The notes beneath the pieces were generated by a model. That model worked only from the letters and a program-made list of their open reading frames with translations, ran no database searches and had not been told where the DNA came from. The position numbers and the translations under genes are program-made. From the NCBI RefSeq assembly GCF_009696675.1, contig NZ_VULN01000015.1, forward strand, positions 1 through 64,000: a stretch of 64,000 bases of DNA, in the 5' to 3' direction. This document shows positions 1-64,000 of the stretch, one piece after another. The first letter of the stretch is position 1, and every line of letters begins with the position of its first letter. The DNA is from Acidaminococcus fermentans (GTDB lineage: Bacteria; Bacillota; Negativicutes; Acidaminococcales; Acidaminococcaceae).

Positions 1-129
1 TGAATATATTATTGATTACAATGCTAATCGTATTCATTCGGGTATCGATTATGTAACCCCGAATGAAAAATACAAACAATTAGCAGGGTAGAAAAATGTC
101 ACGGTTCTATGTGTCTAAATACCTTGACA
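1..129 (+). mobile_element. Right end of an IS3-family insertion sequence
   Basis: The window opens inside an IS3-family element. Bases 2-91 encode the C-terminus of its transposase and bases 97-129 look like the right terminal inverted repeat. The reverse complement of that repeat begins TGTCAAGG and contains TTTAGACACAT. The repeat resembles the partial IS end at the other edge of the window (both begin TGT and carry TAGACAC) but is not identical to it. The exact element boundary is inferred because no target duplication can be checked. Confidence 0.6.
2..91 (+). CDS. IS3-family transposase OrfB, C-terminal fragment
   Basis: The reading frame from base 2 gives 29 residues ending at TAG 89-91, with the motif YNANRIHSGIDYVTP. 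This is the typical C-terminal end of the DDE integrase core of IS3/IS150-type transposases (consensus YN..R.H..L.Y.TP). The N-terminus lies outside the window, so intactness cannot be judged. It would catalyse excision and insertion of the element. Codon use is more AT-rich than in the chromosomal genes that follow, as expected of an acquired element. Confidence 0.75.
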   Translation, partial: EYIIDYNANRIHSGIDYVTPNEKYKQLAG

Positions 130-161
130 CTTTTCGTGAAGAGTGAAGAAAGGAGGCCGTG

Positions 162-1718
162 ATGGCGGACCGGTTTATGAAAGGGACCCTGATCCTGACG
201 GCGGCAGGGCTTATGGTGAAAATCCTGGGTTCGGTGAACCGGATCCTGCTGTCCCGGCTGCTGGGAGGTGAAGGCATCGGCCTGTACCAGATCGCCTATC
301 CCCTGTATCTGCTGCTGGTGGCCCTGTCTTCTGCAGGGATCCCTGCAGCCATGTCCATCCTGATTTCCCGCCGGGCAGCCGCCGGAGACCGGCAGGGGGC
401 CCGGCGGATCCTGGGGATTTCCGCCGGGCTCATGGCCCTGGCCGGAGTGTTTTTTGCCGCTCTGGCCTGGGCCCTGATCCCCTGGCTCATGGACGGGGGC
501 ATCGTCAAGGACGGACGGGCCCGGTACGCCATGCTGGCACTGGTGCCCGCCATCGGCATGTCCATTCCTGTGGCCTGCTTCCGGGGCTACTTCCAGGGGT
601 TCCAGGAAATGACTCCTACTGCGGTGTCCCAGATCCTGGAACAGTTCACCCGGGTGGTGACCATGGTGCTCCTGGCCTGGGCCCTGCTTCCCTGGGGTCT
701 TCCCTGGGGAGCTGCCGGAGCGGCTTTTGGGGCCGTGCCGGGAGCGGTGGTGAGCCTGGGGGCTCTGTTGTACTTCGTCCACCGGCAGCAGAAACGGTGG
801 CAGCAGGAACCGGTGACGGCCCTGTCAGAAGAAAGACCCTCCCTGACCCGGACCGCCTGGCAGCTGGTGTCCCTGGCCCTGCCGGTGACCTGTGCCAATC
901 TGATGGTGCCGGTGGTCAGCGGCATCGAAATGATCCTGGTGCCGGACCGGCTGCTGGCGGCGGGCTTTACGGTGGCGGATTCCACCCGGGCCCTGGGCTA
1001 TCTGTCCGGCATGGCCATGCCCCTGGTAAACATGGGCACCATTCCCACCAACTCCCTGGCGGCTTCGGTGGTGCCTGCGGTGGCGGAAGCCAAGGCACTG
1101 GGGGACCGGCCCCTGATGGTGAGCAAGACCCGCCGGGCCTTCCGGTTCTTCCTGCTGCTGAATGTGCCGGCGGCGGTAGGGGTGTACCTGTTGGGGAACC
1201 CCATTTCCCAGGTGCTCTACGGCACTATCCATGCCGGGCGGGTCATTACGGCCCTGGCCCCGGCCATCCTGTTCCTGGGGCTCCACCAGGTGTCCACTGC
1301 CATCCTCCAGGGCCTGGGCCACACCCGGGTTCCCATGGTGAACATGTTCCTGAGTCTTTTTGTAAAAGTGGGGCTCCTGTGGACCCTCACCGCCAATCCG
1401 GTGTGGAACATCCAGGGGGCCGCCTGGGCCACCGATGCCAACCTGGCTGTGGCCGGTCTGGGGAACCTGCTGTGGATGCACCACAGTGACGGGCTCACCC
1501 TGCCCGGAAAGAACTGCCTCCGGATCGGCGTTTCCGCCGCCCTGATGGGAGCCGCCCTGTGGGTCATGGGGCCCGTCCTGGCCCGGCTTCCCCTGGGAAA
1601 TGTGGTCCGGCTGGCCCTGGAGATCCTTGCGGGGGCACTGGTCTATGGCCTGTGCCTTTTGGCCACAGGAGAACTGAAACTCCGGGAACTGAAAAGAAAG
1701 AAAGAGGAAAAACGATGA
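162..1718 (+). CDS. MurJ/SpoVB-like lipid II or polysaccharide flippase (MATE/MVF superfamily)
   Basis: This 518-residue integral membrane protein has about 14 hydrophobic segments. Its start (MADRFMKGTLILTAAGLMVKILG) and the motif SRLLGGEGIGLYQIAYPLY are typical of the SpoVB/MurJ branch of the polysaccharide transport family, which flips lipid-linked precursors across the inner membrane. ATG 162 is chosen because AGGAGG at 151-156 sits five bases upstream; an in-frame GTG at 159 is possible. The 3' end overlaps mazG by ATGA. This spoVB-like/mazG/hup order is common in Firmicutes. Only 32 bp separate the gene from the IS end upstream, so its native promoter has probably been displaced. Lipid II as substrate is inferred from the family. 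Confidence 0.8.
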   Translation: MADRFMKGTLILTAAGLMVKILGSVNRILLSRLLGGEGIGLYQIAYPLYLLLVALSSAGIPAAMSILISRRAAAGDRQGARRILGISAGLMALAGVFFAALAWALIPWLMDGGIVKDGRARYAMLALVPAIGMSIPVACFRGYFQGFQEMTPTAVSQILEQFTRVVTMVLLAWALLPWGLPWGAAGAAFGAVPGAVVSLGALLYFVHRQQKRWQQEPVTALSEERPSLTRTAWQLVSLALPVTCANLMVPVVSGIEMILVPDRLLAAGFTVADSTRALGYLSGMAMPLVNMGTIPTNSLAASVVPAVAEAKALGDRPLMVSKTRRAFRFFLLLNVPAAVGVYLLGNPISQVLYGTIHAGRVITALAPAILFLGLHQVSTAILQGLGHTRVPMVNMFLSLFVKVGLLWTLTANPVWNIQGAAWATDANLAVAGLGNLLWMHHSDGLTLPGKNCLRIGVSAALMGAALWVMGPVLARLPLGNVVRLALEILAGALVYGLCLLATGELKLRELKRKKEEKR

Positions 1719-2572
1719 AAACACTCCACGAAAAAGGGATCCACCAGCCGGGGGTCCTGGATCTGCGGCCTCTCATGGAACTGGTCCGGGTACTCCGGGA
1801 GCCGGGAGGCTGTCCCTGGGACCGGGTCCAGACCCATACTTCCATGCGCCGGGAACTGGTGGAAGAAGTCTATGAGATGCTGGAAGCCATCGACGACGGC
1901 AATGTAGCCGGCATGCGGGAAGAAATGGGGGATGTGCTCCTCCAGGTGGTGTTCCACGCCCGGCTGGCGGAAGAAGAGGGGCTCTTTGCCATGCAGGATG
2001 TAATCGATGATGTGGTGAAGAAGCTGGTCCACCGGCATCCCCATGTTTTCGGCGATACCAAGGTCACAGGGGCCGGGGAAGTGATGGCCAACTGGGAGAC
2101 CCTGAAGGCTCAGGAAAAGACTGAACGGACCCATGCCCTGGATGGCATCGCCAAGGGGCTGCCAGCCCTGATGCGGGCCTACAAACTCAGCGCCAAAGCC
2201 GCCAAAACCGGGTTTGACTGGCCCGATGCCCCGGCTGCATGGCAGAAGGTGGAAGAAGAGAAAGACGAGCTCCAGGAGGCTGCAGCGAGCCGGGACAGGG
2301 ACCGGACGGAAGAGGAACTGGGGGACCTGCTCTTTGCCCTGGCCGTCTATGCCCGGAAACTGGACCTGGAACCGGAAACCACTTTGAACCGGGCCAACAA
2401 CAAATTCCAGCGCCGTTTTGAGCAGCTGGAAGCCCAGGTGAAGCAGGAAGGAAAAGAATGGAAAGACCTGACTCTGGAAGAACTGGAACACCGGTGGCAG
2501 GAGGCAAAGAGAGCAGTAGGGGACGGTCAGCGGTCAGCTGACCAACATGGGGGCACAGGTCGCGAGTCGTGA
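1715..2572 (+). CDS. mazG: Nucleoside triphosphate pyrophosphohydrolase MazG
   Basis: This 285-residue protein hydrolyses (d)NTPs to NMP and pyrophosphate (house-cleaning). It has two MazG domains, each with the metal-binding acidic pattern: ELVEEVYEMLEAI with EEMGDVLLQVVFHA in the first, and EEEKDELQEA with EEELGDLLFALAVYAR in the second. The N-terminal LRxPGGCPWDxxQTHxS motif is also typical. ATG 1715 overlaps the flippase stop (ATGA), indicating translational coupling. The last ~17 residues (GDGQRSADQHG...) are not MazG-like. They are encoded by a copy of the intergenic TGAC repeat that runs into the 3' end. Confidence 0.92.
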   Translation: MKTLHEKGIHQPGVLDLRPLMELVRVLREPGGCPWDRVQTHTSMRRELVEEVYEMLEAIDDGNVAGMREEMGDVLLQVVFHARLAEEEGLFAMQDVIDDVVKKLVHRHPHVFGDTKVTGAGEVMANWETLKAQEKTERTHALDGIAKGLPALMRAYKLSAKAAKTGFDWPDAPAAWQKVEEEKDELQEAAASRDRDRTEEELGDLLFALAVYARKLDLEPETTLNRANNKFQRRFEQLEAQVKQEGKEWKDLTLEELEHRWQEAKRAVGDGQRSADQHGGTGRES

Positions 2573-2600
2573 CCCGCGACCGGGGCTGCGGCCCCTGCTC
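2519..2600 (-). repeat. TGAC-type dispersed repeat with GC-rich palindromes at the mazG 3' end
   Basis: The segment starts with GGTCAGCGGTCAGCTGACC, the reverse-strand form of the 7-bp TGAC-unit repeat found at about a dozen places in this window. Two GC-rich inverted repeats follow: GTCGCG...CGCGAC, and GGGGC-TGCG-GCCCC near 2582-2595, which may act as a weak terminator. The first part is translated as the mazG tail. Confidence 0.6.
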
Positions 2601-2721
2601 TGGCCCCTTGTTTTCAAGATTTTCCCAAAAAACACGTGCATTTTTCCTATGATTGTGCTAATATGACCATAGTCAGGCGCCAGCCATGCAGGCGCAATAC
2701 CTATTTAGGAGGATTTATCTC

Positions 2722-2997
2722 ATGAACAAAAGTGAATTGATTGCTGAAGTTGCGTCCAAAACCGCACTGCCCAAAAAAGATGCTGAAAAGGCTGTGAACG
2801 CTTTCATCGATACTGTTAAAGAAGCTGTTGCCAACAAAGATAAAGTACAGCTGATCGGCTTTGGTACTTTTGAAGCTCGCGTTCGGAATGCCCGCAGCGG
2901 CAAGAATCCTCGCACTGGCGAAACCATTGAAATTGCAGAAGCCAACGTTCCTGCTTTCAAAGCCGGGAAGGCTTTTAAGGATGCCGTAAACAAATAA
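2722..2997 (+). CDS. hup: DNA-binding protein HU
   Basis: This 91-residue histone-like protein has the canonical start MNKSELIAEVASK. The DNA-binding arm contains GFGTFEARVRNARSGKNPRTG, and it ends FKAGKAFKDAVNK. It binds and bends DNA as a dimer. ATG 2722 is preceded by TTAGGAGGATTTATCTC, a strong ribosome binding site; the longer frame from 2686 lacks one. A good terminator follows directly. Its codons are more A/T-ending than those of neighbouring genes, as expected of a highly expressed gene. Confidence 0.97.
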   Translation: MNKSELIAEVASKTALPKKDAEKAVNAFIDTVKEAVANKDKVQLIGFGTFEARVRNARSGKNPRTGETIEIAEANVPAFKAGKAFKDAVNK

Positions 2998-3009
2998 TTG
3001 GCAGATCCA

Positions 3010-3045
3010 GCAACCTGATGCTCCCGGTGTCAGGTTGCTTTTTTT
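3010..3045 (+). terminator. Intrinsic terminator of hup
   Basis: A hairpin formed by GCAACCTG and CAGGTTGC around a CCCGG-containing loop is followed by a run of seven T. It directly follows the hup stop codon. Confidence 0.9.
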
Positions 3046-3092
3046 ATCCTCTGCAGGAGAGAATTTCCTTCCAGAGGTGGAAAGGCAAGAAA

Positions 3093-3398
3093 ATGGGCCT
3101 TAAAAAGAAAAAGCGTTTGGACTGGGCGGTTATCGGACGTACCCTGCTTATCCTGCTGGTCGTCCTGCCTCCGGTGGCGCTGCTGGGTACAGCTCTCCAG
3201 CGGGGATACTGGATCTACCAGCTCCGTCAGGAAAGGATACGGACAGAAAACAAAGTCCAGCAGCTGAAAGCGGAAAACGACGCCCTGGCACAGGAAAAAG
3301 AGAACCTGGGCGATATCAAATACATAGAAAAAGTGGCGCGGGACGAGCATAATATGGTAGGGAAGAATGAGATCCCGCTGTTTATGGTGAAGAAGTGA
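3093..3398 (+). CDS. Septum formation initiator (DivIC/FtsB-like)
   Basis: This 101-residue bitopic membrane protein has a basic N-terminus (MGLKKKKRLDW), one membrane segment around residues 15-35 (TLLILLVVLPPVALLGTAL), and a coiled coil (about 40-75) rich in Q/E/K heptads. A conserved end follows (YIEKVARDEHNMVGKNEIPLFMV), typical of the DivIC/FtsB family that links early and late division proteins. ATG 3093 was preferred over the upstream frame because family members begin just before the membrane segment. A terminator lies between it and convergent mrp. Confidence 0.85.
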   Translation: MGLKKKKRLDWAVIGRTLLILLVVLPPVALLGTALQRGYWIYQLRQERIRTENKVQQLKAENDALAQEKENLGDIKYIEKVARDEHNMVGKNEIPLFMVKK

Positions 3399-3403
3399 AA
3401 AAA

Positions 3404-3436
3404 GGGAGCTGTTGCACATGCAACAGCTCCCTTTTT
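3404..3436. terminator. Bidirectional terminator between divIC/ftsB-like gene and mrp
   Basis: The stem GGGAGCTGTTGC / GCAACAGCTCCC has an A-tract on the left and a T-tract on the right, so it can stop transcription from both convergent genes. Its arms belong to the recurrent GCTGTTGC stem family seen elsewhere in the window. Confidence 0.88.
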
Positions 3437-3437
3437 C

Positions 3438-4286
3438 TTACTTATCCTGTTCCACCACTTTATCCACAATGGCATCCAGCGCCTTTCGGCTGGCTTCACT
3501 GATGTTTTCCAGGGGATTGCCTTCGTCTTCGGCGGCCACCACCTGGGGATCGATGGGGATCCGGCCCAGGAAGGGCAGGCCTTTTTCTTCCGCCAGGGCC
3601 TTGCCGCCGCCAGCTTTGAAAATGTCCACTTCCTGTCCGCAGTGGGGACAGACGAATCCGCTCATGTTTTCGATGATGCCCCGGACAGGGATATGGCCCA
3701 GCTGGCAGAAGCTGAGGGATTTCCGCACATCGGCCAGGGCCACTTTCTGGGGGGTGGTGACGATGATGGCTTCCGCATCCTTGATGGTCTGGACCACGGT
3801 CAGGGGTTCATCCCCGGTGCCCGGAGGGCAGTCGATGATCAGGTAGTCCAAAGGATCCCATTTGGTGTCGCTCATGAACTGCCGGATGGCCCCCACCTTC
3901 AGGGGACCCCGCCAGATCAGGGCATCGTCCTGCTGGGCCAGGAAGCCCTGGGCGGACAAAAATTCCAGATGGTCGCTGTACCGGAAGGGAATCAGCTTTT
4001 CTCCTTCCACCTGGACGTGCTTGTCCATGAAGCCCAGCATGCCGGCCACGCTGGGGCCGTGGAGATCCACGTCCATCAGGCCCACATGGTAGCCCCGCTG
4101 GCTGAGAATCAGGGCCAAATCTACGGAAACCGTGCTTTTGCCCACGCCGCCTTTGCCGCTCATGACGACGATTTTATGTTTTACATGGGCCAGGAAATCG
4201 GCAATGGCCGCATCCTGGGGATTCTGCTTCGGATTGGATTCGCAGCCGGAGCAGTGGGAATGATCGCAGTGATCACATTCGCTCAT
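3438..4286 (-). CDS. mrp: Mrp/NBP35-family P-loop ATPase, Fe-S cluster carrier
   Basis: This 282-residue cytosolic ATPase is thought to bind and transfer Fe-S clusters. It has the deviant Walker A SGKGGVGKSTVSVDLA, the Walker B-like DVDLHGPSV, and the CPHCG pair near residue 220 that coordinates the bridging cluster. The N-terminus is Cys/His-rich (CDHCDHSHCSGC). The start at 4286 (MSECDHC) has GGGAGG eight bases upstream; an in-frame ATG six codons earlier lacks a site. A TTGCAT-N17-TATAAT promoter lies upstream. Confidence 0.93.
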   Translation of the reverse strand: MSECDHCDHSHCSGCESNPKQNPQDAAIADFLAHVKHKIVVMSGKGGVGKSTVSVDLALILSQRGYHVGLMDVDLHGPSVAGMLGFMDKHVQVEGEKLIPFRYSDHLEFLSAQGFLAQQDDALIWRGPLKVGAIRQFMSDTKWDPLDYLIIDCPPGTGDEPLTVVQTIKDAEAIIVTTPQKVALADVRKSLSFCQLGHIPVRGIIENMSGFVCPHCGQEVDIFKAGGGKALAEEKGLPFLGRIPIDPQVVAAEDEGNPLENISEASRKALDAIVDKVVEQDK

Positions 4287-4326
4287 TGAAAAAACCTCCC
4301 TCATAATCGATTGTCAACCTGTCCCT

Positions 4327-4355
4327 ATTATAGATAAAAATCCAACTGAATGCAA
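4327..4355 (-). promoter_or_regulatory. Sigma-70 promoter of mrp
   Basis: On the minus strand TTGCAT (4355-4350) and TATAAT (4332-4327) are separated by 17 bp, about 40 bp upstream of the mrp start. Confidence 0.75.
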
Positions 4356-4458
4356 TCGGGTTACATTAGAATCAGTGAAGAGGGAAGAGGGAAGGACCTG
4401 GCGGGCCGCCGGTTGTGCGGCCCCTACGGATTTCCCCACCTGCTCCCTGAATTCCCCC

Positions 4459-4487
4459 TGACTCTTCGGTCAAAAACAGTGTATAAT
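4459..4487 (+). promoter_or_regulatory. Promoter of the secreted protein at 4537
   Basis: CTGACT (4459-4464), a 17-bp spacer and TATAAT (4482-4487). A small hairpin GGGTGC-CTG-GCACCC (4504-4518) sits just before the AAGGAG ribosome binding site and could influence translation. Confidence 0.65.
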
Positions 4488-4536
4488 AGGGAAGAGAAAA
4501 ATCCGGGTGCCTGGCACCCATAAGGAGTGAAAACCT

Positions 4537-5139
4537 ATGATGTGGAAAAAAACCATGGCGGTGGCCCTTTTGGCAGCCCTTTGTGCGGCTCCGGCTTATG
4601 CTGCGGAACGGCCCAAACTGGCGGATGGAGAACTTTTTGTATCGGAACGGGTGGTGAAGGACGGCCGGGTGCTGTTCCAGGCGGCGGATGCCCACACGGA
4701 CTGGGAACATGACAGTGAAAAGACCGTACCGGGCCTGGTGTGCACCGCCTTCATCCCTCCCAAGGGGGGAGCGGACGCTCCGGAACTGGCCAGCGTGAAA
4801 AAGCTGACCACCCAGCAGGAAAAGGTCCTCCAGGCCCGGCGCCGGTATTCCGGCCCCTCCTATGCCAACCAGCTGGTGCTCTATGCGGCTATGAACACCA
4901 ACGGCCAGAACGGGAAGCTGGCCATTACCAAGGCGGAACTGTTCGGCCGGCTGCTGAATGTGACTGTGGCCATCCAGGATCCCACCGGTACCCAGGATGA
5001 CGGCAGTGAAGCCCTGGCGGAAGAACATGTGGTGACCATCCCGGAAAAGAACCTGCCCCGGTTCGGCAATCTCCGGGTCCGTTTCTCCGACGCCACCGGC
5101 CATGCCCTGGAAGATCTGGATGTGGCGTTGGAGAGGTAA
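4537..5139 (+). CDS. Secreted protein of unknown function
   Basis: This 200-residue protein has a clear signal peptide (MMWKKTMAVALLAALCAAPAYA, cleavage after AYA near residue 22). I do not recognise the mature domain. It is mixed alpha/beta by appearance, without Cys pairs or a repeat, and contains segments such as YANQLVLYAAMNTNGQNGKLAITKAELFG. AAGGAG lies nine bases before ATG 4537. It is a single-gene unit between its own promoter and the aro leader promoter. Likely periplasmic, with no function assignable from sequence. Confidence 0.7.
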   Translation: MMWKKTMAVALLAALCAAPAYAAERPKLADGELFVSERVVKDGRVLFQAADAHTDWEHDSEKTVPGLVCTAFIPPKGGADAPELASVKKLTTQQEKVLQARRRYSGPSYANQLVLYAAMNTNGQNGKLAITKAELFGRLLNVTVAIQDPTGTQDDGSEALAEEHVVTIPEKNLPRFGNLRVRFSDATGHALEDLDVALER

Positions 5140-5198
5140 CAGCTCTTGTAACACCCATTACACATTCCCGTTTCAATCTGGCTCCAATTAATTCTCTA

Positions 5199-5227
5199 TT
5201 GACGGATTTTGTAAACGGGAGTATTAT
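5199..5227 (+). promoter_or_regulatory. Promoter of the aromatic amino acid operon
   Basis: TTGACG (5199-5204), exactly 17 bp, then TATTAT (5222-5227). The predicted start of transcription near 5234 leaves a leader of about 285 nt before aroF. That leader contains a short Phe/Tyr-rich reading frame and a terminator. Confidence 0.85.
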
Positions 5228-5261
5228 AGATTCATTCCAATGGTTAAAGGCGGGTTGACAG

Positions 5262-5387
5262 ATGACTCTTTCTTCTCTGAAATGGGAAACTGCATATGGC
5301 TTTACCTTTACCCAGAGCTATTATTTTGGCTTTGGTTATTTTGGCTGCCATGAACTGAACAGTTTGCCCATCGTGAAGAGAGACTGA
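5262..5387 (+). CDS. Leader peptide of the aro operon (putative Phe/Tyr attenuator peptide)
   Basis: ATG 5262 follows AAAGGCGGG and opens a 41-codon frame ending TGA 5385-5387. The peptide contains five Phe, four Tyr and one Trp, nine of them packed between residues 12 and 27 (YGFTFTQSYYFGFGYF). It lies between a consensus promoter and an intrinsic terminator, upstream of genes that make Phe and Tyr. This is the architecture of ribosome-mediated attenuation: scarcity of charged tRNA-Phe or tRNA-Tyr would stall the ribosome and prevent terminator formation. The function is inferred; the frame, promoter and terminator are visible directly. Confidence 0.8.
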   Translation: MTLSSLKWETAYGFTFTQSYYFGFGYFGCHELNSLPIVKRD

Positions 5388-5457
5388 GGCTCCGGCCTTC
5401 CGGCGGTTTCCGTGAAGTGAAACCCTGAAGCAGACTCCTTGCGAGTCTGCTTTTTTT
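5388..5457 (+). promoter_or_regulatory. Attenuator region of the aro operon with intrinsic terminator
   Basis: After the leader stop codon come three potential hairpins: CCGG-CCTT-CCGG (about 5392-5403), GGTTTC (5405-5410) with GAAACC (5419-5424), and a terminator GCAGACTC-CTTGC-GAGTCTGC (5430-5450) followed by seven T (5451-5457). The terminator lies 63 bp before aroF. I could not settle the antiterminator pairing by eye. An early leader segment GGAAACTGC (5284-5292) can pair with the terminator 5' arm GCAGACTCC apart from two central mismatches. Confidence 0.8.
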
Positions 5458-5520
5458 GTGGAGAGGCCCCCGTCAGAAAAAAAGTAGGATAGTAGGAAAG
5501 CAGGACAGGAGGAAAACAAC

Positions 5521-6534
5521 ATGATTATTGTAATGAAGAAGGGTGCACCCAAAGAAGCGTCTGAAAAACTGAAAAAGAGCCTGGAACAAAGAGGCTTCAC
5601 CATCCATGACAGCATCGGGGAAAACCAGGAAGTCCTGGGGATCGTAGGGGATACCAGTATCCTGGATCCGGAAGATTTCATGGTGAATCCCTGGGTGGAT
5701 AAGGCCATGCGGGTACAGGAACCTTTCAAACGGGCCAACCGGATGTTCCACCCGGATGATTCCATCATCGATGTAAGCGGCGTGAAAGTGGGGGGCAAAA
5801 AGCTGGCGGTGATCGCCGGTCCCTGCTCTGTGGAAGGCCAGGAACAGATGGATACCATTGCCGCCGCCGTGAAAAAGAGCGGGGCGGCCATGCTCCGGGG
5901 CGGGGCCTTCAAACCCCGTACATCTCCCTACTCCTTCCAGGGGCTGGGGGACAAGGGCCTGGATATGATCCGTCAAGCCGGCACCGCCAACCATCTGCCC
6001 ATTGTAACGGAAATCATGTCCGCGGACAAAATCGATGAATTTGTGGAAAAAGTGGATCTGATCCAGGTAGGGGCCCGGAACATGCAGAACTTCACCCTGC
6101 TGAAGGAACTGGGGAAAATCAATAAGCCCATTCTGCTGAAGCGGGGTCTGTCCGCCACCATCGAGGAATGGCTCATGAGTGCAGAATACATTATGTCCGA
6201 AGGGAACGAAAATGTGATCCTCTGCGAACGGGGGATCCGGACCTTTGAAACCTATACCCGGAATACCCTGGACCTGTCCGCCGTCCAGGCGGTGAAGCGG
6301 CTGAGCCATCTGCCGGTGATCGTGGACCCCAGCCATGCCACCGGGAAGGCCTGGATGGTGCCCACCATGAGCAAGGCTGCCATTGCCGCCGGGGCTGACG
6401 GGCTGATCATCGAGACCCACAACGATCCCCAGCACGCCTGGTGTGACGGGGCCCAGAGCCTGTCCCTGCCGGAATTCGACCAGCTGATGAAGGACCTGAA
6501 GGTACTGGCTCCTGCGGTGGGCCGGGATCTGTAA
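5521..6534 (+). CDS. aroF: 3-deoxy-7-phosphoheptulonate synthase (DAHP synthase, type I-beta)
   Basis: This 337-residue enzyme condenses PEP and erythrose 4-phosphate in the first shikimate step. It has an N-terminal ferredoxin-like regulatory domain (about 1-70) as in the Thermotoga-type enzymes. The barrel follows with GPCSVEG, LRGGAFKPRTSPYSFQG, QVGARNMQN, LKRG and DPSHATG. The N-terminal domain usually mediates Tyr/Phe feedback inhibition. ATG 5521 follows AGGAGG. It is the first structural gene of the operon and follows the attenuator. Confidence 0.96.
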   Translation: MIIVMKKGAPKEASEKLKKSLEQRGFTIHDSIGENQEVLGIVGDTSILDPEDFMVNPWVDKAMRVQEPFKRANRMFHPDDSIIDVSGVKVGGKKLAVIAGPCSVEGQEQMDTIAAAVKKSGAAMLRGGAFKPRTSPYSFQGLGDKGLDMIRQAGTANHLPIVTEIMSADKIDEFVEKVDLIQVGARNMQNFTLLKELGKINKPILLKRGLSATIEEWLMSAEYIMSEGNENVILCERGIRTFETYTRNTLDLSAVQAVKRLSHLPVIVDPSHATGKAWMVPTMSKAAIAAGADGLIIETHNDPQHAWCDGAQSLSLPEFDQLMKDLKVLAPAVGRDL

Positions 6535-6555
6535 GACGGAAGCGGGAAAGACATC

Positions 6556-7428
6556 ATGAAGAAACTGCAGGATACTGTTGTTGCCATTGTAGGGCTGGGG
6601 CTCATCGGAGGCTCCTACGCCAAGGCCCTGAAAAGCCAGAAGGTGAAGCGGATCATCGGCATGGACCGGAACCACATCGTTTCTCTGATGGCCCTGGACG
6701 AAGGGTATGTAACGGAACTGGCCGATGAGGATCCGGAGCTCCTCCGGGAGGCGGATGTGATCATCTGCTGCATGTACCCCGGCGCCTTTGTACCCTTTGT
6801 GAAGGACCATGTCCGGTATTTCAAAAAAAATGTACTCCTGACCGATGTGATGGGGATCAAAGGCAGTATCCCGGACCAGGTGGATGCTCTTTTGGGACCG
6901 GAGATGGATTTCGTCCCCACCCATCCCATGGCAGGCCGGGAAGGCAAGGGATACAGCCAAAGCACCTCCCAGATCTTCCAGGGAGCCAATTTCATCCTGA
7001 TCCACCGGGACAACAACCGGCCGGAACACCGGGAATGGCTCCGGAACATGGCCTATGAACTGGGCTGTGCCCGGGTGGTGGAACTGTCGGTGGAGGAACA
7101 TGACAGCATCATCGCCTACACCAGCGATCTGCCCCATGTGATGGCGGTTTCCCTGATCAACAGCGATTCCATGCAGGAAAACACCAAGTACTTTGTGGCC
7201 GGGTCTTTCCGGGATGCCACCCGGGTGGCGGATATCAACGCCAAGCTGTGGAGCGACCTGTTCCTGTTGAACAAGGAACCGGTGCTCCGGGAGATCAACA
7301 AGCTGGAAATGCAGCTGGAACACTGGAAAAGCGCCCTCCAGCAGGATGACCGGGAAGAACTGGAGCAGATGATGGATCAGGCCAAAAAGAAAAGAAGGGA
7401 CATGTTTTATGGAAAAAATCTTCGTTGA
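6556..7428 (+). CDS. tyrA: Prephenate dehydrogenase
   Basis: This 290-residue NAD(P)-dependent enzyme converts prephenate to 4-hydroxyphenylpyruvate for tyrosine. A Rossmann motif VAIVGLGLIGGSYAKAL lies at residues 8-24. The prephenate-binding region includes THPMAGREGKGY and ITYTSDLPH-like IIAYTSDLPHVMA. There is no fused chorismate mutase or C-terminal ACT domain. The gene overlaps aroB by 20 bp. Confidence 0.93.
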   Translation: MKKLQDTVVAIVGLGLIGGSYAKALKSQKVKRIIGMDRNHIVSLMALDEGYVTELADEDPELLREADVIICCMYPGAFVPFVKDHVRYFKKNVLLTDVMGIKGSIPDQVDALLGPEMDFVPTHPMAGREGKGYSQSTSQIFQGANFILIHRDNNRPEHREWLRNMAYELGCARVVELSVEEHDSIIAYTSDLPHVMAVSLINSDSMQENTKYFVAGSFRDATRVADINAKLWSDLFLLNKEPVLREINKLEMQLEHWKSALQQDDREELEQMMDQAKKKRRDMFYGKNLR

Positions 7429-8473
7429 TTTGGGGAAAGACTCCTATACCATCGAAATCGCACCTCATTCCTGGACCGGATTCGGGAAAAAGATCCGGGA
7501 ACTGGCCCGGGGAAACAAGGCGGCGGTGATCACGGACCGGACGGTGGACAGCCTGTATGGAGCGGACCTGGAGCAGCAGCTCCTGGCCCAGGGGTTCCAG
7601 GTGCGCCGGGTGGTGATGGAACCGGGAGAAGACCACAAGAACCTGGACACCTACGGGAACATGGTCCGGGCCTGTGCGGATTTCGGTATGACCCGCAGCG
7701 ATTTGGTAATCACTCTGGGGGGCGGCGTGCCGGGAGACCTGGGGGGCTTTGCCGCCGCCAGCTTCCTCCGGGGGGTGGACTTCATCCAGGTGCCCACCAC
7801 CCTTCTGGCCCAGATCGACAGCAGCGTGGGAGGCAAGGTGGCGGTGGACCTGCCGGAAGGAAAGAACCTGGTAGGGGCCTTTTACCAGCCCAAAGGGGTG
7901 CTGATGGATCCGGAACTGCTCCGGAGCCTGGACCGGCGGTATCTCCACGATGGCCTGGCAGAAGTAATCAAATGTGCCGCCTTCGGGGATCCGGAGCTGT
8001 TTGCGGCCCTGGAAAATTTCTCCGGGGATGAGGACATCCTGGCCCATGCGGAAGAAATCAGCGCCGCCTGCTGCCGGATCAAGGTGAAGGTGGTGGAAGA
8101 GGACGTGCGGGACGTGGGCGCCCGGATGGTGTTGAACTTCGGCCATACCATCGGCCATGCGGTGGAGCGGTATTATCATTATGAAAAATACACCCATGGG
8201 GAAGGGGTGGCCATCGGCATGGTCCGGCTCACCCGGAACACGGAAAAAATGGGGATCACCCAGCCCGGTACCGCAGACCGGATCCGTCATCTCCTGGAAA
8301 AATACAACATTCCCACGGAAGATCCCATCAGCGATCAGCATATCCTGGAAGGGATCACCATGGACAAGAAAAAACGGGGGAACCAGATGACTCTGGTGAT
8401 CGTTCCGGAAATCGGAAAGAGCCTGCTGAAAAAGGTGGACTTTGCCGATCTGAGACCCTATGTGAAAGGATGA
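7409..8473 (+). CDS. aroB: 3-dehydroquinate synthase
   Basis: This 354-residue enzyme cyclises DAHP to 3-dehydroquinate using NAD and Zn/Co. Family motifs include GGGVPGDLGGFAAASFLRGV, QVPTTLLAQIDSSVGGKV and the metal ligands in LNFGHTIGHAVE and HGEGVAIGM. Here VPGDLGGF replaces the more usual V.GDL.GF pattern, with no loss of key residues. The start lies within the tyrA 3' end, so translation is coupled. Confidence 0.96.
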   Translation: MEKIFVDLGKDSYTIEIAPHSWTGFGKKIRELARGNKAAVITDRTVDSLYGADLEQQLLAQGFQVRRVVMEPGEDHKNLDTYGNMVRACADFGMTRSDLVITLGGGVPGDLGGFAAASFLRGVDFIQVPTTLLAQIDSSVGGKVAVDLPEGKNLVGAFYQPKGVLMDPELLRSLDRRYLHDGLAEVIKCAAFGDPELFAALENFSGDEDILAHAEEISAACCRIKVKVVEEDVRDVGARMVLNFGHTIGHAVERYYHYEKYTHGEGVAIGMVRLTRNTEKMGITQPGTADRIRHLLEKYNIPTEDPISDQHILEGITMDKKKRGNQMTLVIVPEIGKSLLKKVDFADLRPYVKG

Positions 8474-8477
8474 GACC

Positions 8478-9770
8478 ATGACCACACTGCGTATCGAACC
8501 TGGTTCTCTTTCAGGGACGCTCCGGGTGCCTTCTTCCAAAAGCATGGGGCACCGGGCCCTGATCTGTGCGGCCCTGGCAGGAGGCACCAGCCAGGTGGAA
8601 GGGGTCAGCCTCAGCCAGGATATCCTGGCCACCTGTGCCTGTCTCCGGCAGCTGGGGGCAAAAATCACTTCCCAGGAAGAAACAGGAGGACGGGCCCACT
8701 TTACCGTGGAAGGCTGCCGGCCCCATCAGACAGGGACGGTGCTGGACTGCGGGGAATCCGGGTCTACCCTCCGGTTCCTGATCCCGCTGGCTGCCCTGTG
8801 CCAGGAACCTTTTACCTTTGTGGGGGCCGGGAAGCTGGGCAGCCGTCCCCTGGAACCCTACGAAGCCATTTTCCGCCAGCAGGGGCTGGTGTTCCAAAAG
8901 GGAAGCGCTGAGGACAATTTTCCTCTGACGGTCCAGGGGCCGCTCCGTCCCGGCCCTTTTTCCCTGCCCGGAGATGTGAGCAGCCAGTTCATCAGCGGCC
9001 TGCTTTTTGCTCTGCCGCTCCTGCCGGGGGATTCCACCCTGGAAATCACCGGGAAGCTGGAAAGCCAGAGCTACATTGCCCTGACCCTTTCCGCCCTGAA
9101 GCAGTACGGCATCAGCATTGAACACCAGGACTACCGGCAGTACCGGATCCCCGGGAACCAGCAGTACCGGCCCCGGGAAGGGGCAGTGGAAGGGGATTAT
9201 TCCCAGGCCGCCTTCTGGCTTACGGCCGGGATGCTGGGCCGGACCATGACCCTATTGGGGATGGATCCGGAGTCTCTCCAGGGAGACAAGGCCATCATCC
9301 CCATTCTCCAGAAAATGGGCGGCCAGGTGGTCTTTGAAGGAGACAAACTGATCAGCCGGCCGGCGGACCCGGTGGGGACCACCATCGATGCCGCCGACTG
9401 CCCGGACATCATCCCGGTGCTGACCGTGGCCGCCGCTCTCAGCGAAGGCCATACGGAGATCATCCATGCGGAACGGCTGCGGCTGAAGGAATGTGACCGG
9501 CTGAAGGCAATGGCCACGGAACTGAACAAACTGGGCGCAAAAATTACGGAACGGCCGGACGGCCTTTCCATCGACGGGGTGGTGGAACTTACGGGAGGCA
9601 CCGTGGACTGCTGGAACGACCACCGGATCGCCATGAGCCTGGCGGTGGCCAGCATCCTGTGCCGGGAACCTCTCACTCTGGTGGGGACGGAATGTGTGGC
9701 CAAATCCTATCCGGAATTCTGGCAGGACTTTGCAGCAGCAGGAGGACAGTATGAGCAGTGTAATGGGTGA
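8478..9770 (+). CDS. aroA: 3-phosphoshikimate 1-carboxyvinyltransferase (EPSP synthase)
   Basis: This 430-residue enzyme transfers the enolpyruvyl group from PEP to shikimate 3-phosphate. Motifs include PSSKSMGHRALICAALA, DCGESGSTLRFLIPLAAL and RLRLKECDRLKAMATEL-like ERLRLKECDRLKAMA. NDHRIAMSLAVA is also present. The LDCGESGSTLRFL region indicates the class II-like lineage common in Firmicutes. The 3' end overlaps aroC by 20 bp. Confidence 0.95.
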   Translation: MTTLRIEPGSLSGTLRVPSSKSMGHRALICAALAGGTSQVEGVSLSQDILATCACLRQLGAKITSQEETGGRAHFTVEGCRPHQTGTVLDCGESGSTLRFLIPLAALCQEPFTFVGAGKLGSRPLEPYEAIFRQQGLVFQKGSAEDNFPLTVQGPLRPGPFSLPGDVSSQFISGLLFALPLLPGDSTLEITGKLESQSYIALTLSALKQYGISIEHQDYRQYRIPGNQQYRPREGAVEGDYSQAAFWLTAGMLGRTMTLLGMDPESLQGDKAIIPILQKMGGQVVFEGDKLISRPADPVGTTIDAADCPDIIPVLTVAAALSEGHTEIIHAERLRLKECDRLKAMATELNKLGAKITERPDGLSIDGVVELTGGTVDCWNDHRIAMSLAVASILCREPLTLVGTECVAKSYPEFWQDFAAAGGQYEQCNG

Positions 9771-10839
9771 ACAGATCCGGCTGACCATTTTCGGGGAATC
9801 CCACGGACCCTCCATCGGCGTGGTGATGGACGGGCTGCCGGCCGGGATCGAACTGGATCTGGAAGCCATTGAAAAGGAAATGAAACGCCGGGCACCGGGA
9901 ACCAGCAAACTGGCCACCCCCCGGAAGGAAAGTGACAGCTTTATCATTGAAAGCGGGTTCTTCAACGGGAAGACCACCGGCATGGCCCTGTGCGCCCGGA
10001 TTCCCAACAGCAACGCCCATTCCAAAGATTACAGCAAAATGAAGGAAATCATGCGGCCGGGCCATGGGGATTATGCAGGATATGTGAAATTTCACGGTTG
10101 CAACGACTACCGGGGCGGGGGCAGCTTTTCCGGACGGCTGACGGCGCCTCTGGTGTTTGCCGGGGCAGTGGCCAAGCAGCTGCTGGCCAAAGAGGGCATG
10201 TTTATCGGGGCCCATGTGGCGTCTCTGGCCGGGATCCGGGACAGAAGGTTCAATCCTCTGGGAGAAGATCCGGAAACCTTCCGGGCCCTTTCCGGAGAGA
10301 TCCTGCCGGTGCTGGATCCGGCGGTACGGGAGCCCATGGCCGCCCAGGTCACTGCTGCCCAGAAGGACAGGGATTCCGTAGGGGGCACCATTGAATGCAT
10401 GGCAGTGGGCCTGCCTGTCGGCCTGGGAGAACCCTATTTCGATTCCGTGGAAAGCCGGCTGAGCCATGCCCTCTTTTCCGTACCGGCGGTGAAGGGCATT
10501 GCCTTTGGGGATGGATTCGCCCTGGGGACCATGCGGGGCAGTGAGGCCAATGATCCCATGGCATACCGGGACGGGAAAGTGGTGTGCACCACCAACCACA
10601 ACGGGGGAGTCACCGGAGGCATCACCAACGGCATGCCCCTTTTGTTTACGGTGGTGATCAAACCCACCCCTTCCATCGGAAAGACCCAGCATACGGTGAA
10701 TGTGGTTACCGGGGAAGACACCACCCTGGAAGTTACCGGGCGCCACGATCCCTGCATCCTGCCCCGGGCGGTGCCGGTGATCGAGGCGGTGACCGCCTGG
10801 ACCCTGCTGGATCTGCAGCTTGTGGCACAGCGGAGGTAG
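9751..10839 (+). CDS. aroC: Chorismate synthase
   Basis: This 362-residue FMN-dependent enzyme converts EPSP to chorismate. It begins MSSVMGEQIRLTIFGESHGPSIG and contains RPGHGDYAGYVKFHG, DYRGGGSFSGRLTAP and NHNGGVTGGITNGMP, all family signatures. ATG 9751 has AGGAGG at 9740-9745; the longer upstream frame is part of aroA. Confidence 0.96.
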   Translation: MSSVMGEQIRLTIFGESHGPSIGVVMDGLPAGIELDLEAIEKEMKRRAPGTSKLATPRKESDSFIIESGFFNGKTTGMALCARIPNSNAHSKDYSKMKEIMRPGHGDYAGYVKFHGCNDYRGGGSFSGRLTAPLVFAGAVAKQLLAKEGMFIGAHVASLAGIRDRRFNPLGEDPETFRALSGEILPVLDPAVREPMAAQVTAAQKDRDSVGGTIECMAVGLPVGLGEPYFDSVESRLSHALFSVPAVKGIAFGDGFALGTMRGSEANDPMAYRDGKVVCTTNHNGGVTGGITNGMPLLFTVVIKPTPSIGKTQHTVNVVTGEDTTLEVTGRHDPCILPRAVPVIEAVTAWTLLDLQLVAQRR

Positions 10840-10842
10840 AGC

Positions 10843-11688
10843 ATGGGAGAACAAACCATTCCTGTGGGCTATCAGGGCGTCCCTGGGGCCTACAGCCACC
10901 TGGCCCTCCGGCAGTATTTCGCCGGACGGCCGGTGGAAGCACGGAACTATATGCTGTTTGAAGATGTAATCAACGCCGTGATGAAGGGGGAGATCCGCTA
11001 TGGGGTCCTGCCCATTGAAAATTCTTCCACCGGAGGGATCACCGAGGTGTACGACCTGGTCCGCCGGTACGGCGCCTTTATTGTAGGGGAAAAGATCGTG
11101 AAGGTGGAGCACTGCCTTCTGGCCTGGCCGGGAGCGAAACTGGAAGACATCCGGGAAGTGTATTCCCATCCCCAGGGATTTTCCCAGTGCCGGACCTTTT
11201 TCAAGGAGCATCCGGCCATGCGCCAGTTCAACTATTTCAACACCGCCAAGGCGGCGGAACTGGTGGCAGAAAAAAAGACCGGGTACATGGCGGCGGTGGC
11301 CGGGGCCCAGGCGGCGGAACAGTACGGCCTTGCCATCCTGGCCCGGGGCATCAACACCAACCAGAGCAACTACACCCGGTTCATTGTGATCAGCCGGGAG
11401 CGGGAGCTGGTGCCGGAAGCGGACAAGATCACCCTGATCGTGAGCCTGAAGCATCAGCCCGGGTCGTTGTACCGGGTGCTCTCCCATTTTGCCCGGTACC
11501 AGATCAACATGACCAACATCGAATCCCGGCCTATACCGGGAAGGCCCTGGGAATATTATTTCCATATGGACATTACCGGTCACCTGACGGACCCGGCGGT
11601 CCGTCAGGCCCTGGCTGATCTGCCGGAAGACACCACGGAATGCAAGATTTTGGGGAACTATCCTGCAGACCACGGAAAGGAGCAGTAA
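10843..11688 (+). CDS. pheA: Prephenate dehydratase with ACT domain
   Basis: This 281-residue enzyme makes phenylpyruvate from prephenate. The catalytic domain (1-180) has GYQGVPGAYSHLA, LPIENSSTGGI, SHPQGFSQC and NYTRFIVIS. A C-terminal ACT domain (about 195-270) carries KHQPGSLYRVLSHFARYQINMTNIESRP, a Phe-binding (ESRP) feedback module. There is no chorismate mutase domain, so that activity must come from another gene. The gene sits 3 bp after aroC and 4 bp before aroE. Confidence 0.95.
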   Translation: MGEQTIPVGYQGVPGAYSHLALRQYFAGRPVEARNYMLFEDVINAVMKGEIRYGVLPIENSSTGGITEVYDLVRRYGAFIVGEKIVKVEHCLLAWPGAKLEDIREVYSHPQGFSQCRTFFKEHPAMRQFNYFNTAKAAELVAEKKTGYMAAVAGAQAAEQYGLAILARGINTNQSNYTRFIVISRERELVPEADKITLIVSLKHQPGSLYRVLSHFARYQINMTNIESRPIPGRPWEYYFHMDITGHLTDPAVRQALADLPEDTTECKILGNYPADHGKEQ

Positions 11689-11692
11689 AAGG

Positions 11693-12526
11693 ATGAAATT
11701 CGGACTTTTGGGACGGGTGCTGGGGCACAGTCTGTCTCCCCAGATCCATCAGGCTATTTTCCGGGCCCTGGGGACCGGGGATACCTATGGGCTGCTGGAA
11801 CAGGAACCGGAAGAAGTCCCCTGCTTTGTCCGGGAGAACCCGGAGGGGCTCCGGGGCAGCAATGTGACTATTCCCTACAAAGAAACGGTAATCCCTTATC
11901 TGACCGCCATTGCCCCGGAAGCGGAAAAAATCGGGGCGGTGAACACCCTGTCCTTTACTCCGGACGGGGTGAAAGGGTACAATACCGATTACCTGGGCTT
12001 TGACCGGATGTTACAGGCCGCCGGCATCGGGCTGGAAGGCCGGGATGTGACGGTGCTGGGGAACGGAGGGGCCGCCAAGGCGGTCCTCCAGGTACTGGCG
12101 GACCGGAAAGCGGCCTCCATCCGGATCCTGGTCCGGGACAGGGAGAAAGCTGGTCAGGCCCTGGCTCATTTCCTGGCCCAGCGGCCGGACACCCGGTTGG
12201 AGACCTATGAGGAAGCCCTGGAGGGCAGTGAGGGAGGCCAGGTGATCATCAATACCACCCCGGTGGGCATGTATCCCAAGGTGGAGGCCAGTCCGGTACC
12301 GGCGGAATTCACCGGCCGGTTCGCCGCTGCCGTGGACATTATCTACAACCCGAAAGAAACCTGGTTCCTGGCCGATGGCCGGAAGGCGGGAGCCAAAACC
12401 TGCAACGGCCTGTACATGCTGGTGGCCCAGGCGGTGGCTTCGGAAGAAATCTGGCAGGGAAAGACCCTGGATCCGGCCCTGATCCCTGCCATCATGAAAC
12501 AACTGGAGGCAACTTTTCATGGCTAA
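11693..12526 (+). CDS. aroE: Shikimate dehydrogenase
   Basis: This 277-residue NADPH-dependent reductase acts on 3-dehydroshikimate. Substrate-site motifs are LGRVLGHSLSPQIHQAIF and GSNVTIPYKETV, with the catalytic Lys in YKE. GNGGAAKAVLQ binds the nucleotide, and NTTPVGMYP and CNGLYMLVAQA complete the fold. It overlaps aroK by 8 bp. Confidence 0.95.
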   Translation: MKFGLLGRVLGHSLSPQIHQAIFRALGTGDTYGLLEQEPEEVPCFVRENPEGLRGSNVTIPYKETVIPYLTAIAPEAEKIGAVNTLSFTPDGVKGYNTDYLGFDRMLQAAGIGLEGRDVTVLGNGGAAKAVLQVLADRKAASIRILVRDREKAGQALAHFLAQRPDTRLETYEEALEGSEGGQVIINTTPVGMYPKVEASPVPAEFTGRFAAAVDIIYNPKETWFLADGRKAGAKTCNGLYMLVAQAVASEEIWQGKTLDPALIPAIMKQLEATFHG

Positions 12527-13019
12527 TATTGTACTCATCGGCATGCCCGGCGCCGGCAAGACCACCATCGGCCGGAAACTCAGCAAGGCCCTGGGACGGC
12601 CGGTGCTGGATGCGGACGACAAGGTGGTGGAACAGACCGGACGCACCATCAAGGACCTGTTCCAGGAAGGGGAGGACGTGTTCCGCCAAGCGGAAACAGA
12701 GGCGGTGAAGACCCTGGCCGCTCTGGACGGGATTATCATTTCCTGCGGGGGAGGGGTGGTGAAGCGGCCGGAGAACATCGCTTACCTCCAGCAGAACGGG
12801 AAGATCTTCTTTTTGAACCGGGACCTGGCGGCCATTGCCGGCAGCGTGGACAAAGTGACCCGTCCTCTGCTGAATTCCGCCGAAGACCGGCTCACCCAGC
12901 TGTACAAAGAACGGCTGCCCCTCTACCTGAAATACGCCGACTACACCATCCCCGTAGACGAAGACTTCGACAAGACAACGAAGTACATCATCGAACTGGT
13001 GAGGAAGGCAGGGCTGTAA
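12519..13019 (+). CDS. aroK: Shikimate kinase
   Basis: This 166-residue kinase phosphorylates shikimate at O3. The Walker A is GMPGAGKTTIGRKLS, DADD binds shikimate, and ISCGGGVVKRPEN is the family GGG motif. RPLL in the lid region is also present. It is the last gene of the aro operon and is followed by a terminator shared with the convergent mscS-like gene. Confidence 0.95.
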   Translation: MANIVLIGMPGAGKTTIGRKLSKALGRPVLDADDKVVEQTGRTIKDLFQEGEDVFRQAETEAVKTLAALDGIIISCGGGVVKRPENIAYLQQNGKIFFLNRDLAAIAGSVDKVTRPLLNSAEDRLTQLYKERLPLYLKYADYTIPVDEDFDKTTKYIIELVRKAGL

Positions 13020-13032
13020 GACCGACCAAAAA

Positions 13033-13063
13033 GGACCAGCCGCTCAGGCGGCCGGTCCTTTTT
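13033..13063. terminator. Terminator shared by aroK and the MscS-like gene
   Basis: The stem GGACC-A-GCCG / CGGC-C-GGTCC carries A-tracts and T-tracts on the two sides. The minus-strand MscS-like stop codon lies inside the hairpin. Confidence 0.8.
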
Positions 13064-14096
13064 CAATATACACGCTTGTACTGGGAAACGCGGCGCTGGT
13101 GCCGGTTTCTTCCAGGAGCTTCATCAGTTCCAGGTTGATCCGTTCTTTGCTCTTCATGAATTTATCGTAGCTGGTGTGCCGGCAGTAGCAGACGATGCTG
13201 ATGTCCAGGCTGCTGGCTCCCATTTCCGAAAAGGCCACGGTAATCCCTTCGTCCACAATGTCCGGGTCTTCCTGGAGAAATTCCCTGATTTTCCGGACCA
13301 GTTCCTCCATCTGCTCCCGGGTGCTGTCATAGGTGACCCCCAGGGTCATTTCCAGCCGGCGCATGTGCCGGTTGGTGAAATTCTGGATGGGGGTGCTGAT
13401 AATGAGAGAATTGGGGATGTACACCAGAGCCTGGGTAAAGGTCCGCACATTGGTGCTCCGGAAGGAAATGGATTCCACGATGCCTTCCACATTGTTGCAG
13501 ATGATCCAGTCTCCCACGTGGAAGGGCTGATCCATGAGGATCACCAGACAGGCGAAAATGTTGGCCAGGGAGTCCTTGGCCGCCAGGGATACTGCCAGGC
13601 CGCCGATGGACAGCCCGGCAATGAATCCGCTGATGTTGACCCCCCAGGTGCTCAGCACGGTGGCCAGAGCAAAAAACAGGATCAGGGCATGGAAGAAGGA
13701 CGAAAACAGTCCGCTGATGGCCGGATCCAGCTTTTTGCCGGATTTGCTGAAAAAGTGGTCGAACAGGACGCTGGTGGTGGAACTGAAATTGTACAGGATC
13801 CAGTAAAAGGCAATCACCAGCAGGGAAGAAACCGTATTGGATACAAGGGCCGTCTGGGCCAGTCTCTCCCAGGGAGAATTGGCAAGGGCCGTATAGCCCC
13901 CGAAGACGGCAATGGCCATGCGCCCGGGCCGGTACACCGCGGCAGAAATGTTTTCATCTGCCGCAAAGGGCAGTTTGTCCAGGATGAACCGGATCACCCG
14001 GATGCTGACGATCCGGAAGCCGATGTAAAACAGGATGGTAACGGCCAGGATCACCAGGGCCGGTACCCAGGCCATGAAATCATTGTACAGGGTCAT
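13044..14096 (-). CDS. MscS-family mechanosensitive ion channel
   Basis: This 350-residue inner membrane protein has four or so N-terminal membrane segments. The pore-lining helix and beta domain are recognisable in GFIAGLSIGGLAVSLAAKDSLANIFACLVILMDQPFHVGDWI. A cytosolic alpha/beta end follows. It probably opens under hypo-osmotic membrane tension. AAAGGAG lies seven bases before the start. It is monocistronic and convergent with the aro operon. Confidence 0.92.
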   Translation of the reverse strand: MTLYNDFMAWVPALVILAVTILFYIGFRIVSIRVIRFILDKLPFAADENISAAVYRPGRMAIAVFGGYTALANSPWERLAQTALVSNTVSSLLVIAFYWILYNFSSTTSVLFDHFFSKSGKKLDPAISGLFSSFFHALILFFALATVLSTWGVNISGFIAGLSIGGLAVSLAAKDSLANIFACLVILMDQPFHVGDWIICNNVEGIVESISFRSTNVRTFTQALVYIPNSLIISTPIQNFTNRHMRRLEMTLGVTYDSTREQMEELVRKIREFLQEDPDIVDEGITVAFSEMGASSLDISIVCYCRHTSYDKFMKSKERINLELMKLLEETGTSAAFPSTSVYIEKGPAA

Positions 14097-14163
14097 GAAA
14101 AAGCTCCTTTTGCAGCTGTTTTGTCCTCATTGTACCATTGGGCCGGCGGCCGGTGCAAGAATA

Positions 14164-14172
14164 TGCTATAAT
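14164..14172 (+). promoter_or_regulatory. Extended -10 promoter of the glycerate kinase gene
   Basis: TGC-TATAAT, an extended -10 element without a recognisable -35 box, 37 bp before the start codon. The same TGCTATAAT occurs before tsaE (41807) and the YgjP-like gene (60145). Confidence 0.6.
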
Positions 14173-14208
14173 GAAACCAGTTCGCAATATTTTGAGGGGG
14201 AAAACACC

Positions 14209-15438
14209 ATGACATTACGTACAGATGCAGAGACCATAATGGAGGAGGCCATTAGGGCTTCGCTTCCTGATGCGGCGGTAGCAAAAGCTTTGGAACATAA
14301 GGAGTTCGGCAGGGGGAAAATCGTGGTGGTGGCCATTGGGAAGGCCGCCTGGCAGATGGCCAAAACGGCGGTGGGGATCCTGGACGAACGGATCTCCAGC
14401 GGGATCGTGATCACCAAATACGGCCACAGCAAGGGGGAACTGGCCCCTCTGGAAATCTGGGAAGCCGGCCATCCGGTGCCGGATGAGAACTCCCTGAAGG
14501 CTACCCAGCGGGCCATCGACCTGGTCAAGGATCTGACGGCGGAAGACACGGTGCTGTTTTTGATCAGCGGCGGGGGCTCGGCTCTTTTCGAAAAGCCTCT
14601 GATTTCCCTGAAGGAACTCCAGGACATTACCTCGGACCTGTTGGCCAGCGGGGCGGATATCGTATCCATGAACACGGTGCGGAAACGGCTGAGCTCTGTA
14701 AAGGGCGGGAAATTCGCCCGGCTCTGCGCTCCGGCCCAGGTGTATGCCATTGTGCTCAGCGACATCATCGGGGATCCCCTGGACATGATCGCCTCCGGGC
14801 CGGCCTATCCGGATTCCTCCACCTGTGAGGAAGCCCTGGAGGTGATCCGGAAGTTCAAAATCATGCTGCCGGCAGATGCGGAAAAGGCCCTGGGGGAAGA
14901 GACCCCCAAGACCCTGGACAATGTGGAAACGGTGATTACCGGCAGTGTGACGGAACTGGCGGCGGCAGGCCAGAAGGCGGCGGAAAAGCTGGGGTATGAG
15001 ACCTGGCTTTTGACCACCAGCCTGAACTGCCAGGCCAAGGAGGCAGGCAGCTTCCTGGCGGCTATCGGACGGCAGTACGCAGCCAGCGGAAAGAAGCTGG
15101 CGGTGCTGGCCGGGGGAGAAACGGTGGTCCATCTCCACGGCCGGGGCAAGGGAGGACGGAACCAGGAAATCGCTCTTGCCGCCGCTGACGGCATTGCCGG
15201 CCTGGACAATGTGGCGGTGTTCTCCTTTGGCAGCGACGGCACCGACGGCCCCACCGACGCCGCCGGAGGCTACGGAGACGGAACCACCAAAGCCCGGCTG
15301 GCGGAAGAAGGCATTGCCATTTCCGATGTACTGGACAAAAACGACGCCTACCATGCCCTGGAAAAAACCAAGGGTCTCCTGATCACCGGAGCCACCGGGA
15401 CCAATGTAAATGATCTGAGTGTGCTGTTGATCGGGTAA
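14209..15438 (+). CDS. Glycerate 2-kinase, MOFRL/GckA type
   Basis: This 409-residue protein of the DUF4147-MOFRL family phosphorylates D-glycerate. It has VVAIGKAAWQMA near the N-terminus, LISGGGSALFEKPL, VRKRLSSVKGGKFARL, SDIIGDPLDMIASGP and the C-terminal MOFRL domain with GRGKGGRNQEIALAAA and FGSDGTDGPTDAAGG. ATG 14209 has GAGGGGG seven bases upstream; the longer frame to 14035 is antisense to the MscS gene. It is transcribed alone. The kinase class is certain; the exact position phosphorylated is inferred from the family. Confidence 0.92.
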   Translation: MTLRTDAETIMEEAIRASLPDAAVAKALEHKEFGRGKIVVVAIGKAAWQMAKTAVGILDERISSGIVITKYGHSKGELAPLEIWEAGHPVPDENSLKATQRAIDLVKDLTAEDTVLFLISGGGSALFEKPLISLKELQDITSDLLASGADIVSMNTVRKRLSSVKGGKFARLCAPAQVYAIVLSDIIGDPLDMIASGPAYPDSSTCEEALEVIRKFKIMLPADAEKALGEETPKTLDNVETVITGSVTELAAAGQKAAEKLGYETWLLTTSLNCQAKEAGSFLAAIGRQYAASGKKLAVLAGGETVVHLHGRGKGGRNQEIALAAADGIAGLDNVAVFSFGSDGTDGPTDAAGGYGDGTTKARLAEEGIAISDVLDKNDAYHALEKTKGLLITGATGTNVNDLSVLLIG

Positions 15439-15467
15439 AGCTGTCAAAGGCATCTTTCGCCTTCAAA

Positions 15468-15527
15468 AAAATTTGCCTGCAAATTTTATCATTCGGCCAT
15501 TGACGATTGACAATTGACCATTGACAA
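15468..15527 (+). repeat. Composite dispersed repeat: palindrome + CGGCC + four TGACNRY heptads
   Basis: A perfect palindrome AAAATTTGC-CT-GCAAATTTT (15468-15487) is followed by ATTCGGCC and four consecutive 7-bp units (TGACGAT, TGACAAT, TGACCAT, TGACAAA). The palindrome recurs once more in the opposite orientation at 34993-35012, again next to the heptads. This is the most complete plus-strand copy in the window. Confidence 0.75.
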
Positions 15528-15531
15528 AAAA

Positions 15532-15562
15532 AGAGGGTGCTGCTCTGCAGCACCCTCTCTTT
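15532..15562 (+). terminator. Terminator of the glycerate kinase gene
   Basis: The stem AGAGGGTGCTGC / GCAGCACCCTCT (12 bp, loop TCT) is followed by CTTTT. It directly follows the heptad repeat. Confidence 0.85.
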
Positions 15563-15574
15563 TACACCTAAAAC

Positions 15575-15643
15575 GTAACAAAAACGGTTACTTATGTAAA
15601 ATAAAACAAAAATGTTGATAAAATAACAAAACAAGAGTATGAT
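15575..15643 (+). promoter_or_regulatory. Promoter and possible operator of the amidohydrolase operon
   Basis: TTGATA (15615-15620), 17 bp, TATGAT (15638-15643). An inverted repeat GTAAC-N7-GTTAC (15575-15591) lies 23 bp upstream of the -35 box and may bind a regulator. The region is AT-rich in contrast to the surrounding genes. Confidence 0.7.
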
Positions 15644-15673
15644 AAGTGCGTACAATAATTTTTCGTTAGGGGA

Positions 15674-17011
15674 GTGGAGATTACGGATAAGGAAGTACTG
15701 AAACAAAAAGTGTTCAAGATGATTGATGATTCTGCTCAGGAGCTGCAGGCCTATGCAGCGGATGTGGCTTCGGAACCGGAATTCGGGTTCAAGGAATTCA
15801 AGACTTCCGCCAAACTGGCGGCCCAGTTCGACAAACTGGGGATCCCCTACCGGAAGGGAATGGCCATTACTGCTGTCAAAGGGGTCCTGAAAGGGGGCAA
15901 GCCCGGTCCCACCATCGCCATCCTGGGGGAACTGGATGCCATTGGCTGCCCGGAACATCCCAAAGCGGATCCGGATACCGGGGCTGCCCACGCCTGCGGC
16001 CACCACATGCAGCAGTCTTCCATGCTGGCCGCTGCCTACGGCCTTGCCAAAACCGGGGTCATGAAGGACCTGTGCGGGAATGTGGTGTTCTTCGGGGTCC
16101 CGGCGGAAGAATACGTCCAGATCGCCTACCGGAAAAAGCTCCGGAAAGAAGGGAAGCTTCATTTCCTCCATGGGAAAGGCGAACTGATCTATGAAGGGGA
16201 ATTCGATGACATCGACATGGCCATGATGATCCATTCCCAGAAACGGACCCCCAAACCGGTGGTGGCCATCGGTACCAGCAGCAACGGGTTCATCGGCAAG
16301 ACCATCCAGTATGTGGGGAAGGCCGCCCATGCCGCCGACGCTCCGGACCAGGGTATCAACGCCCTGAACGCCGCCATGCTGGGGATCATGGGGATCAATG
16401 CCCTCCGGGAAACCTTCCGGGATGACGATGCCATCCGGGTCCATCCCATCATTACCAAAGGGGGAGACCTGGTGAACAATGTGCCTGACGATGTGCGGAT
16501 CGAAACCTATGTCCGGGCCAAATCCATGGACGCCATCGACCGGACCAACGCCAAGGTGGATGCGGCTCTCCGGGCGGGGGGCGCCGCTATCGGGGCCAAG
16601 GTGAACATCGACACCCTGCCCGGCCAGCTGCCTCTCATCTGCAACCCGGAAATGAATGAACTGTTCGTCCACAATGCCCAGGACGCCTTCCCGGAGGTGG
16701 AAATCACCAACTCCGGCCACTTCAGCGCCTCCACGGACATGGGGGATGTGTCCCATCTGATGCCCGCCATCCATCCCTTCATCGGCGGGGTGGACGGACT
16801 GCTCCACGGACCGGATTTCAAGGTGGTGGATTTCCATGCGGCGGCGCTCCTGCCCGGGAAAGCCTTTGCCGGCATGGTCATCGACCTTTTGAGCGATGAT
16901 GCCAAGGAAGCCAAGAAGATCCTGGCCGATTTCAAGCCGGCGCTTACCAAAGAACAATACATTGCCAAACTGGATGGCTATTTCAGCGAGGAGGAACCCG
17001 ACCATGATTAA
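15674..17011 (+). CDS. M20/M40-family amidohydrolase (AbgB/peptidase D-like)
   Basis: This roughly 445-residue metal-dependent amidohydrolase resembles p-aminobenzoyl-glutamate hydrolase and N-acyl-amino-acid deacylases. Metal-site motifs are ACGHHMQQSSML, the Glu pair in GVPAEEYV, and the C-terminal NSGHFSASTDMGDVSHLMPAIHPF. The dimerisation lid is TIQYVGKAAHAADAPDQGINALNA. The start is uncertain: GTG 15674 gives the expected N-terminus (EITDKEVLKQKVF), but the AGGGGA motif directly abuts it. It overlaps the DUF3100 gene by 8 bp and is probably co-transcribed with both membrane proteins. Substrate unknown. Confidence 0.8.
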   Translation: MEITDKEVLKQKVFKMIDDSAQELQAYAADVASEPEFGFKEFKTSAKLAAQFDKLGIPYRKGMAITAVKGVLKGGKPGPTIAILGELDAIGCPEHPKADPDTGAAHACGHHMQQSSMLAAAYGLAKTGVMKDLCGNVVFFGVPAEEYVQIAYRKKLRKEGKLHFLHGKGELIYEGEFDDIDMAMMIHSQKRTPKPVVAIGTSSNGFIGKTIQYVGKAAHAADAPDQGINALNAAMLGIMGINALRETFRDDDAIRVHPIITKGGDLVNNVPDDVRIETYVRAKSMDAIDRTNAKVDAALRAGGAAIGAKVNIDTLPGQLPLICNPEMNELFVHNAQDAFPEVEITNSGHFSASTDMGDVSHLMPAIHPFIGGVDGLLHGPDFKVVDFHAAALLPGKAFAGMVIDLLSDDAKEAKKILADFKPALTKEQYIAKLDGYFSEEEPDHD

Positions 17012-17804
17012 CTGGAAACTGCACATTACGGCCCTGGCCCTGGTGGTCATCGCCGAACTGATCGGTATCAAATCCTTCAATCTGGGCCCGGGGAAAGTGG
17101 TGTTTGTCCCCATGCTCTATGCCCTGATCCTGGGGATCCTGACCACTCCCAACTTCTTTAAACTGACCAAACAGAAGGACATGGAAGACGCAGGCTCCCT
17201 GGTGGGCATTACCCTGATGCTGCTTATGGCCCGGTATGGGACCCTGGTGGGGCCCACCCTGCCGAAAATCATCAGTGCCAGCCCGGCTTTGATCCTCCAG
17301 GAATTCGGGAACCTGGGGACGGTATTTTTGGGGGTTCCCCTGGCGGTGGCCTTCGGGCTGAAACGGGAGACCATCGGGGCCGCCCATTCCATCGCCCGGG
17401 AACCCAACGTGGCTCTCATCGGTGAAAAATACGGCCTGGATACTCCGGAAGGCCGGGGGGTCATGAGCGTGTACATTGCCGGTACCGTGTGCGGCACTGT
17501 GTTCTTCGGGATCATGGCTTCCTTCCTGGCAGCTTTAAAGATCTTCCATCCCTATTCCCTGGCCATGGCCTCCGGGGTGGGGAGCGCCAGCATGATGTCC
17601 GCTTCCCTGGGGACCCTGACGGTGATGTATCCGGAAATGGCTGACCAACTGGCCGCTTTCGCCACCGCCTCCAACATGCTTTCCGGTCTGGACGGGGTAT
17701 ACATGGCCGTGTTCCTGGCCCTGCCTTTGACGGAATGGCTCTACAAGAAATGCTGCATCATCAAATACGGTCATGTGCTGACCAAGGAGGAGGAAGGAAA
17801 ATGA
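17004..17804 (+). CDS. DUF3100 integral membrane protein, probable transporter subunit
   Basis: This 266-residue protein has about eight membrane segments. The sequence FVPMLYALILGILTTPNFF and the conserved loop LGVPLAVAFGLKRETIGAAHSIAREPNVALI are characteristic of DUF3100. It starts inside the amidohydrolase gene and ends ATGA-overlapped with the next gene. The tight coupling suggests a two-component importer for the substrate of the amidohydrolase. Transport is inferred from context; the family has no proven substrate that I know of. Confidence 0.75.
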   Translation: MINWKLHITALALVVIAELIGIKSFNLGPGKVVFVPMLYALILGILTTPNFFKLTKQKDMEDAGSLVGITLMLLMARYGTLVGPTLPKIISASPALILQEFGNLGTVFLGVPLAVAFGLKRETIGAAHSIAREPNVALIGEKYGLDTPEGRGVMSVYIAGTVCGTVFFGIMASFLAALKIFHPYSLAMASGVGSASMMSASLGTLTVMYPEMADQLAAFATASNMLSGLDGVYMAVFLALPLTEWLYKKCCIIKYGHVLTKEEEGK

Positions 17805-18256
17805 GATCGTTTACTTTGCCTGAAACCACGCTGGTCCTCATTATCACGGCTTTCCTGTCCCTGGTGGCCAATACCCTGTCCAGCAACATTCCCTTTATGG
17901 ACGCAGTCCCCGGCATGGTGATCCTCATCGCCATTTCCCTGGCAGGGATCGTGGCCGCCCGGGTGATCCCCGGAGGGATCCCGGCGGTGGCCTACATTAC
18001 CACCCTGGGCTGTATCCTGACCTATCCCGGGTTCCCGGGCTCTGAAGTGGTCAACATGTATATGAAGAAAGTGGGCTTCCTGGCCCTGTGTACCCCCATC
18101 CTGGCCTACGCGGGGATCTCCATCGGCAAGGACATGGACGCCTTCAAGAAAACCGGCTGGCGGATCGTGGTCCTGGCCTGCGTGATCTTCATCGGCACCT
18201 ACGTAGGGTCCGCCGCCATCGCCGAAGTGATCCTGAAAGCGCTGGGACAGATTTAA
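17801..18256 (+). CDS. Small membrane protein partner of DUF3100
   Basis: This 151-residue protein has four to five membrane segments (ETTLVLIITAFLSLVANTLS, MVILIAISLAGIVAARVI, VGFLALCTPILAYAGISIG, IVVLACVIFIGTYVGSAAIAEVIL). It overlaps the DUF3100 stop by ATGA. I do not recognise a named family with certainty. Size, coupling and topology suggest the second half of a split permease. Confidence 0.65.
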   Translation: MRSFTLPETTLVLIITAFLSLVANTLSSNIPFMDAVPGMVILIAISLAGIVAARVIPGGIPAVAYITTLGCILTYPGFPGSEVVNMYMKKVGFLALCTPILAYAGISIGKDMDAFKKTGWRIVVLACVIFIGTYVGSAAIAEVILKALGQI

Positions 18257-18447
18257 CTGGTTGTCACTGGTCTCTGGCCAATGGAAAGAATCCGTGGCTG
18301 ACGGGTTCTTTCGAATAAAAAAGACGTTGCTTTTCTTTTAATCTGTTGCTTGTTGTGAGTTCTTCTGAAGAGCAAGGACAAGCCAAAGGCGCGTCCGAGC
18401 CAGCTTCATACAATGAAAGACAGCCGCAGCCCGGCTGCCTTTCTTTA
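18257..18447. other. Intergenic segment with hairpins, no gene seen
   Basis: No credible coding frame is present. A short hairpin GAAAGAATCCGT...ACGGGTTCTTTC (18282-18313) follows the membrane gene and is followed by an A/T-rich run, a plausible terminator. A second GC hairpin CAGCCGCAGCCCGGCTG (18421-18437) is followed by CCTTTCTTT. Confidence 0.5.
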
Positions 18448-18478
18448 TCCAGTGACCAGTGACAAGAGGCCAGTGACA
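18448..18478 (+). repeat. TGAC heptad repeat
   Basis: Units TGACCAG, TGACAAG, AGGCCAG and TGACAGG follow each other. The third has lost the TGAC core. It abuts the terminator at 18479. Confidence 0.6.
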
Positions 18479-18510
18479 GGGGGGTGTGAATTTTTCACAC
18501 CCCCCTTTTT
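18479..18510 (+). terminator. Strong terminator upstream of copA
   Basis: The stem GGGGGGTGTGAA / TTCACACCCCCC (12 bp, loop TTT) plus five T insulates copA from the upstream operon. Confidence 0.88.
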
Positions 18511-18513
18511 CTC

Positions 18514-18576
18514 TTGACAAATATCCCCCAACAGAGTATGATATGACCATGAAAGAAGGATACCCTGGTAGGGTAT
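18514..18576 (+). promoter_or_regulatory. copA promoter with CsoR-like operator
   Basis: TTGACA (18514-18519), 17 bp, TATGAT (18537-18542). The inverted repeat ATACCC-TGGTA-GGGTAT (18560-18576) lies just downstream, overlapping the expected early transcribed region. TACCC-N-GGGTA repeats are the type bound by the copper sensor CsoR, so copper-induced derepression is likely. No csoR gene lies in the window. Confidence 0.75.
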
Positions 18577-18594
18577 AGAAAGAGAGGATCGGTT

Positions 18595-21171
18595 ATGAAA
18601 CAATATATAGTAACAGGCATGACCTGTGCTTCGTGCCAGGCCCATGTGGAAAAGGCGGTGGCCGGGGTTCCCGGGGTCACCGGGGTATCGGTTTCCCTCC
18701 TGACCAACAGCATGGGGGTGGAAGGGACCGCCTCCGATGGGGATATTATCAAGGCCGTGGAGGACGCAGGCTACGGGGCTTCCGTCAAAGGAGCCGCCCA
18801 GGCCAAACAGGGAGTGGCGGAAAAGCTGGCCGCCGATGAAGAAGCCCTGAAGGACCATGAGACGCCCCGGCTCCGCCGGCGGCTGGTTACCTCCCTGGGG
18901 TTCCTGTTCCTGCTCATGTACATCACCATGGGCCACAACATGCTGGGGTGGCCGGTGCCCGCTCTGCTGGACGGGAACCATCTGGGACTGATGCTTACCC
19001 AGATGCTCCTGGCCATTATCGTCATGTACATCAACAAGGACTTTTACACCAGCGGTTTCAAGACCCTGTTCCACGGGGCTCCCAATATGGATACCCTGGT
19101 GGCCCTGGGTTCTTCCGTTTCCTTCCTGTGGAGCCTGGCGGTGTTCTATGATATCACCTTCCTGACCGCCCACGGAACGCCCTTCGAAGAACTCCACCAC
19201 ATGTACATGCACGACCTGTACTTTGAAACCGCAGCCATGATCCCTTCCCTGATCACCCTGGGGAAGATGCTGGAAGCCATGAGCAAGGGCCGGACCACCG
19301 ATGCCCTGAAAGGGCTCATGAAGCTGGCTCCCAAGACCGCTGTGCTGATCCGGGACGGGAAGGAAGTCACCGTCTCCATCGATGAAGTCCAGAAAGGGGA
19401 CATTTTCGCCGTCCGTCCCGGAGAAAACATCCCGGTGGACGGGGTGGTGGTCAAGGGCAATTCCGCCGTCAACGAAAGCGCCCTGACCGGGGAAAGCCTG
19501 CCGGTGGACAAGAAGCCCGGAGACAAGGTTTCCACCGCCACCATCAACCAGTCCGGGTACCTGGAATGTGAAGCCACCCGGGTAGGGGAAGACACCACCC
19601 TGAGCCAGATCATCAAACTGGTCAGCGATGCGGCGGCCACAAAGGCTCCCATTGCCCGGATTGCCGATAAGGTTTCCGCCGTGTTCGTGCCGGCCATCAT
19701 CAGCATCGCCCTGGTCACCACCCTCGGCTGGCTGATCGCCGGAGCTCCTCTGGGCTCCGCCATTGCCCGGGGCATCGCCGTGCTGGTCATCGCCTGCCCC
19801 TGCGCCCTGGGGCTTGCCACTCCTGTAGCCATTATGGTGGGCAGCGGGGTAGGGGCCAAGAACGGCATCCTGTTCAAGACCTCCTCTTCCCTGGAAAACG
19901 CCGGGAAAGTGGCAGTGGTGGCTCTGGACAAAACAGGGACCATTACCAAAGGCCAGCCCAAGGTAACCGATGTGGTGCCGGCGGAAGGCTATACCAAAGA
20001 AAGCCTGCTCCAGCTGGCCTATGACCTGGAACAGAAATCCGAACATCCCCTGGCCAAAGCCGTAGTGGAAGAAGCGGAAGCCAAAGGTCTCAGAGCAGAC
20101 GTTGTGGATGATTTCCAGGCTCTGCCCGGGAACGGACTCCAGGTGATCCAGAAAGGGAAGAAACTCATTGGCGGAAGCCTGAGCTTTCTGAAGAGCCTGG
20201 GGGCCCTGGATGACGCCATGGAAGCCAAAGGAGCGGAACTGGCCGGTCAGGGCAAGACACCCCTGGTGTTCGCCAAAGACGGGAAGCTGGCCGGGATGAT
20301 CGCCGTGGCTGACGTGATCAAGGAAGATTCCGCCAAGGCCATCAAGGAACTCCAGAACATGGGCATCGAAGTGGTCATGGTCACCGGGGACAACCAGCGG
20401 ACTGCCGAAGCCATCGGCCGTCAGGCCGGGGTGGACAAAGTGGTGGCCGGGGTCTTGCCGGAAGGCAAGGAAACGGTGATCCGGGAACTCCAGAAAGCCG
20501 GAGGCCTGGTGGCCATGGTAGGGGACGGCATCAACGATGCGCCGGCTCTCACCCGGGCAGACATCGGTATCGCCATCGGTGCCGGAGCGGACGTGGCCAT
20601 CGATTCTGCCGACATCGTGCTGATGAACAGCCGGCTCACGGACGTATCCGCAGCGGTGCGGCTGAGCCGGGGCACCGTGACCAACATCCACGAGAACCTG
20701 TTCTGGGCCTTCTTCTACAATGTCATCTGCATCCCTCTGGCAGCCGGGCTGTTCAGCTACAAGATGAACCCCATGGTGGGGGCGGCGGCCATGAGTATTT
20801 CCAGCTTCACCGTGTGCATGAATGCCCTGCGGCTGAACCTGTTCAAGCTCCATGATGCCAGCCATGACAAGAAACGGAAGAACCCGGCTGCGGCTGTGGT
20901 GGAAAAAGCGGACCTGGCGCCTCAGCCTGCTGCCTGCCCGGTACCAGCTGCAGACGGCACCACCGTGACTCTGAAAGTGAAGGGCATGATGTGCGCCCAC
21001 TGCGAAGGCCGGGTAAAGAAAGCCCTGGAAGGCCTGGAAGGGGTCACCAGCGCCAAAGCCGACCACACCTCCGGCACCGTGGAAGTCACCGAAACCCGGA
21101 ACGTCCCCGAAAACGACTTCAAAAGCGCCATCCTGAAGGCGGGGTATGAGTATGAGGGGAAGGAAGCATAA
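18595..21171 (+). CDS. copA: Copper-exporting P1B-type ATPase with N- and C-terminal metal-binding domains
   Basis: This 858-residue protein pumps Cu(I) out of the cytosol. The N-terminal HMA domain has GMTCASC at residues 8-14. The membrane domain has CPCALG near residue 402, the phosphorylation site DKTGTITKG near 445, TGES in the actuator, and [10 protein letters not shown] in the hinge. A second HMA domain ([17 protein letters not shown], about 797-858) is fused at the C-terminus, where a separate CopZ chaperone would normally serve. It is monocistronic with its own promoter and candidate CsoR operator. Confidence 0.95.
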
Positions 21172-21177
21172 AGATGT

Positions 21178-21195
21178 CTGTTGACCATTGACAAA
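21178..21195 (+). repeat. TGAC heptad repeat (two units)
   Basis: TGTTGACCATTGACAA contains two TGAC units immediately before the copA terminator. Confidence 0.5.
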
Positions 21196-21196
21196 A

Positions 21197-21229
21197 GGGG
21201 CTGTTGCGCATGCGGCAGCCCCTTTTCCC
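21197..21229 (+). terminator. copA terminator
   Basis: GGGGCTGTTGCGCATGCGGCAGCCCC forms a stem with GGGGCTG / CAGCCCC and is followed by TTTT. It is a diverged member of the GCTGTTGC stem family. Confidence 0.75.
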
Positions 21230-21231
21230 TC

Positions 21232-21269
21232 TTGACGAAAATTCGTTAACAACGGTATAATGGTTAACG
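21232..21269 (+). promoter_or_regulatory. Promoter of the S1-domain gene with a 7-bp dyad around the -10 box
   Basis: TTGACG (21232-21237), 18 bp, TATAAT (21256-21261). A perfect inverted repeat CGTTAAC (21244-21250) / GTTAACG (21263-21269) with a 12-bp spacer brackets the -10 box. It looks like a repressor operator. Confidence 0.7.
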
Positions 21270-21305
21270 TAATACCCACTGATTAAAGGAGGATGTCTTT
21301 GACTT

Positions 21306-21794
21306 ATGGCTTTGGAAAAAGGCGCAGTTGTTGATGGTATTGTCACCGGGATTACGAATTTTGGTGCTTTTGTGTCATTGCCCGAAAATAAGGTTGGTCT
21401 GATTCACATTTCTGAGGTTTCCAATGTCTTCGTCAAAGATGTACATGATTTCCTCAAGGTAAAGGATAAGGTTACCGTCAAGGTGGTTTCCATTGACGAC
21501 AAGGGGAAAATCGGCCTGTCCCTGAAAGCCCTGATGCCTCCTGCTCCTGCACCGGAACGGAAACCGGCGGGAGAAAACAGACATTTTGAAAACAGACACT
21601 TCGAAAACAAACGGTTCGAAGGGAAGAAGCGGTTCGAGAGCAAACCCTTCCATGGAGCTCCCCGGGCCCAGGGTCCCATGAGCTTCGAGGACAAGCTTTC
21701 CCGGTTCCTGAAGGAAAGCGATGATCGTCTGCTGGATCTGAAACGGAATACGGAGTCCAAACGGGGCGGCCGTGGTGCTCGCAGAGGAGATTGA
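21306..21794 (+). CDS. S1-domain RNA-binding protein (YabR/GSP13-like)
   Basis: This 162-residue protein has an N-terminal S1 domain (1-72) with GAVVDGIVTGITNFGAFVSL and GLIHISEVS. A low-complexity basic tail carries near-repeats of HFENRHFENKRFEGKKRFES and ends KRGGRGARRGD. Related proteins associate with ribosomes or RNA. It lies upstream of tilS-hpt-ftsH, the usual place for this family in Firmicutes. The ribosome binding site AAAGGAGG is about 12 bases from ATG, somewhat far. A palindromic operator overlaps its promoter. Confidence 0.85.
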   Translation: MALEKGAVVDGIVTGITNFGAFVSLPENKVGLIHISEVSNVFVKDVHDFLKVKDKVTVKVVSIDDKGKIGLSLKALMPPAPAPERKPAGENRHFENRHFENKRFEGKKRFESKPFHGAPRAQGPMSFEDKLSRFLKESDDRLLDLKRNTESKRGGRGARRGD

Positions 21795-21805
21795 TGAACA
21801 CAAAA

Positions 21806-21832
21806 GGTACTTCCTCGGAAGTACCTTTTTTA
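21806..21832 (+). terminator. Terminator of the S1-domain gene
   Basis: GGTACTTCC-TC-GGAAGTACC followed by TTTTTT, immediately before tilS. Read-through or a separate promoter must supply tilS; none is obvious in the short gap. Confidence 0.85.
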
Positions 21833-21849
21833 ATTAGAAGGTGAAAACG

Positions 21850-22902
21850 TTGAGTATTTTGGAAAACAGCCTGCGGCAGCTGGTGGCCCAGTCCCCCCTG
21901 TGGAAACCGGGGACGAAAGTCATCGCCGCCTTAAGCGGCGGAGCGGATTCCCTGTGCCTCACTGATGTGATGGCCTCCCAGGGAGAAGAAGACGGGGTGG
22001 ATGTGCTGGCAGTTCATGTCCAGCACCATCTCCGGGGGGAGGAAGCGGAACAGGATGCCCGGCAGGCGGAAGAGTACTGCCGGAACCGGGGCCTGGCCTT
22101 CCGGCGGGTGGATGTGGATGTCCGGTCCCTGGCGGAAGGGGAAGGGCTTTCCCTGGAGGAGGCGGCCCGGAAGCTCCGGTATGGAGCCCTGGAAAAGGTC
22201 CGGCAGGAAACCGGTGCCGCTGCCATTTTCCTGGCCCATCATCAGGATGACCAGGCGGAAACCGTGCTCCTGAATCTGGTCCGGGGCGCCGGTACCCGGG
22301 GGATGCGGGGAATGCTGCCGGTAAGCGGATATCTGGCCCGTCCCTTTCTGGAAATCACCCGGCGGGATACGGAAGCCTACTGTGAGGAAATGGGCCTTGC
22401 CTGGTGTGAGGACAGTTCCAATGAGGACCAGAGCCTGAAGCGGAACTGGGTCCGGAAGACCCTGCTGCCCCTTCTGGAGACCCAGAATCCCCAGATCCGG
22501 AAGCAACTGGCCCAGGCGGCAGCTCTGGCTGCCAGTGATGAGGCCTATCTGGAAAAACTGGCCGGCCGTTACATCGGTGCCTATGGCCGGGAAGTGTTCG
22601 ACACCTGGGATATCAAGGTGGAGAAGGATTTTGCCGCCCTGCCCCTGGCTCTCCAGAGCCGGGTGATCCGGATCCTGGTCCGTCGGGTGGGCGGAGCGGA
22701 AATGAGTTATGATCATGTCCGCAAAATATTGGAAATGATTGAACGGGGCGTGGGCAACAAGTCCCTAGATGTCCCCGGCGGTGTCCGGCTGATCTATCTG
22801 AACGGCCGGCTGATGGTGGGAAAAAACCAGCGGTCCCGGGAAGAAGAACGGGCCGCCAAGCTAGCACAAAAGGAGCGTCAGAGAAATGAACGAAAATCTT
22901 GA
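21850..22902 (+). CDS. tilS: tRNA(Ile)-lysidine synthetase
   Basis: This roughly 350-residue enzyme modifies C34 of the CAU-anticodon tRNA-Ile to lysidine. The PP-loop ATP motif is ALSGGADSLCL, and HVQHHLRGEEAEQD, FLAHHQDDQAETVL and RNWVRKTLLPLL are family motifs. TTG 21850 is preferred because AGAAGGTG lies six bases upstream; the alternative GTG 21841 lies within that site. It overlaps hpt by 17 bp. The C-terminal domain is shorter than in E. coli. Confidence 0.9.
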   Translation: MSILENSLRQLVAQSPLWKPGTKVIAALSGGADSLCLTDVMASQGEEDGVDVLAVHVQHHLRGEEAEQDARQAEEYCRNRGLAFRRVDVDVRSLAEGEGLSLEEAARKLRYGALEKVRQETGAAAIFLAHHQDDQAETVLLNLVRGAGTRGMRGMLPVSGYLARPFLEITRRDTEAYCEEMGLAWCEDSSNEDQSLKRNWVRKTLLPLLETQNPQIRKQLAQAAALAASDEAYLEKLAGRYIGAYGREVFDTWDIKVEKDFAALPLALQSRVIRILVRRVGGAEMSYDHVRKILEMIERGVGNKSLDVPGGVRLIYLNGRLMVGKNQRSREEERAAKLAQKERQRNERKS

Positions 22903-23425
22903 AAGAGTCCTGATTGATGAGAAAACCTTAAAAACCCGGATCGCTGAAATGGGCGCCCAGATCAGCAAGGATTATGCCGGAGAAGAACTGGTGGTCATCG
23001 GCCTTTTGAAGGGGGCTGCCTATTTCCTTACGGAACTGACCCAGCACATTACCGTGCCGGTGCGGATCGACTTCATCAAGGCTTCTTCCTACGGTTCCGG
23101 CACCAAATCTTCCGGCAAAGTGGACATCGACTATGATACCTCCCGGAACATCGCCGGCAAAAACGTGCTGCTTGTGGACGATGTGATCGACACCGGACTC
23201 ACCCTGAAGGAAGTGGGAGAACTGTTCCGGAACCGGAACCCCAAGACCCTGAAAGTAGCAGCCATGCTGGACAAGAAGGAACGCCGGCTGGTGAAGGTGC
23301 TGCCGGACTATGCCGGGTTCGAGATTCCCGATGAATTCGTGGTGGGCTTCGGCCTGGATTACGACGAAGAATACCGGAACCTGCCCTATATCGGTATCCT
23401 GAAACGGTCCGTCTATGAAAAATAA
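22886..23425 (+). CDS. hpt: Hypoxanthine phosphoribosyltransferase
   Basis: This 179-residue purine-salvage enzyme forms IMP/GMP from hypoxanthine/guanine and PRPP. It has LKGAAYFLTEL, SSYGSGTKSSGKV, the PRPP loop NVLLVDDVIDTGLTL and the C-terminal VGFGLDYDEEYRNLPYIGIL. The tilS-hpt-ftsH order is conserved in many Firmicutes. Confidence 0.95.
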   Translation: MNENLERVLIDEKTLKTRIAEMGAQISKDYAGEELVVIGLLKGAAYFLTELTQHITVPVRIDFIKASSYGSGTKSSGKVDIDYDTSRNIAGKNVLLVDDVIDTGLTLKEVGELFRNRNPKTLKVAAMLDKKERRLVKVLPDYAGFEIPDEFVVGFGLDYDEEYRNLPYIGILKRSVYEK

Positions 23426-23479
23426 TTCCATGTCTGCCGGTCCTTCCCGGAATGGTTCAGACAGGAAAGGAGCTCTAGT

Positions 23480-25417
23480 GTGAGTAAGTTTATCCGTAAT
23501 CTGGTATTTTACCTGCTCATTGTCATTGTAGGGGTCTGGATTTACGATTATTACAATGCCTCCAGCACTCCCAAGAACGAAATGAGCTACAGCAACTTCA
23601 TCAAGGAAGTCCAGCAGGATGAAGTGAAGAGTGTAACCATTGTGGACAATTCGGTGATCAAAGGCAAGCTGAAAAACGGTGCCGACTTCACCACCATTGC
23701 GCCCCGGGATGACAAACTGGTGGATACCCTCCGGGCCCGGGATGTGGAAATCAAGGCGGAACTGCCGCCCCAGCCTTCCATGCTCAGCAATATCCTGACT
23801 TCTCTCCTGCCCATGGTGGTCATCGTGATCCTCTGGTTCTTCATGATGAACAACGCCCAGGGGGGCGGCAGCCGGGTCATGAGCTTCGGCAAGAGCAAGG
23901 CCAAGCTTTATGGGGACGGCAAGAGCCGGGTCACCTTCAAGGATGTAGCCGGGGCTGATGAAGCCAAACAGGAACTGGAAGAAGTGGTGGAATTCCTGAA
24001 GGCCCCCCAGAAGTACAACCAGCTGGGAGCCAAGATCCCCAAAGGGGTGCTGCTCTACGGACCTCCCGGTACCGGGAAGACCCTCCTGGCCAAAGCCGTG
24101 GCCGGGGAAGCGGGGGTGCCTTTCTTCAGCATCTCCGGATCTGACTTTGTGGAAATGTTCGTGGGGGTGGGGGCCTCCCGTGTCCGTGACCTGTTCGACC
24201 AGGCCAAGAAAAACGCTCCCTGCATTGTGTTCATTGACGAAATCGATGCCGTAGGCCGCCAGAGAGGCGCCGGCCTGGGCGGGGGCCATGATGAACGGGA
24301 ACAGACCCTGAACCAGCTGCTGGTGGAAATGGACGGGTTCGGTGCCAACGAAGGGATCATCATGATTGCCGCCACCAACCGTCCGGATATCCTGGATCCG
24401 GCACTGCTGCGTCCGGGCCGGTTCGACCGGCAGATTGTGGTGGACAAGCCGGATATCCGGGGACGCCGGGCCATCCTCCGGGTCCACACCAAAGGCAAAC
24501 CCATCGATCCTTCTGTGGATCTGGGAGTCATTGCCCGGCAGACCCCGGGTTTTACCGGGGCTGACCTGGCCAACCTGGTGAACGAAGGGGCCCTGCTGGC
24601 CGCACGGCACAACCAGGTGACCATCACCATGAGCGACCTGGAAGAAGCCGCGGAACGGGTGATGATGGGTCCGGAACGGAAGAGCCGGGTGATCACCGAC
24701 GAAGAGAAGAAGCTCACCGCCTACCATGAAGGGGGCCATACCCTGGTGGGGATGCTGCTGGACCATACGGATCCGGTGCACAAGGTGACCATCATCCCCA
24801 GAGGCCGTGCCGGTGGCTATACCCTGAGCCTGCCTACGGAAGACCGGTATTATGCCACCCGCAGTGAAATGCTGGATCAGCTGAAGGTGCTCCTGGGGGG
24901 CCGTGTGGCGGAAGCCCTGGTGCTCCATGAGATTTCCAGCGGGGCCAGCAGCGACCTCCAGCGGGCTACGGAACTGGCCCGGCGGATGACCTGCGAATAC
25001 GGCATGAGCGATGTGCTGGGGGCTGTGACCTTCGGCCACCGGCAGGAACAGGTGTTCCTGGGCCGGGACATCGGTCGGCAGAACGACTACAGTGAAAAAG
25101 TGGCAGCCCAGATCGACGGGGAAATCCGCCGGTTCATCGACGAAGCCTACGAAGGCACCGTGAAGCTGCTCACCGACCATATGGACAAGTTGCACCTGAT
25201 CGCCCAGAACCTGATGGAACGGGAGACCCTGGAAGGCCACGAGATCCAGGAACTGCTGAAATACGGCCATATCCTGGAAAAAGGCGAAGTGCCGCCTCAG
25301 GAAGAACCCAAGAAGCCCGCCGACGGTACCCCGGCCCCCATCGGACCGGTCCCAGCCGAAGAACCGGCCGAAGAACCCGTGATGGCGCCGGTACCGAAAG
25401 AAGTGCCTCAGGCGTAA
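23480..25417 (+). CDS. ftsH: ATP-dependent zinc metalloprotease FtsH
   Basis: This 645-residue membrane-anchored AAA+ protease has two N-terminal membrane segments (about 5-23 and 105-125) flanking an external domain. The Walker A is [19 protein letters not shown], the Walker B is [16 protein letters not shown], the SRH is [20 protein letters not shown], and the zinc site is HEGGH. The Gly in the zinc site replaces the commoner Ala. The C-terminal tail is Pro/Glu-rich. Translation starts at GTG 23480 after AAAGGAG. It degrades unassembled membrane proteins and regulatory factors. Confidence 0.97.
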
Positions 25418-25419
25418 AA

Positions 25420-25482
25420 AGGCTGTTGCCTTGGTAGCAGCCTGTCAACGGCCGCTGACCGCTGACTGTTGACTGCTGACAA
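25420..25482 (+). repeat. TGAC heptad repeat downstream of ftsH
   Basis: A weak hairpin GGCTGTTGCC...GGTAGCAGCC (25423-25442) is followed by CGGCCGC and units TGACCGC, TGACTGT, TGACTGC and TGACAAG. A terminator then follows at 25487. Confidence 0.7.
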
Positions 25483-25486
25483 GAAA

Positions 25487-25513
25487 GGGCTGTTGCTCAG
25501 GCAACAGCCCTTT
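25487..25513 (+). terminator. ftsH terminator
   Basis: GGGCTGTTGC-TCAG-GCAACAGCCC then TTTA; part of the recurrent stem family. Confidence 0.85.
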
Positions 25514-25569
25514 ATCCAAGCAATTGCGTTAACATACTTCTCCCAACAGGGAACGAAAGGAAGACTGTC

Positions 25570-26565
25570 ATGCGTACTGAAATCCTGAACATCCTTCGTA
25601 AAAAAGCGCCGGAACCGGTTTCCGGCGAGGAACTGGCCAAACAGCTGGGAATTACCCGGACGGCCATCTGGAAGCATATTCAGACCCTGAAAAAGGAAGG
25701 CTACGGCATCGAAGCGTTCACCAAAAAAGGCTATGTGCTCACTTCCGTGCCGGACAAACTGCTGCCTTCGGAAATCATGGCCCATCTCCATACCCGGTTC
25801 GTGGGCCGGTCCATCTGTTATGAGGAAAGCGTCACCAGCTCCAACGAAGTATTGAAGAAGCTGGCGGACAAAAACGCCGCCGACGGAACCGTCTGTGTGG
25901 CGGAAGAACAGACCGGGGGCAAGGGACGGCTGGCCCGGGGCTGGTTCAGTCCCAAAGGCAAGGGCCTGTGGTTCTCCCTGCTGCTGAAGCCCGCCTTCCT
26001 GCCCCAGGAAGCCCCCAAAATGACCCTGCTCAGCGCCGTGGCGGTGGTCCGGGCCATCCGGGAAGTCTGCCAGGTGGATGCCCGGATCAAGTGGCCCAAC
26101 GATGTGCTGCTGAACGGGAAGAAGCTGGTGGGGATCCTTACGGAAATGAGTGCGGAATTCGGCCACATCAACTATCTGGTGGTGGGCATCGGCATCAATG
26201 TGTGCGTGCCCAAAGAGATGGTGCCGGAAGAACTCCGGGCCGCCGCCATTTCCATTGCCGATGCAGCGGAAAAACCGGTGGACCGGGTGGCTCTCCTGGC
26301 CAAGGTGCTGGATTATCTGGAATACTATTATGACCTTGCCTGCCGGGAAGGGTTCGGCCCCATCCTGGACCAGTGGCGGAAATATTCCATCACCCTGGGA
26401 AAACAGGTGAAGGTGATCGCACCGGACAAGACCTATGTGGGGACGGCCCTGGACATCGATGATACCGGGGCTCTCCAGGTGAAGAAAGAGGACGGTACGG
26501 TGGAAACCGTCCTGGCCGGGGATGTTTCCATTCGTCCGGCCCAGGGAAAGGGGAAATACGCATGA
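25570..26565 (+). CDS. birA: Biotin operon repressor / biotin-protein ligase
   Basis: This 331-residue bifunctional protein has an N-terminal winged helix (about 1-65, SGEELAKQLGITRTAIWKHIQTLKKEGYGIEA). The ligase domain has EEQTGGKGRLARGWFSPKGKGLWFSLLL, KWPNDVLLNGKKLVGILTE and GIGINV. The C-terminal SH3-like domain is present. It activates biotin and attaches it to carboxylases, and may repress biotin uptake. The stop overlaps the bioY start (ATGA), so uptake and ligation are co-expressed. Confidence 0.95.
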   Translation: MRTEILNILRKKAPEPVSGEELAKQLGITRTAIWKHIQTLKKEGYGIEAFTKKGYVLTSVPDKLLPSEIMAHLHTRFVGRSICYEESVTSSNEVLKKLADKNAADGTVCVAEEQTGGKGRLARGWFSPKGKGLWFSLLLKPAFLPQEAPKMTLLSAVAVVRAIREVCQVDARIKWPNDVLLNGKKLVGILTEMSAEFGHINYLVVGIGINVCVPKEMVPEELRAAAISIADAAEKPVDRVALLAKVLDYLEYYYDLACREGFGPILDQWRKYSITLGKQVKVIAPDKTYVGTALDIDDTGALQVKKEDGTVETVLAGDVSIRPAQGKGKYA

Positions 26566-27122
26566 ACCGGACCAGAAACATGATGGGAGCCGGGCTGTTC
26601 ACCGCCCTGATCATCCTCAGTTCCTATGTGACTATTCCCCTGGGACCGGTGCCGGTGACCCTCCAGACTCTGATGGTGCTCCTGGCCGGGTTCCTGCTGG
26701 GACCGGTGTGGGGACTGGCCAGCGTGCTGGTATGGATGGTCCTGGGCTGTGTGGGGCTGCCCGTATTCAACCAGGGCCAGGCCGGCATCGTCATGCTGGC
26801 AGGGCCCACCGGGGGCTTCATCCTCAGCTTCCCGGTGGTGGCATGGCTGGCCGGGAAGGTCAGCCGGGGATCCTGGGCCGGGGACAGCCTGTGGAAGAAC
26901 TTCCTGGCCCTGGCCGGGGTGACGGTGGTGTGCTACATCATCGGAGCCATCGGCTTTAAACTGAGCTTCGCCTTTTTCCTCCACAAGCCCATGACCTGGG
27001 AAAAGACCCTGGCTCTGTCCGTGGCCCCCTTCCTGCCCCTGGACATCGTAAAAGCCCTGATCACCGCCTTCCTGGGCACCCGCATCCGCCGGGCCCTGAA
27101 GGCAGGGGGGATGTGGGAGTAA
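26562..27122 (+). CDS. bioY: BioY biotin transporter substrate-binding membrane protein
   Basis: This 186-residue S-component has about six membrane segments and family motifs: YVTIPLGPVPVTLQTLMVLLAGFLLGP and GPTGGFILSFP. It binds biotin, alone or with an ECF energising module encoded elsewhere. No biotin synthesis genes are present in this window, which fits dependence on uptake. Confidence 0.95.
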   Translation: MNRTRNMMGAGLFTALIILSSYVTIPLGPVPVTLQTLMVLLAGFLLGPVWGLASVLVWMVLGCVGLPVFNQGQAGIVMLAGPTGGFILSFPVVAWLAGKVSRGSWAGDSLWKNFLALAGVTVVCYIIGAIGFKLSFAFFLHKPMTWEKTLALSVAPFLPLDIVKALITAFLGTRIRRALKAGGMWE

Positions 27123-27124
27123 AG

Positions 27125-27154
27125 ACGGTCAATTGACCGTTGACCGCTGACAAA
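27125..27154 (+). repeat. TGAC heptad repeat downstream of bioY
   Basis: GGTCAATTGACCGTTGACC and GCTGACAAA give three successive TGAC units (TGACCGT, TGACCGC, TGACAAA) directly before the terminator. Confidence 0.65.
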
Positions 27155-27155
27155 G

Positions 27156-27196
27156 GGGGTAATGCTGTATGGAACATACAGCATTACCCCCTTTTC
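27156..27196 (+). terminator. birA-bioY terminator
   Basis: A 17-bp perfect stem, GGGGGTAATGCTGTATG (27156-27172) with its complement (27176-27192) and loop GAA, followed by TTTT. Confidence 0.92.
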
Positions 27197-27197
27197 C

Positions 27198-27343
27198 TTG
27201 ACAACTCCCCCCGTTGCCCCTATAATAAAGTCGTTTATGGACCGGACCTGTACGGAGAGAGAATGCCGGGAGCCCTGCTGCAGGGTGCTTCTGAGGGATT
27301 CCCAGGCCGGTCATTCTAGAAACCGATATGGAGGGTTTTCACC
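27198..27343 (+). promoter_or_regulatory. coaX promoter and structured 5' leader
   Basis: A near-perfect promoter TTGACA (27198-27203)-17 bp-TATAAT (27221-27226) is followed by a ~110-nt leader. An outer stem pairs GACCGG-A-CCTG (27240-27250) with CAGGCCGGTC (27303-27312). Inside it lies the hairpin CCCTG-CTG-CAGGG (27283-27295). GGAGG precedes the coaX start. I could not match it to a known riboswitch class. A 37-codon frame from ATG 27237, rich in Cys and overlapping the coaX start, lacks a ribosome binding site. Confidence 0.65.
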
Positions 27344-28114
27344 ATGTTAATGGTCATGGATGTTGGCAACACCAACATCGTAGTAGGGGTTCACGACGGC
27401 AATACCTGGCAGGCACACTGGAGAATTTCCAGCAGCCGCTCCCGGACTTCCGATGAATTCGGCATCATCCTGGGCAGCATGTTTGCCTACAGCGGTATGG
27501 ATATGAAGGATATCGAAAACATCATCATTTCCACCGTAGTGCCGCCTCTTCTGGTACCCCTGTGCAACATGTGCAAGCGTTTCTTCAGCATCACTCCCTT
27601 TGTGGTCACCAGCGAAATCAAAACCGGTCTGAAACTGGATTACGATGATCCCTCCCAGATCGGGGCCGACCGGATCGTCAACGCAGTGGCTGCCCACAAC
27701 ATGTACGGGGACAAGGGGAATCTGATCATCATCGACTTCGGCACCGCCACCACCTTCTGCGCCCTGACCCCTGCCGGGGAATACCTGGGTGGCGCCATTG
27801 CCCCGGGCATTGGCATTTCCACTGAAGCCCTGTTCCAGAAAGCGGCCAAGCTGCCCCGGATCGAACTGATCAAGCCCCCCAAGGCAATCTGCCGGGACAC
27901 CATTCACGCCATGCGGTCCGGCGTGATTTACGGCTTTGTGGGCCAGATGGACGGCCTGATCACCCGGATGAAAAAAGAACTGGGAGGCCAGGCCTTTGTA
28001 GTAGCCACCGGAGGCTTTGGCAAACTGATGGCCAGCGAATCCGACCAGGTGGACGTAGTAGAACCCTTCCTCACCCTGGAAGGCCTGCGGATTCTGCATG
28101 AGATGAATAAATAA
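27344..28114 (+). CDS. coaX: Type III pantothenate kinase
   Basis: This 256-residue kinase performs the first step of CoA synthesis. ASKHA-fold motifs are MDVGNTNIVVGV at the N-terminus, PSQIGADRIVNAVAAH, IIDFGTATTFCAL, GGAIAPGIGISTEALF and ATGGFGKLMA. Type III enzymes are not feedback-inhibited by CoA. That makes the long structured leader upstream interesting as a possible control point. ATG 27344 has GGAGG eight bases upstream. Confidence 0.95.
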   Translation: MLMVMDVGNTNIVVGVHDGNTWQAHWRISSSRSRTSDEFGIILGSMFAYSGMDMKDIENIIISTVVPPLLVPLCNMCKRFFSITPFVVTSEIKTGLKLDYDDPSQIGADRIVNAVAAHNMYGDKGNLIIIDFGTATTFCALTPAGEYLGGAIAPGIGISTEALFQKAAKLPRIELIKPPKAICRDTIHAMRSGVIYGFVGQMDGLITRMKKELGGQAFVVATGGFGKLMASESDQVDVVEPFLTLEGLRILHEMNK

Positions 28115-28117
28115 AGG

Positions 28118-28182
28118 CGGTCGCGGGTCGCGGTCAGCTGTCAATGGTCAATGGCCGAAGGAAGCCAACTTTCGTTGGCTTT
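28118..28182 (-). repeat. Composite repeat, minus orientation (hairpin + CGGCC + heptads)
   Basis: Read on the minus strand, the hairpin AAGCCAAC-GAAA-GTTGGCTT (28181-28162) is followed by CTTCGGCC. Units TGACCAT, TGACAGC and TGACCGC come next, then degenerating GACC units. It has the same architecture as the copies at 32515 and 52774. Confidence 0.7.
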
Positions 28183-28203
28183 GAAAAATTGAAAACGGAA
28201 TGA

Positions 28204-28324
28204 CTGTTCCTGTCTGTAAGTGGAAACTCAGTTGTTATTGAGTTTTCGCCTTGGCTTTCTTTCAGACAGTTCTTTACAAGGAACAGATTCAAAAGCAGGA
28301 AGCAGTGAATTGCTGCTTCCTGCT
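28204..28324 (+). other. Structured intergenic element ending in a terminator-like hairpin
   Basis: Nested inverted repeats: CTGTTCC (28204-28210) with GGAACAG (28280-28286), TGTCTG (28211-28216) with CAGACA (28263-28268), and AAACTCA with TGAGTTT inside. A perfect 12-bp hairpin AGCAGGAAGCAG / CTGCTTCCTGCT (28294-28324) with only a short T run follows. No coding frame is credible. It could be a small RNA, an mRNA 3' structure or a mobile-element remnant. Confidence 0.5.
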
Positions 28325-28326
28325 TT

Positions 28327-28346
28327 CATTCGGCCATTGACAATCA
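28327..28346 (+). repeat. Short TGAC repeat remnant before dusB
   Basis: CATTCGGCCATTGACAATCA preserves the TTCGGCC prefix and one or two units. It is a minimal copy of the dispersed repeat. Confidence 0.5.
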
Positions 28347-28364
28347 GTAAAGGAGCACTCCTAA

Positions 28365-29357
28365 ATGACAACTCACATCGAAAAAACGCTGCAAACCCTC
28401 CTCCCGACCCGGCTCCCCATCGCCCTTGCCCCTATGGCCGGGGTTACGGATCTTCCTTTCCGGGTGATCTGCCGGGAGCTGGGGGCGGATTACACGGTTT
28501 CGGAGATGGTCAGCGCCAAGGCTTTGCTGTTCAGGAACCCCAAGACCTTTGCCATGTTGGAAGTGGATCCCCGGGAGCATCCGGTGGCCATCCAGCTGTT
28601 CGGTTCGGTGCCGGAGGAATTGGCCCGGGGTGCGAAAATCGTGGCGGAACACGGGGCGGACATCATCGACTTCAACATGGGCTGCCCGGTGCACAAAATC
28701 GTGGCCAATGGGGAAGGGTCCGCCCTGATGAAGGACCCCGAACGGGCCTATGCCTGTCTGGCGGCTCTGGTGGATGCGGTGGACCTGCCGGTGACGGTGA
28801 AGTTCCGGGCCGGCTGGGATGAGGAACACCGGAATGCGGTGGAGATCGCACGACTGGCAGAAAAGGCCGGCGTGGCGGCAGTGGCAGTCCATGGCCGTAC
28901 CCGGGGGCAGTTCTACAGCGGAAAGGCGGACTGGGACATTATCCGCCAGGTCAAGGAGGCCGTGTCCATTCCCGTACTGGGGAACGGAGATGTGTTCACC
29001 GCCCGGGATGCTCTGGCCCTGTGGGAGACCACCCACTGTGACGGAATCATGATCGCCCGGGGAGCCCAGGGAAATCCCTGGATCTTCCGGGAAGTGAAGG
29101 CGGCCCTGGCCGGGAAACCCATTCCAGCCGTGACCCTGGAGGAACGGTTTGCCATGGTCCGGCGCCATCTCCGGGACCTGATTGCCTTCAAGGGAGAAAA
29201 AGTGGCCATCCGGGAAATGCGCCACCATGGAGCCTGCTACTTCACTGGTCTCTCTCACAGCGCCCACTACCGGAACGCCATCAACCAGTGCCTGACAAAA
29301 GAAGCCTTTGAGCAGGTGCTGGAGGAGTATGAGGGGGAATTGGAAAAGGGACTGTGA
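28365..29357 (+). CDS. dusB: tRNA-dihydrouridine synthase
   Basis: This 330-residue FMN enzyme reduces uridine in tRNA. Motifs: [42 protein letters not shown] with the catalytic Cys, [31 protein letters not shown] and [20 protein letters not shown] precedes ATG 28365. The DusB subgroup is assigned by overall likeness. The stop codon lies in the arm of a shared convergent terminator. Confidence 0.92.
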
Positions 29358-29390
29358 AAAAATGAGAAATCATTTTTTCACAGTCCCTTT
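29348..29390. terminator. Bidirectional terminator between dusB and the serine hydrolase gene
   Basis: An 18-bp perfect inverted repeat, GGGACTGTGAAAAAATGA / TCATTTTTTCACAGTCCC (loop GAAA), followed by TTTTTT. The left arm begins inside the dusB coding end. Confidence 0.85.
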
Positions 29391-29392
29391 TT

Positions 29393-30787
29393 TCAAAAGA
29401 ACGCCTTGTCACAAATGGCATTCATGATATTCTCTTCCCACACATAGTTCCCGCTGAATTTTCCTTCGCTCCTGGGGTCCTCGTCTTCGGCCACCGCTTC
29501 TCCGTTCATCATGTAGATGAACCCGTTTTTGGTGCCGGGGACCACGAACAGGCCGGACAGGAGGCCGTAGGCTTCCCCGGTGTGGCCCCACAGGTCCAGT
29601 TCATGGTCTTTCACCACCCGGGAGGTGCCGCTGCCCTTGATGGGATACATGGCCAGGCCGTAGGCCTCGATGGAGCCTCCGTAGGTGTTCCCGTTCTTCC
29701 TGGCCGGATCCCAGGTCCACTGGGTGGTCATCATTTCCCGCAGGGCCCCGGGCCGGAGCACCTGTCTACCTTTGTACTTCCCGTTGTTCAGGACCATCTG
29801 GAGGGCATGGCCCAGTTCGTCGTAGGAGATCCGCAGGCCCCCCTGCGGGGAGAAGAAGGTGGCGTTGGTGCCGGGCTGGTAGTCCTTCAGGCTGTAGAAG
29901 GCATCCAGGTCCCGGTGGTCCGGGTTCTGGACCTTCACCTGGTCTTTGGGAGGCTGTTTCCCCTGGTAGTCATCAATCTGAGGGATCCAGGGCCCCTGTT
30001 CATCCCATTTCCCATTGCTGTTCTTCTGGTAGATCACCCCCAGGTTTTTGAAGGCTCCTTTGGAAAGGTTCCCCACAGTGTAGTCCGCCTTGATGTCCAG
30101 GTCCTTCAGGATGTGCTTTTTCTGGTACAGATCGAACCGTTCCCCGGTGACTTTTTCGATGATGGTACCCAGAAGGCCGTAGTTGATGTTGGAGTACTTG
30201 AAGTATTCCCGGGGAGCCTGGCCGGCGGGAGCAAAATGGTCCCCGTTTTCATAGAACTTCCCGTCCTTCACGAAAAATTCCCGGACGGAGTATTCCGGGG
30301 GAATGGCATAGAGCTTCCCGTCCCGGAGACTGGAGGTGTGGCTTAGGAGCATCCGGACGGTAATGGGGGTGTCCGGATAGTTGGGATTCCAGAGAGGGAA
30401 GCCCAGGATCTCGCTTACATCCTGGTCCAGCCGGAGCTTCCCCTCATCCACCAGCTGCATGATGGTAAAGCCGGTGAACATCTTGGAGACGGAGGCCGCC
30501 CGGAACCGGGTATCCGGAGTGATGGGCAGGTCTTTCTGGCCGGGCTTTTCTGCAAAATACCGGTGTCCGGCAAAATGGGTGTAGACTTTCTTTCCGTTCT
30601 TGTACACTTCCACTCCCAGGCCGGGTACATGGGTGCCGTCATGGCCCACCATTTCATCCAGCTGGGCGGACAGGGCTTTGGCCGCCTTGGGATCCATGGC
30701 CTTCCGGGCCAGGGCGTACTGGGGCATGAGCACGGCGGCACACAGCCCCAGGGCCGCCAGCCATTTCAGATGGTGCTTCGTTTGCAT
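29393..30787 (-). CDS. Secreted serine hydrolase, class C beta-lactamase/penicillin-binding fold
   Basis: This 464-residue protein starts MQTKHHLKWLAALGLCAAVLMPQYALA, a signal peptide. Catalytic motifs of the AmpC/EstB fold are SVSKM (Ser-x-x-Lys), YSN (in YFKYSNINYGLLG) and HTG (WGHTGEAYG). Such proteins act as D-aminopeptidases, esterases or cell-wall peptidases, so antibiotic hydrolysis should not be assumed. The start at 30787 has AAAGGAGG; a 20-codon upstream extension is not used. It is monocistronic under a TTGACT-N17-TATAAT promoter. Confidence 0.88.
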   Translation of the reverse strand: MQTKHHLKWLAALGLCAAVLMPQYALARKAMDPKAAKALSAQLDEMVGHDGTHVPGLGVEVYKNGKKVYTHFAGHRYFAEKPGQKDLPITPDTRFRAASVSKMFTGFTIMQLVDEGKLRLDQDVSEILGFPLWNPNYPDTPITVRMLLSHTSSLRDGKLYAIPPEYSVREFFVKDGKFYENGDHFAPAGQAPREYFKYSNINYGLLGTIIEKVTGERFDLYQKKHILKDLDIKADYTVGNLSKGAFKNLGVIYQKNSNGKWDEQGPWIPQIDDYQGKQPPKDQVKVQNPDHRDLDAFYSLKDYQPGTNATFFSPQGGLRISYDELGHALQMVLNNGKYKGRQVLRPGALREMMTTQWTWDPARKNGNTYGGSIEAYGLAMYPIKGSGTSRVVKDHELDLWGHTGEAYGLLSGLFVVPGTKNGFIYMMNGEAVAEDEDPRSEGKFSGNYVWEENIMNAICDKAFF

Positions 30788-30858
30788 AAAAAGACCTCCT
30801 TTGAACAGTTCCGGAATTTCGACGGAAAAATCAGGCTTTTCCGTCACTACCAGTACCC

Positions 30859-30887
30859 ATTATACCGGTGAACAAAAAGACAGTCAA
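30859..30887 (-). promoter_or_regulatory. Promoter of the serine hydrolase gene
   Basis: On the minus strand TTGACT (30887-30882), 17 bp, TATAAT (30864-30859), about 70 bp before the start. Confidence 0.75.
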
Positions 30888-30933
30888 CATGTATACAGCA
30901 TACTATATAATGTTAAAAAATCGGAATACTTCA

Positions 30934-31087
30934 TTGACAGTAGACGGGCGGATACGGTAAACTTAAGTTGTAAGACCCATAGAGAATGCTGTTTCATTTT
31001 GTGTGGGCTATGGCCAATAGCTCAGGGAGCATTGTGAGACCCAGCATGGGGCAGAGTGGTTTTGCTGCGCCTTTGCTGGGCTTTTTT
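30934..31087 (+). promoter_or_regulatory. pepV promoter and leader with terminator/antiterminator potential
   Basis: TTGACA (30934-30939), 18 bp, TAAACT (30958-30963). The leader has CCATAG (30977-30982) that can pair with CTATGG (31008-31013). AATGCT (30985-30990) can pair with AGCATT (31028-31033) or, as ATGCT, with AGCAT (31043-31047). The latter lies inside the 5' arm of a terminator CCCAGCA (31040-31046) / TGCTGGG (31074-31080) plus T6 (31082-31087). Crossing and mutually exclusive pairings of this kind are typical of riboswitches or attenuators. No known class was recognised. Confidence 0.6.
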
Positions 31088-31134
31088 GTACCCCGGCAGC
31101 AGGCTCTGAGGGAAAAACATCAGGAGGTCGTACA

Positions 31135-32514
31135 ATGAATTTAGCAAAACTGGTAGACAACAATCGGGAAGCCATGGTGAAAACCCTGCAGGAAGCCGTC
31201 CGGATCAAAAGTGTCCAGGAACCGGCTGTGCCCGGCAAGCCTTTCGGGGAAGGTCCGGCCCGATGCCTGGCCTATATGCTGGAAGAAGCGGCCAAAATGG
31301 GCTTCCGCACGGAAAATGTGGACAACTATATGGGCTGGTGTGAATACGGGGAAGGACCGGAAATGGTAGCCGTCCTGGGGCATCTGGATGTGGTGCCGGA
31401 AGGGGACGGCTGGACGAAGGATCCCTACAGCGGGGAAGCGGACGGAGAAAACGTCTACGGCCGGGGCACCATGGATGACAAAGGCCCCACCACCGCCGCC
31501 CTCTATGCCCTGAAGGCCCTGAAGGACAGCGGGGCTCCCCTGAAACGGCGGATCCGGATCCTCTTTGGTACCAACGAGGAAACCGGCAGCCAGGACATGA
31601 AGCATTACCTGGAAAAAGGCGGGGAAATCCCTGTGTGCGGGTTCACCCCCGATGGAGAATACCCGGTGATCAACGGGGAAAAAGGCATCATCAACGTAAC
31701 CTTTGAACGGGCCTACACCCAGGAGGGTGGTCTGGTTCTGAAGGAAATCAAAGGGGGCTCCGCCTTCAACGTGGTGCCGGCCCTGGCTTCCGCCACCATC
31801 CAGTGCGCGCCTGCAGAAGCCGCCAAGATCCTGGAAAAATATGGAGAAAAGGATCCCAAGGTCCAGTGGGAAGTAATCCCGGAAGGGTTGAAAGTCACTG
31901 CCCAGGGAGTCCAGGCCCATGCAGCTTCTCCGGAAAAGGGAGAAAATGCCATCGGCCGTCTCCTGGCTGCTCTGGCGGAACTGCCCTTTGGGGATGATCT
32001 CCATCAGGCACTGGCGTTCCTGGGTCAAAAGATCGGTACGGAGATCCACGGGGAATCCCTGGGCATCTGCCTGGAGGATCCGGATTCCGGGAAGCTGTCC
32101 TTCAACCTGGGGGTTATTGCCGGAGACGCTGGGAAACTGACCTTGAAGATCAACTACCGGTATCCGGTGACCAAATCCTATGAGGACTGTGCTCCCAAAC
32201 TGGATGCCCAGTTCGCAGAAGCCGGGTTCCGGAAGGTCGGCGAAACCCACAAGAAATCCCTGTATGTGGATCCCAAAACCGACTACATCCAGACCCTGCT
32301 CCAGGTGTACGGAGAACTGACGGACTTTGAACCGAAGACCATCTGCATCGGAGGCGGCACCTACGCCAAGAGCATCCCCAATATTGTGGCCTTCGGGCCT
32401 ATTTTCCCGGGGGATGCAGTGCGGGAACACCTGCCTAATGAATACTGGGAAATCGACAAACTGGTGCTCAACGCCAAGATCTATGCGGAGGCTCTGTACC
32501 GGCTGGCGAAATAA
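31135..32514 (+). CDS. pepV: Dipeptidase PepV-like (M20 family)
   Basis: This 459-residue zinc dipeptidase cleaves unblocked dipeptides in the cytosol. The metal site has VLGHLDVVPEGDGW, YGRGTMDDKGPTTAAL, FGTNEETGSQDM and FTPDGEYPVINGEKG. The C-terminal CIGGGTYAKSIPN supplies the last ligand region. AGGAGG precedes ATG 31135. It stands upstream of a dipeptide epimerase and a permease, suggesting use of Ala-Glu type peptides. Its own leader may be regulated. Confidence 0.92.
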   Translation: MNLAKLVDNNREAMVKTLQEAVRIKSVQEPAVPGKPFGEGPARCLAYMLEEAAKMGFRTENVDNYMGWCEYGEGPEMVAVLGHLDVVPEGDGWTKDPYSGEADGENVYGRGTMDDKGPTTAALYALKALKDSGAPLKRRIRILFGTNEETGSQDMKHYLEKGGEIPVCGFTPDGEYPVINGEKGIINVTFERAYTQEGGLVLKEIKGGSAFNVVPALASATIQCAPAEAAKILEKYGEKDPKVQWEVIPEGLKVTAQGVQAHAASPEKGENAIGRLLAALAELPFGDDLHQALAFLGQKIGTEIHGESLGICLEDPDSGKLSFNLGVIAGDAGKLTLKINYRYPVTKSYEDCAPKLDAQFAEAGFRKVGETHKKSLYVDPKTDYIQTLLQVYGELTDFEPKTICIGGGTYAKSIPNIVAFGPIFPGDAVREHLPNEYWEIDKLVLNAKIYAEALYRLAK

Positions 32515-32568
32515 AGGCGGTCAGCTGTCAACGGTCAGCGGCCGGAGGAAGCCAGTCTCGCTGGCTTT
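32515..32568 (-). repeat. Composite TGAC repeat, minus orientation
   Basis: On the minus strand the hairpin AAAGCCAG-CGAGA-CTGGCTT (32568-32549) precedes CTCCGGCC, then GCTGACCGTTGACAGCTGACC. It separates pepV from the epimerase gene. Confidence 0.7.
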
Positions 32569-32609
32569 CAATGAAGAACAATGGTTGTGCAATTAAGGAG
32601 GGAAAGCCA

Positions 32610-33704
32610 ATGAAAATCACGAAAGTTCGCCTGGGACGGATTTCCGTTCCCCTTCGGGTACCGTTCAAAACCGCTTTGCGGCAGGTCAACAGTGTGGAGG
32701 ATATCATTGTGGAGATCCACACGGATACCGGTGAGGTGGGATTCGGGGAAGCGCCCCCAACGGGAGTCATTACCGGAGATACCACCGGAGCCATCATTGG
32801 CGCCTTCCAGGATCATATCAGCAAGACCCTGGTGGGCCGGGACGTGGATGACTTCGAAGATATCACCCGGGCGGTCCAGGACTGCATCGTGAAGAATTCC
32901 AGTGCCAAGGCTGCGGCGGACATGGCCCTGTGGGACCTGTACGGCAAGAAGTACGGGATTCCGGTGTACAAAATGCTGGGAGGCGCCCGGAACAAGATCG
33001 TTACGGACATCACCATCAGCGTGAATCCCCCAGAAGAAATGGCCCGGGATGCAGTGAATGCCCTGGAACGGGGCTATGACACCCTGAAAGTGAAGGTGGG
33101 CATCGATCCGTCCCTGGATGTGGCCCGGCTGGCCGCCATCCGGAAGGCTGTGGGGCCGGACATCCGGATCCGCATCGATGCCAACCAGGCCTGGAGCCCC
33201 AAACAGGCAGTACGCCTGCTGAACCAGATGCAGGAAAAGGGCCTGGATATCGAACTGGTGGAACAGCCGGTAAAGGCCCACGACCTGGAAGGGCTGAAAT
33301 ACGTCACGGAACGGTCCTATGTGCCGGTACTGGCCGACGAAGCGGTGTTCTCCGTAGAGGACGCTCTGAAAATCGTCCAGATGCAGGCGGCGGACCTGAT
33401 CAACATCAAATTGATGAAATGCGGCGGTCTTACCAACGCCCTGAAAATCGCCACCCTGGCGGAAGTCTGCGGGGTGGAGTGCATGATCGGATGCATGCTG
33501 GAGGCCAAGGTCAGCGTCAATGCGGCGGTGCACCTGGCCTGTGCCCGGAAAATCATTACCCGGGTGGATCTGGACGGGCCGGTGCTCTGTTCCGAAGATC
33601 CGGTGGAAGGCGGCGCCGTCTTCAACGAAAAGGAAATCACGGTCAGCGACGGGCCGGGGCTGGGTGTCACCGGGGTCCGGGGCATCCGGTATCTGGACGA
33701 CTAG
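32610..33704 (+). CDS. L-Ala-D/L-Glu epimerase (dipeptide epimerase, enolase superfamily)
   Basis: This 364-residue muconate-lactonising-enzyme-like protein has the acid/base Lys in TLKVKVG and metal ligands Asp in RIDANQAW, Glu in ELVEQPV and Asp in LADEAV. The second catalytic Lys is in INIKLMKCGG. The end DGPGLGVTG is typical of the Ala-Glu epimerase group. It would convert L-Ala-D-Glu from peptidoglycan to L-Ala-L-Glu, which PepV can hydrolyse. ATG 32610 follows AAGGAGG. The specificity is inferred from motifs and neighbours. Confidence 0.85.
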   Translation: MKITKVRLGRISVPLRVPFKTALRQVNSVEDIIVEIHTDTGEVGFGEAPPTGVITGDTTGAIIGAFQDHISKTLVGRDVDDFEDITRAVQDCIVKNSSAKAAADMALWDLYGKKYGIPVYKMLGGARNKIVTDITISVNPPEEMARDAVNALERGYDTLKVKVGIDPSLDVARLAAIRKAVGPDIRIRIDANQAWSPKQAVRLLNQMQEKGLDIELVEQPVKAHDLEGLKYVTERSYVPVLADEAVFSVEDALKIVQMQAADLINIKLMKCGGLTNALKIATLAEVCGVECMIGCMLEAKVSVNAAVHLACARKIITRVDLDGPVLCSEDPVEGGAVFNEKEITVSDGPGLGVTGVRGIRYLDD

Positions 33705-33737
33705 CCTCCTGACGGGGAAAAGAAAGGGGAGATTTCT

Positions 33738-34919
33738 ATGGTCATCACCAACGGTTTTACCTACATTGCCTTCCTCATGTGCCTGGCAGGGGTCCTGCTG
33801 GCACTGGAAAAGTATACCAAGTGGAAGATCTTCAACCTGGTGCCCCCTCTGGTGTGGATCTATGTGCTGAACATGATTTTCTGCACCATGGGCCTGTACC
33901 ATTCCAAGGAAGTGTCCGCAGCCTACAAGGCCCTGAAGAACAACCTGCTGTATGCCATGATCTTTGTGATGCTGCTTCGGTGCGACTTCCGGAAACTGGC
34001 CAAACTGGGAGGCCGGATGGTGGCCATCTTCCTGGGCTGCTCCGTGACATTGTTCATCGGCTTTGTGGTGGGCTACCCCATTTTCAAAGGCTTCCTGGGC
34101 CATGACACCTGGGGCGCTGTGGCGGCCCTGTACGCTTCCTGGGTAGGGGGCTCCGCCAACATGGCGGCCATGCAGGCGGCACTGCCGGTGGATGCGGGTG
34201 CCTACAGCTGCGCCCTGGCCCTGGATACCGTGTGCTATTCCGTGTGGATCGCCCTGCTGCTCCTGATGGTGAAACATGCGGACAAATGGAACAACTCGGT
34301 GAAGGCGGATACGTCCAAACTCCAGGCAGTGGCTGATGCAGCAGCTGCGGAAGTGGCCAAGGAAAAGAAAAAGGCATCGGCGGCTGACTGGATCTTCCTG
34401 ATCGGTGTTTCCCTGCTGGTGTCTGCCATTGCCCAGAGCGTGGGGGCTTCTCTCAACACCATGCTGAAGGGTGTGGGACTGGCCATGTTCGACAAAGGGA
34501 CCATGACCACCGTGTTCGTCACTGTCCTGGGCCTGATTTGTGCCATGAGCCCTCTGGGCAAGGTCCCTGCTGTGGAAGAACTTTCCAGTGTGTACCTGTA
34601 TGCAGTGGTGTCCCTGCTGGCTTCCACTGCTTCCGTAACGGACCTGTTGAGTGCTCCCATGTGGGTGGTGTACGGGTTCTTCATCCTGGTGGTCCATGTG
34701 ATCGGCATGTACATCCTGTCCAAGCTGTTCCACTGGGATCTGTGCATGGTTTCCACCGCCTCCCTGGCCAACATCGGCGGGGCGGCCTCCGCACCTATCG
34801 TGGCGTCCGCCTACAACGAATCCTATGCCGGCATCGGGGTCCTGATGGGGGTCCTGGGGGCTGCCATAGGGAACTTCGCCGGACTGATCTGCGGGTATGT
34901 TTTGAAAATGATGGCGTAA
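33738..34919 (+). CDS. DUF819-family membrane protein, putative peptide/amino acid permease
   Basis: This 393-residue protein has about ten membrane segments. The conserved DUF819 stretch ALYASWVGGSANMAAMQAALPVD and the C-terminal ASLANIGGAASAPIVASAYN form two Gly/Ala-rich half-repeats. A cytosolic charged linker lies around residues 175-215. It follows the epimerase by 33 bp with its own ribosome binding site. DUF819 genes often accompany dipeptide epimerases. A role in uptake of murein dipeptides is inferred. Confidence 0.8.
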   Translation: MVITNGFTYIAFLMCLAGVLLALEKYTKWKIFNLVPPLVWIYVLNMIFCTMGLYHSKEVSAAYKALKNNLLYAMIFVMLLRCDFRKLAKLGGRMVAIFLGCSVTLFIGFVVGYPIFKGFLGHDTWGAVAALYASWVGGSANMAAMQAALPVDAGAYSCALALDTVCYSVWIALLLLMVKHADKWNNSVKADTSKLQAVADAAAAEVAKEKKKASAADWIFLIGVSLLVSAIAQSVGASLNTMLKGVGLAMFDKGTMTTVFVTVLGLICAMSPLGKVPAVEELSSVYLYAVVSLLASTASVTDLLSAPMWVVYGFFILVVHVIGMYILSKLFHWDLCMVSTASLANIGGAASAPIVASAYNESYAGIGVLMGVLGAAIGNFAGLICGYVLKMMA

Positions 34920-34932
34920 TTGGTATAATAAA

Positions 34933-34965
34933 GGGGTGCTGCACGTTGGGTGCAGCACCCCTTTA
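34933..34965 (+). terminator. Terminator of the pepV-epimerase-DUF819 cluster
   Basis: GGGGTGCTGCAC-GTTGG-GTGCAGCACCCC then TTTATTT. Confidence 0.88.
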
Positions 34966-34968
34966 TTT

Positions 34969-35012
34969 GTCAGCGGTCAGCGGCCGGATGTAAAAATTTG
35001 CAGGCAAATTTT
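34969..35012 (-). repeat. Composite TGAC repeat with the AAAATTTGC palindrome, minus orientation
   Basis: The palindrome AAAATTTGC-AG-GCAAATTTT (34993-35012) is the exact reverse complement of the one at 15468. Read on the minus strand it is followed by CATCCGGCC and two TGAC units. The remaining bases to 35130 hold GC-rich short hairpins (for example CCGCCC-TTGAAAA-GGGCGG) but no gene. Confidence 0.65.
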
Positions 35013-35156
35013 TCGAATGGAAACGCAGCCAGCGGCTGCTAACCCACCACCATTGCGCAAGCGCAACGGTTCCCCGCCCTTGAAAAGGGCGGATATCTGC
35101 CGGGGCTGACGCCTGCTGCCTTTACAGTACCAGTGCAACCAAAGGAGCACAGTCAC

Positions 35157-35474
35157 ATGGACAAACGAACCCTTTACCTTACCGGGGAAGCCCGGACCAA
35201 TATGGACAATGCCATTACCAAGATCTACGGGGTGTTCTACATGGCCTTTGAGGTGGTGGAACAGACCGGGGAAATCGTGGAGGTGGACTGCAACGCCACC
35301 CTGGAGCTGACCCGGAACTTCATCCGGAAACTGTTCCTGAACCATTCCATCCTGGAGGAATCCCAGTTCCTGGAACAGGAAGTGACCCGGCGGTATTTCG
35401 GCTCCTCCGGAAAGGCCATCCTGGCCGCCTACCGTGACGCCCGCCAGCATTACCGGCAGATAGTGGGGAAGTAG
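35157..35474 (+). CDS. DUF3870 family protein
   Basis: This 105-residue protein matches DUF3870 by its pattern YLTGEARTNMDNAITKIYGVFYMAF, then VDCNATLELTRNFIRKLF, and near the end RRYFGSSGKAILAAYRDA. Function unknown; no signal peptide. AAAGGAG lies nine bases before ATG 35157. It stands alone before a terminator at 35487. In other anaerobes such genes often lie near amino acid or peptide metabolism, but that is weak evidence here. Confidence 0.8.
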   Translation: MDKRTLYLTGEARTNMDNAITKIYGVFYMAFEVVEQTGEIVEVDCNATLELTRNFIRKLFLNHSILEESQFLEQEVTRRYFGSSGKAILAAYRDARQHYRQIVGK

Positions 35475-35486
35475 TGGCCCACGACC

Positions 35487-35517
35487 GGGGATGCTGCATT
35501 GCAGCAGCCCCTTTTTA
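35487..35517 (+). terminator. Terminator of the DUF3870 gene
   Basis: GGGG-A-TGCTGC-ATT-GCAGCA-G-CCCC followed by TTTTT. Confidence 0.75.
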
Positions 35518-35674
35518 CTCTACTAAAGTTCGGAGTTCTCCCTATTCGACCTCTTTTCATCCTGAAAAAATTGTAAAATTTCTCTTGAAAAGACGTAAAT
35601 TCGAACAATCATATATTGATGAATAAAATTATTCGAGAAAATCCCATTTTCCTCTAGGCGATGGGAAACTTTTG

Positions 35675-35822
35675 TGTTATAATAAACCACGTAATCAAAG
35701 ACCAAAGGATACAGGTTTTGGTAAGGCAAGATTCAAAAGGGATGGAGACACACCTGCAAACAGGAGCTCTGTTCCAGTCCAGGCCAGGTATTCAAAAAGA
35801 ACTTTCGAGGGGAAAGGGGTAC
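35675..35822 (+). promoter_or_regulatory. Extended -10 promoter and ~135-nt leader of the glutamine synthetase gene
   Basis: TGT-TATAAT (35675-35683) lies in an AT-rich region without a -35 box; the 9-mer also occurs before map. The leader has no coding frame that I trust. A long open frame does run in phase into glnA from 35661, but the start at 35823/35829 matches the family. I recognise no known glutamine or other riboswitch motif. Confidence 0.5.
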
Positions 35823-37727
35823 ATGATTATGTACGAAAAAGATCTGCTTTACGTGATTAAACCCAGTGAATTGGAACCGGAAACCTTACGCGTACTGCTC
35901 GCTCAACATCCTGAGATTAAATTTGTGTCCTTCATGGGCATTGACTTCGCCGGCAACGACACCGACGAAAAGGTACCCATCAGCGCACTGCTGGACAACA
36001 TGGAAACCATGCTCTACAGCCATACCGCCCAGACTGACGGTTCTTCCGTAGTGCTGCCCGGGGTTGCCTCTCTGAACGATGCCCGGGTGGACATGGTGGC
36101 AGACCTGTCCGTGAACTGGTTCGTGGACTACAACATGGAACACATCGATCCGGAGACCGGGAAAATGGTGGGCACCCTGCGTGTTCCCTGCTTCCTGAAA
36201 CACAATGGGGAATTTGTGGATTCCCGGTACCTGCTGAAGGAAACCCTCCGCTATGTAGGCGATGAAATCCTGAAAGCCATGAAAGCCGAAGGGAAAGTCC
36301 CCGGCCTGGCCTTTGCTCCGGAAGATGTGGAAAAGATCACTTCCACTTCCGCTACGGAACTGGAATTCTGGGTGAAGACCCCTACGGAAGACGTTTCCAC
36401 CGAAGCCCTGTCCTCCTCTCAGATCATGCAGGAACAGTACTGGGCCCGTACCCGGGGCAACGTTCGTACCGCTCTGGAACAGGCTGTGGAGATCCTGGGC
36501 TACTATGGCCTGGAACCGGAAATGGGCCACAAAGAAGTGGGCGGCGTCCGGGGCCAGCTGGATGCCAACGGCAACATGACCCACGTCAATGAACAGCTGG
36601 AAATCGACTGGAAATATTCCAACGGCCTCCAGGCTGCTGACAACGAAATCCTGGTTCGCACCATTGTGAAGGAAGTGTTCCGTGCCAACGGACTGGAAGT
36701 TTCCTTCCTGGCCAAACCCATCGTGGGGGTTGCCGGCAGCGGCGAACACACCCATGTGGGCCTGGGCTGCCTCACCAAGGATGGCAAATTCTACAACCTG
36801 ATGAGCCCGGCCGACATGACCAAAGATTTCCTGTCCGCTGTAGGATATGGGGCACTGATGGGCATCCTGAAGAACTATGAAGTGCTGAACCCCATCGTTT
36901 CCTGCACCACCGACGCTTTCAAACGGCTGAAACCCGGGTTCGAAGCTCCTATCTGCATCGTAACCTCCCTGGGCATCGCTCCGGACGTCCCCTCCCGGAA
37001 CCGTACCATCCTGGCCGGCCTGATCCGCGACCTGGACAACCCCAAGGCCACCCGTTTCGAAATGCGGGCTCCCAACCCCTTCACCAACACCTACATGGCT
37101 CTGGCAGGCTTCTACATGGCTGCCCTGGACGGCATCAAGGCTGCCCTGGCTTCCGGCAAGAGCACGGATGAACTGTGTGCGGAACTGTCCAAGAAGTCCG
37201 GTGAAGACGGCTTCTATCTGGAAAAAGACAGAGAATACCGTTCTGAAAACGATGTATTCGAAGACTACACCGAAGAAGAACGGAACAAATACTTCGGAGC
37301 TCCCCCTGCAACGGTTTGGGAAAACTGCAAGGCTTTCGACAAGTATCCGGAAAAGGTGGCCGTGCTCACTGCCGGCGACATCATCAAACCGGTTTACCTG
37401 AAATCCTTCGAAGAGGGTGCCCTGATCCGTTGGCAGACCGAACTGCTGAAACACATCATCCCTGACTACCGGGCCAAAGTGGTGGCCATGAAACCGGTGA
37501 CCAGCGAAAGCAGCACCGCCTGGGATGACGGCATGTGGCAGAGAGTCCAGGAACTGCGGGTCCTGATCGCCAAAGATACGGACACCAGCACCAGCCTGTT
37601 CACCCAGATTGCCAAAGCCTTTGCTGCCGGTGACTTTGACAAGGCTTCCGACCTCCAGAAGACTCTGGATGCCAAGATGGAAGAACTGGAAGGCCTGTAC
37701 ACCGATTATAAAAACAACATCCTGTAA
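35823..37727 (+). CDS. glnA: Glutamine synthetase, long divergent form
   Basis: This 634-residue enzyme of the glutamine synthetase fold is longer than the usual 440-470 residues. Active-site motifs are ATELEFW, GVAGSGEHTHVGLG (in place of NGSGMHCH), APDVPSRNRT and ATRFEMRAPNPFTN. A C-terminal extension of roughly 130-150 residues, helical in appearance, follows the core. No adenylylation Tyr motif is seen. The gene has its own leader and a weakly biased A/T third-codon use, suggesting high expression. Two nearby ATGs (35823, 35829) both have usable ribosome binding sites. Glutamate-ammonia ligation is the likely reaction. Confidence 0.85.
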   Translation: MIMYEKDLLYVIKPSELEPETLRVLLAQHPEIKFVSFMGIDFAGNDTDEKVPISALLDNMETMLYSHTAQTDGSSVVLPGVASLNDARVDMVADLSVNWFVDYNMEHIDPETGKMVGTLRVPCFLKHNGEFVDSRYLLKETLRYVGDEILKAMKAEGKVPGLAFAPEDVEKITSTSATELEFWVKTPTEDVSTEALSSSQIMQEQYWARTRGNVRTALEQAVEILGYYGLEPEMGHKEVGGVRGQLDANGNMTHVNEQLEIDWKYSNGLQAADNEILVRTIVKEVFRANGLEVSFLAKPIVGVAGSGEHTHVGLGCLTKDGKFYNLMSPADMTKDFLSAVGYGALMGILKNYEVLNPIVSCTTDAFKRLKPGFEAPICIVTSLGIAPDVPSRNRTILAGLIRDLDNPKATRFEMRAPNPFTNTYMALAGFYMAALDGIKAALASGKSTDELCAELSKKSGEDGFYLEKDREYRSENDVFEDYTEEERNKYFGAPPATVWENCKAFDKYPEKVAVLTAGDIIKPVYLKSFEEGALIRWQTELLKHIIPDYRAKVVAMKPVTSESSTAWDDGMWQRVQELRVLIAKDTDTSTSLFTQIAKAFAAGDFDKASDLQKTLDAKMEELEGLYTDYKNNIL

Positions 37728-37754
37728 GACCATGGAAAAGGAGGCTGCCGCGCT

Positions 37755-38339
37755 GTGCAACGCAAGACCTTTGGTCTCCTGCTGGCGCTCCTGCTTCTCT
37801 TCCTGATGCCCCTGACTGGCAGGGCTGCCGCCGTAAAACCGGTGGCAGTCCTGGGGTCCAAGGGTCAGAAGGTGGAAGAAGTACAAGCTATGTTGTCCAA
37901 ACTGCACTACTACAACGGCGATATAGATGGAGAGTTCGGAACAGGGACACAGATTGCAGTAAAAAAATTCCAACAGAAGAATCGGAAACCGCAGACCGGG
38001 GATGTGACCTGGTCCATTTACAATTTAATGAGCAAACAGAGTGGCCTGAGTTTCGGTCATTTCCGGAAAATCTGGATCATGGAATCCACAGGATACAGTC
38101 CTCAGGATCCCGGGGTCACAGGAGTCACCTACACAGGTGCCATGATGCGCCGGGGTGTGGTGGCAGTGGATCCGGTACTGATCCCTCTGGGCACAAGACT
38201 GTACATAATGGGCTACGGCGAAGGACTTGCCTGTGATATTGGCTCTGCCATCAAGGGCAACAAGATCGACCTGGCTTTTGACAACCGCGGACAGGCGCTG
38301 GAATGGGGCCGTCGGCGGGTACGTGTGTATATACTGTAA
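37755..38339 (+). CDS. Secreted peptidoglycan-binding/3D-domain protein
   Basis: This 194-residue protein has a signal peptide (about 1-25, LLLALLLLFLMPLTGRAAA). A peptidoglycan-binding 1 domain (about 32-80, LGSKGQKVEEVQAMLSKLHYYNG) is followed by a C-terminal 3D domain (about 105-194) with TGYSP, VDPVLIPLGTRLYI and DIGSAIKGNKIDLAFD. 3D domains occur in lytic transglycosylase-like cell-wall enzymes. Translation starts at GTG 37755 after AAGGAGG. It lies 27 bp after glnA. Confidence 0.88.
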   Translation: MQRKTFGLLLALLLLFLMPLTGRAAAVKPVAVLGSKGQKVEEVQAMLSKLHYYNGDIDGEFGTGTQIAVKKFQQKNRKPQTGDVTWSIYNLMSKQSGLSFGHFRKIWIMESTGYSPQDPGVTGVTYTGAMMRRGVVAVDPVLIPLGTRLYIMGYGEGLACDIGSAIKGNKIDLAFDNRGQALEWGRRRVRVYIL

Positions 38340-38377
38340 AAAGCGGACAAAACAGCAGGAATAAAGGAGTGGAACCA

Positions 38378-38818
38378 GTGCTGACAGCAAAAGAAATCCC
38401 CAACTGGATGGTCAAAAAATTCGAAGAAAACAGCTTCATGAAACTGGCTGACGTGAAACTGGAAAAAGTGGAGTGCGGCTACTGTGAACTGAGCATGGAC
38501 GCGGACCCGGAACACAAACACGGGAACCGGTACGGAGTGATCCACGGAGGAGCCCTGTTTACCCTGGCGGATACGGCCATGGGGGCGGTGGGCTACAGCA
38601 TCGGCTGCAAGGTGGTCACCCTGTCCAGTTCCATCAACTTCATCAGCAATTCCAGTGCCAAAGAAAAGGTCTGGGCCAGAGCCTCCCTGATCCATGCCGG
38701 CCGTTCCACCCTGGTGACCCGGGTAATGATCTATGACCATACCGGGAAGGAAATGGCCGATGTAACAGGGACCATGTTCGTCGTCGGTCATTTTGACGAA
38801 ATACCCAAAAAGTGGTAA
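38378..38818 (+). CDS. PaaI-type hotdog-fold thioesterase
   Basis: This 146-residue protein carries the hotdog signature HGNRYGVIHGGALFTLADTAMGAVGYS, with the catalytic Asp in LADT, and ends KEMADVTGTMFVVG. It probably hydrolyses an acyl- or aryl-CoA ester. GTG 38378 has AAAGGAG upstream. It immediately precedes an acyl-CoA dehydrogenase gene (57 bp), which suggests short-chain acyl-CoA metabolism. Confidence 0.87.
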   Translation: MLTAKEIPNWMVKKFEENSFMKLADVKLEKVECGYCELSMDADPEHKHGNRYGVIHGGALFTLADTAMGAVGYSIGCKVVTLSSSINFISNSSAKEKVWARASLIHAGRSTLVTRVMIYDHTGKEMADVTGTMFVVGHFDEIPKKW

Positions 38819-38875
38819 AATATTCATACATTTAGGCTTAAAATTGAGAATAAACCATAAAACAGGAGGACCCTT

Positions 38876-40009
38876 ATGGATTTCGCATTAACCGAAGAGC
38901 AACAGGAATTGCAGGCGATGGTGAAGGATTTCGTGGATAAGGAAATCGTTCCCTATACCGAAGAAATGGACCGGGAAAATCATGCAAGACCGGAAATCTT
39001 CAAGAAGGCAGGGGATATGGGCCTGCTGAACCTGGTTGTTCCGGAAGAATACGGCGGGCCTGGACTGGACAGCATTACTATTGCCACCATCTATGAAGAA
39101 CTGGGCAAAGGCTGCGCCGGCATCGCCACCTCCATTGCCGCCAATGCACTGGCTTCCTATCCCATTCTGCTGGCTGGCAATGAAGAACAGAAAAAATATC
39201 AGTGCGACCTGCTCAACGACGGGAAACTGGCCGCCTTCGCCCTTACCGAACCGGGAGCCGGTTCTGATGCCGGGGCTGTGGCCACCAAAGCCGTGAAAGA
39301 CGGGGATCACTATGTACTGAACGGGAACAAAGTGTTCATCACCAACGGGGGTATTGCCGACAGCTTCCTGGTGTTCGCCAACACCCGGAAAACCGGCGGC
39401 ATCCGGGGTCTGACCGCTTTCATCGTTCCCAAAGACACTCCGGGCTTCAGCGTGGGCCGGAAAGAAGACAAAATGGGGATCCGTCCCTCCAACACCTGTG
39501 AACTGATCCTGGAAGATGTGGTGGTTCCGGAATCCATGCGGGTGGGCCGGGAAGGCCAGGGCTTCCGCATTGCCATGAACACTCTGGACAGCGCCCGTCC
39601 TTTCGTGGCCGCTGTGGCTGTGGGGCTGGCCCAGTCCTGTCTGGACATTGCCGCCCATTACGCCCGGGAACGGAGACAGTTCGGCCAGCCCATCGCTTCC
39701 TTCCAGATGGTCCAGGCCATGATCGCCGATATGGCCATGAAAGTGGAAACCGCCCGTCTCATGGTCCACAAAGCCTGCTGGATGCGTGACCAGGGCGTGG
39801 AATTCGGCAAGGAAGCAGCCATGAGCAAATGCTTCGCTTCCGATGTGGCCATGGAAGTGGCTACCGATGCGGTCCAGATCATGGGCGGCTACGGCTATAT
39901 GAAAGATTATCCCATGGAAAAGAAAATGCGGGATGCCAAGATCCTCCAGATCTACGAAGGCACCAACCAGATCCAGCGGATGGTCATTGCAAACAAGATT
40001 CTGTACTGA
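38876..40009 (+). CDS. Acyl-CoA dehydrogenase, short-chain (butyryl-CoA dehydrogenase-like)
   Basis: This 377-residue FAD enzyme has FALTEPGAGSDAG and VFITNGG in the FAD/substrate region, RRQFGQPIASFQ, and the catalytic Glu in IYEGTNQIQRM near residue 367. Length and motifs match butyryl-CoA dehydrogenases, which need electron-transfer flavoprotein partners. None is adjacent, although a fused Etf/rubredoxin paralogue lies at 45758. AGGAGG precedes ATG 38876. The chain length of the substrate is inferred. Confidence 0.88.
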   Translation: MDFALTEEQQELQAMVKDFVDKEIVPYTEEMDRENHARPEIFKKAGDMGLLNLVVPEEYGGPGLDSITIATIYEELGKGCAGIATSIAANALASYPILLAGNEEQKKYQCDLLNDGKLAAFALTEPGAGSDAGAVATKAVKDGDHYVLNGNKVFITNGGIADSFLVFANTRKTGGIRGLTAFIVPKDTPGFSVGRKEDKMGIRPSNTCELILEDVVVPESMRVGREGQGFRIAMNTLDSARPFVAAVAVGLAQSCLDIAAHYARERRQFGQPIASFQMVQAMIADMAMKVETARLMVHKACWMRDQGVEFGKEAAMSKCFASDVAMEVATDAVQIMGGYGYMKDYPMEKKMRDAKILQIYEGTNQIQRMVIANKILY

Positions 40010-40014
40010 GGAAA

Positions 40015-40044
40015 AGGGGTTGCTGCGTGGGCAGCAGCCCTTTT
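40015..40044 (+). terminator. Terminator of the acyl-CoA dehydrogenase gene
   Basis: GGGGTTGCTGC-GTGG-GCAGCAGCCC with a TTTT tail; related to the common stem family. Confidence 0.75.
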
Positions 40045-40070
40045 CTGCTGTAATTTTCTGAATACCGCTG

Positions 40071-40148
40071 TTGTCAAGGCAGGCAAAATATCTTATAATG
40101 TTCTATGTATACAATAAAGCGGCTCCTCCGTCTATGGAGTCCAATCGA
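40071..40148 (+). promoter_or_regulatory. pckA promoter and short leader hairpin
   Basis: TTGTCA (40071-40076), 17 bp, TATAAT (40094-40099). The leader can form GGCTCC-TCCGTCTAT-GGAGTCC (about 40121-40142) ahead of the GGAGAGG ribosome binding site. Confidence 0.75.
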
Positions 40149-40172
40149 TGGATATAGGAGAGGAAAAAACAA

Positions 40173-41732
40173 ATGATCAGTGCCGGATTGTTAGCGGAAG
40201 CGAAAGAAACTGTAAGAGATTTGAGCGTTCGTGAATTGATTGAAGAAGCCATCCGTAACGGAGAAGGGACCTTTTCCGACCGGGGTGCGCTGCGGGTAAC
40301 CACCGGGACCCATACGGGCCGTTCTCCCAAGGACAAATTCATTGTGGACACCCCTCTGACCCATGATGTGGTGAACTGGAACAACAACCAGCCCTGCAGC
40401 CAGGAAACTTTCGACCGGCTCTATGCCAAATGCGAAGAATTCATCAAGACCCACAAGGTCTATGTGAAGAACGTGAAGGCGGGGGCAGACCCCAAATACC
40501 AGATCCGGGTGAAATTCATCAACGAAATGGCCTGGCAGACCGTTTTCGTCAGCCAGCTGTTCATCAAGACCGATGAACCCAGCACCGTCCAGGAAGATTT
40601 CACGGTAATCTCCCTGCCCAGCGTGGAAGCGGATCCGGCCACGGACCATACCCATTCTGAAACCTTCATCATCCTGAACTTCGACAAGAAAGTGGTCCTG
40701 ATCGGCGGTGGCATGTACGCCGGGGAACTGAAGAAATCCATTTTCTCCGTGATGAACTACCTGCTGCCCCGTCAGGGCATCCTGACCATGCACTGTTCCT
40801 GCAACGAAGGGAACAAAGGAGATGTGGCCCTGTTCTTCGGCCTGTCCGGTACCGGCAAGACCACCCTGTCCGCCGATCCTCAGCGTTCCCTGATCGGGGA
40901 TGACGAACACGGCTGGGGAGACAACGGGGTGTTCAATATCGAAGGGGGCTGCTATGCCAAGTGCATCGACCTGACGGAAGACAGCCAGCCGGAAATTTAC
41001 CGGGCTGTCCGGTTCGGTGCGGTAATGGAAAACGTGGTGGTGGATCCCAAGAACGGGGTGCCGGATTTCTCCGACAACAGCATTACGGAAAACACCCGGG
41101 TGGCTTATCCCCTGAACTACATCCCCAACGCCAAGCTGCCCAGCATGGCCGGCCATCCCAAGAACATCATCTTCCTGACCGCCGATGCTTTCGGGGTGCT
41201 GCCTCCCATCTCCAAACTCACCAAAGAACAGGCCATGTACCATTATCTTACCGGCTACACCAGCAAGGTGGCCGGTACGGAACGGGGAATCACGGAACCC
41301 CAGGCCACCTTCTCTACGGCCTTCGGGGCGCCTTTCCTGCCGCTGCCTCCCCTGACCTATGCCAAGCTGCTGGGAGAACGGATCGCCAAGCATGAAACCA
41401 ACGTGTACCTGGTGAACACCGGCTGGAGCGGCGGCCCCTACGGGGTTGGCAAACGGATGAAGCTGGCCTACACCCGGGCCATGATCCACGCGGCTCTGGA
41501 CGGGGAACTGGGCAAGGAAGGCTGGACCACCATGCCCATGTTCGGGGTCTCCATCCCCAAATCCTGCCCCAATGTGCCCAGCAACGTGCTGAATCCCCGG
41601 AGCACATGGGAAGACAAGGGAGCTTACGACGAAACCGCCCGGAAACTGGCCCGTCTCTTCCAGGAAAACTTCAAGAAATTCCAGGGAGAAGTAACCGAAG
41701 ACATCGCCTCCGCCGGACCGGTGGTGAAATAA
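40173..41732 (+). CDS. pckA: Phosphoenolpyruvate carboxykinase (ATP)
   Basis: This 519-residue enzyme interconverts oxaloacetate + ATP and PEP + CO2 + ADP. Motifs: [12 protein letters not shown] (substrate), [13 protein letters not shown] (kinase P-loop), [26 protein letters not shown] (metal/adenine) and [15 protein letters not shown]. In amino acid-fermenting anaerobes it can run in either the gluconeogenic or the ATP-forming direction. It has its own promoter and terminator. Confidence 0.97.
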
Positions 41733-41754
41733 GCGGGAAGGGGGAGCTTTCCCC

Positions 41755-41770
41755 TATTGACCATTGACAA
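41755..41770 (+). repeat. TGAC heptad repeat (two units)
   Basis: CTATTGACCATTGACAAA, directly before the pckA terminator. Confidence 0.5.
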
Positions 41771-41772
41771 AA

Positions 41773-41805
41773 AAAGAGGGACGCAGGTGCGTCCCTCTTT
41801 TTTTT
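41773..41805 (+). terminator. pckA terminator
   Basis: AAAGAGGGACGCA-GG-TGCGTCCCTCTTT followed by more T. Confidence 0.9.
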
Positions 41806-41806
41806 A

Positions 41807-41815
41807 TGCTATAAT
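41807..41815 (+). promoter_or_regulatory. Extended -10 promoter of the tsaE-tsaB-rimI-tsaD operon
   Basis: TGC-TATAAT with the T-tract of the pckA terminator upstream and no clear -35 box. Confidence 0.55.
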
Positions 41816-41850
41816 TATAAATTGCAATGAACTGGAAGGACGGTGAGTGT

Positions 41851-42330
41851 ATGGCGGAAACTGTCTATTGTGCGGATACGGCGGCCACAGAGACTCTGGG
41901 ACGGAACCTGGGGGCTCTGTGCCGGGAAGGGGATGTGTTCCTGCTGAACGGAGACCTGGGGACCGGCAAGACCTGTCTGGTGACCGCAGCCTCCACGGCT
42001 CTGGGAGTGGATCCTCAGGAAGTCACCTCCCCTACTTTTTCCCTGATGAATGTGTACCATGGGAAGACGCTGAACATCAAGCATTTCGACCTGTACCGGA
42101 TCAACTGGCCGGAAGAACTGGAAGACATCGGGTTCTCTGAATATGCCGGGGGAGACGGGGTCACATTCATCGAATGGGCGGAACTGTTTCCGGACTATAT
42201 GCCGGAAGAAAATCTGGAACTGAAATTTACCCGCAAGGGTGAGGGACGGGAAGTGGAACTGCTCCCTCACGGCAGACGGTATGAGGAATTGGCCCGGGCG
42301 CTCCTTGCTCCCAAGGGCCGGGAAGGTTGA
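41851..42330 (+). CDS. tsaE: tRNA threonylcarbamoyladenosine biosynthesis ATPase TsaE
   Basis: This 159-residue ATPase works with TsaB and TsaD in t6A37 formation on ANN-decoding tRNAs. The Walker A is LNGDLGTGKT, SPTFSLMNVYHG follows, and HFDLYRI and FIEWAEL are family motifs. ATG 41851 gives the standard N-terminus (MAETVYCADTAATETLG); an ATG at 41827 lies only about 5 bases from the predicted transcript start. It is the first gene of the operon. Confidence 0.93.
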   Translation: MAETVYCADTAATETLGRNLGALCREGDVFLLNGDLGTGKTCLVTAASTALGVDPQEVTSPTFSLMNVYHGKTLNIKHFDLYRINWPEELEDIGFSEYAGGDGVTFIEWAELFPDYMPEENLELKFTRKGEGREVELLPHGRRYEELARALLAPKGREG

Positions 42331-42334
42331 AATC

Positions 42335-43036
42335 GTGCTGACATTGGGAATTGATACGGCGACCCGGGTGTGTTCCGTGGCCGTCTGTGACGGAAAGAAA
42401 ATCCTGGGGAGCCTGGATGTGAATGTGGGGCTTACCCATTCTGAAGGTCTGGTGCCCCAGCTGGAAACCCTGCTGGCCATGGCCCGGGTGAAAAAAGAGG
42501 ATCTGGACCTTTTGGCGGTAAGCCGGGGCCCGGGTTCTTTCACCGGTCTGCGGATCGGTATGGCCACTGCAGAAGCCATGGCCTACGCCCTGGAACGGCC
42601 TCTGGTGGCGGTGGATACCCTGGCAGCCATTGCCTATAACCTGCCGGTGGCTGGAGTCCGGTTGACTCCGGTGCTGGATGCCCAGAAGGGGAATCTGTAT
42701 GTGGGCAGCTACCGGTGGAACGGGGACCATTTGGAAGAAATGGAACCGGTGCGGATTGCACCTGCCAAAGAACTGGCCGCCCAGCTCCAGGAGGGCTCGG
42801 AGCCGGCCATCCTTATGGGAGAATGCCACCGGGTGCCCGGGACGGAAGCCTGTGACCGGGTGACCCTGGCCCCGGAAAGCGCCCGGCTGCCCAGAGGGTC
42901 TTCCGTGGCCATCCTGGGTGCGGCCCAATATGTGCCGGAAGGGGACATCCACAGCTATTTCGGTATGGATCCTTTCTACATTCGCCGGTCGGAAGCGGAG
43001 GAACTATGGGAAAAGAGACATCCGGAAGGACGGTAA
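42335..43036 (+). CDS. tsaB: tRNA threonylcarbamoyladenosine biosynthesis protein TsaB
   Basis: This 233-residue ASKHA-fold partner of TsaD begins LTLGIDTATRVCSVAV and contains SRGPGSFTGLRIGMATAEAMAYAL, its hallmark. GTG 42335 is chosen: GGAAGG lies eight bases upstream and the sequence starts exactly at the family N-terminus. The longer frame from 42239 is within tsaE. It overlaps rimI by 31 bp. Confidence 0.93.
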   Translation: MLTLGIDTATRVCSVAVCDGKKILGSLDVNVGLTHSEGLVPQLETLLAMARVKKEDLDLLAVSRGPGSFTGLRIGMATAEAMAYALERPLVAVDTLAAIAYNLPVAGVRLTPVLDAQKGNLYVGSYRWNGDHLEEMEPVRIAPAKELAAQLQEGSEPAILMGECHRVPGTEACDRVTLAPESARLPRGSSVAILGAAQYVPEGDIHSYFGMDPFYIRRSEAEELWEKRHPEGR

Positions 43037-43461
43037 GACCTCTGACCCGGGAAGATCTGCCCTGGCTGCTGCCTCTGGACGCAGGATCCTTCGGAGAACC
43101 CTGGACAGAAGAAACCTGGGGGGACGAACTGGAAGGCCGGCTGAGCCATTACATCGCCCTGGAAGAAGGAGGAGTGCCGGTGGCTTTCGGGGGCTTCTGG
43201 CTGGTGGCGGGAGAAGCCCAAGTCATGCGCCTGGCGGTGGATCCCCGGCGCCGGGGAGAAAAACTGGGGCTGGCCCTGGTGGAAGCCATGGTGGCGGAAG
43301 CCCTCCGTCTGGAAGCGGTGGAAATGACCCTGGAAGTCCGGGAAGGGAACACCCCGGCCCGGCGGACCTATGACCATCTGGGCTTTACCGAATGCGGCCG
43401 GCGGCCGGGGTATTATGGAGACAACGGGGAAGCGGCGGTGCTTATGCGCCGGGACCTGTAA
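43006..43461 (+). CDS. rimI: Ribosomal-protein-alanine acetyltransferase RimI
   Basis: This 151-residue GNAT acetyltransferase is expected to acetylate the N-terminus of ribosomal protein S18. The acetyl-CoA motif is VDPRRRGEKLGLALVEAMVAEA, with EVREGNTPARRTYDHLGFTECGRRPGYY following. tsaB-rimI-tsaD order is standard in many bacteria. Confidence 0.92.
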   Translation: MGKETSGRTVRPLTREDLPWLLPLDAGSFGEPWTEETWGDELEGRLSHYIALEEGGVPVAFGGFWLVAGEAQVMRLAVDPRRRGEKLGLALVEAMVAEALRLEAVEMTLEVREGNTPARRTYDHLGFTECGRRPGYYGDNGEAAVLMRRDL

Positions 43462-43473
43462 ATCGAGGAGATT

Positions 43474-44493
43474 ATGACGGAAAAAGCAATCAATATATTG
43501 GGAATCGAAAGCAGCTGTGACGAAACGGCGGCAGCGGTGATCCGGAACGGACGGGAGGTATTGTCCAATGTGGTATCCACCCAGATCCTGGTCCACCGGA
43601 AGTTCGGGGGCGTGGTGCCGGAAATCGCTTCCCGGAAACATATCGAACATGTGATGCCGGTGATCCACAAGGCCCTTACCGACGCCAAAATGACCCTCCA
43701 GGACGTGGACGCCATTGCCGTGACCTACGGACCGGGGCTGGTGGGCGCCCTGCTGGTGGGCCTTTCTGCCGCCAAGGGGCTGGCCCTGGGCAGCGGGAAG
43801 CCTCTCATCGGGGTGAACCATCTGGAAGGCCATGTATTCGCCAATTTCCTGGCGGATCCGGATCTGAAGCCTCCCTTCCTGGCCCTGGTGGTCAGCGGGG
43901 GACATACCTCCCTTCTGGTGGTGGAAGATTACAACACCTTCCGGCTCCTGGGCCAGACCCGGGACGATGCGGCAGGGGAGGCCTTTGACAAAATCGCCCG
44001 GTTCATGGGGCTGCCCTATCCGGGAGGCCCGGAAATCGAACGGCTGGCCCGGAACGGGAATCCGGCAGCGGTGGATTTTCCCCGGCCTTTGCTGCCCGGC
44101 TGCTATGATTTCAGCTTCAGCGGCCTGAAAAGCGCCGTGATCAACCACATCCATACGGAAGAACAGCGGAAAAGCGGCTTCCGCCGGGAAGATGTGGCGG
44201 CCTCCTTCCAGCAGGCCATTGTGGACGTGCTGGTGAAGAAAAGCCAGGAAGCCATCCAGGCCACAGGCCTGAAAAAGATTGTCTTGGCCGGCGGGGTGTC
44301 CGCCAACAAATGCCTCCAGGAAGCCCTGGCCCAGGGGGCCCGGGAAGCGGGAGCAGAACTGGTCCATCCCACCCCCATACTCTGCACCGACAACGCGGTG
44401 ATGATCGGCGTACGGGGCTACTACCAGTATCTGAACCAGGACTTCGCCAACCTGGACCTGAACGCAGATCCCAGTTTGAAGCTGGGGGAATAA
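43474..44493 (+). CDS. tsaD: tRNA N6-adenosine threonylcarbamoyltransferase
   Basis: This 339-residue Kae1/TsaD-family protein begins ILGIESSCDETAAAVIRNG. Metal ligands are in the motif HLEGHVFANF. VSGGHTSLL, GEAFDKIARFMGLPYPGG and VLAGGVSANKCLQ complete the fold. It transfers threonylcarbamoyl to A37 of tRNA. It is the last gene of the operon, before a convergent terminator. Confidence 0.96.
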   Translation: MTEKAINILGIESSCDETAAAVIRNGREVLSNVVSTQILVHRKFGGVVPEIASRKHIEHVMPVIHKALTDAKMTLQDVDAIAVTYGPGLVGALLVGLSAAKGLALGSGKPLIGVNHLEGHVFANFLADPDLKPPFLALVVSGGHTSLLVVEDYNTFRLLGQTRDDAAGEAFDKIARFMGLPYPGGPEIERLARNGNPAAVDFPRPLLPGCYDFSFSGLKSAVINHIHTEEQRKSGFRREDVAASFQQAIVDVLVKKSQEAIQATGLKKIVLAGGVSANKCLQEALAQGAREAGAELVHPTPILCTDNAVMIGVRGYYQYLNQDFANLDLNADPSLKLGE

Positions 44494-44530
44494 AAAAAGG
44501 GGCTGTTGCATAAGCAACAGCCCCTTTTTT
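44493..44530. terminator. Bidirectional terminator between tsaD and fprA
   Basis: A6-GGGGCTGTTGC-ATAA-GCAACAGCCCC-T6 (stem 44499-44524). It is the archetype of the recurrent stem family in this window. Confidence 0.92.
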
Positions 44531-45741
44531 CACGCTTCTTTCATGGAATTCAAAATGGCATCCACCAGATCGTTCATGCTCCGTTCCTGGCCTCCGGTCA
44601 TCCGGGAGTTGATGGTCACCCCGTCCTGGAGGACGGTCATGGCCTTCATGTTGTTTTCCAGGAATTCCGTCATGAGACCGCCTACGGTGCAGGCCCAGGA
44701 TCCGTTTTCGATGATCCCCACGATCCGTTTCTGCAGGTTCAGGGCCTTCATGTCTTCCAGGAAGTTCAGCATCTTGGGATAGATTCCCAGGTTGTAGGTG
44801 ACGGAAGCCAGCACCAGATGGCTGTATTTGAAGGCATCGGAGATCAGGTAGGAAATGTCCGTTTTGGACACATCGTACATATGGATGTTGGTCATGCCCT
44901 TTTCCGCCAGCTTGGCCGCCAGTACGGAAGCAGTGCTTTCGGTGTTGCCGTACATGGAGGCATAGACCAGGAGCACACCTTTTTCTTCCGGTTCATAGGT
45001 GGCCCAATGGATGTACTTGTCTACGATGTATTTGATGTTGTTCCGCCATACCGGCCCGTGGAGAGGGCAGATCATCTTGATGTCCAGCTGGCTGGCCTTG
45101 CCCAGAAGGTCCATGACGAAGGGTCCGTATTTCCCTACGATGTTGGTGTAGTACCGGCGGGCATCATCCAGCCAGTCCCGGTCGAAGTTCACTTCGTCGT
45201 TGAAGATCCGGCCGCCCAGGGCTCCGAAGGAACCGAAGGCATCGGCGGAGAACAGGGTACCGGTGGTCAGGTCGAAGGAGACCATGGCTTCCGGCCAGTG
45301 GACCATGGGAGCGGCCACAAAAGCGATGGTGTGCTTCCCGAACTTCTGGGTGTCGCCCTCTTTCACCACGATCTGTTTTTCCCCTTCCACCCGGTAGCCG
45401 AACTGGTCCATCAGGGTGAAGGCCTGTTCATTGCTGATCACCGTGGTTTCCGGGTGCCGGAGCAGCACTTCTTCGATGGAAGCCGCATGGTCCGGTTCCA
45501 CATGGTTGATGATCAGGTAGTCCAGTTTCCGGCCTTTCAGGACCCCTTCCACGTTTTCCAGGAACTGCTTGCATACGGACCAGTCCGCAGTGTCGAACAG
45601 CACGGTCTTTTCGTCCAGCAGCAGATAGGAGTTGTAGGAAACGCCCCGGGGAATGGGATGGATGTTTTCAAACAGTGCCAGCCGGCGGTCATCCGCCCCT
45701 ACCCAGTATAAGTCATTGGTTAATTTTCTTACACATTCCAT
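44530..45741 (-). CDS. fprA: Flavodiiron protein (oxygen/nitric oxide reductase FprA)
   Basis: This 403-residue protein has an N-terminal metallo-beta-lactamase-like diiron domain (1-250) and a C-terminal flavodoxin domain (about 255-400). Diiron ligands are visible: H80, E82, D84 and H85 in NHVEPDH, H148 in VHWPE, D167 in SADAFG and H228 in PLHGP. FMN-binding starts at LLVYASMYGNTESTA. It reduces O2 to water (or NO to N2O) with electrons from rubredoxin. It follows the rubredoxin-containing fusion gene by 16 bp on the same strand, so that protein is the likely electron donor. Confidence 0.95.
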   Translation of the reverse strand: MECVRKLTNDLYWVGADDRRLALFENIHPIPRGVSYNSYLLLDEKTVLFDTADWSVCKQFLENVEGVLKGRKLDYLIINHVEPDHAASIEEVLLRHPETTVISNEQAFTLMDQFGYRVEGEKQIVVKEGDTQKFGKHTIAFVAAPMVHWPEAMVSFDLTTGTLFSADAFGSFGALGGRIFNDEVNFDRDWLDDARRYYTNIVGKYGPFVMDLLGKASQLDIKMICPLHGPVWRNNIKYIVDKYIHWATYEPEEKGVLLVYASMYGNTESTASVLAAKLAEKGMTNIHMYDVSKTDISYLISDAFKYSHLVLASVTYNLGIYPKMLNFLEDMKALNLQKRIVGIIENGSWACTVGGLMTEFLENNMKAMTVLQDGVTINSRMTGGQERSMNDLVDAILNSMKEA

Positions 45742-45757
45742 AGTTATGCTCCTTTTC

Positions 45758-47665
45758 TCACTTTACGGGTACGAATTCAGTCTTGGCGGAGTTGCACAGC
45801 GGGCATACCCAGTCTTCCGGCAGATCCTGGAACTTGGTTCCCGGCTTCACATCCGCATCCGGGTCGCCCAGATCCGGGTTGTATTCATAACCGCAGCCCT
45901 TGCAGACATAGCGGCCTTCCGGCATGTCTTTCAGGATCAGAGGTCTCTTCATCTTGACCATGGGAGGAGCGGGTTTCTTGGGCTGGCCGTTGTTCAGGGC
46001 CTTGGCCAGGAGCGGCAGGATCACCTTCACGTCCCCTACGATGCCGTAGTCGCAGTTCTTGAAGATGGGGGCCCCGGCGTTGATGTTGATGGCCACAATG
46101 GTGGTGGCGTTCTTGATGCCCTTCAGGTGCTGGACTGCACCGGAGATGCCGCAGGCAATGTACAGGTTGCCGTTGAACTTCTGGCCGCTCATGCCCACAT
46201 ACCGGTCAATGGGTACATACTGGAGGGTTTCCGCCACAGGACGGGAGGAACCTACCGCAGCCCCGGCCTGGCGGGCCAGTTCTTCGATCAGCTTCATGTT
46301 GGCCTTTTCCCCGATGCCCTTGCCGGCGCTGACCACCCGTTCCGCATCGGAGATGGGAGTATCCAGAGGGATGCCCACGGTAAAGTCATAGCCGTCGTTC
46401 TTCAGGGCTTCCACCAGGGCAGCCACCTGTTCTTCCGGGGTGCCGTCCTTGAAGATCTGTTTCTTCCGGGCCCCGGTAATGGCTGCATTCTGCTTGGGAG
46501 CGCCCCCATGCTTGGCCACGGACATCTTATCCGTAATGTGGGAGGCAATGACCACCCGCTGGATTTCGTTGGTGCCTTCGTAGATGGTGGTAATCTTGGC
46601 ATCCCGGTAGAAACGTTCCACATCCATGCCTTTCAGGTAACCGGTGCCGCCGAAGATCTGGAGGGCATCGTTGGTGATGGAGACTGCCGCATCGGAAGCG
46701 TACATCTTGGCCATGGCGCTTTCCATGCCGTAATCCTGGTGTTCCTGCTTCAGTTCCGCAGCGCTGTATACCAGGAACCGGGCAACCCGGAGTTTGGTGG
46801 CCATATCCGCCAGCTTGAAGGAAACACCCTGGTTCTGGCAGATGGGAGCATTGAACTGGATCCGTTCCTTGGAGTAGTTCAAAGCCGCTTCATAGGCACC
46901 CTGGGCGATTCCCAGGGCCTGGGCCGCGATCCCGATCCGGCCGCCGTCCAGGGTAGCCATGGCAATCTTGAAGCCCTGGCCCCGTTTGCCCAGCAGATTT
47001 TCCTTGGGCAGCTTCACATTGTTGAAGATCAGTTCCGCCGTGGCAGAAGAACGGATCCCCAGTTTGTCATAATGGTCACCGAAGGTGAAGCCCGGCATGC
47101 CTTTTTCCACGATGAAGGCGCTGATGCCCCGAGTGCCTTTCCCCGGTTCAGTGACGGCAAACACCACATAGGTATCGGCTTTCCCTGCGTTGGTGATGAA
47201 AATCTTGTTCCCGTTGAGGATCCAGTGGGTACCATCGAATTCCGCGGTGGTTTCCGTTTCCCCGGCGTCAGAACCGGCGTTGGGTTCCGTCAGGCCGAAA
47301 GCCCCGATTTTTTTCCCGGAAGCCAGGGGCACCAGGTATTTCCGTTTCTGTTCTTCGGTGCCGAAGGCGAAGATGGGATAGGAGCCCAGGGACACATGGG
47401 CGGACAGGATAACACCGGCGCCTCCGTCCACCCGGGCCAGTTCTTCCACGGCAATGGCGTAGCTGATGTAGTCCAGCCCGGCACCGCCATATTCTTTGGG
47501 GAAGGGGATGCCCATCCATCCCAGTTCGCCCATTTCTTTGACCTGTTCATCAGGGAACTTGTTTTCCTTGTCCAGCATGAACGCAATGGGTTTGATCTTG
47601 GCTTCCGCAAACCCCCGTACTTTGGCGCGGAATTCTTCATGTTCCTGTGTGGTGGTGAATAACAT
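45758..47665 (-). CDS. Fusion of acyl-CoA dehydrogenase, EtfA FAD domain and rubredoxin
   Basis: This 635-residue three-part protein has an acyl-CoA dehydrogenase (1-about 385) with [20 protein letters not shown] and the catalytic Glu in [12 protein letters not shown]. The FAD-binding C-terminal domain of EtfA (about 430-560) carries [28 protein letters not shown] and [17 protein letters not shown] rubredoxin (585-635) has Cys588/591 in CKGC and Cys621/624 in CPLC. No EtfB domain or gene is present. The parts imply electron flow from acyl-CoA to FAD, FAD and Fe, then to FprA, the next gene. AGGAGG precedes the start. Confidence 0.92.
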
Positions 47666-47803
47666 ACGCGTACCTCCTCTGTCTTGGAAAATCAGTTTGT
47701 CAGAACCTTCAGTTAGTCACAACATACCAATTTAAAAATAAAATTATTTTAATAATAATTCTATCTTTATATGATTCAATGGTACACTTTTCATATACGT
47801 TTG
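47666..47803 (-). promoter_or_regulatory. AT-rich upstream region of the fusion/fprA operon
   Basis: This 138-bp region separates lysR from the fusion gene. On the minus strand TTGACA (about 47804-47809) with a 17-bp spacer is followed by TACCAT; other A/T-rich -10 candidates lie downstream. The strong A/T content against the GC-rich background suggests a regulated promoter. No clean operator is visible. Confidence 0.45.
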
Positions 47804-48700
47804 TCAATGGGAAAAATCAGAAAGTTTCTGCTTTAACCGGTCCAGGAACACCTGGCTGGACCGGGACAGGAGACGGAACTTCTTCCAGGCCACCAGACTG
47901 CCGGCGGATAGGGGCGGATCCAGAGGGATGAATTTCAGCCCCTGGGTTTCGATTTGGAGCAGATTGTCCAGACCCAGAGCATTGATCTGACCGGTACGGA
48001 CCAGCAGGGATGCGTTGCCGATCAGGTCGAAACGGCCTGCCACCTGGAGATTATCCAGGGTCACCTGACCGCCGGACCAGCGGGAAAAATCAAAGGTCTT
48101 CTGGGTGGTCCGGGAGGAAATGAGAAGGGGCATGGCCAGGAGATCTTTGGGGGTCACTTTTTCCAGATGGGCCCAGGGACTGTGGAGACTGGTGACGATG
48201 CCCACCCGGTCCGGTTCCGGGAGATGGAGAAAGTTGTATTTTTCCGGGTTGAAGGGTTCGATGAACAGACCAAAATCCAGCAGCCCGTGTTCCAGCCGTT
48301 CCTGGACCCCGTCCGCGTTGTTGGTGAACAGTTCGATGGTGAGACTGGGATATTCCTGATGGAGTTCCCCGAAAGTGTCGGTGATCCAATGCATGGCCCG
48401 GGTTTCTCCGGCACCGATCCGGATGCAGCCGGAAAGGTCCATGTCGTCTTCCCGGATCTCTTCTTTGGTCTGGTCCACCAGGGCCAGGATCTCTTCTGCC
48501 CGCTGGCGCAGGTGCATCCCTTCTTCCGTCAGGGTAGTGCTCCGGTTGGTCCGGACAAAGAGCTTTTTGCCCAGTTCCTTTTCCAGGTCCGCCATCTGCC
48601 GGGACAGGGTGGGCTGGGTGACGAACAGCACATTGGCGGCTTCGGTCATGTTCTGTTCCCGGGCCACCGCCAGAAAATATTTCAGGGTACGGATTTCCAT
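47804..48700 (-). CDS. LysR-family transcriptional regulator
   Basis: This 298-residue regulator has an N-terminal winged helix (1-60, MEIRTLKYFLAVAREQNMTEAANVLFVTQPTLSRQMADLEKELG). The remainder is a periplasmic-binding-like effector domain (about 90-290). The start at 48700 has GGAGGG six bases upstream. It is transcribed divergently from the cupin/flavodoxin cluster with overlapping promoters, the typical arrangement for control of that cluster. It could also affect the fusion/fprA genes downstream. Effector unknown. Confidence 0.93.
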   Translation of the reverse strand: MEIRTLKYFLAVAREQNMTEAANVLFVTQPTLSRQMADLEKELGKKLFVRTNRSTTLTEEGMHLRQRAEEILALVDQTKEEIREDDMDLSGCIRIGAGETRAMHWITDTFGELHQEYPSLTIELFTNNADGVQERLEHGLLDFGLFIEPFNPEKYNFLHLPEPDRVGIVTSLHSPWAHLEKVTPKDLLAMPLLISSRTTQKTFDFSRWSGGQVTLDNLQVAGRFDLIGNASLLVRTGQINALGLDNLLQIETQGLKFIPLDPPLSAGSLVAWKKFRLLSRSSQVFLDRLKQKLSDFSH

Positions 48701-48729
48701 GGTTCCCTCCTGCAATAGAAAAAACGCAT

Positions 48730-48780
48730 TTGTAAGTAGTTGCTATAAGTATTATACATCTTAAAGAGTTTGGAATACAA
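48730..48780. promoter_or_regulatory. Overlapping divergent promoters of lysR and the cupin cluster
   Basis: Plus strand: TTGTAA (48730-48735), 17 bp, TATACA (48753-48758). Minus strand: TTGTAT (48780-48775), 18 bp, TATAAT (48756-48751). The two -10 boxes overlap, so a regulator bound here would affect both genes. The dyad-like ATAAGTATTAT (48745-48755) is a candidate LysR site. Confidence 0.65.
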
Positions 48781-48812
48781 TACAGGAAGAACAGGAAAGG
48801 AGAGATCAACCT

Positions 48813-49232
48813 ATGGATCTGGAAGAACTGGAAAAAATGAGCCCCTTTGCCCTGGGGGAAGAAAATACGGGCTATGCCCAATATTTTGATGGAAAGAGTT
48901 ATCTGAATATGCTGACCCTGGAACAGGTGCCCACTGCTGTGGTGACCTTTGAACCGGGCTGCCGGAACCACTGGCACATCCACCATGCAGCCAAAGGAGG
49001 GGGACAGATCCTCATCGTCACCGCCGGCCGGGGCTATTACCAGGAATGGGGGAAACCTGCCCGGGAGCTGAAAGCCGGAGACGTGGTGAACATCCCTCCG
49101 GAAGTGAAGCACTGGCACGGGGCGGCCCCGGATTCCGCCTTCCAGCACCTTGCCCTGGAAGTGCCCGGAGAAGGCACCAGCAATGAATGGTGTGAAGGGG
49201 TGGATCCAGAAGAATACGGGAAACTGAAATAA
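48813..49232 (+). CDS. Cupin-domain protein
   Basis: This 139-residue single-domain cupin has metal-ligand motifs CRNHWHIHHAAKGGGQILIVTAGRGYYQEWG and GDVVNIPPEVKHWHGAAPDS. No substrate is evident. Such cupins often sit beside carboxymuconolactone decarboxylase-like and flavodoxin genes, as here. It is the first gene of the cluster divergent from lysR. Confidence 0.88.
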   Translation: MDLEELEKMSPFALGEENTGYAQYFDGKSYLNMLTLEQVPTAVVTFEPGCRNHWHIHHAAKGGGQILIVTAGRGYYQEWGKPARELKAGDVVNIPPEVKHWHGAAPDSAFQHLALEVPGEGTSNEWCEGVDPEEYGKLK

Positions 49233-49243
49233 AAGGAGGCCCC

Positions 49244-49687
49244 ATGGAACGGAAACAATGGTTTTGGCACATGACAGCAGGGATTCTGGCGGTTGTGACG
49301 ATAAGCGGAATTGGATTGCAGACAGGGGAGGTTTTGGCCATGGAACAGAAAAAAGAACCGGTCAAGGTGGTACAGACTGCAGGACGGGATCAGCTGGGGA
49401 GTTTTGCCCCGGATTTTGCCCGGTACAATGATGACATCCTTTTTGGAGAAGTGTGGAGCGCCAACGATAAATTGAGCCTCCACGACCGGAGCCTGGTGAC
49501 GGTGACGGCTCTTATCGCCCAGGGGCTGACGGACAGCTCCCTCCAGTATCACATGGCCACCGCCAAAAAGAACGGGGTGACCCGGGAAGAAATGGTCCAG
49601 GCCATCACCCAGCTGGGGTTCTACGCCGGCTGGCCCAAAGCCTGGGCGGCGTTCCGGTATGCCAAAGAGGTATACGGAAATGAATGA
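49244..49687 (+). CDS. Carboxymuconolactone decarboxylase (AhpD-like fold) family protein, probably exported
   Basis: This 147-residue protein has a hydrophobic N-terminus (about 8-26, HMTAGILAVVTISGIGLQTG) that looks like a signal or anchor. A CMD domain follows (LGSFAPDFARYNDDILFGEVW, LSLHDRSLVTVTALIAQG, HMATAKKNGVTREEMVQAITQLGFYAGWP). The CxxC pair of AhpD peroxidase reductases is absent, so a thiol activity is unlikely. An exported member of this family is unusual. It overlaps the next small gene by 8 bp. Confidence 0.83.
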   Translation: MERKQWFWHMTAGILAVVTISGIGLQTGEVLAMEQKKEPVKVVQTAGRDQLGSFAPDFARYNDDILFGEVWSANDKLSLHDRSLVTVTALIAQGLTDSSLQYHMATAKKNGVTREEMVQAITQLGFYAGWPKAWAAFRYAKEVYGNE

Positions 49688-49907
49688 GAAGGAGGCGGAA
49701 AGCCTCAAAAAGACGGCACTGAGCCAGGCAGAGCTCCAGGCGGCAGGCTGTCCGGAAGAGACCATCCGGAAGATCCTCCAGGAAAAGAATGACCGGTGCC
49801 AGTGCCGGTGTCTCCGCCAGTACCGGAAGGAAATCCTGGCCAAGCTCCACCGGGAGCAGGAGAAACTCACCAATGTGGATTATCTGCTGTACCATATGGA
49901 AAAATGA
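49680..49907 (+). CDS. Small Cys-containing protein, unknown
   Basis: This 75-residue protein is mostly charged and helical, with a Cys cluster CQCRC near residue 41 and another Cys at 24. ATG 49680 overlaps the preceding stop codon region, implying coupling. The sequence (KTALSQAELQAAGCPEETIRKILQEKNDR) resembles no family I can name. Its place within the redox cluster and its Cys residues suggest, but do not show, a redox or metal role. Confidence 0.6.
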   Translation: MNEKEAESLKKTALSQAELQAAGCPEETIRKILQEKNDRCQCRCLRQYRKEILAKLHREQEKLTNVDYLLYHMEK

Positions 49908-49942
49908 CAGCAGGGAGAAGAATAAAGGAAAGCGGGAAAAAT

Positions 49943-50443
49943 ATGTCCAAGATGCTGATTGTCTATTATTCCTGGTCCAACGGGAATACGAAAAAGATTG
50001 CGGAAGAACTGCAGAAGGCAACCGGGGCCGATCTTGCCAGGATCGATACCCTGAGTGCCTACAAGAATCAAAGCTACGATGAAGTAGTCTGGGAATCGGA
50101 AAAGGATATCGCCAAAGGGTACAAGCCGGAACTGGCCCCTCTGTATTTCCACCTGAAGGACTACGACACGGTGGCGGTGGGCACCCCTACCTGGTGGTAT
50201 ACCATGGCTCCGGCCATGAAGACCTTCCTGGAAAGCCAGGATTTCACCGGGAAGAAAGCGACCTTTTTTGCCACCCACGGAGGCTGGCCCGGCCATGCCC
50301 TGAAGGATATGGAAAAAGCCTGTAAAGGGGCTTCTTTCGGTCCGGAACTGACCATCCAGTTCGATTCCACCGGCGGCAGCCGTCAGGTGACCAGCCAGGA
50401 CAAAGTGGAAGAGTGGATCCGGAAAGTACAGGGATGGAAGTAA
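49943..50443 (+). CDS. Flavodoxin
   Basis: This 166-residue flavodoxin-4-like protein binds FMN through LIVYYSWSNGNTKKIAEEL, VGTPTWWYTMAPAMKTFL and the loop near THGGWPGHALKDM. It is a low-potential electron carrier. ATG 49943 matches the family start; the upstream frame overlaps the small gene. It is cytosolic, in contrast to the lipoprotein flavodoxin at 51940. Confidence 0.92.
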   Translation: MSKMLIVYYSWSNGNTKKIAEELQKATGADLARIDTLSAYKNQSYDEVVWESEKDIAKGYKPELAPLYFHLKDYDTVAVGTPTWWYTMAPAMKTFLESQDFTGKKATFFATHGGWPGHALKDMEKACKGASFGPELTIQFDSTGGSRQVTSQDKVEEWIRKVQGWK

Positions 50444-50516
50444 GCATCCCATTGGCCGCGGTCTGCGCCGCTGGATGTAAAGCAAACAGAGTAAAGCTGT
50501 GAAAGGGGAAAGCATC

Positions 50517-51857
50517 ATGGAAAGAAAAATACTGCCCGGCCTGGAAAAAAAGGCCCTGGGCATGAGTCTTCTGGCACTGGCGGCCGTTCCGGTGATCCTG
50601 GTCAGTTCCTGTACGGTGCGCCGGGCAGCAGGGCTTTCCCCTGTGGCAGCGATGAACCGCCAGGCAATGGTGGAAGCGTCCCGGGCGAATCTGGGCCTAC
50701 TCACCTGGCCGGAACAGTTGGATGCTGTCCGGTATGAACTGGAACTTTTGGACGGGATTCCTCTAAATCTGGATCCCGCCCGGGAAGCAGACCATGCCTT
50801 ATATCGGAACAGCCGGGTCTATTCCGCCCAGGCCCTGCTGCCTCTGGAGGAACTACGGAAGAAACAGACGACCGGCGTCCTGTATTACCGGGTACGGGCT
50901 TTTGACCTGGATGGCCGGCCTCTGGGGAACTATTCCCAGCCGGCGGCCGTTGAGAGCAGCCTGCGGAAAGTGGAACGGAATGCCCCGGTGCCTCGGAGCC
51001 GGATGGAGGATACCAATGGCTCCCTGCTGCTTTATCCTGTCTATGCCTATACCGGGAACCCGGGAGCAGTCCAGTACGAAGTGGAAGTAACGGACCGGAT
51101 GCCAGAGAATACGGAAGGGACCGCACCTTCCCGGTATCGGGTCTTTGCCCAGGTCACCTCTCTTACGGATCTGTATGACGAGGCACCCCGGCTGGGGACC
51201 TATTACTGGCGGGTCCGGGGCATGGACAAGGAGGGGAATCCGGTGGGCCAGTGGAGCCTGCCCCAGAAGTTCACCACCCTGCCTTCCCGGAAAATCCGGG
51301 TGGGCATCTACGGTGACAGCATTTCCCACGGAGGAGGACATCTTTCTTTCAGTCCCGTGGATTATGCCTACAGCTACAGCCATTATCTGGCCTTTCCTAC
51401 AGTGAACCTTTCGGAAAGCGGGGATACCAGCGCCATGATGGTGGAGCGGTTCGAACGGGATGTGCGGTCCTTCCCTCTGAAGTACCTGCTGATCCTGGGA
51501 GGCACCAACAGCCTCCGGGCAGGGGTGCCGGCAGAAGAAGTGATCCATGATCTGGACGAGATCGGCCGGAAGGCGGAAGCCCTGGGTATCCGTCCCATCT
51601 ATCTCACCCTGCCGCCCATCAATCCCGCCAACATCCAGAAAGCTTTTGACGAACCCACCGCCGACAATTGGCGTCAGTCCTTTGCCCAGGTGAATGCCTA
51701 CATCCGCAACCGGGACCATATCGACGTGGCGGCCTCCTTTGAAAATGGGGGAGACCTGCCTACGGAACTGGCCCTGGACGGAATCCACGGCGACTGGAAT
51801 ATGAAACAGGAAATGGCTCAGGTGATCAATGAGGGGATGAAAAGATTCGGTGTGTAG
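50517..51857 (+). CDS. SGNH/GDSL hydrolase lipoprotein
   Basis: This 446-residue protein has an N-terminal signal with a lipobox-like VILVSSC (Cys about residue 31). A middle region (about 60-255) with repeated YEVEV/YYWRVRGMDKEG strands resembles fibronectin-type folds. The C-terminal SGNH esterase domain carries GDSISHGG (about 266), GGTNSLR and DGIHGD. It is probably anchored outside the membrane and acts on an ester (cell-wall acetyl, lipid or carbohydrate). ATG 50517 was preferred over the upstream frame start. Confidence 0.82.
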   Translation: MERKILPGLEKKALGMSLLALAAVPVILVSSCTVRRAAGLSPVAAMNRQAMVEASRANLGLLTWPEQLDAVRYELELLDGIPLNLDPAREADHALYRNSRVYSAQALLPLEELRKKQTTGVLYYRVRAFDLDGRPLGNYSQPAAVESSLRKVERNAPVPRSRMEDTNGSLLLYPVYAYTGNPGAVQYEVEVTDRMPENTEGTAPSRYRVFAQVTSLTDLYDEAPRLGTYYWRVRGMDKEGNPVGQWSLPQKFTTLPSRKIRVGIYGDSISHGGGHLSFSPVDYAYSYSHYLAFPTVNLSESGDTSAMMVERFERDVRSFPLKYLLILGGTNSLRAGVPAEEVIHDLDEIGRKAEALGIRPIYLTLPPINPANIQKAFDEPTADNWRQSFAQVNAYIRNRDHIDVAASFENGGDLPTELALDGIHGDWNMKQEMAQVINEGMKRFGV

Positions 51858-51939
51858 GAATCCTAAAACGTTCCTTCTCATGGCAGTGACTGCCGGTATA
51901 CAATAAAAATAACGTGGAGAAGGTAAGGAGGAAAACAAT

Positions 51940-52572
51940 ATGAAGTGGAAAAAAGCAATCTCTATCGTCTGCATGGCGCTGTCTCTGCTGGCGGTTACGG
52001 CCTGCGGCGGACAGCAGGCTGCCCAGAATGGCGGGGGCAAGGCAGCGGGTACGGCGGCTGCGGAAAAGGCCCCGGCCAAGGCCAAAAAGGTGCTGGTGGT
52101 CTATTACACCAATACCCACCGGACGGAACAGGTGGCCAAGACCATTGCCGGGGAAACCGGCGGGGATCTGTACCTGCTGGATCTGGAAAAGCCCTATACG
52201 CCGGCAGATCTGGATTACAACAACAAAAGCGCCCGGGTCTACAAGGAACATGATGACGCCAGTCTGCGGAACGTGGCTCTGAAGAACGCCAAACCGGCCA
52301 ACTGGCAGGACTATGACACCGTATTCGTGGGCTATCCCATCTGGTGGGGCATTGCCGCCTGGCCCATGGATACCTTCGTAAAGAGCAACGATTTTACCGG
52401 CAAGGCGGTGATCCCCTTTGCCACCGCCTACAGTTCCGGCCTGGGCAGCAGCGCCGACCAGCTGAAGGAAATGGCCGGCAGCAAAGGCACCTGGCTCCAG
52501 GGACGCTGTTTTACCGGCACCATCCAGGACAGCCAGGTGAAGGACTGGGTGAAGAGTTTGGGAGTGAAATAA
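51940..52572 (+). CDS. Flavodoxin-domain lipoprotein
   Basis: This 210-residue protein has a lipobox LAVTAC (Cys about 22) after a hydrophobic signal. An Ala/Lys-rich linker (about 25-50) and a flavodoxin domain follow, with VLVVYYTNTHRTEQVAKTIA, VGYPIWWGIAAWPMDTFV and YSSGLGSSADQLKEM. A flavodoxin tethered outside the membrane is unusual, because FMN loading and reduction would need extracytoplasmic partners. It ends the cluster before a strong terminator. Confidence 0.87.
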   Translation: MKWKKAISIVCMALSLLAVTACGGQQAAQNGGGKAAGTAAAEKAPAKAKKVLVVYYTNTHRTEQVAKTIAGETGGDLYLLDLEKPYTPADLDYNNKSARVYKEHDDASLRNVALKNAKPANWQDYDTVFVGYPIWWGIAAWPMDTFVKSNDFTGKAVIPFATAYSSGLGSSADQLKEMAGSKGTWLQGRCFTGTIQDSQVKDWVKSLGVK

Positions 52573-52610
52573 AAAACGGGGCTGTTGCTTATGCAACAGC
52601 CCCGTTTTTT
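52571..52610. terminator. Bidirectional terminator after the lipoprotein flavodoxin gene
   Basis: A6-CGGGGCTGTTGC-TTAT-GCAACAGCCCCG-T6; it also serves the convergent FeoB-associated gene. Confidence 0.92.
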
Positions 52611-52749
52611 ATTTCTTCCCCCTGCAAAGTCCACAGCTTCCGCAGTTTCCTCCGCAGCAACTTTTCCCTGCCTTGTGGTCTTTGTACATCTTGCGGATCA
52701 CTGCCGCAACGATGAGAAAGAGCACCAGGCCCACAACAAATGTACCCAT
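52609..52749 (-). CDS. FeoB-associated Cys-rich membrane protein
   Basis: This 46-residue protein begins MGTFVVGLVLFLIVAAVIRKMYKDHKA, one membrane helix. The tail has the Cys motif CCGGNCGSCGLC near residues 31-42. This matches the small FeoB-associated Cys-rich family found beside feoB in Firmicutes. GGAGAAATGACCT provides a ribosome binding site. It lies downstream of feoB, separated by a repeat and a terminator. It may receive or buffer Fe(II) at the membrane; the role is inferred. Confidence 0.9.
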   Translation of the reverse strand: MGTFVVGLVLFLIVAAVIRKMYKDHKAGKSCCGGNCGSCGLCRGKK

Positions 52750-52773
52750 AGGTCATTTCTCCTTTTATGCATT

Positions 52774-52834
52774 GGCAGACGCTTTGCATCTGCCTTCCTT
52801 CGGTCGCTGACCGTTGACAGCTGACTGTTGACAA
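52774..52834 (+). repeat. Composite TGAC repeat (hairpin + TTCGGTC + four heptads)
   Basis: The hairpin GGCAGA-CGCTTTGCA-TCTGCC (52774-52794) is followed by TTCCTTCGGTCGC and units TGACCGT, TGACAGC, TGACTGT and TGACAAA. A terminator follows at 52838. Confidence 0.7.
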
Positions 52835-52837
52835 AAC

Positions 52838-52864
52838 GGGGGTGTGGAATCCCCACACCCCCAT
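52838..52864. terminator. feoB terminator
   Basis: GGGGGTGTGG-AATC-CCACACCCCC, adjacent to the feoB stop codon on the minus strand. Confidence 0.75.
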
Positions 52865-52870
52865 TATACC

Positions 52871-55036
52871 TTATTCCGTTACATCCGCCGCATCTTTGAT
52901 CTGGATTTCTCCGTTGTACTTGGGAGCCGGACGGCACAGCAGGTAGACCATGATGGCCAGTACCACACAGGCGGCTGCCGTACCCAGGGTGAAGGTGCCG
53001 GTGGAAACGAAGCTGCCGAACTGATAGAACATCAGGGCCATGCAGTAGGCGAAACCGCACTGGTAGCCGATGGCGATCAGGGTCCAGCGGCCGTTGTTCA
53101 TTTCCCGTTTGATGGCGCCCATGGCAGCCACACAGGGAGCGCACAGCAGGTTGAACACCAGGAAGGAGTAGGCGCTGAGCACCGAGAAGTCCTGGGCAAA
53201 GGTGCCCCAGAATTCCTGGCCGTCTTCTGCGGCATCTGCCAGCCCGTACAGGATCCCGAAGGTCCCTACCAGGTTTTCCTTGGCAATCAGCCCGGTGAAG
53301 GCAGCCACAGCAGCTTTCCAGTCACCCCAGCCCAGGGGAGCGAAGATCCAGGCCACTTTGGAACCAATGAAGGCCAGGATACTTTCGTTCAGGGCATCTT
53401 CCTCCAGCATGGTGAAGGCACCGTCGTCCCAGCCAAAGCTGGACAGGAACCACACCAGGATGGTGGACAGCAGGATCACAGTGCCGGCCTTCTTGATGAA
53501 GGAGGAGCTCCGTTCCCAGACGCTGCGGCCGATGTTCCCCAGGGTGGGCATGTGGTAGGGGGGCAGTTCCATAACGAAGGGAGCCGGATCACCGGCAAAC
53601 AGTTTGGTCTTTTTCAGGATGATCCCGGAAAGGATGATGGAGAAGATCCCCACAAAGTAAGCGGAAGGAGCCACCCACCATTCTCCGTGGAAGTAAGCCC
53701 CGGCGATCAGGGCGATAATGGGCATCTTGGCGGAGCAGGGGATCATGGTGGTGGTCATGATGGTCATCCGCCGGTCGGATTCGTTTTCAATGGTACGGGA
53801 AGCCATGATCCCGGGCACGCCGCAGCCGGAGCCGATCAGCATGGGGATGAAGGATTTCCCGGACAGGCCGAACTTCCGGAAAGCCCGGTCCAGGATGAAA
53901 GCGATACGGGCCATATAGCCGCAGGCTTCCAAAAAGGCCAGGAAGATGAACAGCACCACCATCTGGGGCACAAAGCCCAGCACGGCGCCCACCCCGGAAA
54001 TGATTCCGTCCACGATCAGCCCGTCCAGCCAGTCAGCCACTTCCAGGCTTTCCATCAGATCATGGGCAGCCGGGATGATCATGTCTCCAAACAGGGTGTC
54101 ATTGACCCAGTCCGTAGCATCCGTCCCGATGGTGGTCACCGATACGTAATAGACCAGGAACATAATGGCGGCAAAAATAGGGAGGGCCAGCCACCGGTTG
54201 GTGACGATCTTGTCGATTTTATCGGAGGTGGTCAGTTTGCCTTTGCTCTTTTTGATGTTGCATTCATGGATAATGGAGCTGATGTATTTGTACCGTTCGT
54301 TGGTGATGATGCTTTCCGCATCGTCGTCCATTTCCTGTTCCACCGCTTCAATGTCCCCGTCGATGTGGTCGATGACGGACTGGGGCAGCTTCAAGGCTTC
54401 TTGGACTTTTTCATCCCGTTCGAACAGTTTGATGCCATACCACCGTTCCTGATGGGCCGGGAGCATTCCCTGGGTGGCTTCTTCAATGTGGGCCAGGGCG
54501 TGTTCCACAGGGCCGTCGAAGGAATGTCTGGCCACCATCACCTGCTGGTGTTTGGCCACCTTGGCGGCCAGGTCTGCGGCTTCCTTGATCCCTTCCCCGG
54601 TACGGGCGGAGATTTCGATCACCTGACAGCCCATTTTCTGGGACAGCTTGTCGATATTGATGATGTCCCCGTTTTTCCGGACCATGTCCATCATGTTTAC
54701 GGCCATCACCATGGGGATCCCCAGTTCAGCCAGCTGGGTGCTGAGATACAGGTTCCGTTCCAGGTTGGTCCCGTCCACAATGTTTAGGATGGCATCCGGC
54801 CGTTCCTTGACCAGATAGGTCCGGGAAACCACTTCTTCCAGGGTGTAGGGGGAGAGGGAATAAATGCCGGGCAGGTCCTGGATGATCACATCCGGATGGC
54901 CCATGAGTTTTCCTTCTTTTTTCTCAACGGTAACCCCGGGCCAGTTCCCGACGAACTGATTGGAACCCGTCAGGGCGTTGAACAGGGTGGTCTTGCCGGT
55001 ATTGGGGTTCCCGGCAAGGGCAATCTTGAATTCCAT
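52871..55036 (-). CDS. feoB: Ferrous iron transporter FeoB
   Basis: This 721-residue protein has an N-terminal G domain (1-about 165) with the G1 motif GNPNTGKTT at residues 9-17 and DLPGIYSLSPYT. A helical GDI-like region follows, then the membrane core with paired Gates (GCGVPGIMASR, PCSAKMPI). It imports Fe(II). A C-terminal membrane segment and tail complete the protein. It is downstream of two feoA genes. A candidate operator lies between feoA and feoB. Confidence 0.96.
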   Translation of the reverse strand: MEFKIALAGNPNTGKTTLFNALTGSNQFVGNWPGVTVEKKEGKLMGHPDVIIQDLPGIYSLSPYTLEEVVSRTYLVKERPDAILNIVDGTNLERNLYLSTQLAELGIPMVMAVNMMDMVRKNGDIINIDKLSQKMGCQVIEISARTGEGIKEAADLAAKVAKHQQVMVARHSFDGPVEHALAHIEEATQGMLPAHQERWYGIKLFERDEKVQEALKLPQSVIDHIDGDIEAVEQEMDDDAESIITNERYKYISSIIHECNIKKSKGKLTTSDKIDKIVTNRWLALPIFAAIMFLVYYVSVTTIGTDATDWVNDTLFGDMIIPAAHDLMESLEVADWLDGLIVDGIISGVGAVLGFVPQMVVLFIFLAFLEACGYMARIAFILDRAFRKFGLSGKSFIPMLIGSGCGVPGIMASRTIENESDRRMTIMTTTMIPCSAKMPIIALIAGAYFHGEWWVAPSAYFVGIFSIILSGIILKKTKLFAGDPAPFVMELPPYHMPTLGNIGRSVWERSSSFIKKAGTVILLSTILVWFLSSFGWDDGAFTMLEEDALNESILAFIGSKVAWIFAPLGWGDWKAAVAAFTGLIAKENLVGTFGILYGLADAAEDGQEFWGTFAQDFSVLSAYSFLVFNLLCAPCVAAMGAIKREMNNGRWTLIAIGYQCGFAYCMALMFYQFGSFVSTGTFTLGTAAACVVLAIMVYLLCRPAPKYNGEIQIKDAADVTE

Positions 55037-55079
55037 AAATCGTGACCTTCTTTCCCATCTATTACTAATTTTAAAATCA

Positions 55080-55095
55080 GTTAGAAAAAGCTAAT
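55080..55095 (-). promoter_or_regulatory. Candidate iron-responsive operator upstream of feoB
   Basis: GTTAG-N6-CTAAT lies 44 bp before the feoB start. It shares the GTTAG-N6-CTAA pattern with the site in the feo promoter at 55624, in an AT-rich spacer of 73 bp. Confidence 0.5.
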
Positions 55096-55109
55096 AAAAA
55101 GATAAAAAA

Positions 55110-55337
55110 TTACAGTTCTTTCACTTCCACCATTTCCGCATCGGCTTTTCGCAGGGACAGTTCATAGCCCCGCACGTTGAGTTCCACCGGATCTCCCAGA
55201 GGCGCCACCTTCCGGATGTGCACCGGAGTCCCTTTGGTGATGCCCATATCCATGATCCGGCGCTTGATGGCTCCGGTGCCATGGAGTTTTACCACTTCGT
55301 AATCTTTGCCTGTCAAGGCGTCTTTCAGAGTTGTCAT
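55110..55337 (-). CDS. feoA: FeoA-domain protein (second copy)
   Basis: This 75-residue SH3-like FeoA protein has LHGTGAIKRRIMDMGITKGTPVHIRKVAPLGDPVELNVRGYELSLRKADAEMV, all typical. It is expected to contact FeoB and modulate Fe(II) uptake. AGGAGG precedes the start. It lies 20 bp after the first feoA. Confidence 0.93.
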   Translation of the reverse strand: MTTLKDALTGKDYEVVKLHGTGAIKRRIMDMGITKGTPVHIRKVAPLGDPVELNVRGYELSLRKADAEMVEVKEL

Positions 55338-55356
55338 TCTGATGTTCCTCCTGCTG

Positions 55357-55569
55357 TTACTGTACTGTGATTTTGGCGGCCATTTCCATACTGATGGCCA
55401 CCCGGGATTCCCGGATGTTCAGGATCAGCCCGCTGGGGGTATGCTGGACAATGGAGATCACCGCACCCTGGGTGATGCCCAGGTTTTCCAGGTGGGTACG
55501 GACCTTGGGGGAACCGCCTACCCGCAGGACGGTCAGGTCCCTGCCAGCGTCGGCAAATGTCAAAGGCAT
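55357..55569 (-). CDS. feoA: FeoA-domain protein (first copy)
   Basis: This 70-residue FeoA-like protein has VLRVGGSPKVRTHLENLGITQGAVISIVQHTPSGLILNIRESRVAIS. It differs considerably from its neighbour, so the two are ancient paralogues. The start at 55569 (MPLTFADAG) has GAGG seven bases upstream; the track-long form adds six unlikely residues. It is the first gene of the feo operon. Confidence 0.9.
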   Translation of the reverse strand: MPLTFADAGRDLTVLRVGGSPKVRTHLENLGITQGAVISIVQHTPSGLILNIRESRVAISMEMAAKITVQ

Positions 55570-55621
55570 GATGCTACCTCTTTTCACAATTTATTTATGA
55601 AACCTAATCCTCATACGTGAT

Positions 55622-55650
55622 ATGTTAGCACACACTAACGAAAGAGTCAA
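55622..55650 (-). promoter_or_regulatory. feo operon promoter with palindromic operator
   Basis: On the minus strand TTGACT (55650-55645), 17 bp, TAACAT (55627-55622). The perfect dyad GTTAG-TGTGTG-CTAAC (55639-55624) lies between and over the -10 box. DtxR-type sites carry GTTAG/CTAAC half-sites, though with shorter spacing, so an iron-dependent repressor is plausible. Confidence 0.65.
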
Positions 55651-55660
55651 CAAAAATAGC

Positions 55661-55696
55661 AAAAAAGGGCTGTTGCTCATGCAACAGCCCTTTTTT
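55661..55696. terminator. Terminator of the DUF368 gene
   Basis: A6-GGGCTGTTGC-TCAT-GCAACAGCCC-T6, again of the recurrent stem family. Confidence 0.9.
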
Positions 55697-56591
55697 ATTC
55701 CTCCGGCTTCAGTTTCTTTTCCGTAAACGCCTTCAATCCATTGAGGGCTGCCAGGAACACGCCGCCCATGAGGAACCAGAAAATGTGGAAAGTTTCCCAG
55801 GTCATGGCAGGCTGGGGCACTTTCAGGGTGGTGGGGCCCTGGGCAATGGCGTACAGGGATCCGACCATCAGCCCAAGGATGAAGTACACCATGGCGGCCC
55901 GGTGGTTGTCCAGGGCGTTCTTCACCAGCTTGATGATCCCTACGATCCCGGCCAGCACCCCAAATCCGAAGATGCACAGCACCGGGAAATAGGACAGGTT
56001 CATGTGGAGGAATTCCTTGATAGCGCTGATGATGGGCACATACAGCCCGAAAATAAGCAGCATGGTGGATCCGGAAATCCCCGGCAGCACCATGGCACAG
56101 ATGGCGATCATGGCACAGACGAAAATGTATCCGCCCAAAAAGGGCGTCAGATGGGCGATTTCCACATTGGTACCCTGGCCACCGGTGGGGTTCACTGCAG
56201 CAATCACCAGTACCAGCACGATCCCCAGGATCATGTAGATGATCCTGCTGGTACGCCGGAGGCATTCCTTTTCTTCCTTGATAATGAGGGGCAGGGAGAA
56301 AATGGAGAAGCCCAGGAACAGGGAACTGAGCTCATAGATCCGGCTGGTGAACAGACTGGCAATCACCAGCACCGAAGATCCCATGCCGATGAACCAGCCC
56401 ATGCCCAGCTTGGCCAGGAACCGGATGCCCTCCCGCTTCAGCTCCCGGCTGCCGTGGGTGAGTACATACAGGGAACTGATGAATTCATCATAGAAACCCA
56501 GTACAAAGGCGATGGTACCGCCGGATACCCCGGGGACGCTGTCGGCCAGGGCCATGCAGAAGCCCCGGACCATGTTCAGGAACAGATCCAT
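55695..56591 (-). CDS. DUF368 membrane protein, probable undecaprenyl phosphate translocase (PopT-like)
   Basis: This 298-residue protein has about eight membrane segments. The N-terminal signature GFCMALADSVPGVSGGTIAFVLGFYDEFI and the later AMVLPGISGSTMLLIFGLYVPI are the two DUF368 half-motifs. Members have been reported to recycle undecaprenyl phosphate across the membrane. That would support cell-wall synthesis here. It is monocistronic and divergent from map. Confidence 0.85.
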   Translation of the reverse strand: MDLFLNMVRGFCMALADSVPGVSGGTIAFVLGFYDEFISSLYVLTHGSRELKREGIRFLAKLGMGWFIGMGSSVLVIASLFTSRIYELSSLFLGFSIFSLPLIIKEEKECLRRTSRIIYMILGIVLVLVIAAVNPTGGQGTNVEIAHLTPFLGGYIFVCAMIAICAMVLPGISGSTMLLIFGLYVPIISAIKEFLHMNLSYFPVLCIFGFGVLAGIVGIIKLVKNALDNHRAAMVYFILGLMVGSLYAIAQGPTTLKVPQPAMTWETFHIFWFLMGGVFLAALNGLKAFTEKKLKPEE

Positions 56592-56695
56592 AGTAGTTCA
56601 TCCTTTCTGGGGCCAGGCCCCTCTGTCTTTTCCTTATTATAAGCAATGGGGTTAAACAATTCCGAAACAAACAGGAAAAAAATCGGCAAGATTTG

Positions 56696-56820
56696 TGTTA
56701 TAATGATTCATCGGACTGACTGTTTAGCCGGTCCGGACAATGAGACTCTATTATATCGTATTTTGGAAGAAAATAGAATAGCGCAGGGAAATCTCTTTTC
56801 CGCGCAAAGGAGGATGCAGG
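56696..56820 (+). promoter_or_regulatory. Extended -10 promoter and ~110-nt leader of map
   Basis: TGT-TATAAT (56696-56704), identical in the surrounding TTTGTGTTATAAT to the glnA promoter. The leader may form GGAC...GTCC and, just before the ribosome binding site, GCGC-A-GGGAAA-TCTC-TTTTCC-GCGC (about 56781-56805). Confidence 0.5.
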
Positions 56821-57639
56821 TTGGACAGAAGCGAACTGAAACTGAAACTGATGGAATATGCCGCCAAAGGCTATGAAGTGCCCCGGATGGACATGATCAA
56901 GACTCCGGAACAGATCGAAGGGATCCGGAAAGCCGGAAAGGTGAATTCAGAAGTGCTGGATGCGGTGGAAAAAAACATCAAAGTGGGGATGACCACCGAC
57001 GACATCAACACCATTGTGTATGATACCACGGTGAAGCTCCACGCCATTCCCGCCTGCCTGAACTACGAAGGTTTCCCCAAATCCGTGTGCACCTCCGTCA
57101 ACGACGTGATCTGCCACGGGATCCCGGATCCCAACCAGGTGCTGAAAAGCGGGGACATTGTGAACGTGGACGCCACCACCATTTTCGACGGTTATGTGGG
57201 GGATGCCTCCCGGATGTTCATGCTGGGCCGGGTGCCGGCGGAACGGAAGAACCTGGTGGGCATTACCAAAGAATGCCTGAAGCGGGGCATGGAAAACGCC
57301 GTAGGCTGGAAGAACACCCTGGGGGACATCGGGGCGGCCATCCAGAGCTTTGCCCAGAAACACGGATGCAGCGTGGTCCGGGAATTCGGCGGCCATGGTG
57401 TGGGACTGGAAATGCACGAAGATCCCTTTGTGTCCCATGTGGGGAAACGGAAAACCGGTATGCTGCTGGTGCCGGGCATGGTGATCACCATCGAACCCAT
57501 GATCAACGCCGGCACGCCGGAACTGTGGATCGACGAACTGAACGGCTGGACCGTCCACACCGCTGACGGCAAAGACAGCGCCCAGTGGGAACACACCCTC
57601 CTGATCACAGAAGGGGAACCGGAAGTGCTGAGCTGGTAA
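56821..57639 (+). CDS. map: Methionine aminopeptidase, type I
   Basis: This 272-residue enzyme removes N-terminal Met. Metal ligands are in VNVDATT, YVGDASRMF, EFGGHGVGLEMHE, TIEPMINAG and QWEHTLLIT. A short N-terminal extension (about 30 residues) precedes the usual IKTPEQIEGIRKAG start. Translation starts at TTG 56821, supported by AAAGGAGG seven bases upstream. Confidence 0.93.
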   Translation: MDRSELKLKLMEYAAKGYEVPRMDMIKTPEQIEGIRKAGKVNSEVLDAVEKNIKVGMTTDDINTIVYDTTVKLHAIPACLNYEGFPKSVCTSVNDVICHGIPDPNQVLKSGDIVNVDATTIFDGYVGDASRMFMLGRVPAERKNLVGITKECLKRGMENAVGWKNTLGDIGAAIQSFAQKHGCSVVREFGGHGVGLEMHEDPFVSHVGKRKTGMLLVPGMVITIEPMINAGTPELWIDELNGWTVHTADGKDSAQWEHTLLITEGEPEVLSW

Positions 57640-57668
57640 GCCATCAAAAAACGAAAGGATGAAAGAAA

Positions 57669-58184
57669 ATGACCTTCATGGACCTGGCCAAAGCCAGATA
57701 TTCTGTACGGAAATTCAGTGATAAACCCATCGAAAAAGAAAAAATGGACGCCATCCTGGAAGCGGGACGGATCGCGCCCACCGGCCACAACTATCAGCCC
57801 TACCGGGTGTACGTGCTCCAGAGCCCAGAAGCCCTGGAAAAGATCCGGGGACTGACCCGGTGCGCCTTCAATGCACCGGTGGTGCTCATGGTCACCGTCC
57901 GGAAGGACGAGGAATGGGTGAACCCCTTTGAACACAGCATCCGTGCCGGGGAACAGGACGCCAGCATTGTGGCCACCCATATGATGCTGGAAGCCTGGGA
58001 ACAGGGCATCGGATCCTGCTGGGTGAACTACTTCCCGGTGACCCAGACCGCCGATGCCTTCGGCCTGGAACTGAACGAAGTACCCCTGCTGCTCATGCCC
58101 ATGGGCTACGCCGCAGAAGGAGTCCACGCCGCCCATCTCCACACGGAACGGAGAAGCAACGAGGAATTGGTGAAGGTGCTGTAA
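57669..58184 (+). CDS. Nitroreductase-family flavoprotein
   Basis: This 171-residue protein is an FMN-dependent NAD(P)H oxidoreductase. It begins MDLAKARYSVRKFSDKPI, then APTGHNYQPYRVYVL and GIGSCWVNYF. The physiological substrate cannot be told from sequence. It lies 29 bp after map and may be co-transcribed. Confidence 0.9.
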   Translation: MTFMDLAKARYSVRKFSDKPIEKEKMDAILEAGRIAPTGHNYQPYRVYVLQSPEALEKIRGLTRCAFNAPVVLMVTVRKDEEWVNPFEHSIRAGEQDASIVATHMMLEAWEQGIGSCWVNYFPVTQTADAFGLELNEVPLLLMPMGYAAEGVHAAHLHTERRSNEELVKVL

Positions 58185-58186
58185 AA

Positions 58187-58222
58187 AACGGGGCTGTTGC
58201 GTATGTGCAACAGCCCCATTTC
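58187..58222. terminator. Terminator after the nitroreductase gene
   Basis: GGGGCTGTTGC-GTATGT-GCAACAGCCCC with flanking A and T runs; same stem family, six-base loop. Confidence 0.88.
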
Positions 58223-58228
58223 TTTTTT

Positions 58229-58759
58229 TTATTCCACCACCACCTGACAGCTCCTCATGGTGGCGAGGGCCGCCTGATGGCTTTCTTCCGTTACTCCTGC
58301 ACAGCATTGGCTGTCCACCCGGATCTCCACTTCCGGCAGGGCCGCCTTCAGCAGCAGGGCGTTGCTCACTACGCAGATGTCCGTGCACAGGCCAATGAGC
58401 TCGATGCTCTGGATGGGCTGCTTCCGGTTCAGTTCCTTCAGGTCTTCCGCCAGTTTCACCGAACCGAAGGAGGGCTTCTGGATCACCGGCCAGTGATGTT
58501 CCTGCTGGAGTTTTTCCAGGGCCGGGATCAGTTTCCAGCCCGGGGTCCCCTTGATGCAGTGCTTCACCGGCAGCCGTTTTCCTTCCTGGGTCTCCAGGTA
58601 ATCCTCCCCGTGGGTATCCTGGGTGAAAATCACCTTCCCGGGGAAATGGGCCACCTTCCTCAGCACCGCCGGGGTAATGGCCTGGGCCGCTTCCGACCCC
58701 AGGCTCCCGCCCACAAAGTCATTCTGCATATCCACCACGATCAAAAAACGGTTTTCCAT
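58229..58759 (-). CDS. Isochorismatase-fold hydrolase, nicotinamidase-like
   Basis: This 176-residue protein begins FLIVVDMQNDFVGGSLG, with the catalytic Asp. The Lys lies in the QKPSFGSV region and the nucleophile Cys in GLCTDICVVSNALLLKA. This triad fits nicotinamidase/PncA-type amidases, but the substrate is unproven. The start at 58759 (MENRF) has AAGGATG upstream. It lies 20 bp after the CBS-domain gene in the same operon. Confidence 0.85.
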   Translation of the reverse strand: MENRFLIVVDMQNDFVGGSLGSEAAQAITPAVLRKVAHFPGKVIFTQDTHGEDYLETQEGKRLPVKHCIKGTPGWKLIPALEKLQQEHHWPVIQKPSFGSVKLAEDLKELNRKQPIQSIELIGLCTDICVVSNALLLKAALPEVEIRVDSQCCAGVTEESHQAALATMRSCQVVVE

Positions 58760-58779
58760 ACCAACCACATCCTTTTCAT

Positions 58780-60078
58780 TCACTCTTCACTTTTATCCTT
58801 CTTCACCGGCCGCACTTCCACGATGATCTCCTGGACCCGGTGCTCATTGGCCTGGGTCACCGTCACGTGGAGGTTCCGGCAGTCGAAGGTATCGCCCTTT
58901 TTGGGAATGGTCTCCAGGGTATCCACCACCCAGCCGCTGATGGAATTGTTCTCCAGGCCGTAATCATCGATATCCAGATCCAGATACTTGAACAGGTCGA
59001 ACAGGTTGGCGTTCTGGGAATTGGAGGAGCAGGAAACCAGGTACCGGTTCTTCCCCAGTTTCCGGAAGGAAGAAACCGCCTTGTCGTGCTCGTCCCAGAT
59101 TTCGCCCACCAGTTCCTCCACAATGTCTTCCGTGGTCACCAGCCCCCGGACGGTGCCGTAGCTGTCCATCACCATGGCCATTTCCACCTTGGCCTCCTGG
59201 AGGGTCTTCAGCACTCGGGAAATCTTGGTGGACTGGTGGACCAGGGCTGCCTTCTTGATCAGCTTCTGCAGGCTGCAGTGGGGGTCCTGGAGATAGGCTG
59301 CCAGGAAATCCTTGGCGTGGAGGATCCCCACAATCTCGCTGTAGTCATCCTTGAATACCGGCAGACGGGAAAAACCGTGGCTGCCAAACAGCTTCAGGGC
59401 TTCTTCGCTGCCTTCCGAAATATCCATGGCCACCATGTCCACCCGGGGCGTCATGATTTCCCGGACCCGGATGTCGCTGAATTCGATGGCGCTTTTGATC
59501 AGCAGGCTGTCCTGCTTGTTGATGCCGCCCCCGTGTTCCACTTCGTCCACCATCAGCAGCAGTTCATCTTCCGTGGCGAACCGGTGGGAAACCTTTTTCC
59601 GCAGGCACCGGTTGAAAAGGTTCTTCATGATCCGGAACAGAAAATTCAAAGGAGCGAACAGCACCACCAGCACACTGAGCAGGCCGGAACAGTCCATGGC
59701 GTATTTTTCCGGGGCATCGCTGGCCACGCTTTTGGGGATGATTTCCCCGAAAATCAGGATCACAATGGTGGTGAACACCGTGGCCAGGGCCAGACCGGAA
59801 GGACCGAAGGCCGCCGTGGAAACCGCCGCCGCCAGGGAAGCGGTGGCAATGTTCACCACGTTGTTCCCGATCAGGATAGTGGACAGGGCGTCGTCAAAAT
59901 GGTCCAGCAGCCGAAGAGCTTTCCGGGCCTTTTTGCTGCCGCTTTTGGCCTGGTTCTTCAGCCGCAGCTTGTTGGACCCGGTAAGAGCCGTCTCTGAAGC
60001 GGAAAAAAAGGCGGACAGGGATATAAACACAATCAGGATCAGCGTCAGGGCTGATGTGGGTATTTGCAGATCATCCAT
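58780..60078 (-). CDS. CNNM/CorC-type membrane protein with CBS domains
   Basis: This 432-residue protein has a DUF21 membrane domain (1-about 190, FFSASETALTGSNKLRLKN, IGNNVVNIATASLAAAV), a CBS pair (about 210-330, REIMTPRVDMVAMD) and a C-terminal transporter-associated domain. Homologues are linked to magnesium or cobalt efflux. Ligand-binding CBS domains suggest nucleotide control. Confidence 0.9.
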   Translation of the reverse strand: MDDLQIPTSALTLILIVFISLSAFFSASETALTGSNKLRLKNQAKSGSKKARKALRLLDHFDDALSTILIGNNVVNIATASLAAAVSTAAFGPSGLALATVFTTIVILIFGEIIPKSVASDAPEKYAMDCSGLLSVLVVLFAPLNFLFRIMKNLFNRCLRKKVSHRFATEDELLLMVDEVEHGGGINKQDSLLIKSAIEFSDIRVREIMTPRVDMVAMDISEGSEEALKLFGSHGFSRLPVFKDDYSEIVGILHAKDFLAAYLQDPHCSLQKLIKKAALVHQSTKISRVLKTLQEAKVEMAMVMDSYGTVRGLVTTEDIVEELVGEIWDEHDKAVSSFRKLGKNRYLVSCSSNSQNANLFDLFKYLDLDIDDYGLENNSISGWVVDTLETIPKKGDTFDCRNLHVTVTQANEHRVQEIIVEVRPVKKDKSEE

Positions 60079-60144
60079 AGTATTACACTTCCTCCGTATA
60101 ATACTGATATTATAGGAGAAAGTATGACAGTGGTCAATGTTCTA

Positions 60145-60153
60145 TGCTATAAT
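60145..60153 (+). promoter_or_regulatory. Extended -10 promoter close to the YgjP-like start codon
   Basis: TGC-TATAAT ends only nine bases before ATG 60163. If used, the mRNA would have almost no leader. Confidence 0.5.
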
Positions 60154-60162
60154 AGGAAAGCT

Positions 60163-60843
60163 ATGGTTGCTGAATCTTTACTGAAAAATGCCCGGATCAT
60201 CCAGTCCTTCCGCCGGAGCATCGGCTTCGAGGTGGTGGAGGACGGCACCCTGGTGCTGCGGGTCCCTTACGGGATCTCCTCCCAGGAACTGCTCCGGATT
60301 GTGGCAAAAAAAGAAAAATGGATTGCCGGGGCCCAGGCCAGGGTCCGCCGGGAACGGGAAGAGCATCACACCCTGCGCCTTCAGGACGGGGAAACTTTCC
60401 TGCTCTTCGGCCGTCCCTGCACCCTCCGTCTCCGGCCCGGAACCGGGTTCTCTTACCGGAAAGAAGAAGGCCTTTTGGAGATGGGGGACCAGGAGACACG
60501 GGAGAACCTGGCCCGGTTCCTGATCGGCCAGCTGCGTCCGGTGCTTGGGGAACTGGTGAGCCGGTATGCCTCCCAGATGGGTCTCAGGCTGCCGGTGGTC
60601 AAATGCAGCCGGGCCAAAAAAAGATGGGGGTACTGTAACTGGAAGGGGGAAATCGGGTTCTCCTGGCCCCTGGTATTCTGCCCCCGGGAAGTCATAGCCT
60701 ATGTGGTGGTCCATGAACTGTGCCACATCCGGAATATGTCCCACAACAAAGCCTTCTGGCAGGCGGTGGCCCAGGTGCTGCCGGATTACCGGGAACGGGA
60801 AAACTGGCTGAAGGTCCACAGAAAGGTCATGAGTACATTATGA
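60163..60843 (+). CDS. YgjP-like (DUF45/M48) metallopeptidase
   Basis: This 226-residue protein has the YgjP fold. The beta-rich N-terminus has RSIGFEVVEDGTLVLRVP. The C-terminus carries CSRAKKRWGYCNWKGEIGFSWPLVFCPREVIAYVVVHELCHI with the zinc-binding HELCH and a third ligand His in SHNKAFW. ATG 60163 fits the family N-terminus; ATG 60124 is an alternative. It overlaps the next gene by ATGA. Substrate unknown. Confidence 0.85.
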   Translation: MVAESLLKNARIIQSFRRSIGFEVVEDGTLVLRVPYGISSQELLRIVAKKEKWIAGAQARVRREREEHHTLRLQDGETFLLFGRPCTLRLRPGTGFSYRKEEGLLEMGDQETRENLARFLIGQLRPVLGELVSRYASQMGLRLPVVKCSRAKKRWGYCNWKGEIGFSWPLVFCPREVIAYVVVHELCHIRNMSHNKAFWQAVAQVLPDYRERENWLKVHRKVMSTL

Positions 60844-61796
60844 GCATCAACAAAAAAATCATCCTTTGTTTCATTGCCCTGGTTGTGGTGGGGACGGTCT
60901 CTCTGACCCTTCTCCACCGGAGTCCCAAATATCAGGAACAGCAGCAGGCCCAGAATGCCCAGACGGTCCATTCCCAGGACACCAAGCTGCCCTATGACTA
61001 TCTGAACAACGTGATCGCCCAGAGCGGTGCCGCCTGTTCTGTGTACTACCATTCCCTGGAAAATGACGATGTATTCTACAACTATTCCGGTAAAATGCCC
61101 GCCGGGGATCTGGCCCGGCTTTATGTGGCCGCCGGGGTCCTCCGGCAGGTGGAAGACGGGGACCTGTCCCTGGACGAAGTGTACACCATCCGGGAAAAAG
61201 ACCGGAAGCCGGCCAGCCCGGTACTGGGGAAAGTCCCTGCGGGCAGCCGGGTCACCATCCGGAACCTACTGGAAGACATGGTGCTCCAGAATGATACCAC
61301 CGCCCTGTACAAGTTGATCTGGATTGCCGGCCGGGAAGACCTGAACCAGTGGCTGTCCAAAGAGGGGTATGCGGATACGGAAATCGGCACCACCCAGCTG
61401 CCCCAGGGAGAAAACAGTCAGGATACCCTGGCTCCCGGGGAAAAACGCCGGCTCAGCTACACCTCTGTCAACGATACAGTGAATCTGCTCACCCGGCTGT
61501 ACCAGGGGAAGGCGGTTTCCCAGAAGCAGGATGCCTACCTGGTGGAACTGCTCCGGAAACAGCCGGACCGGAACCTCCTGGGAGCCCTGCTGCCCAAAAA
61601 GGTGAAGATCGCCGGGGTTCAGTCCGACCAGAATCAGCAGCTGGGCGCCGCAGGAATCGTCTATGCCAAGGAAAAATACGTGCTGGTAGTCATGATGGAC
61701 AAGGCCGTCCGTCCGGAAGAGAGCCGCAAGACCATCAATCAGCTTTCCTCCATTATCTTCAATACCGTCAACGACAAAGAGGTGTTCAAAAAATGA
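60840..61796 (+). CDS. Membrane-anchored class A beta-lactamase-fold protein lacking the catalytic serine
   Basis: This 318-residue protein has an N-terminal membrane anchor (about 7-25). An external domain resembling class A beta-lactamase/serine hydrolases follows. At the Ser-x-x-Lys position the sequence is GDLARLYVAAGVL, with Asp90 and Arg93 replacing Ser and Lys. The SDN motif is QND (150-152). The KTG region reads KIAGVQ. All catalytic residues are thus altered, so it is probably a binding or scaffold pseudoenzyme. It overlaps its neighbours by start/stop codons. Confidence 0.75.
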   Translation: MSINKKIILCFIALVVVGTVSLTLLHRSPKYQEQQQAQNAQTVHSQDTKLPYDYLNNVIAQSGAACSVYYHSLENDDVFYNYSGKMPAGDLARLYVAAGVLRQVEDGDLSLDEVYTIREKDRKPASPVLGKVPAGSRVTIRNLLEDMVLQNDTTALYKLIWIAGREDLNQWLSKEGYADTEIGTTQLPQGENSQDTLAPGEKRRLSYTSVNDTVNLLTRLYQGKAVSQKQDAYLVELLRKQPDRNLLGALLPKKVKIAGVQSDQNQQLGAAGIVYAKEKYVLVVMMDKAVRPEESRKTINQLSSIIFNTVNDKEVFKK

Positions 61797-63193
61797 TGAA
61801 AAAAGTCGATGTAGCAATTATTGGCGGGGGGCCTGCCTCCATTTACGCCGCTTATGAATTTGTCCTGAAATACCCCAAGGCCCAGGTGCTGATCCTGGAA
61901 GAAGGCCATGCCATTGATTTCCGCAGCTGTCCCATTATCGCCGGGAAAGTGGAAAAATGCGTCCGCTGCACCCCCTGCAGCATTATGCGGGGATTCGGGG
62001 GCGCCGGGGCTTTTTCCGACGGCAAGTACAATTTCACCACTGAATTCGGAGGCTGGCTCAGTGATTACATCCCCAAAAAGACCGTGATGGATCTCATCGA
62101 CTACGTGGATGAAATCAACCTGAAGCACGGGGCGCCCGGAGAAGTGTATTCCACCAAGAACTGCAAAATCGGACGGCTGGCCCTGGGCCATGACCTGCAC
62201 CTGCTGAACGCCAAAGTGCGGCACCTGGGTACTGACAACAACCGGAAACTGATGGCCAGCATCTACCGGTTCCTGCTGGATCACGGAATCCAGATCCAGT
62301 GCGACACCCAGGTGGATACCTTCCATCCCTGTGAAGAGGGCTATGAGGTGGTGCTCAAGGACAGCCCGGACACCATCCGGTGCACCTATCTCATCGGGGC
62401 TCCCGGCCGGGCCGGGGCGGAATGGTTCTCCGGCCAGTGCGAAAAGCTGGGGTTGGAACTGACCAACAACCAGGTGGACGTGGGGGTCCGGGTGGAAGTA
62501 CCGGCCGCCGTGTTCCAACACATTACCGACGAAGTGTACGAAGCCAAGCTGGTGTACCGGACCAAAGGGTACGGGGATCGGGTACGGACCTTCTGCATGA
62601 ACCCCAACGGCTATGTGGTGGCAGAAAACACCGACGGCATCGTCACCGTTAACGGCCACAGCTTCAGCGACCCCAAAAAGAACAGCGGCAACACCAACTT
62701 TGCCCTCCTGGTGAGCAACCGGTTCACGGAACCTTTCAAGGAACCCCACCGGTATGGCAAACACATCGCTTCCCTGTCCAACATGCTGGGAGGCGGTGTG
62801 CTGGTCCAGCGGTTCGGGGACCTGATCAAAGGCCGGCGGACCAACGCCCACCGGCTGAGCCAGAGCTTCCTCCGGCCCACCCTCAATGCGGTGCCCGGGG
62901 ATCTGAGCCTGGTGCTGCCCAAACGCCATCTGGACAACATCATCGAAATGATTTACGCCCTGGACAAAGTGGCGCCGGGTACCGCCAACGACGACACCCT
63001 GCTCTACGGGGTGGAAGTGAAGTTCTACAGCGCCCGGCTGGAACTGGATGACCAGCTGGAAACCAAACTGCCCAACTTCTTCGCCATCGGGGACGGGGCC
63101 GGCATCACCCGGGGCCTGAGCCAGGCCAGCGCCAGCGGCGTCTACGTGGCCCGGATCATCGGGGAGAGAATGAAGGGTTCATCAGGCCATTGA
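61793..63193 (+). CDS. FAD-dependent dehydrogenase of the COG2509 type
   Basis: This 466-residue flavoprotein has the FAD-binding motif VAIIGGGPASIYAAYEF. The family Cys motif FRSCPIIAGKVEKCVRCTPC is followed by GFGGAGAFSDGKYNF, and the end FFAIGDGAGITRGLSQASASGVYVARII is typical. The function of this family is not established; the Cys cluster could bind Fe-S or zinc. ATG 61793 overlaps the previous stop codon. It is the last gene of the trio. Confidence 0.87.
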   Translation: MMKKVDVAIIGGGPASIYAAYEFVLKYPKAQVLILEEGHAIDFRSCPIIAGKVEKCVRCTPCSIMRGFGGAGAFSDGKYNFTTEFGGWLSDYIPKKTVMDLIDYVDEINLKHGAPGEVYSTKNCKIGRLALGHDLHLLNAKVRHLGTDNNRKLMASIYRFLLDHGIQIQCDTQVDTFHPCEEGYEVVLKDSPDTIRCTYLIGAPGRAGAEWFSGQCEKLGLELTNNQVDVGVRVEVPAAVFQHITDEVYEAKLVYRTKGYGDRVRTFCMNPNGYVVAENTDGIVTVNGHSFSDPKKNSGNTNFALLVSNRFTEPFKEPHRYGKHIASLSNMLGGGVLVQRFGDLIKGRRTNAHRLSQSFLRPTLNAVPGDLSLVLPKRHLDNIIEMIYALDKVAPGTANDDTLLYGVEVKFYSARLELDDQLETKLPNFFAIGDGAGITRGLSQASASGVYVARIIGERMKGSSGH

Positions 63194-63215
63194 CAATTGA
63201 CTATTGACCATTGAC
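63186..63215 (+). repeat. TGAC heptad repeat (four units)
   Basis: AGGCCAT precedes units TGACAAT, TGACTAT, TGACCAT and TGACGGG; the last runs into the terminator stem. Confidence 0.7.
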
Positions 63216-63241
63216 GGGGTGCTGCGCAGCAGCACCCCATT
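63216..63241. terminator. Terminator between the COG2509 gene and the LytTR gene
   Basis: GGGGTGCTGC-GCA-GCAGCACCCC. It serves the plus-strand trio and the convergent LytTR gene; T-tracts are short. Confidence 0.7.
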
Positions 63242-63944
63242 ATTCTATATTCTGCCTCTTCAAACTCTCCCGCAGCTCCCTGGACCGGTGCTTGGACAGG
63301 GGCAGGACGCTGCCGTTCAGCAGGGTCACTTCACGGCCCCACACATTCCGCACCCACTGGAGATTAAGCACATAGCTCCGGTGGATCCGCATGAAATTGA
63401 ACCGGCCCAGCTGCTTTTCCAGCCCGCCCAGGGTCTCCCGGTACTCATAGTTTCCCAGGGCGGTCACCACCTGGATCCGGGACCCCAGGGCCTTGAAATA
63501 GATCACGTCCTTCAGGGGGAACCGGTGGAGTCCCTGCCAGTTGGAAAAAACAAAGGTATAGCAGCTGTTCCGGCGTTTCCGGATCAGTTCCTGCAGGTCC
63601 CGGTGGAGAATCCGGGGAGGAAAGGGGTGGGGGTAGCACCGGTACAGGGGCACCTCATACCCGGCCAGAGAATCCTGGAAACTGTTGGAAATCAGGGAAA
63701 TGGGCATCTGGGGATCAAAAGAACGGATTTTCCGGGCCAGGGCCAGATTCCGGTGGTCCTGCTGGAAGGGCCCCAACAGCACCAGGTTGTAGCAGCACCC
63801 CTGGCGGCAGTCCCGGAGCAGCGTCTGCTCCCCCAAAAAGGTATGGATGCTCAGGACATCGGATGGATTGGGCAGTTTGAGAATGTTGTCAGTGAGTTGG
63901 GTGAGAATTTGGGGATTGCTGTCACAAATGGCAATGTGGAACAT
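63240..63944 (-). CDS. LytTR-family response regulator with a degenerate receiver
   Basis: This 234-residue protein has a receiver-like N-terminus (1-about 115, MFHIAICDSNPQILTQL) and a LytTR DNA-binding domain (about 130-234, DVIYFKALGSRIQVVTALGNYEYRETL and FMRIHRSYVLNLQWV). The phospho-acceptor Asp position in YNLVLLGPF is Gly58, so classical phosphorylation is unlikely. GGAGG precedes the start. No sensor kinase is adjacent in the window. An IS3-like end lies 24 bp upstream of the start codon. Confidence 0.85.
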   Translation of the reverse strand: MFHIAICDSNPQILTQLTDNILKLPNPSDVLSIHTFLGEQTLLRDCRQGCCYNLVLLGPFQQDHRNLALARKIRSFDPQMPISLISNSFQDSLAGYEVPLYRCYPHPFPPRILHRDLQELIRKRRNSCYTFVFSNWQGLHRFPLKDVIYFKALGSRIQVVTALGNYEYRETLGGLEKQLGRFNFMRIHRSYVLNLQWVRNVWGREVTLLNGSVLPLSKHRSRELRESLKRQNIE

Positions 63945-63968
63945 GATGGGGCCTCCGTTCTTGAAAAT

Positions 63969-64000
63969 TGTAAAAAAGTAGACACTTGTACAGTATAACA
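63969..64000. mobile_element. Probable left end of an IS3-family element at the window edge
   Basis: The segment begins TGTAAAAAAGTAGACACTTG, resembling terminal repeats of IS3/IS150-type elements. It shares TGT-start and TAGACAC with the reverse complement of the repeat at 97-129. The transposase genes would lie beyond base 64000. Confidence 0.5.

What the first reader, a model, noticed from the sequence alone, without database searches (positions are those of the whole stretch)
15468..15527. Dispersed composite repeat built from 7-bp TGACNRY units
Seen at about 13 intergenic places (2519, 15468, 18448, 21178, 25441, 27125, 28118, 28327, 32515, 34969, 41755, 52774, 63186). Two to four consecutive heptads (TGAC + NRY or NNT) follow CGGCC(A/G)(C/T). 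In several copies a small hairpin of differing sequence precedes this (AAGCCAAC/GTTGGCTT, AAGCCAG/CTGGCTT, GGCAGA/TCTGCC, or the palindrome AAAATTTGC-CT-GCAAATTTT). Copies occur in both orientations. Inference: a non-autonomous mobile or slippage-driven repeat akin to REP/BIME elements; every unit also contains a TTGAC-like -35 core.
Basis: seen in the sequence. Interest (0 to 1): 0.65.

Follow-up and report, generated by a model that had tools for sequence, protein, structure and literature searches.

The report
Hairpin-built mobile repeat with 7-bp ends
The 7-letter repeats mark the outer ends of a family of short, non-coding, hairpin-rich DNA elements that has spread through the genomes of a few species of the gut bacterium Acidaminococcus, and they expose unusually fast swapping of the DNA hairpins that normally end genes.

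Summary
(TGACNNN)3 occurs 11 times in the window (0 expected) and 108 times in the 2.35-Mb Acidaminococcus genome (0 for the reversed pattern). The heptads are the outer ends of a larger non-coding element: (GTCARYN)n-RYGGCCGAAGG-hairpin-TTGAA-interior-TTCAA-hairpin-CCTTCGGCCRY-(NRYTGAC)n, usually beside a terminator. Solitary, collapsed and truncated copies are common. A. fermentans carries at least 30 dispersed copies of one 220-bp member, the best 95-97% identical. Arrays are dense in 4 of 9 Acidaminococcus genomes, and orthologous sites can be filled, empty or occupied by another heptad family: dispersal, not simple inheritance. RAYT/Y1 transposases and group II intron reverse transcriptases do not track the arrays; no target-site duplication was detected. 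Neighbouring heptads are not more alike than chance, against fresh slippage. Hairpins inside and beside the elements appear exchanged wholesale: 54% of strong intergenic terminators are non-homologous between two species at 89% flanking identity, against 8% of intragenic hairpins. Best reading: a new MITE/BIME-like family spread by hairpin-associated copying through an unknown mechanism. Heptamer over-representation and paired inverted heptamers were already known in other bacteria.

The parts
15468..15487 (+). inner hairpin AAAATTTGC-CT-GCAAATTTT of a right-end module
15494..15525 (+). CGGCCAT + heptad array (TGACGAT TGACAAT TGACCAT TGAC)
15533..15557 (+). outer terminator hairpin GAGGGTGCTGC..GCAGCACCCTC next to the array
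18263..18463 (.). degenerate paired element (left GTCACTGGTCTCTGGCC, hairpin 18421-18437, right CCAGTGACCAGTGAC); A. fermentans has a different standard element at this site
18478..18506 (+). outer terminator hairpin
21182..21192 (+). two-unit array (TGACCATTGAC) before a terminator
25420..25443 (+). terminator-like hairpin directly abutting the collapsed element
25444..25480 (+). collapsed element GTCAACGGCCGC(TGACNRY)n; another heptad family sits at this site in A. fermentans and A. massiliensis
27127..27151 (+). collapsed element GTCAATTGACCGTTGACCGCTGAC; absent at the A. fermentans site
28133..28341 (.). complete element between coaX and dusB: left array, hairpin 28162-28181, interior, hairpin 28295-28323, right CGGCCATTGAC; simple terminator at this site in G005 and A. 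provencensis
32520..32567 (-). array + CGGCC + hairpin (single end); decayed copies in A. fermentans and A. massiliensis, empty in G005
34969..35013 (-). array + CGGCC + hairpin (one end); interior of the GGTTAGCAGCC type continues to about 35113
41758..41768 (+). two-unit array between two terminator hairpins; the four species have unrelated hairpins here
52774..52832 (+). hairpin GGCAGACGC..GCATCTGCC + CGGTCGC + four-TGAC array
63184..63215 (+). AGGCCAT + four-TGAC array, abutting a terminator hairpin
2526..2536 (-). two-unit array next to GTCGCGAGTCGTGACCCGCGACC (second heptad type)

Best explanation
The heptads are the outermost part of the ends of a non-autonomous, non-coding, hairpin-built dispersed element (MITE/BIME-like) confined to one group of Acidaminococcus species. 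A complete copy is a set of nested inverted repeats: outward-facing arrays of TGAC heptads, a short GGCCGAAGG/CCTTCGGCC stem, one hairpin at each end and a variable interior. Shown: dispersal, gain and loss between species, mosaic structure, variable heptad number, position beside terminator-type hairpins, and whole hairpins that differ while the sequence on both sides stays. Inferred: copies spread and hairpins are exchanged by DNA copying between hairpins (microhomology-guided template switching at stalled forks, or a single-strand hairpin-recognising enzyme not yet identified) rather than by a RAYT or by a classical transposase that duplicates its target. The TGAC cores are probably kept because some protein or the copying process uses them; this last step is a guess.
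For: Dispersal: at least 30 copies of one 220-bp element in A. fermentans, the best 95-97% identical full length, with unrelated flanks; 220 and 112 dispersed matches of 70 bp or more around arrays in samples of the two genomes. Gain and loss: empty, filled or differently filled orthologous sites. Architecture: paired outward arrays; hairpins before 85 of 157 arrays and within about 10 nt after 95 of 157, against 6.5% at random positions; folding z-scores -7.6 and -8.7. Hairpin exchange: conserved GCTGCGTTTCCNTTCA and CCTTCGGCC flank several unrelated stems; a 122-bp terminator-bounded cassette sits at 6-8 places, and in one copy replaces hairpin 1 of the 220-bp element; 54% of 35 strong intergenic terminators lack homology to the orthologous spot, against 8% of 201 intragenic hairpins, at 89% flanking identity.
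Against: No enzyme was found. No target-site duplication: mean 0.72 against 0.94 in shuffles. All dating is between species, so no event has been seen within a strain series. Fast point mutation with compensatory change could mimic some hairpin replacement. Left and right arrays of one element are not complementary beyond chance, so they are not simply one long stem.
Confidence: 0.6

Rival explanations
1. Ordinary MITE family: a DDE transposase, present or recently lost, recognises the TGAC heptads as multiple binding sites in the terminal inverted repeats and moves the elements by cut and paste.
For: Terminal inverted symmetry, TGAC core kept at fixed 7-bp spacing while N and R/Y drift, near-identical dispersed copies with unrelated flanks.
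Against: No target-site duplication signal; heptad number differs between near-identical copies; terminators travel with some copies; no autonomous copy recognised in the sample, though that search was too loose to be decisive.
Confidence: 0.2
2. REP/BIME elements proper, mobilised by a RAYT (Y1 tyrosine transposase).
For: Hairpin with conserved flanking letters, single or paired inverted modules with mosaic interiors.
Against: No Y1_Tnp match in the genome with 108 matches; six copies in a congener with none. The hairpin is tagged by TTCA/CCTT rather than GTAG or CGTC.
Confidence: 0.05
3. Replication slippage creates and lengthens heptads in place; dispersal is incidental.
For: Period 7 is the commonest short period in unselected Bacillota loci, heptamers are over-represented in bacteria and slippage has been proposed (PMC4692102, PMC4679880); heptad number varies.
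Against: Adjacent heptads are not more alike than chance: 7 against 9.0 expected in G000, 4 against 12.4 in A. fermentans. Arrays come with a conserved module and a dispersed 220-bp element.
Confidence: 0.1
4. Functional sites: binding sites of a regulator, nucleoid protein or RNA-binding protein, or parts of 3' UTRs.
For: TGAC kept with constrained R-Y positions (about 98-100% purine at position 6 and 90-92% pyrimidine at position 7, against 33% NRY in all TGACNNN); position close to gene ends and terminators.
Against: No preference for 3' over 5' gene ends and a mix of tandem, convergent and divergent gaps; sites not conserved between species.
Confidence: 0.05

Closest known systems
Xanthomonas GGGAATC heptameric repeats (PMC4692102)
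   Same: Heptamer arrays, intergenic, near gene ends, 70-75 inverted pairs per genome, extensive length and sequence variation between close species.
   Different: Different heptad (G-quadruplex former); no hairpin module, terminator-bounded cassette or dispersed 220-bp element described in the passages read; sites there mostly conserved between the two species.
TAACTGA heptamer repeats of Beggiatoaceae, cyanobacteria and Bacteroidetes (PMC4679880); cyanobacterial STRRs (own knowledge)
   Same: Short arrays of a 7-mer, intergenic, patchy phylogenetic distribution, no known mechanism.
   Different: One fixed heptad, mostly upstream of start codons, essentially not paired or inverted.
REP/BIME and REPIN elements with RAYT (PMC3116915, PMC3733652, PMC2817692)
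   Same: Palindromic modules, single or in inverted pairs, mosaic interiors, high copy, intergenic.
   Different: No RAYT in this genome, no GTAG/CGTC tag, stem sequence is not family-specific, ends carry TGAC heptads.
MITEs
   Same: Small non-coding terminal-inverted-repeat elements with recent near-identical copies.
   Different: No target-site duplication detected, no parent insertion sequence identified, ends of variable heptad number.

Membership tests
REP/BIME (RAYT-associated) | Y1 tyrosine transposase (RAYT) in the genome | tested here: not met
   PF01797: no match in G000; presence does not track arrays
REP/BIME (RAYT-associated) | GTAG or CGTC (or similar) tag beside the hairpin | tested here: not met
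   the hairpin is flanked by TTCA and CCTT/CCAT
REP/BIME (RAYT-associated) | palindromic modules in single and inverted-pair arrangement with mosaic interiors | tested here: met
MITE | short non-coding element with terminal inverted repeats, dispersed copies with unrelated flanks | tested here: met
MITE | target-site duplication | tested here: not met
   flank direct repeats not above shuffles, 25 elements
MITE | parent autonomous insertion sequence with the same ends | tested here: inconclusive
   too loose; transposase families other than Y1 not surveyed
bacterial heptameric tandem repeats | three or more in-register 7-nt units, mostly intergenic, beyond chance | tested here: met
bacterial heptameric tandem repeats | neighbouring units alike, as expected from slippage (proposed mechanism, not a strict definition) | tested here: not met
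terminator-targeting group IIC introns | group II reverse transcriptase present where elements are | tested here: not met
   no TIGR04416 match in A. fermentans or A. massiliensis

The most novel reading that the evidence does not exclude
Intrinsic terminators and other short hairpins in Acidaminococcus behave as exchangeable cassettes: a process copies a whole stem-loop, or a stretch bounded by two stem-loops and carrying heptads, from one genomic site into another between conserved flanking letters, without a dedicated transposase and without target duplication.
Probability: 0.3. Interest if true: 0.8.

Novelty: new variant of a known kind. Interest (0 to 1): 0.5.

Why it matters
Heptamer arrays are among the commonest unexplained repeats of bacteria. 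Here they are tied to the ends of a recently dispersed element, with complete, collapsed and empty sites in close relatives, so the process that makes and moves them can be tested. The rapid exchange of terminator hairpins would show how transcription ends can be rewired, and would warn against treating terminators as slowly evolving.

Tried and rejected
RAYT/Y1 transposase as mover. Group II intron reverse transcriptase as mover. Left and right heptads as one covarying stem: identical triplets 0.14-0.17, shuffled 0.15. Target-site duplication: CCC/CCCC flanks looked suggestive in a few copies but the systematic test was negative. Autonomous parent element between arrays 0.45-3.5 kb apart: criteria too loose, 94 intervals, no parent recognised. 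Rfam: no family at gathering threshold in the window. Plasmid collection: no match to the 220-bp element. Promoter role of TTGAC: no support. TGAC as a universal core: in other Bacillota the reversed control pattern is as frequent, so TGAC is specific only within Acidaminococcus.

Full report
Identity. The window lies in an Acidaminococcus genome (2.35 Mb, 34 contigs). Named relatives of its coaX gene are A. massiliensis (97% protein identity), A. provencensis and A. intestini. Matching coordinates identify handle G003 as A. massiliensis, G008 as A. provencensis and G004 as A. intestini. G007 is a single 2,329,769-bp contig that I take, from memory of the genome size, to be A. fermentans.

Observation. 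Perfect runs of three TGAC heptads are far above chance in the window (11 against 0) and genome (108 against 0 for the reversed pattern). By genome the counts are G000 108, A. fermentans 164, A. massiliensis 66, G005 45; the other five Acidaminococcus genomes have 0-3, and the rest of the family and class almost none. The unit is TGAC-N-R-Y: in two genome samples position 6 is a purine in about 98-100% of units and position 7 a pyrimidine in about 90-92%, whereas only 33% of all TGACNNN are NRY. The preferred triplets differ by species: mainly CAT, CGT, AAT, CGC, AGC here and AGC, CGT, CGC in A. fermentans.

Anatomy. Arrays are ends of a larger element. Reading outward, an end is TTCA, a hairpin of 8-12 bp, CCTTC, GGCC, RY, then TGAC heptads. 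Of 157 arrays with at least two TGAC in two genomes, 85 have a strong hairpin directly upstream, with the stem ending 4 or 6 nt before the array motif in most, and 95 have one within about 10 nt downstream; random positions give 6.5%. In 27 candidate pairs, most of them clear elements, a left and a right end face outward around an interior of about 60-330 bp. Window 28133-28341 is a complete example between coaX and dusB; as RNA it folds to -97 kcal/mol, z -7.6, with the two ends forming the closing stem. A 291-nt stretch with the A. fermentans element gives z -8.7 as DNA. Collapsed forms such as GTCAACGGCCGC-TGAC (25444) lack the inner hairpins and abut terminator stems. The heptads of the left and right arrays of one element are not complementary beyond chance, so the arrays are not one long conserved stem.

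Dispersal. A 220-bp element of A. fermentans has at least 30 copies there, several 95-97% identical over full length, with unrelated flanks; G000 has 48 and A. massiliensis 14 matches, mostly partial, and A. provencensis, A. intestini, G001 and G002 have none. Near-identical copies differ in heptad number at both ends. In G000, 220 dispersed matches of 70 bp or more surround arrays. Orthologous sites show gain and loss: 27134 has only a terminator in A. fermentans; 32520 is empty in G005 and decayed in A. fermentans and A. massiliensis; at 28133 G005 and A. provencensis have a simple terminator, while A. massiliensis has the same layout with another heptad (TGACGTA) at both ends; at 15495 and 25444 A. 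fermentans has an element of a second heptad family (CTCGCGACC type) between the two hairpins.

Hairpin exchange. Three results suggest that whole hairpins are replaced. First, among copies sharing GCTGCGTTTCCNTTCA upstream and CCTTCGGCC downstream, several unrelated stems occupy the same place. Second, a 122-bp cassette bounded by two terminator stems and containing an array occurs at 6-8 unrelated places in A. fermentans, and in one copy has replaced hairpin 1 of the 220-bp element between GGAA and TTTGAA. Third, at orthologous positions of G000 and A. fermentans with about 89% identical downstream DNA, 54% of 35 strong intergenic terminators have no homologous hairpin in the other species, against 8% of 201 intragenic hairpins; in most of these cases another hairpin stands there. 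Terminator stems fall into a few recurrent types (CTGTTGC, GGTGCTG, GTGTGAA). The sample is small and some cases are insertions rather than swaps.

Mechanism. RAYT-type Y1 transposases are absent from this genome and do not track the arrays; nor do group II intron reverse transcriptases. No target-site duplication emerges from 25 elements. Neighbouring heptads are not more alike than chance: 7 observed against 9.0 in G000 and 4 against 12.4 in A. fermentans, P = 0.0025 for depletion, so fresh slippage is not the main source of the units. I therefore favour copying between hairpins, for example template switching at stalled forks guided by short shared letters, or an unidentified single-strand enzyme. 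This step is inference.

Known context. Heptamers were reported to be over-represented in bacteria in 2007, with polymerase slippage proposed (cited in PMC4692102 and PMC4679880). Xanthomonas GGGAATC heptamers form 70-75 inverted pairs per genome (PMC4692102), and TAACTGA heptamers occur in Beggiatoaceae, cyanobacteria and Bacteroidetes (PMC4679880). In my unselected sample of other Bacillota, period 7 was the commonest short period, with varied cores. Across 398 phylum genomes, runs of four TGAC heptads occur in 33, in unrelated families and each with its own triplets; some there also form outward-facing inverted pairs. The reversed control was as common outside Acidaminococcus, so TGAC is not universal. 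The Acidaminococcus element is thus a new variant: heptamer arrays as ends of a hairpin-built dispersed element.

Limits. Statistics rest on about 454 kb of this genome and 400-460 kb of A. fermentans chosen partly for arrays. Gene calls are simple longest-ORF calls. All comparisons are between species.

Noticed in passing
L104 10135-10465, L128 and L111 orthologues of window 15495 and 25444; window 2526-2610: Second heptad family (GGTCGCGGG / CTCGCGACC, core GAC) at the ends of another element type, often at the same intergenic sites as TGACNRY elements in a sister species.
   Followed up: partly
window 41732-41800, 44498, 27155 and orthologues: Intergenic terminator hairpins replaced by unrelated hairpins between species while the promoter just downstream is conserved.
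   Followed up: partly
L144, L147, L148, L149 (unrelated Bacillota): Outward-facing inverted pairs of TGAC heptad arrays (TGACTCC/TTC, TGACGAC/AGC) also occur in distant Bacillota families.
   Followed up: partly
L203 (IMGVR_UViG_3300026549_002542): A viral contig carries an Acidaminococcus-type end module (hairpin + GGCCGC + four TGAC heptads), possibly a prophage of this genus.
   Followed up: no
L111 near 10507-10569, orthologue of window 27134: A. fermentans has three tandem copies of TTTTCCTTGACAACTCCCCC, i.e. of a promoter -35 region upstream of coaX.
   Followed up: no
L083 7605-7745: Tandem copies of an ATATCCGCCCTTTTCAAGGGCGG...ACCAGCCG segment, the interior of one element type, in G000 but single in the A. 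fermentans orthologue.
   Followed up: no
G000:C34:46501-47391 (L211): A reverse-transcriptase-like ORF (387 aa, weak group II match); not shown to relate to the repeats.
   Followed up: no
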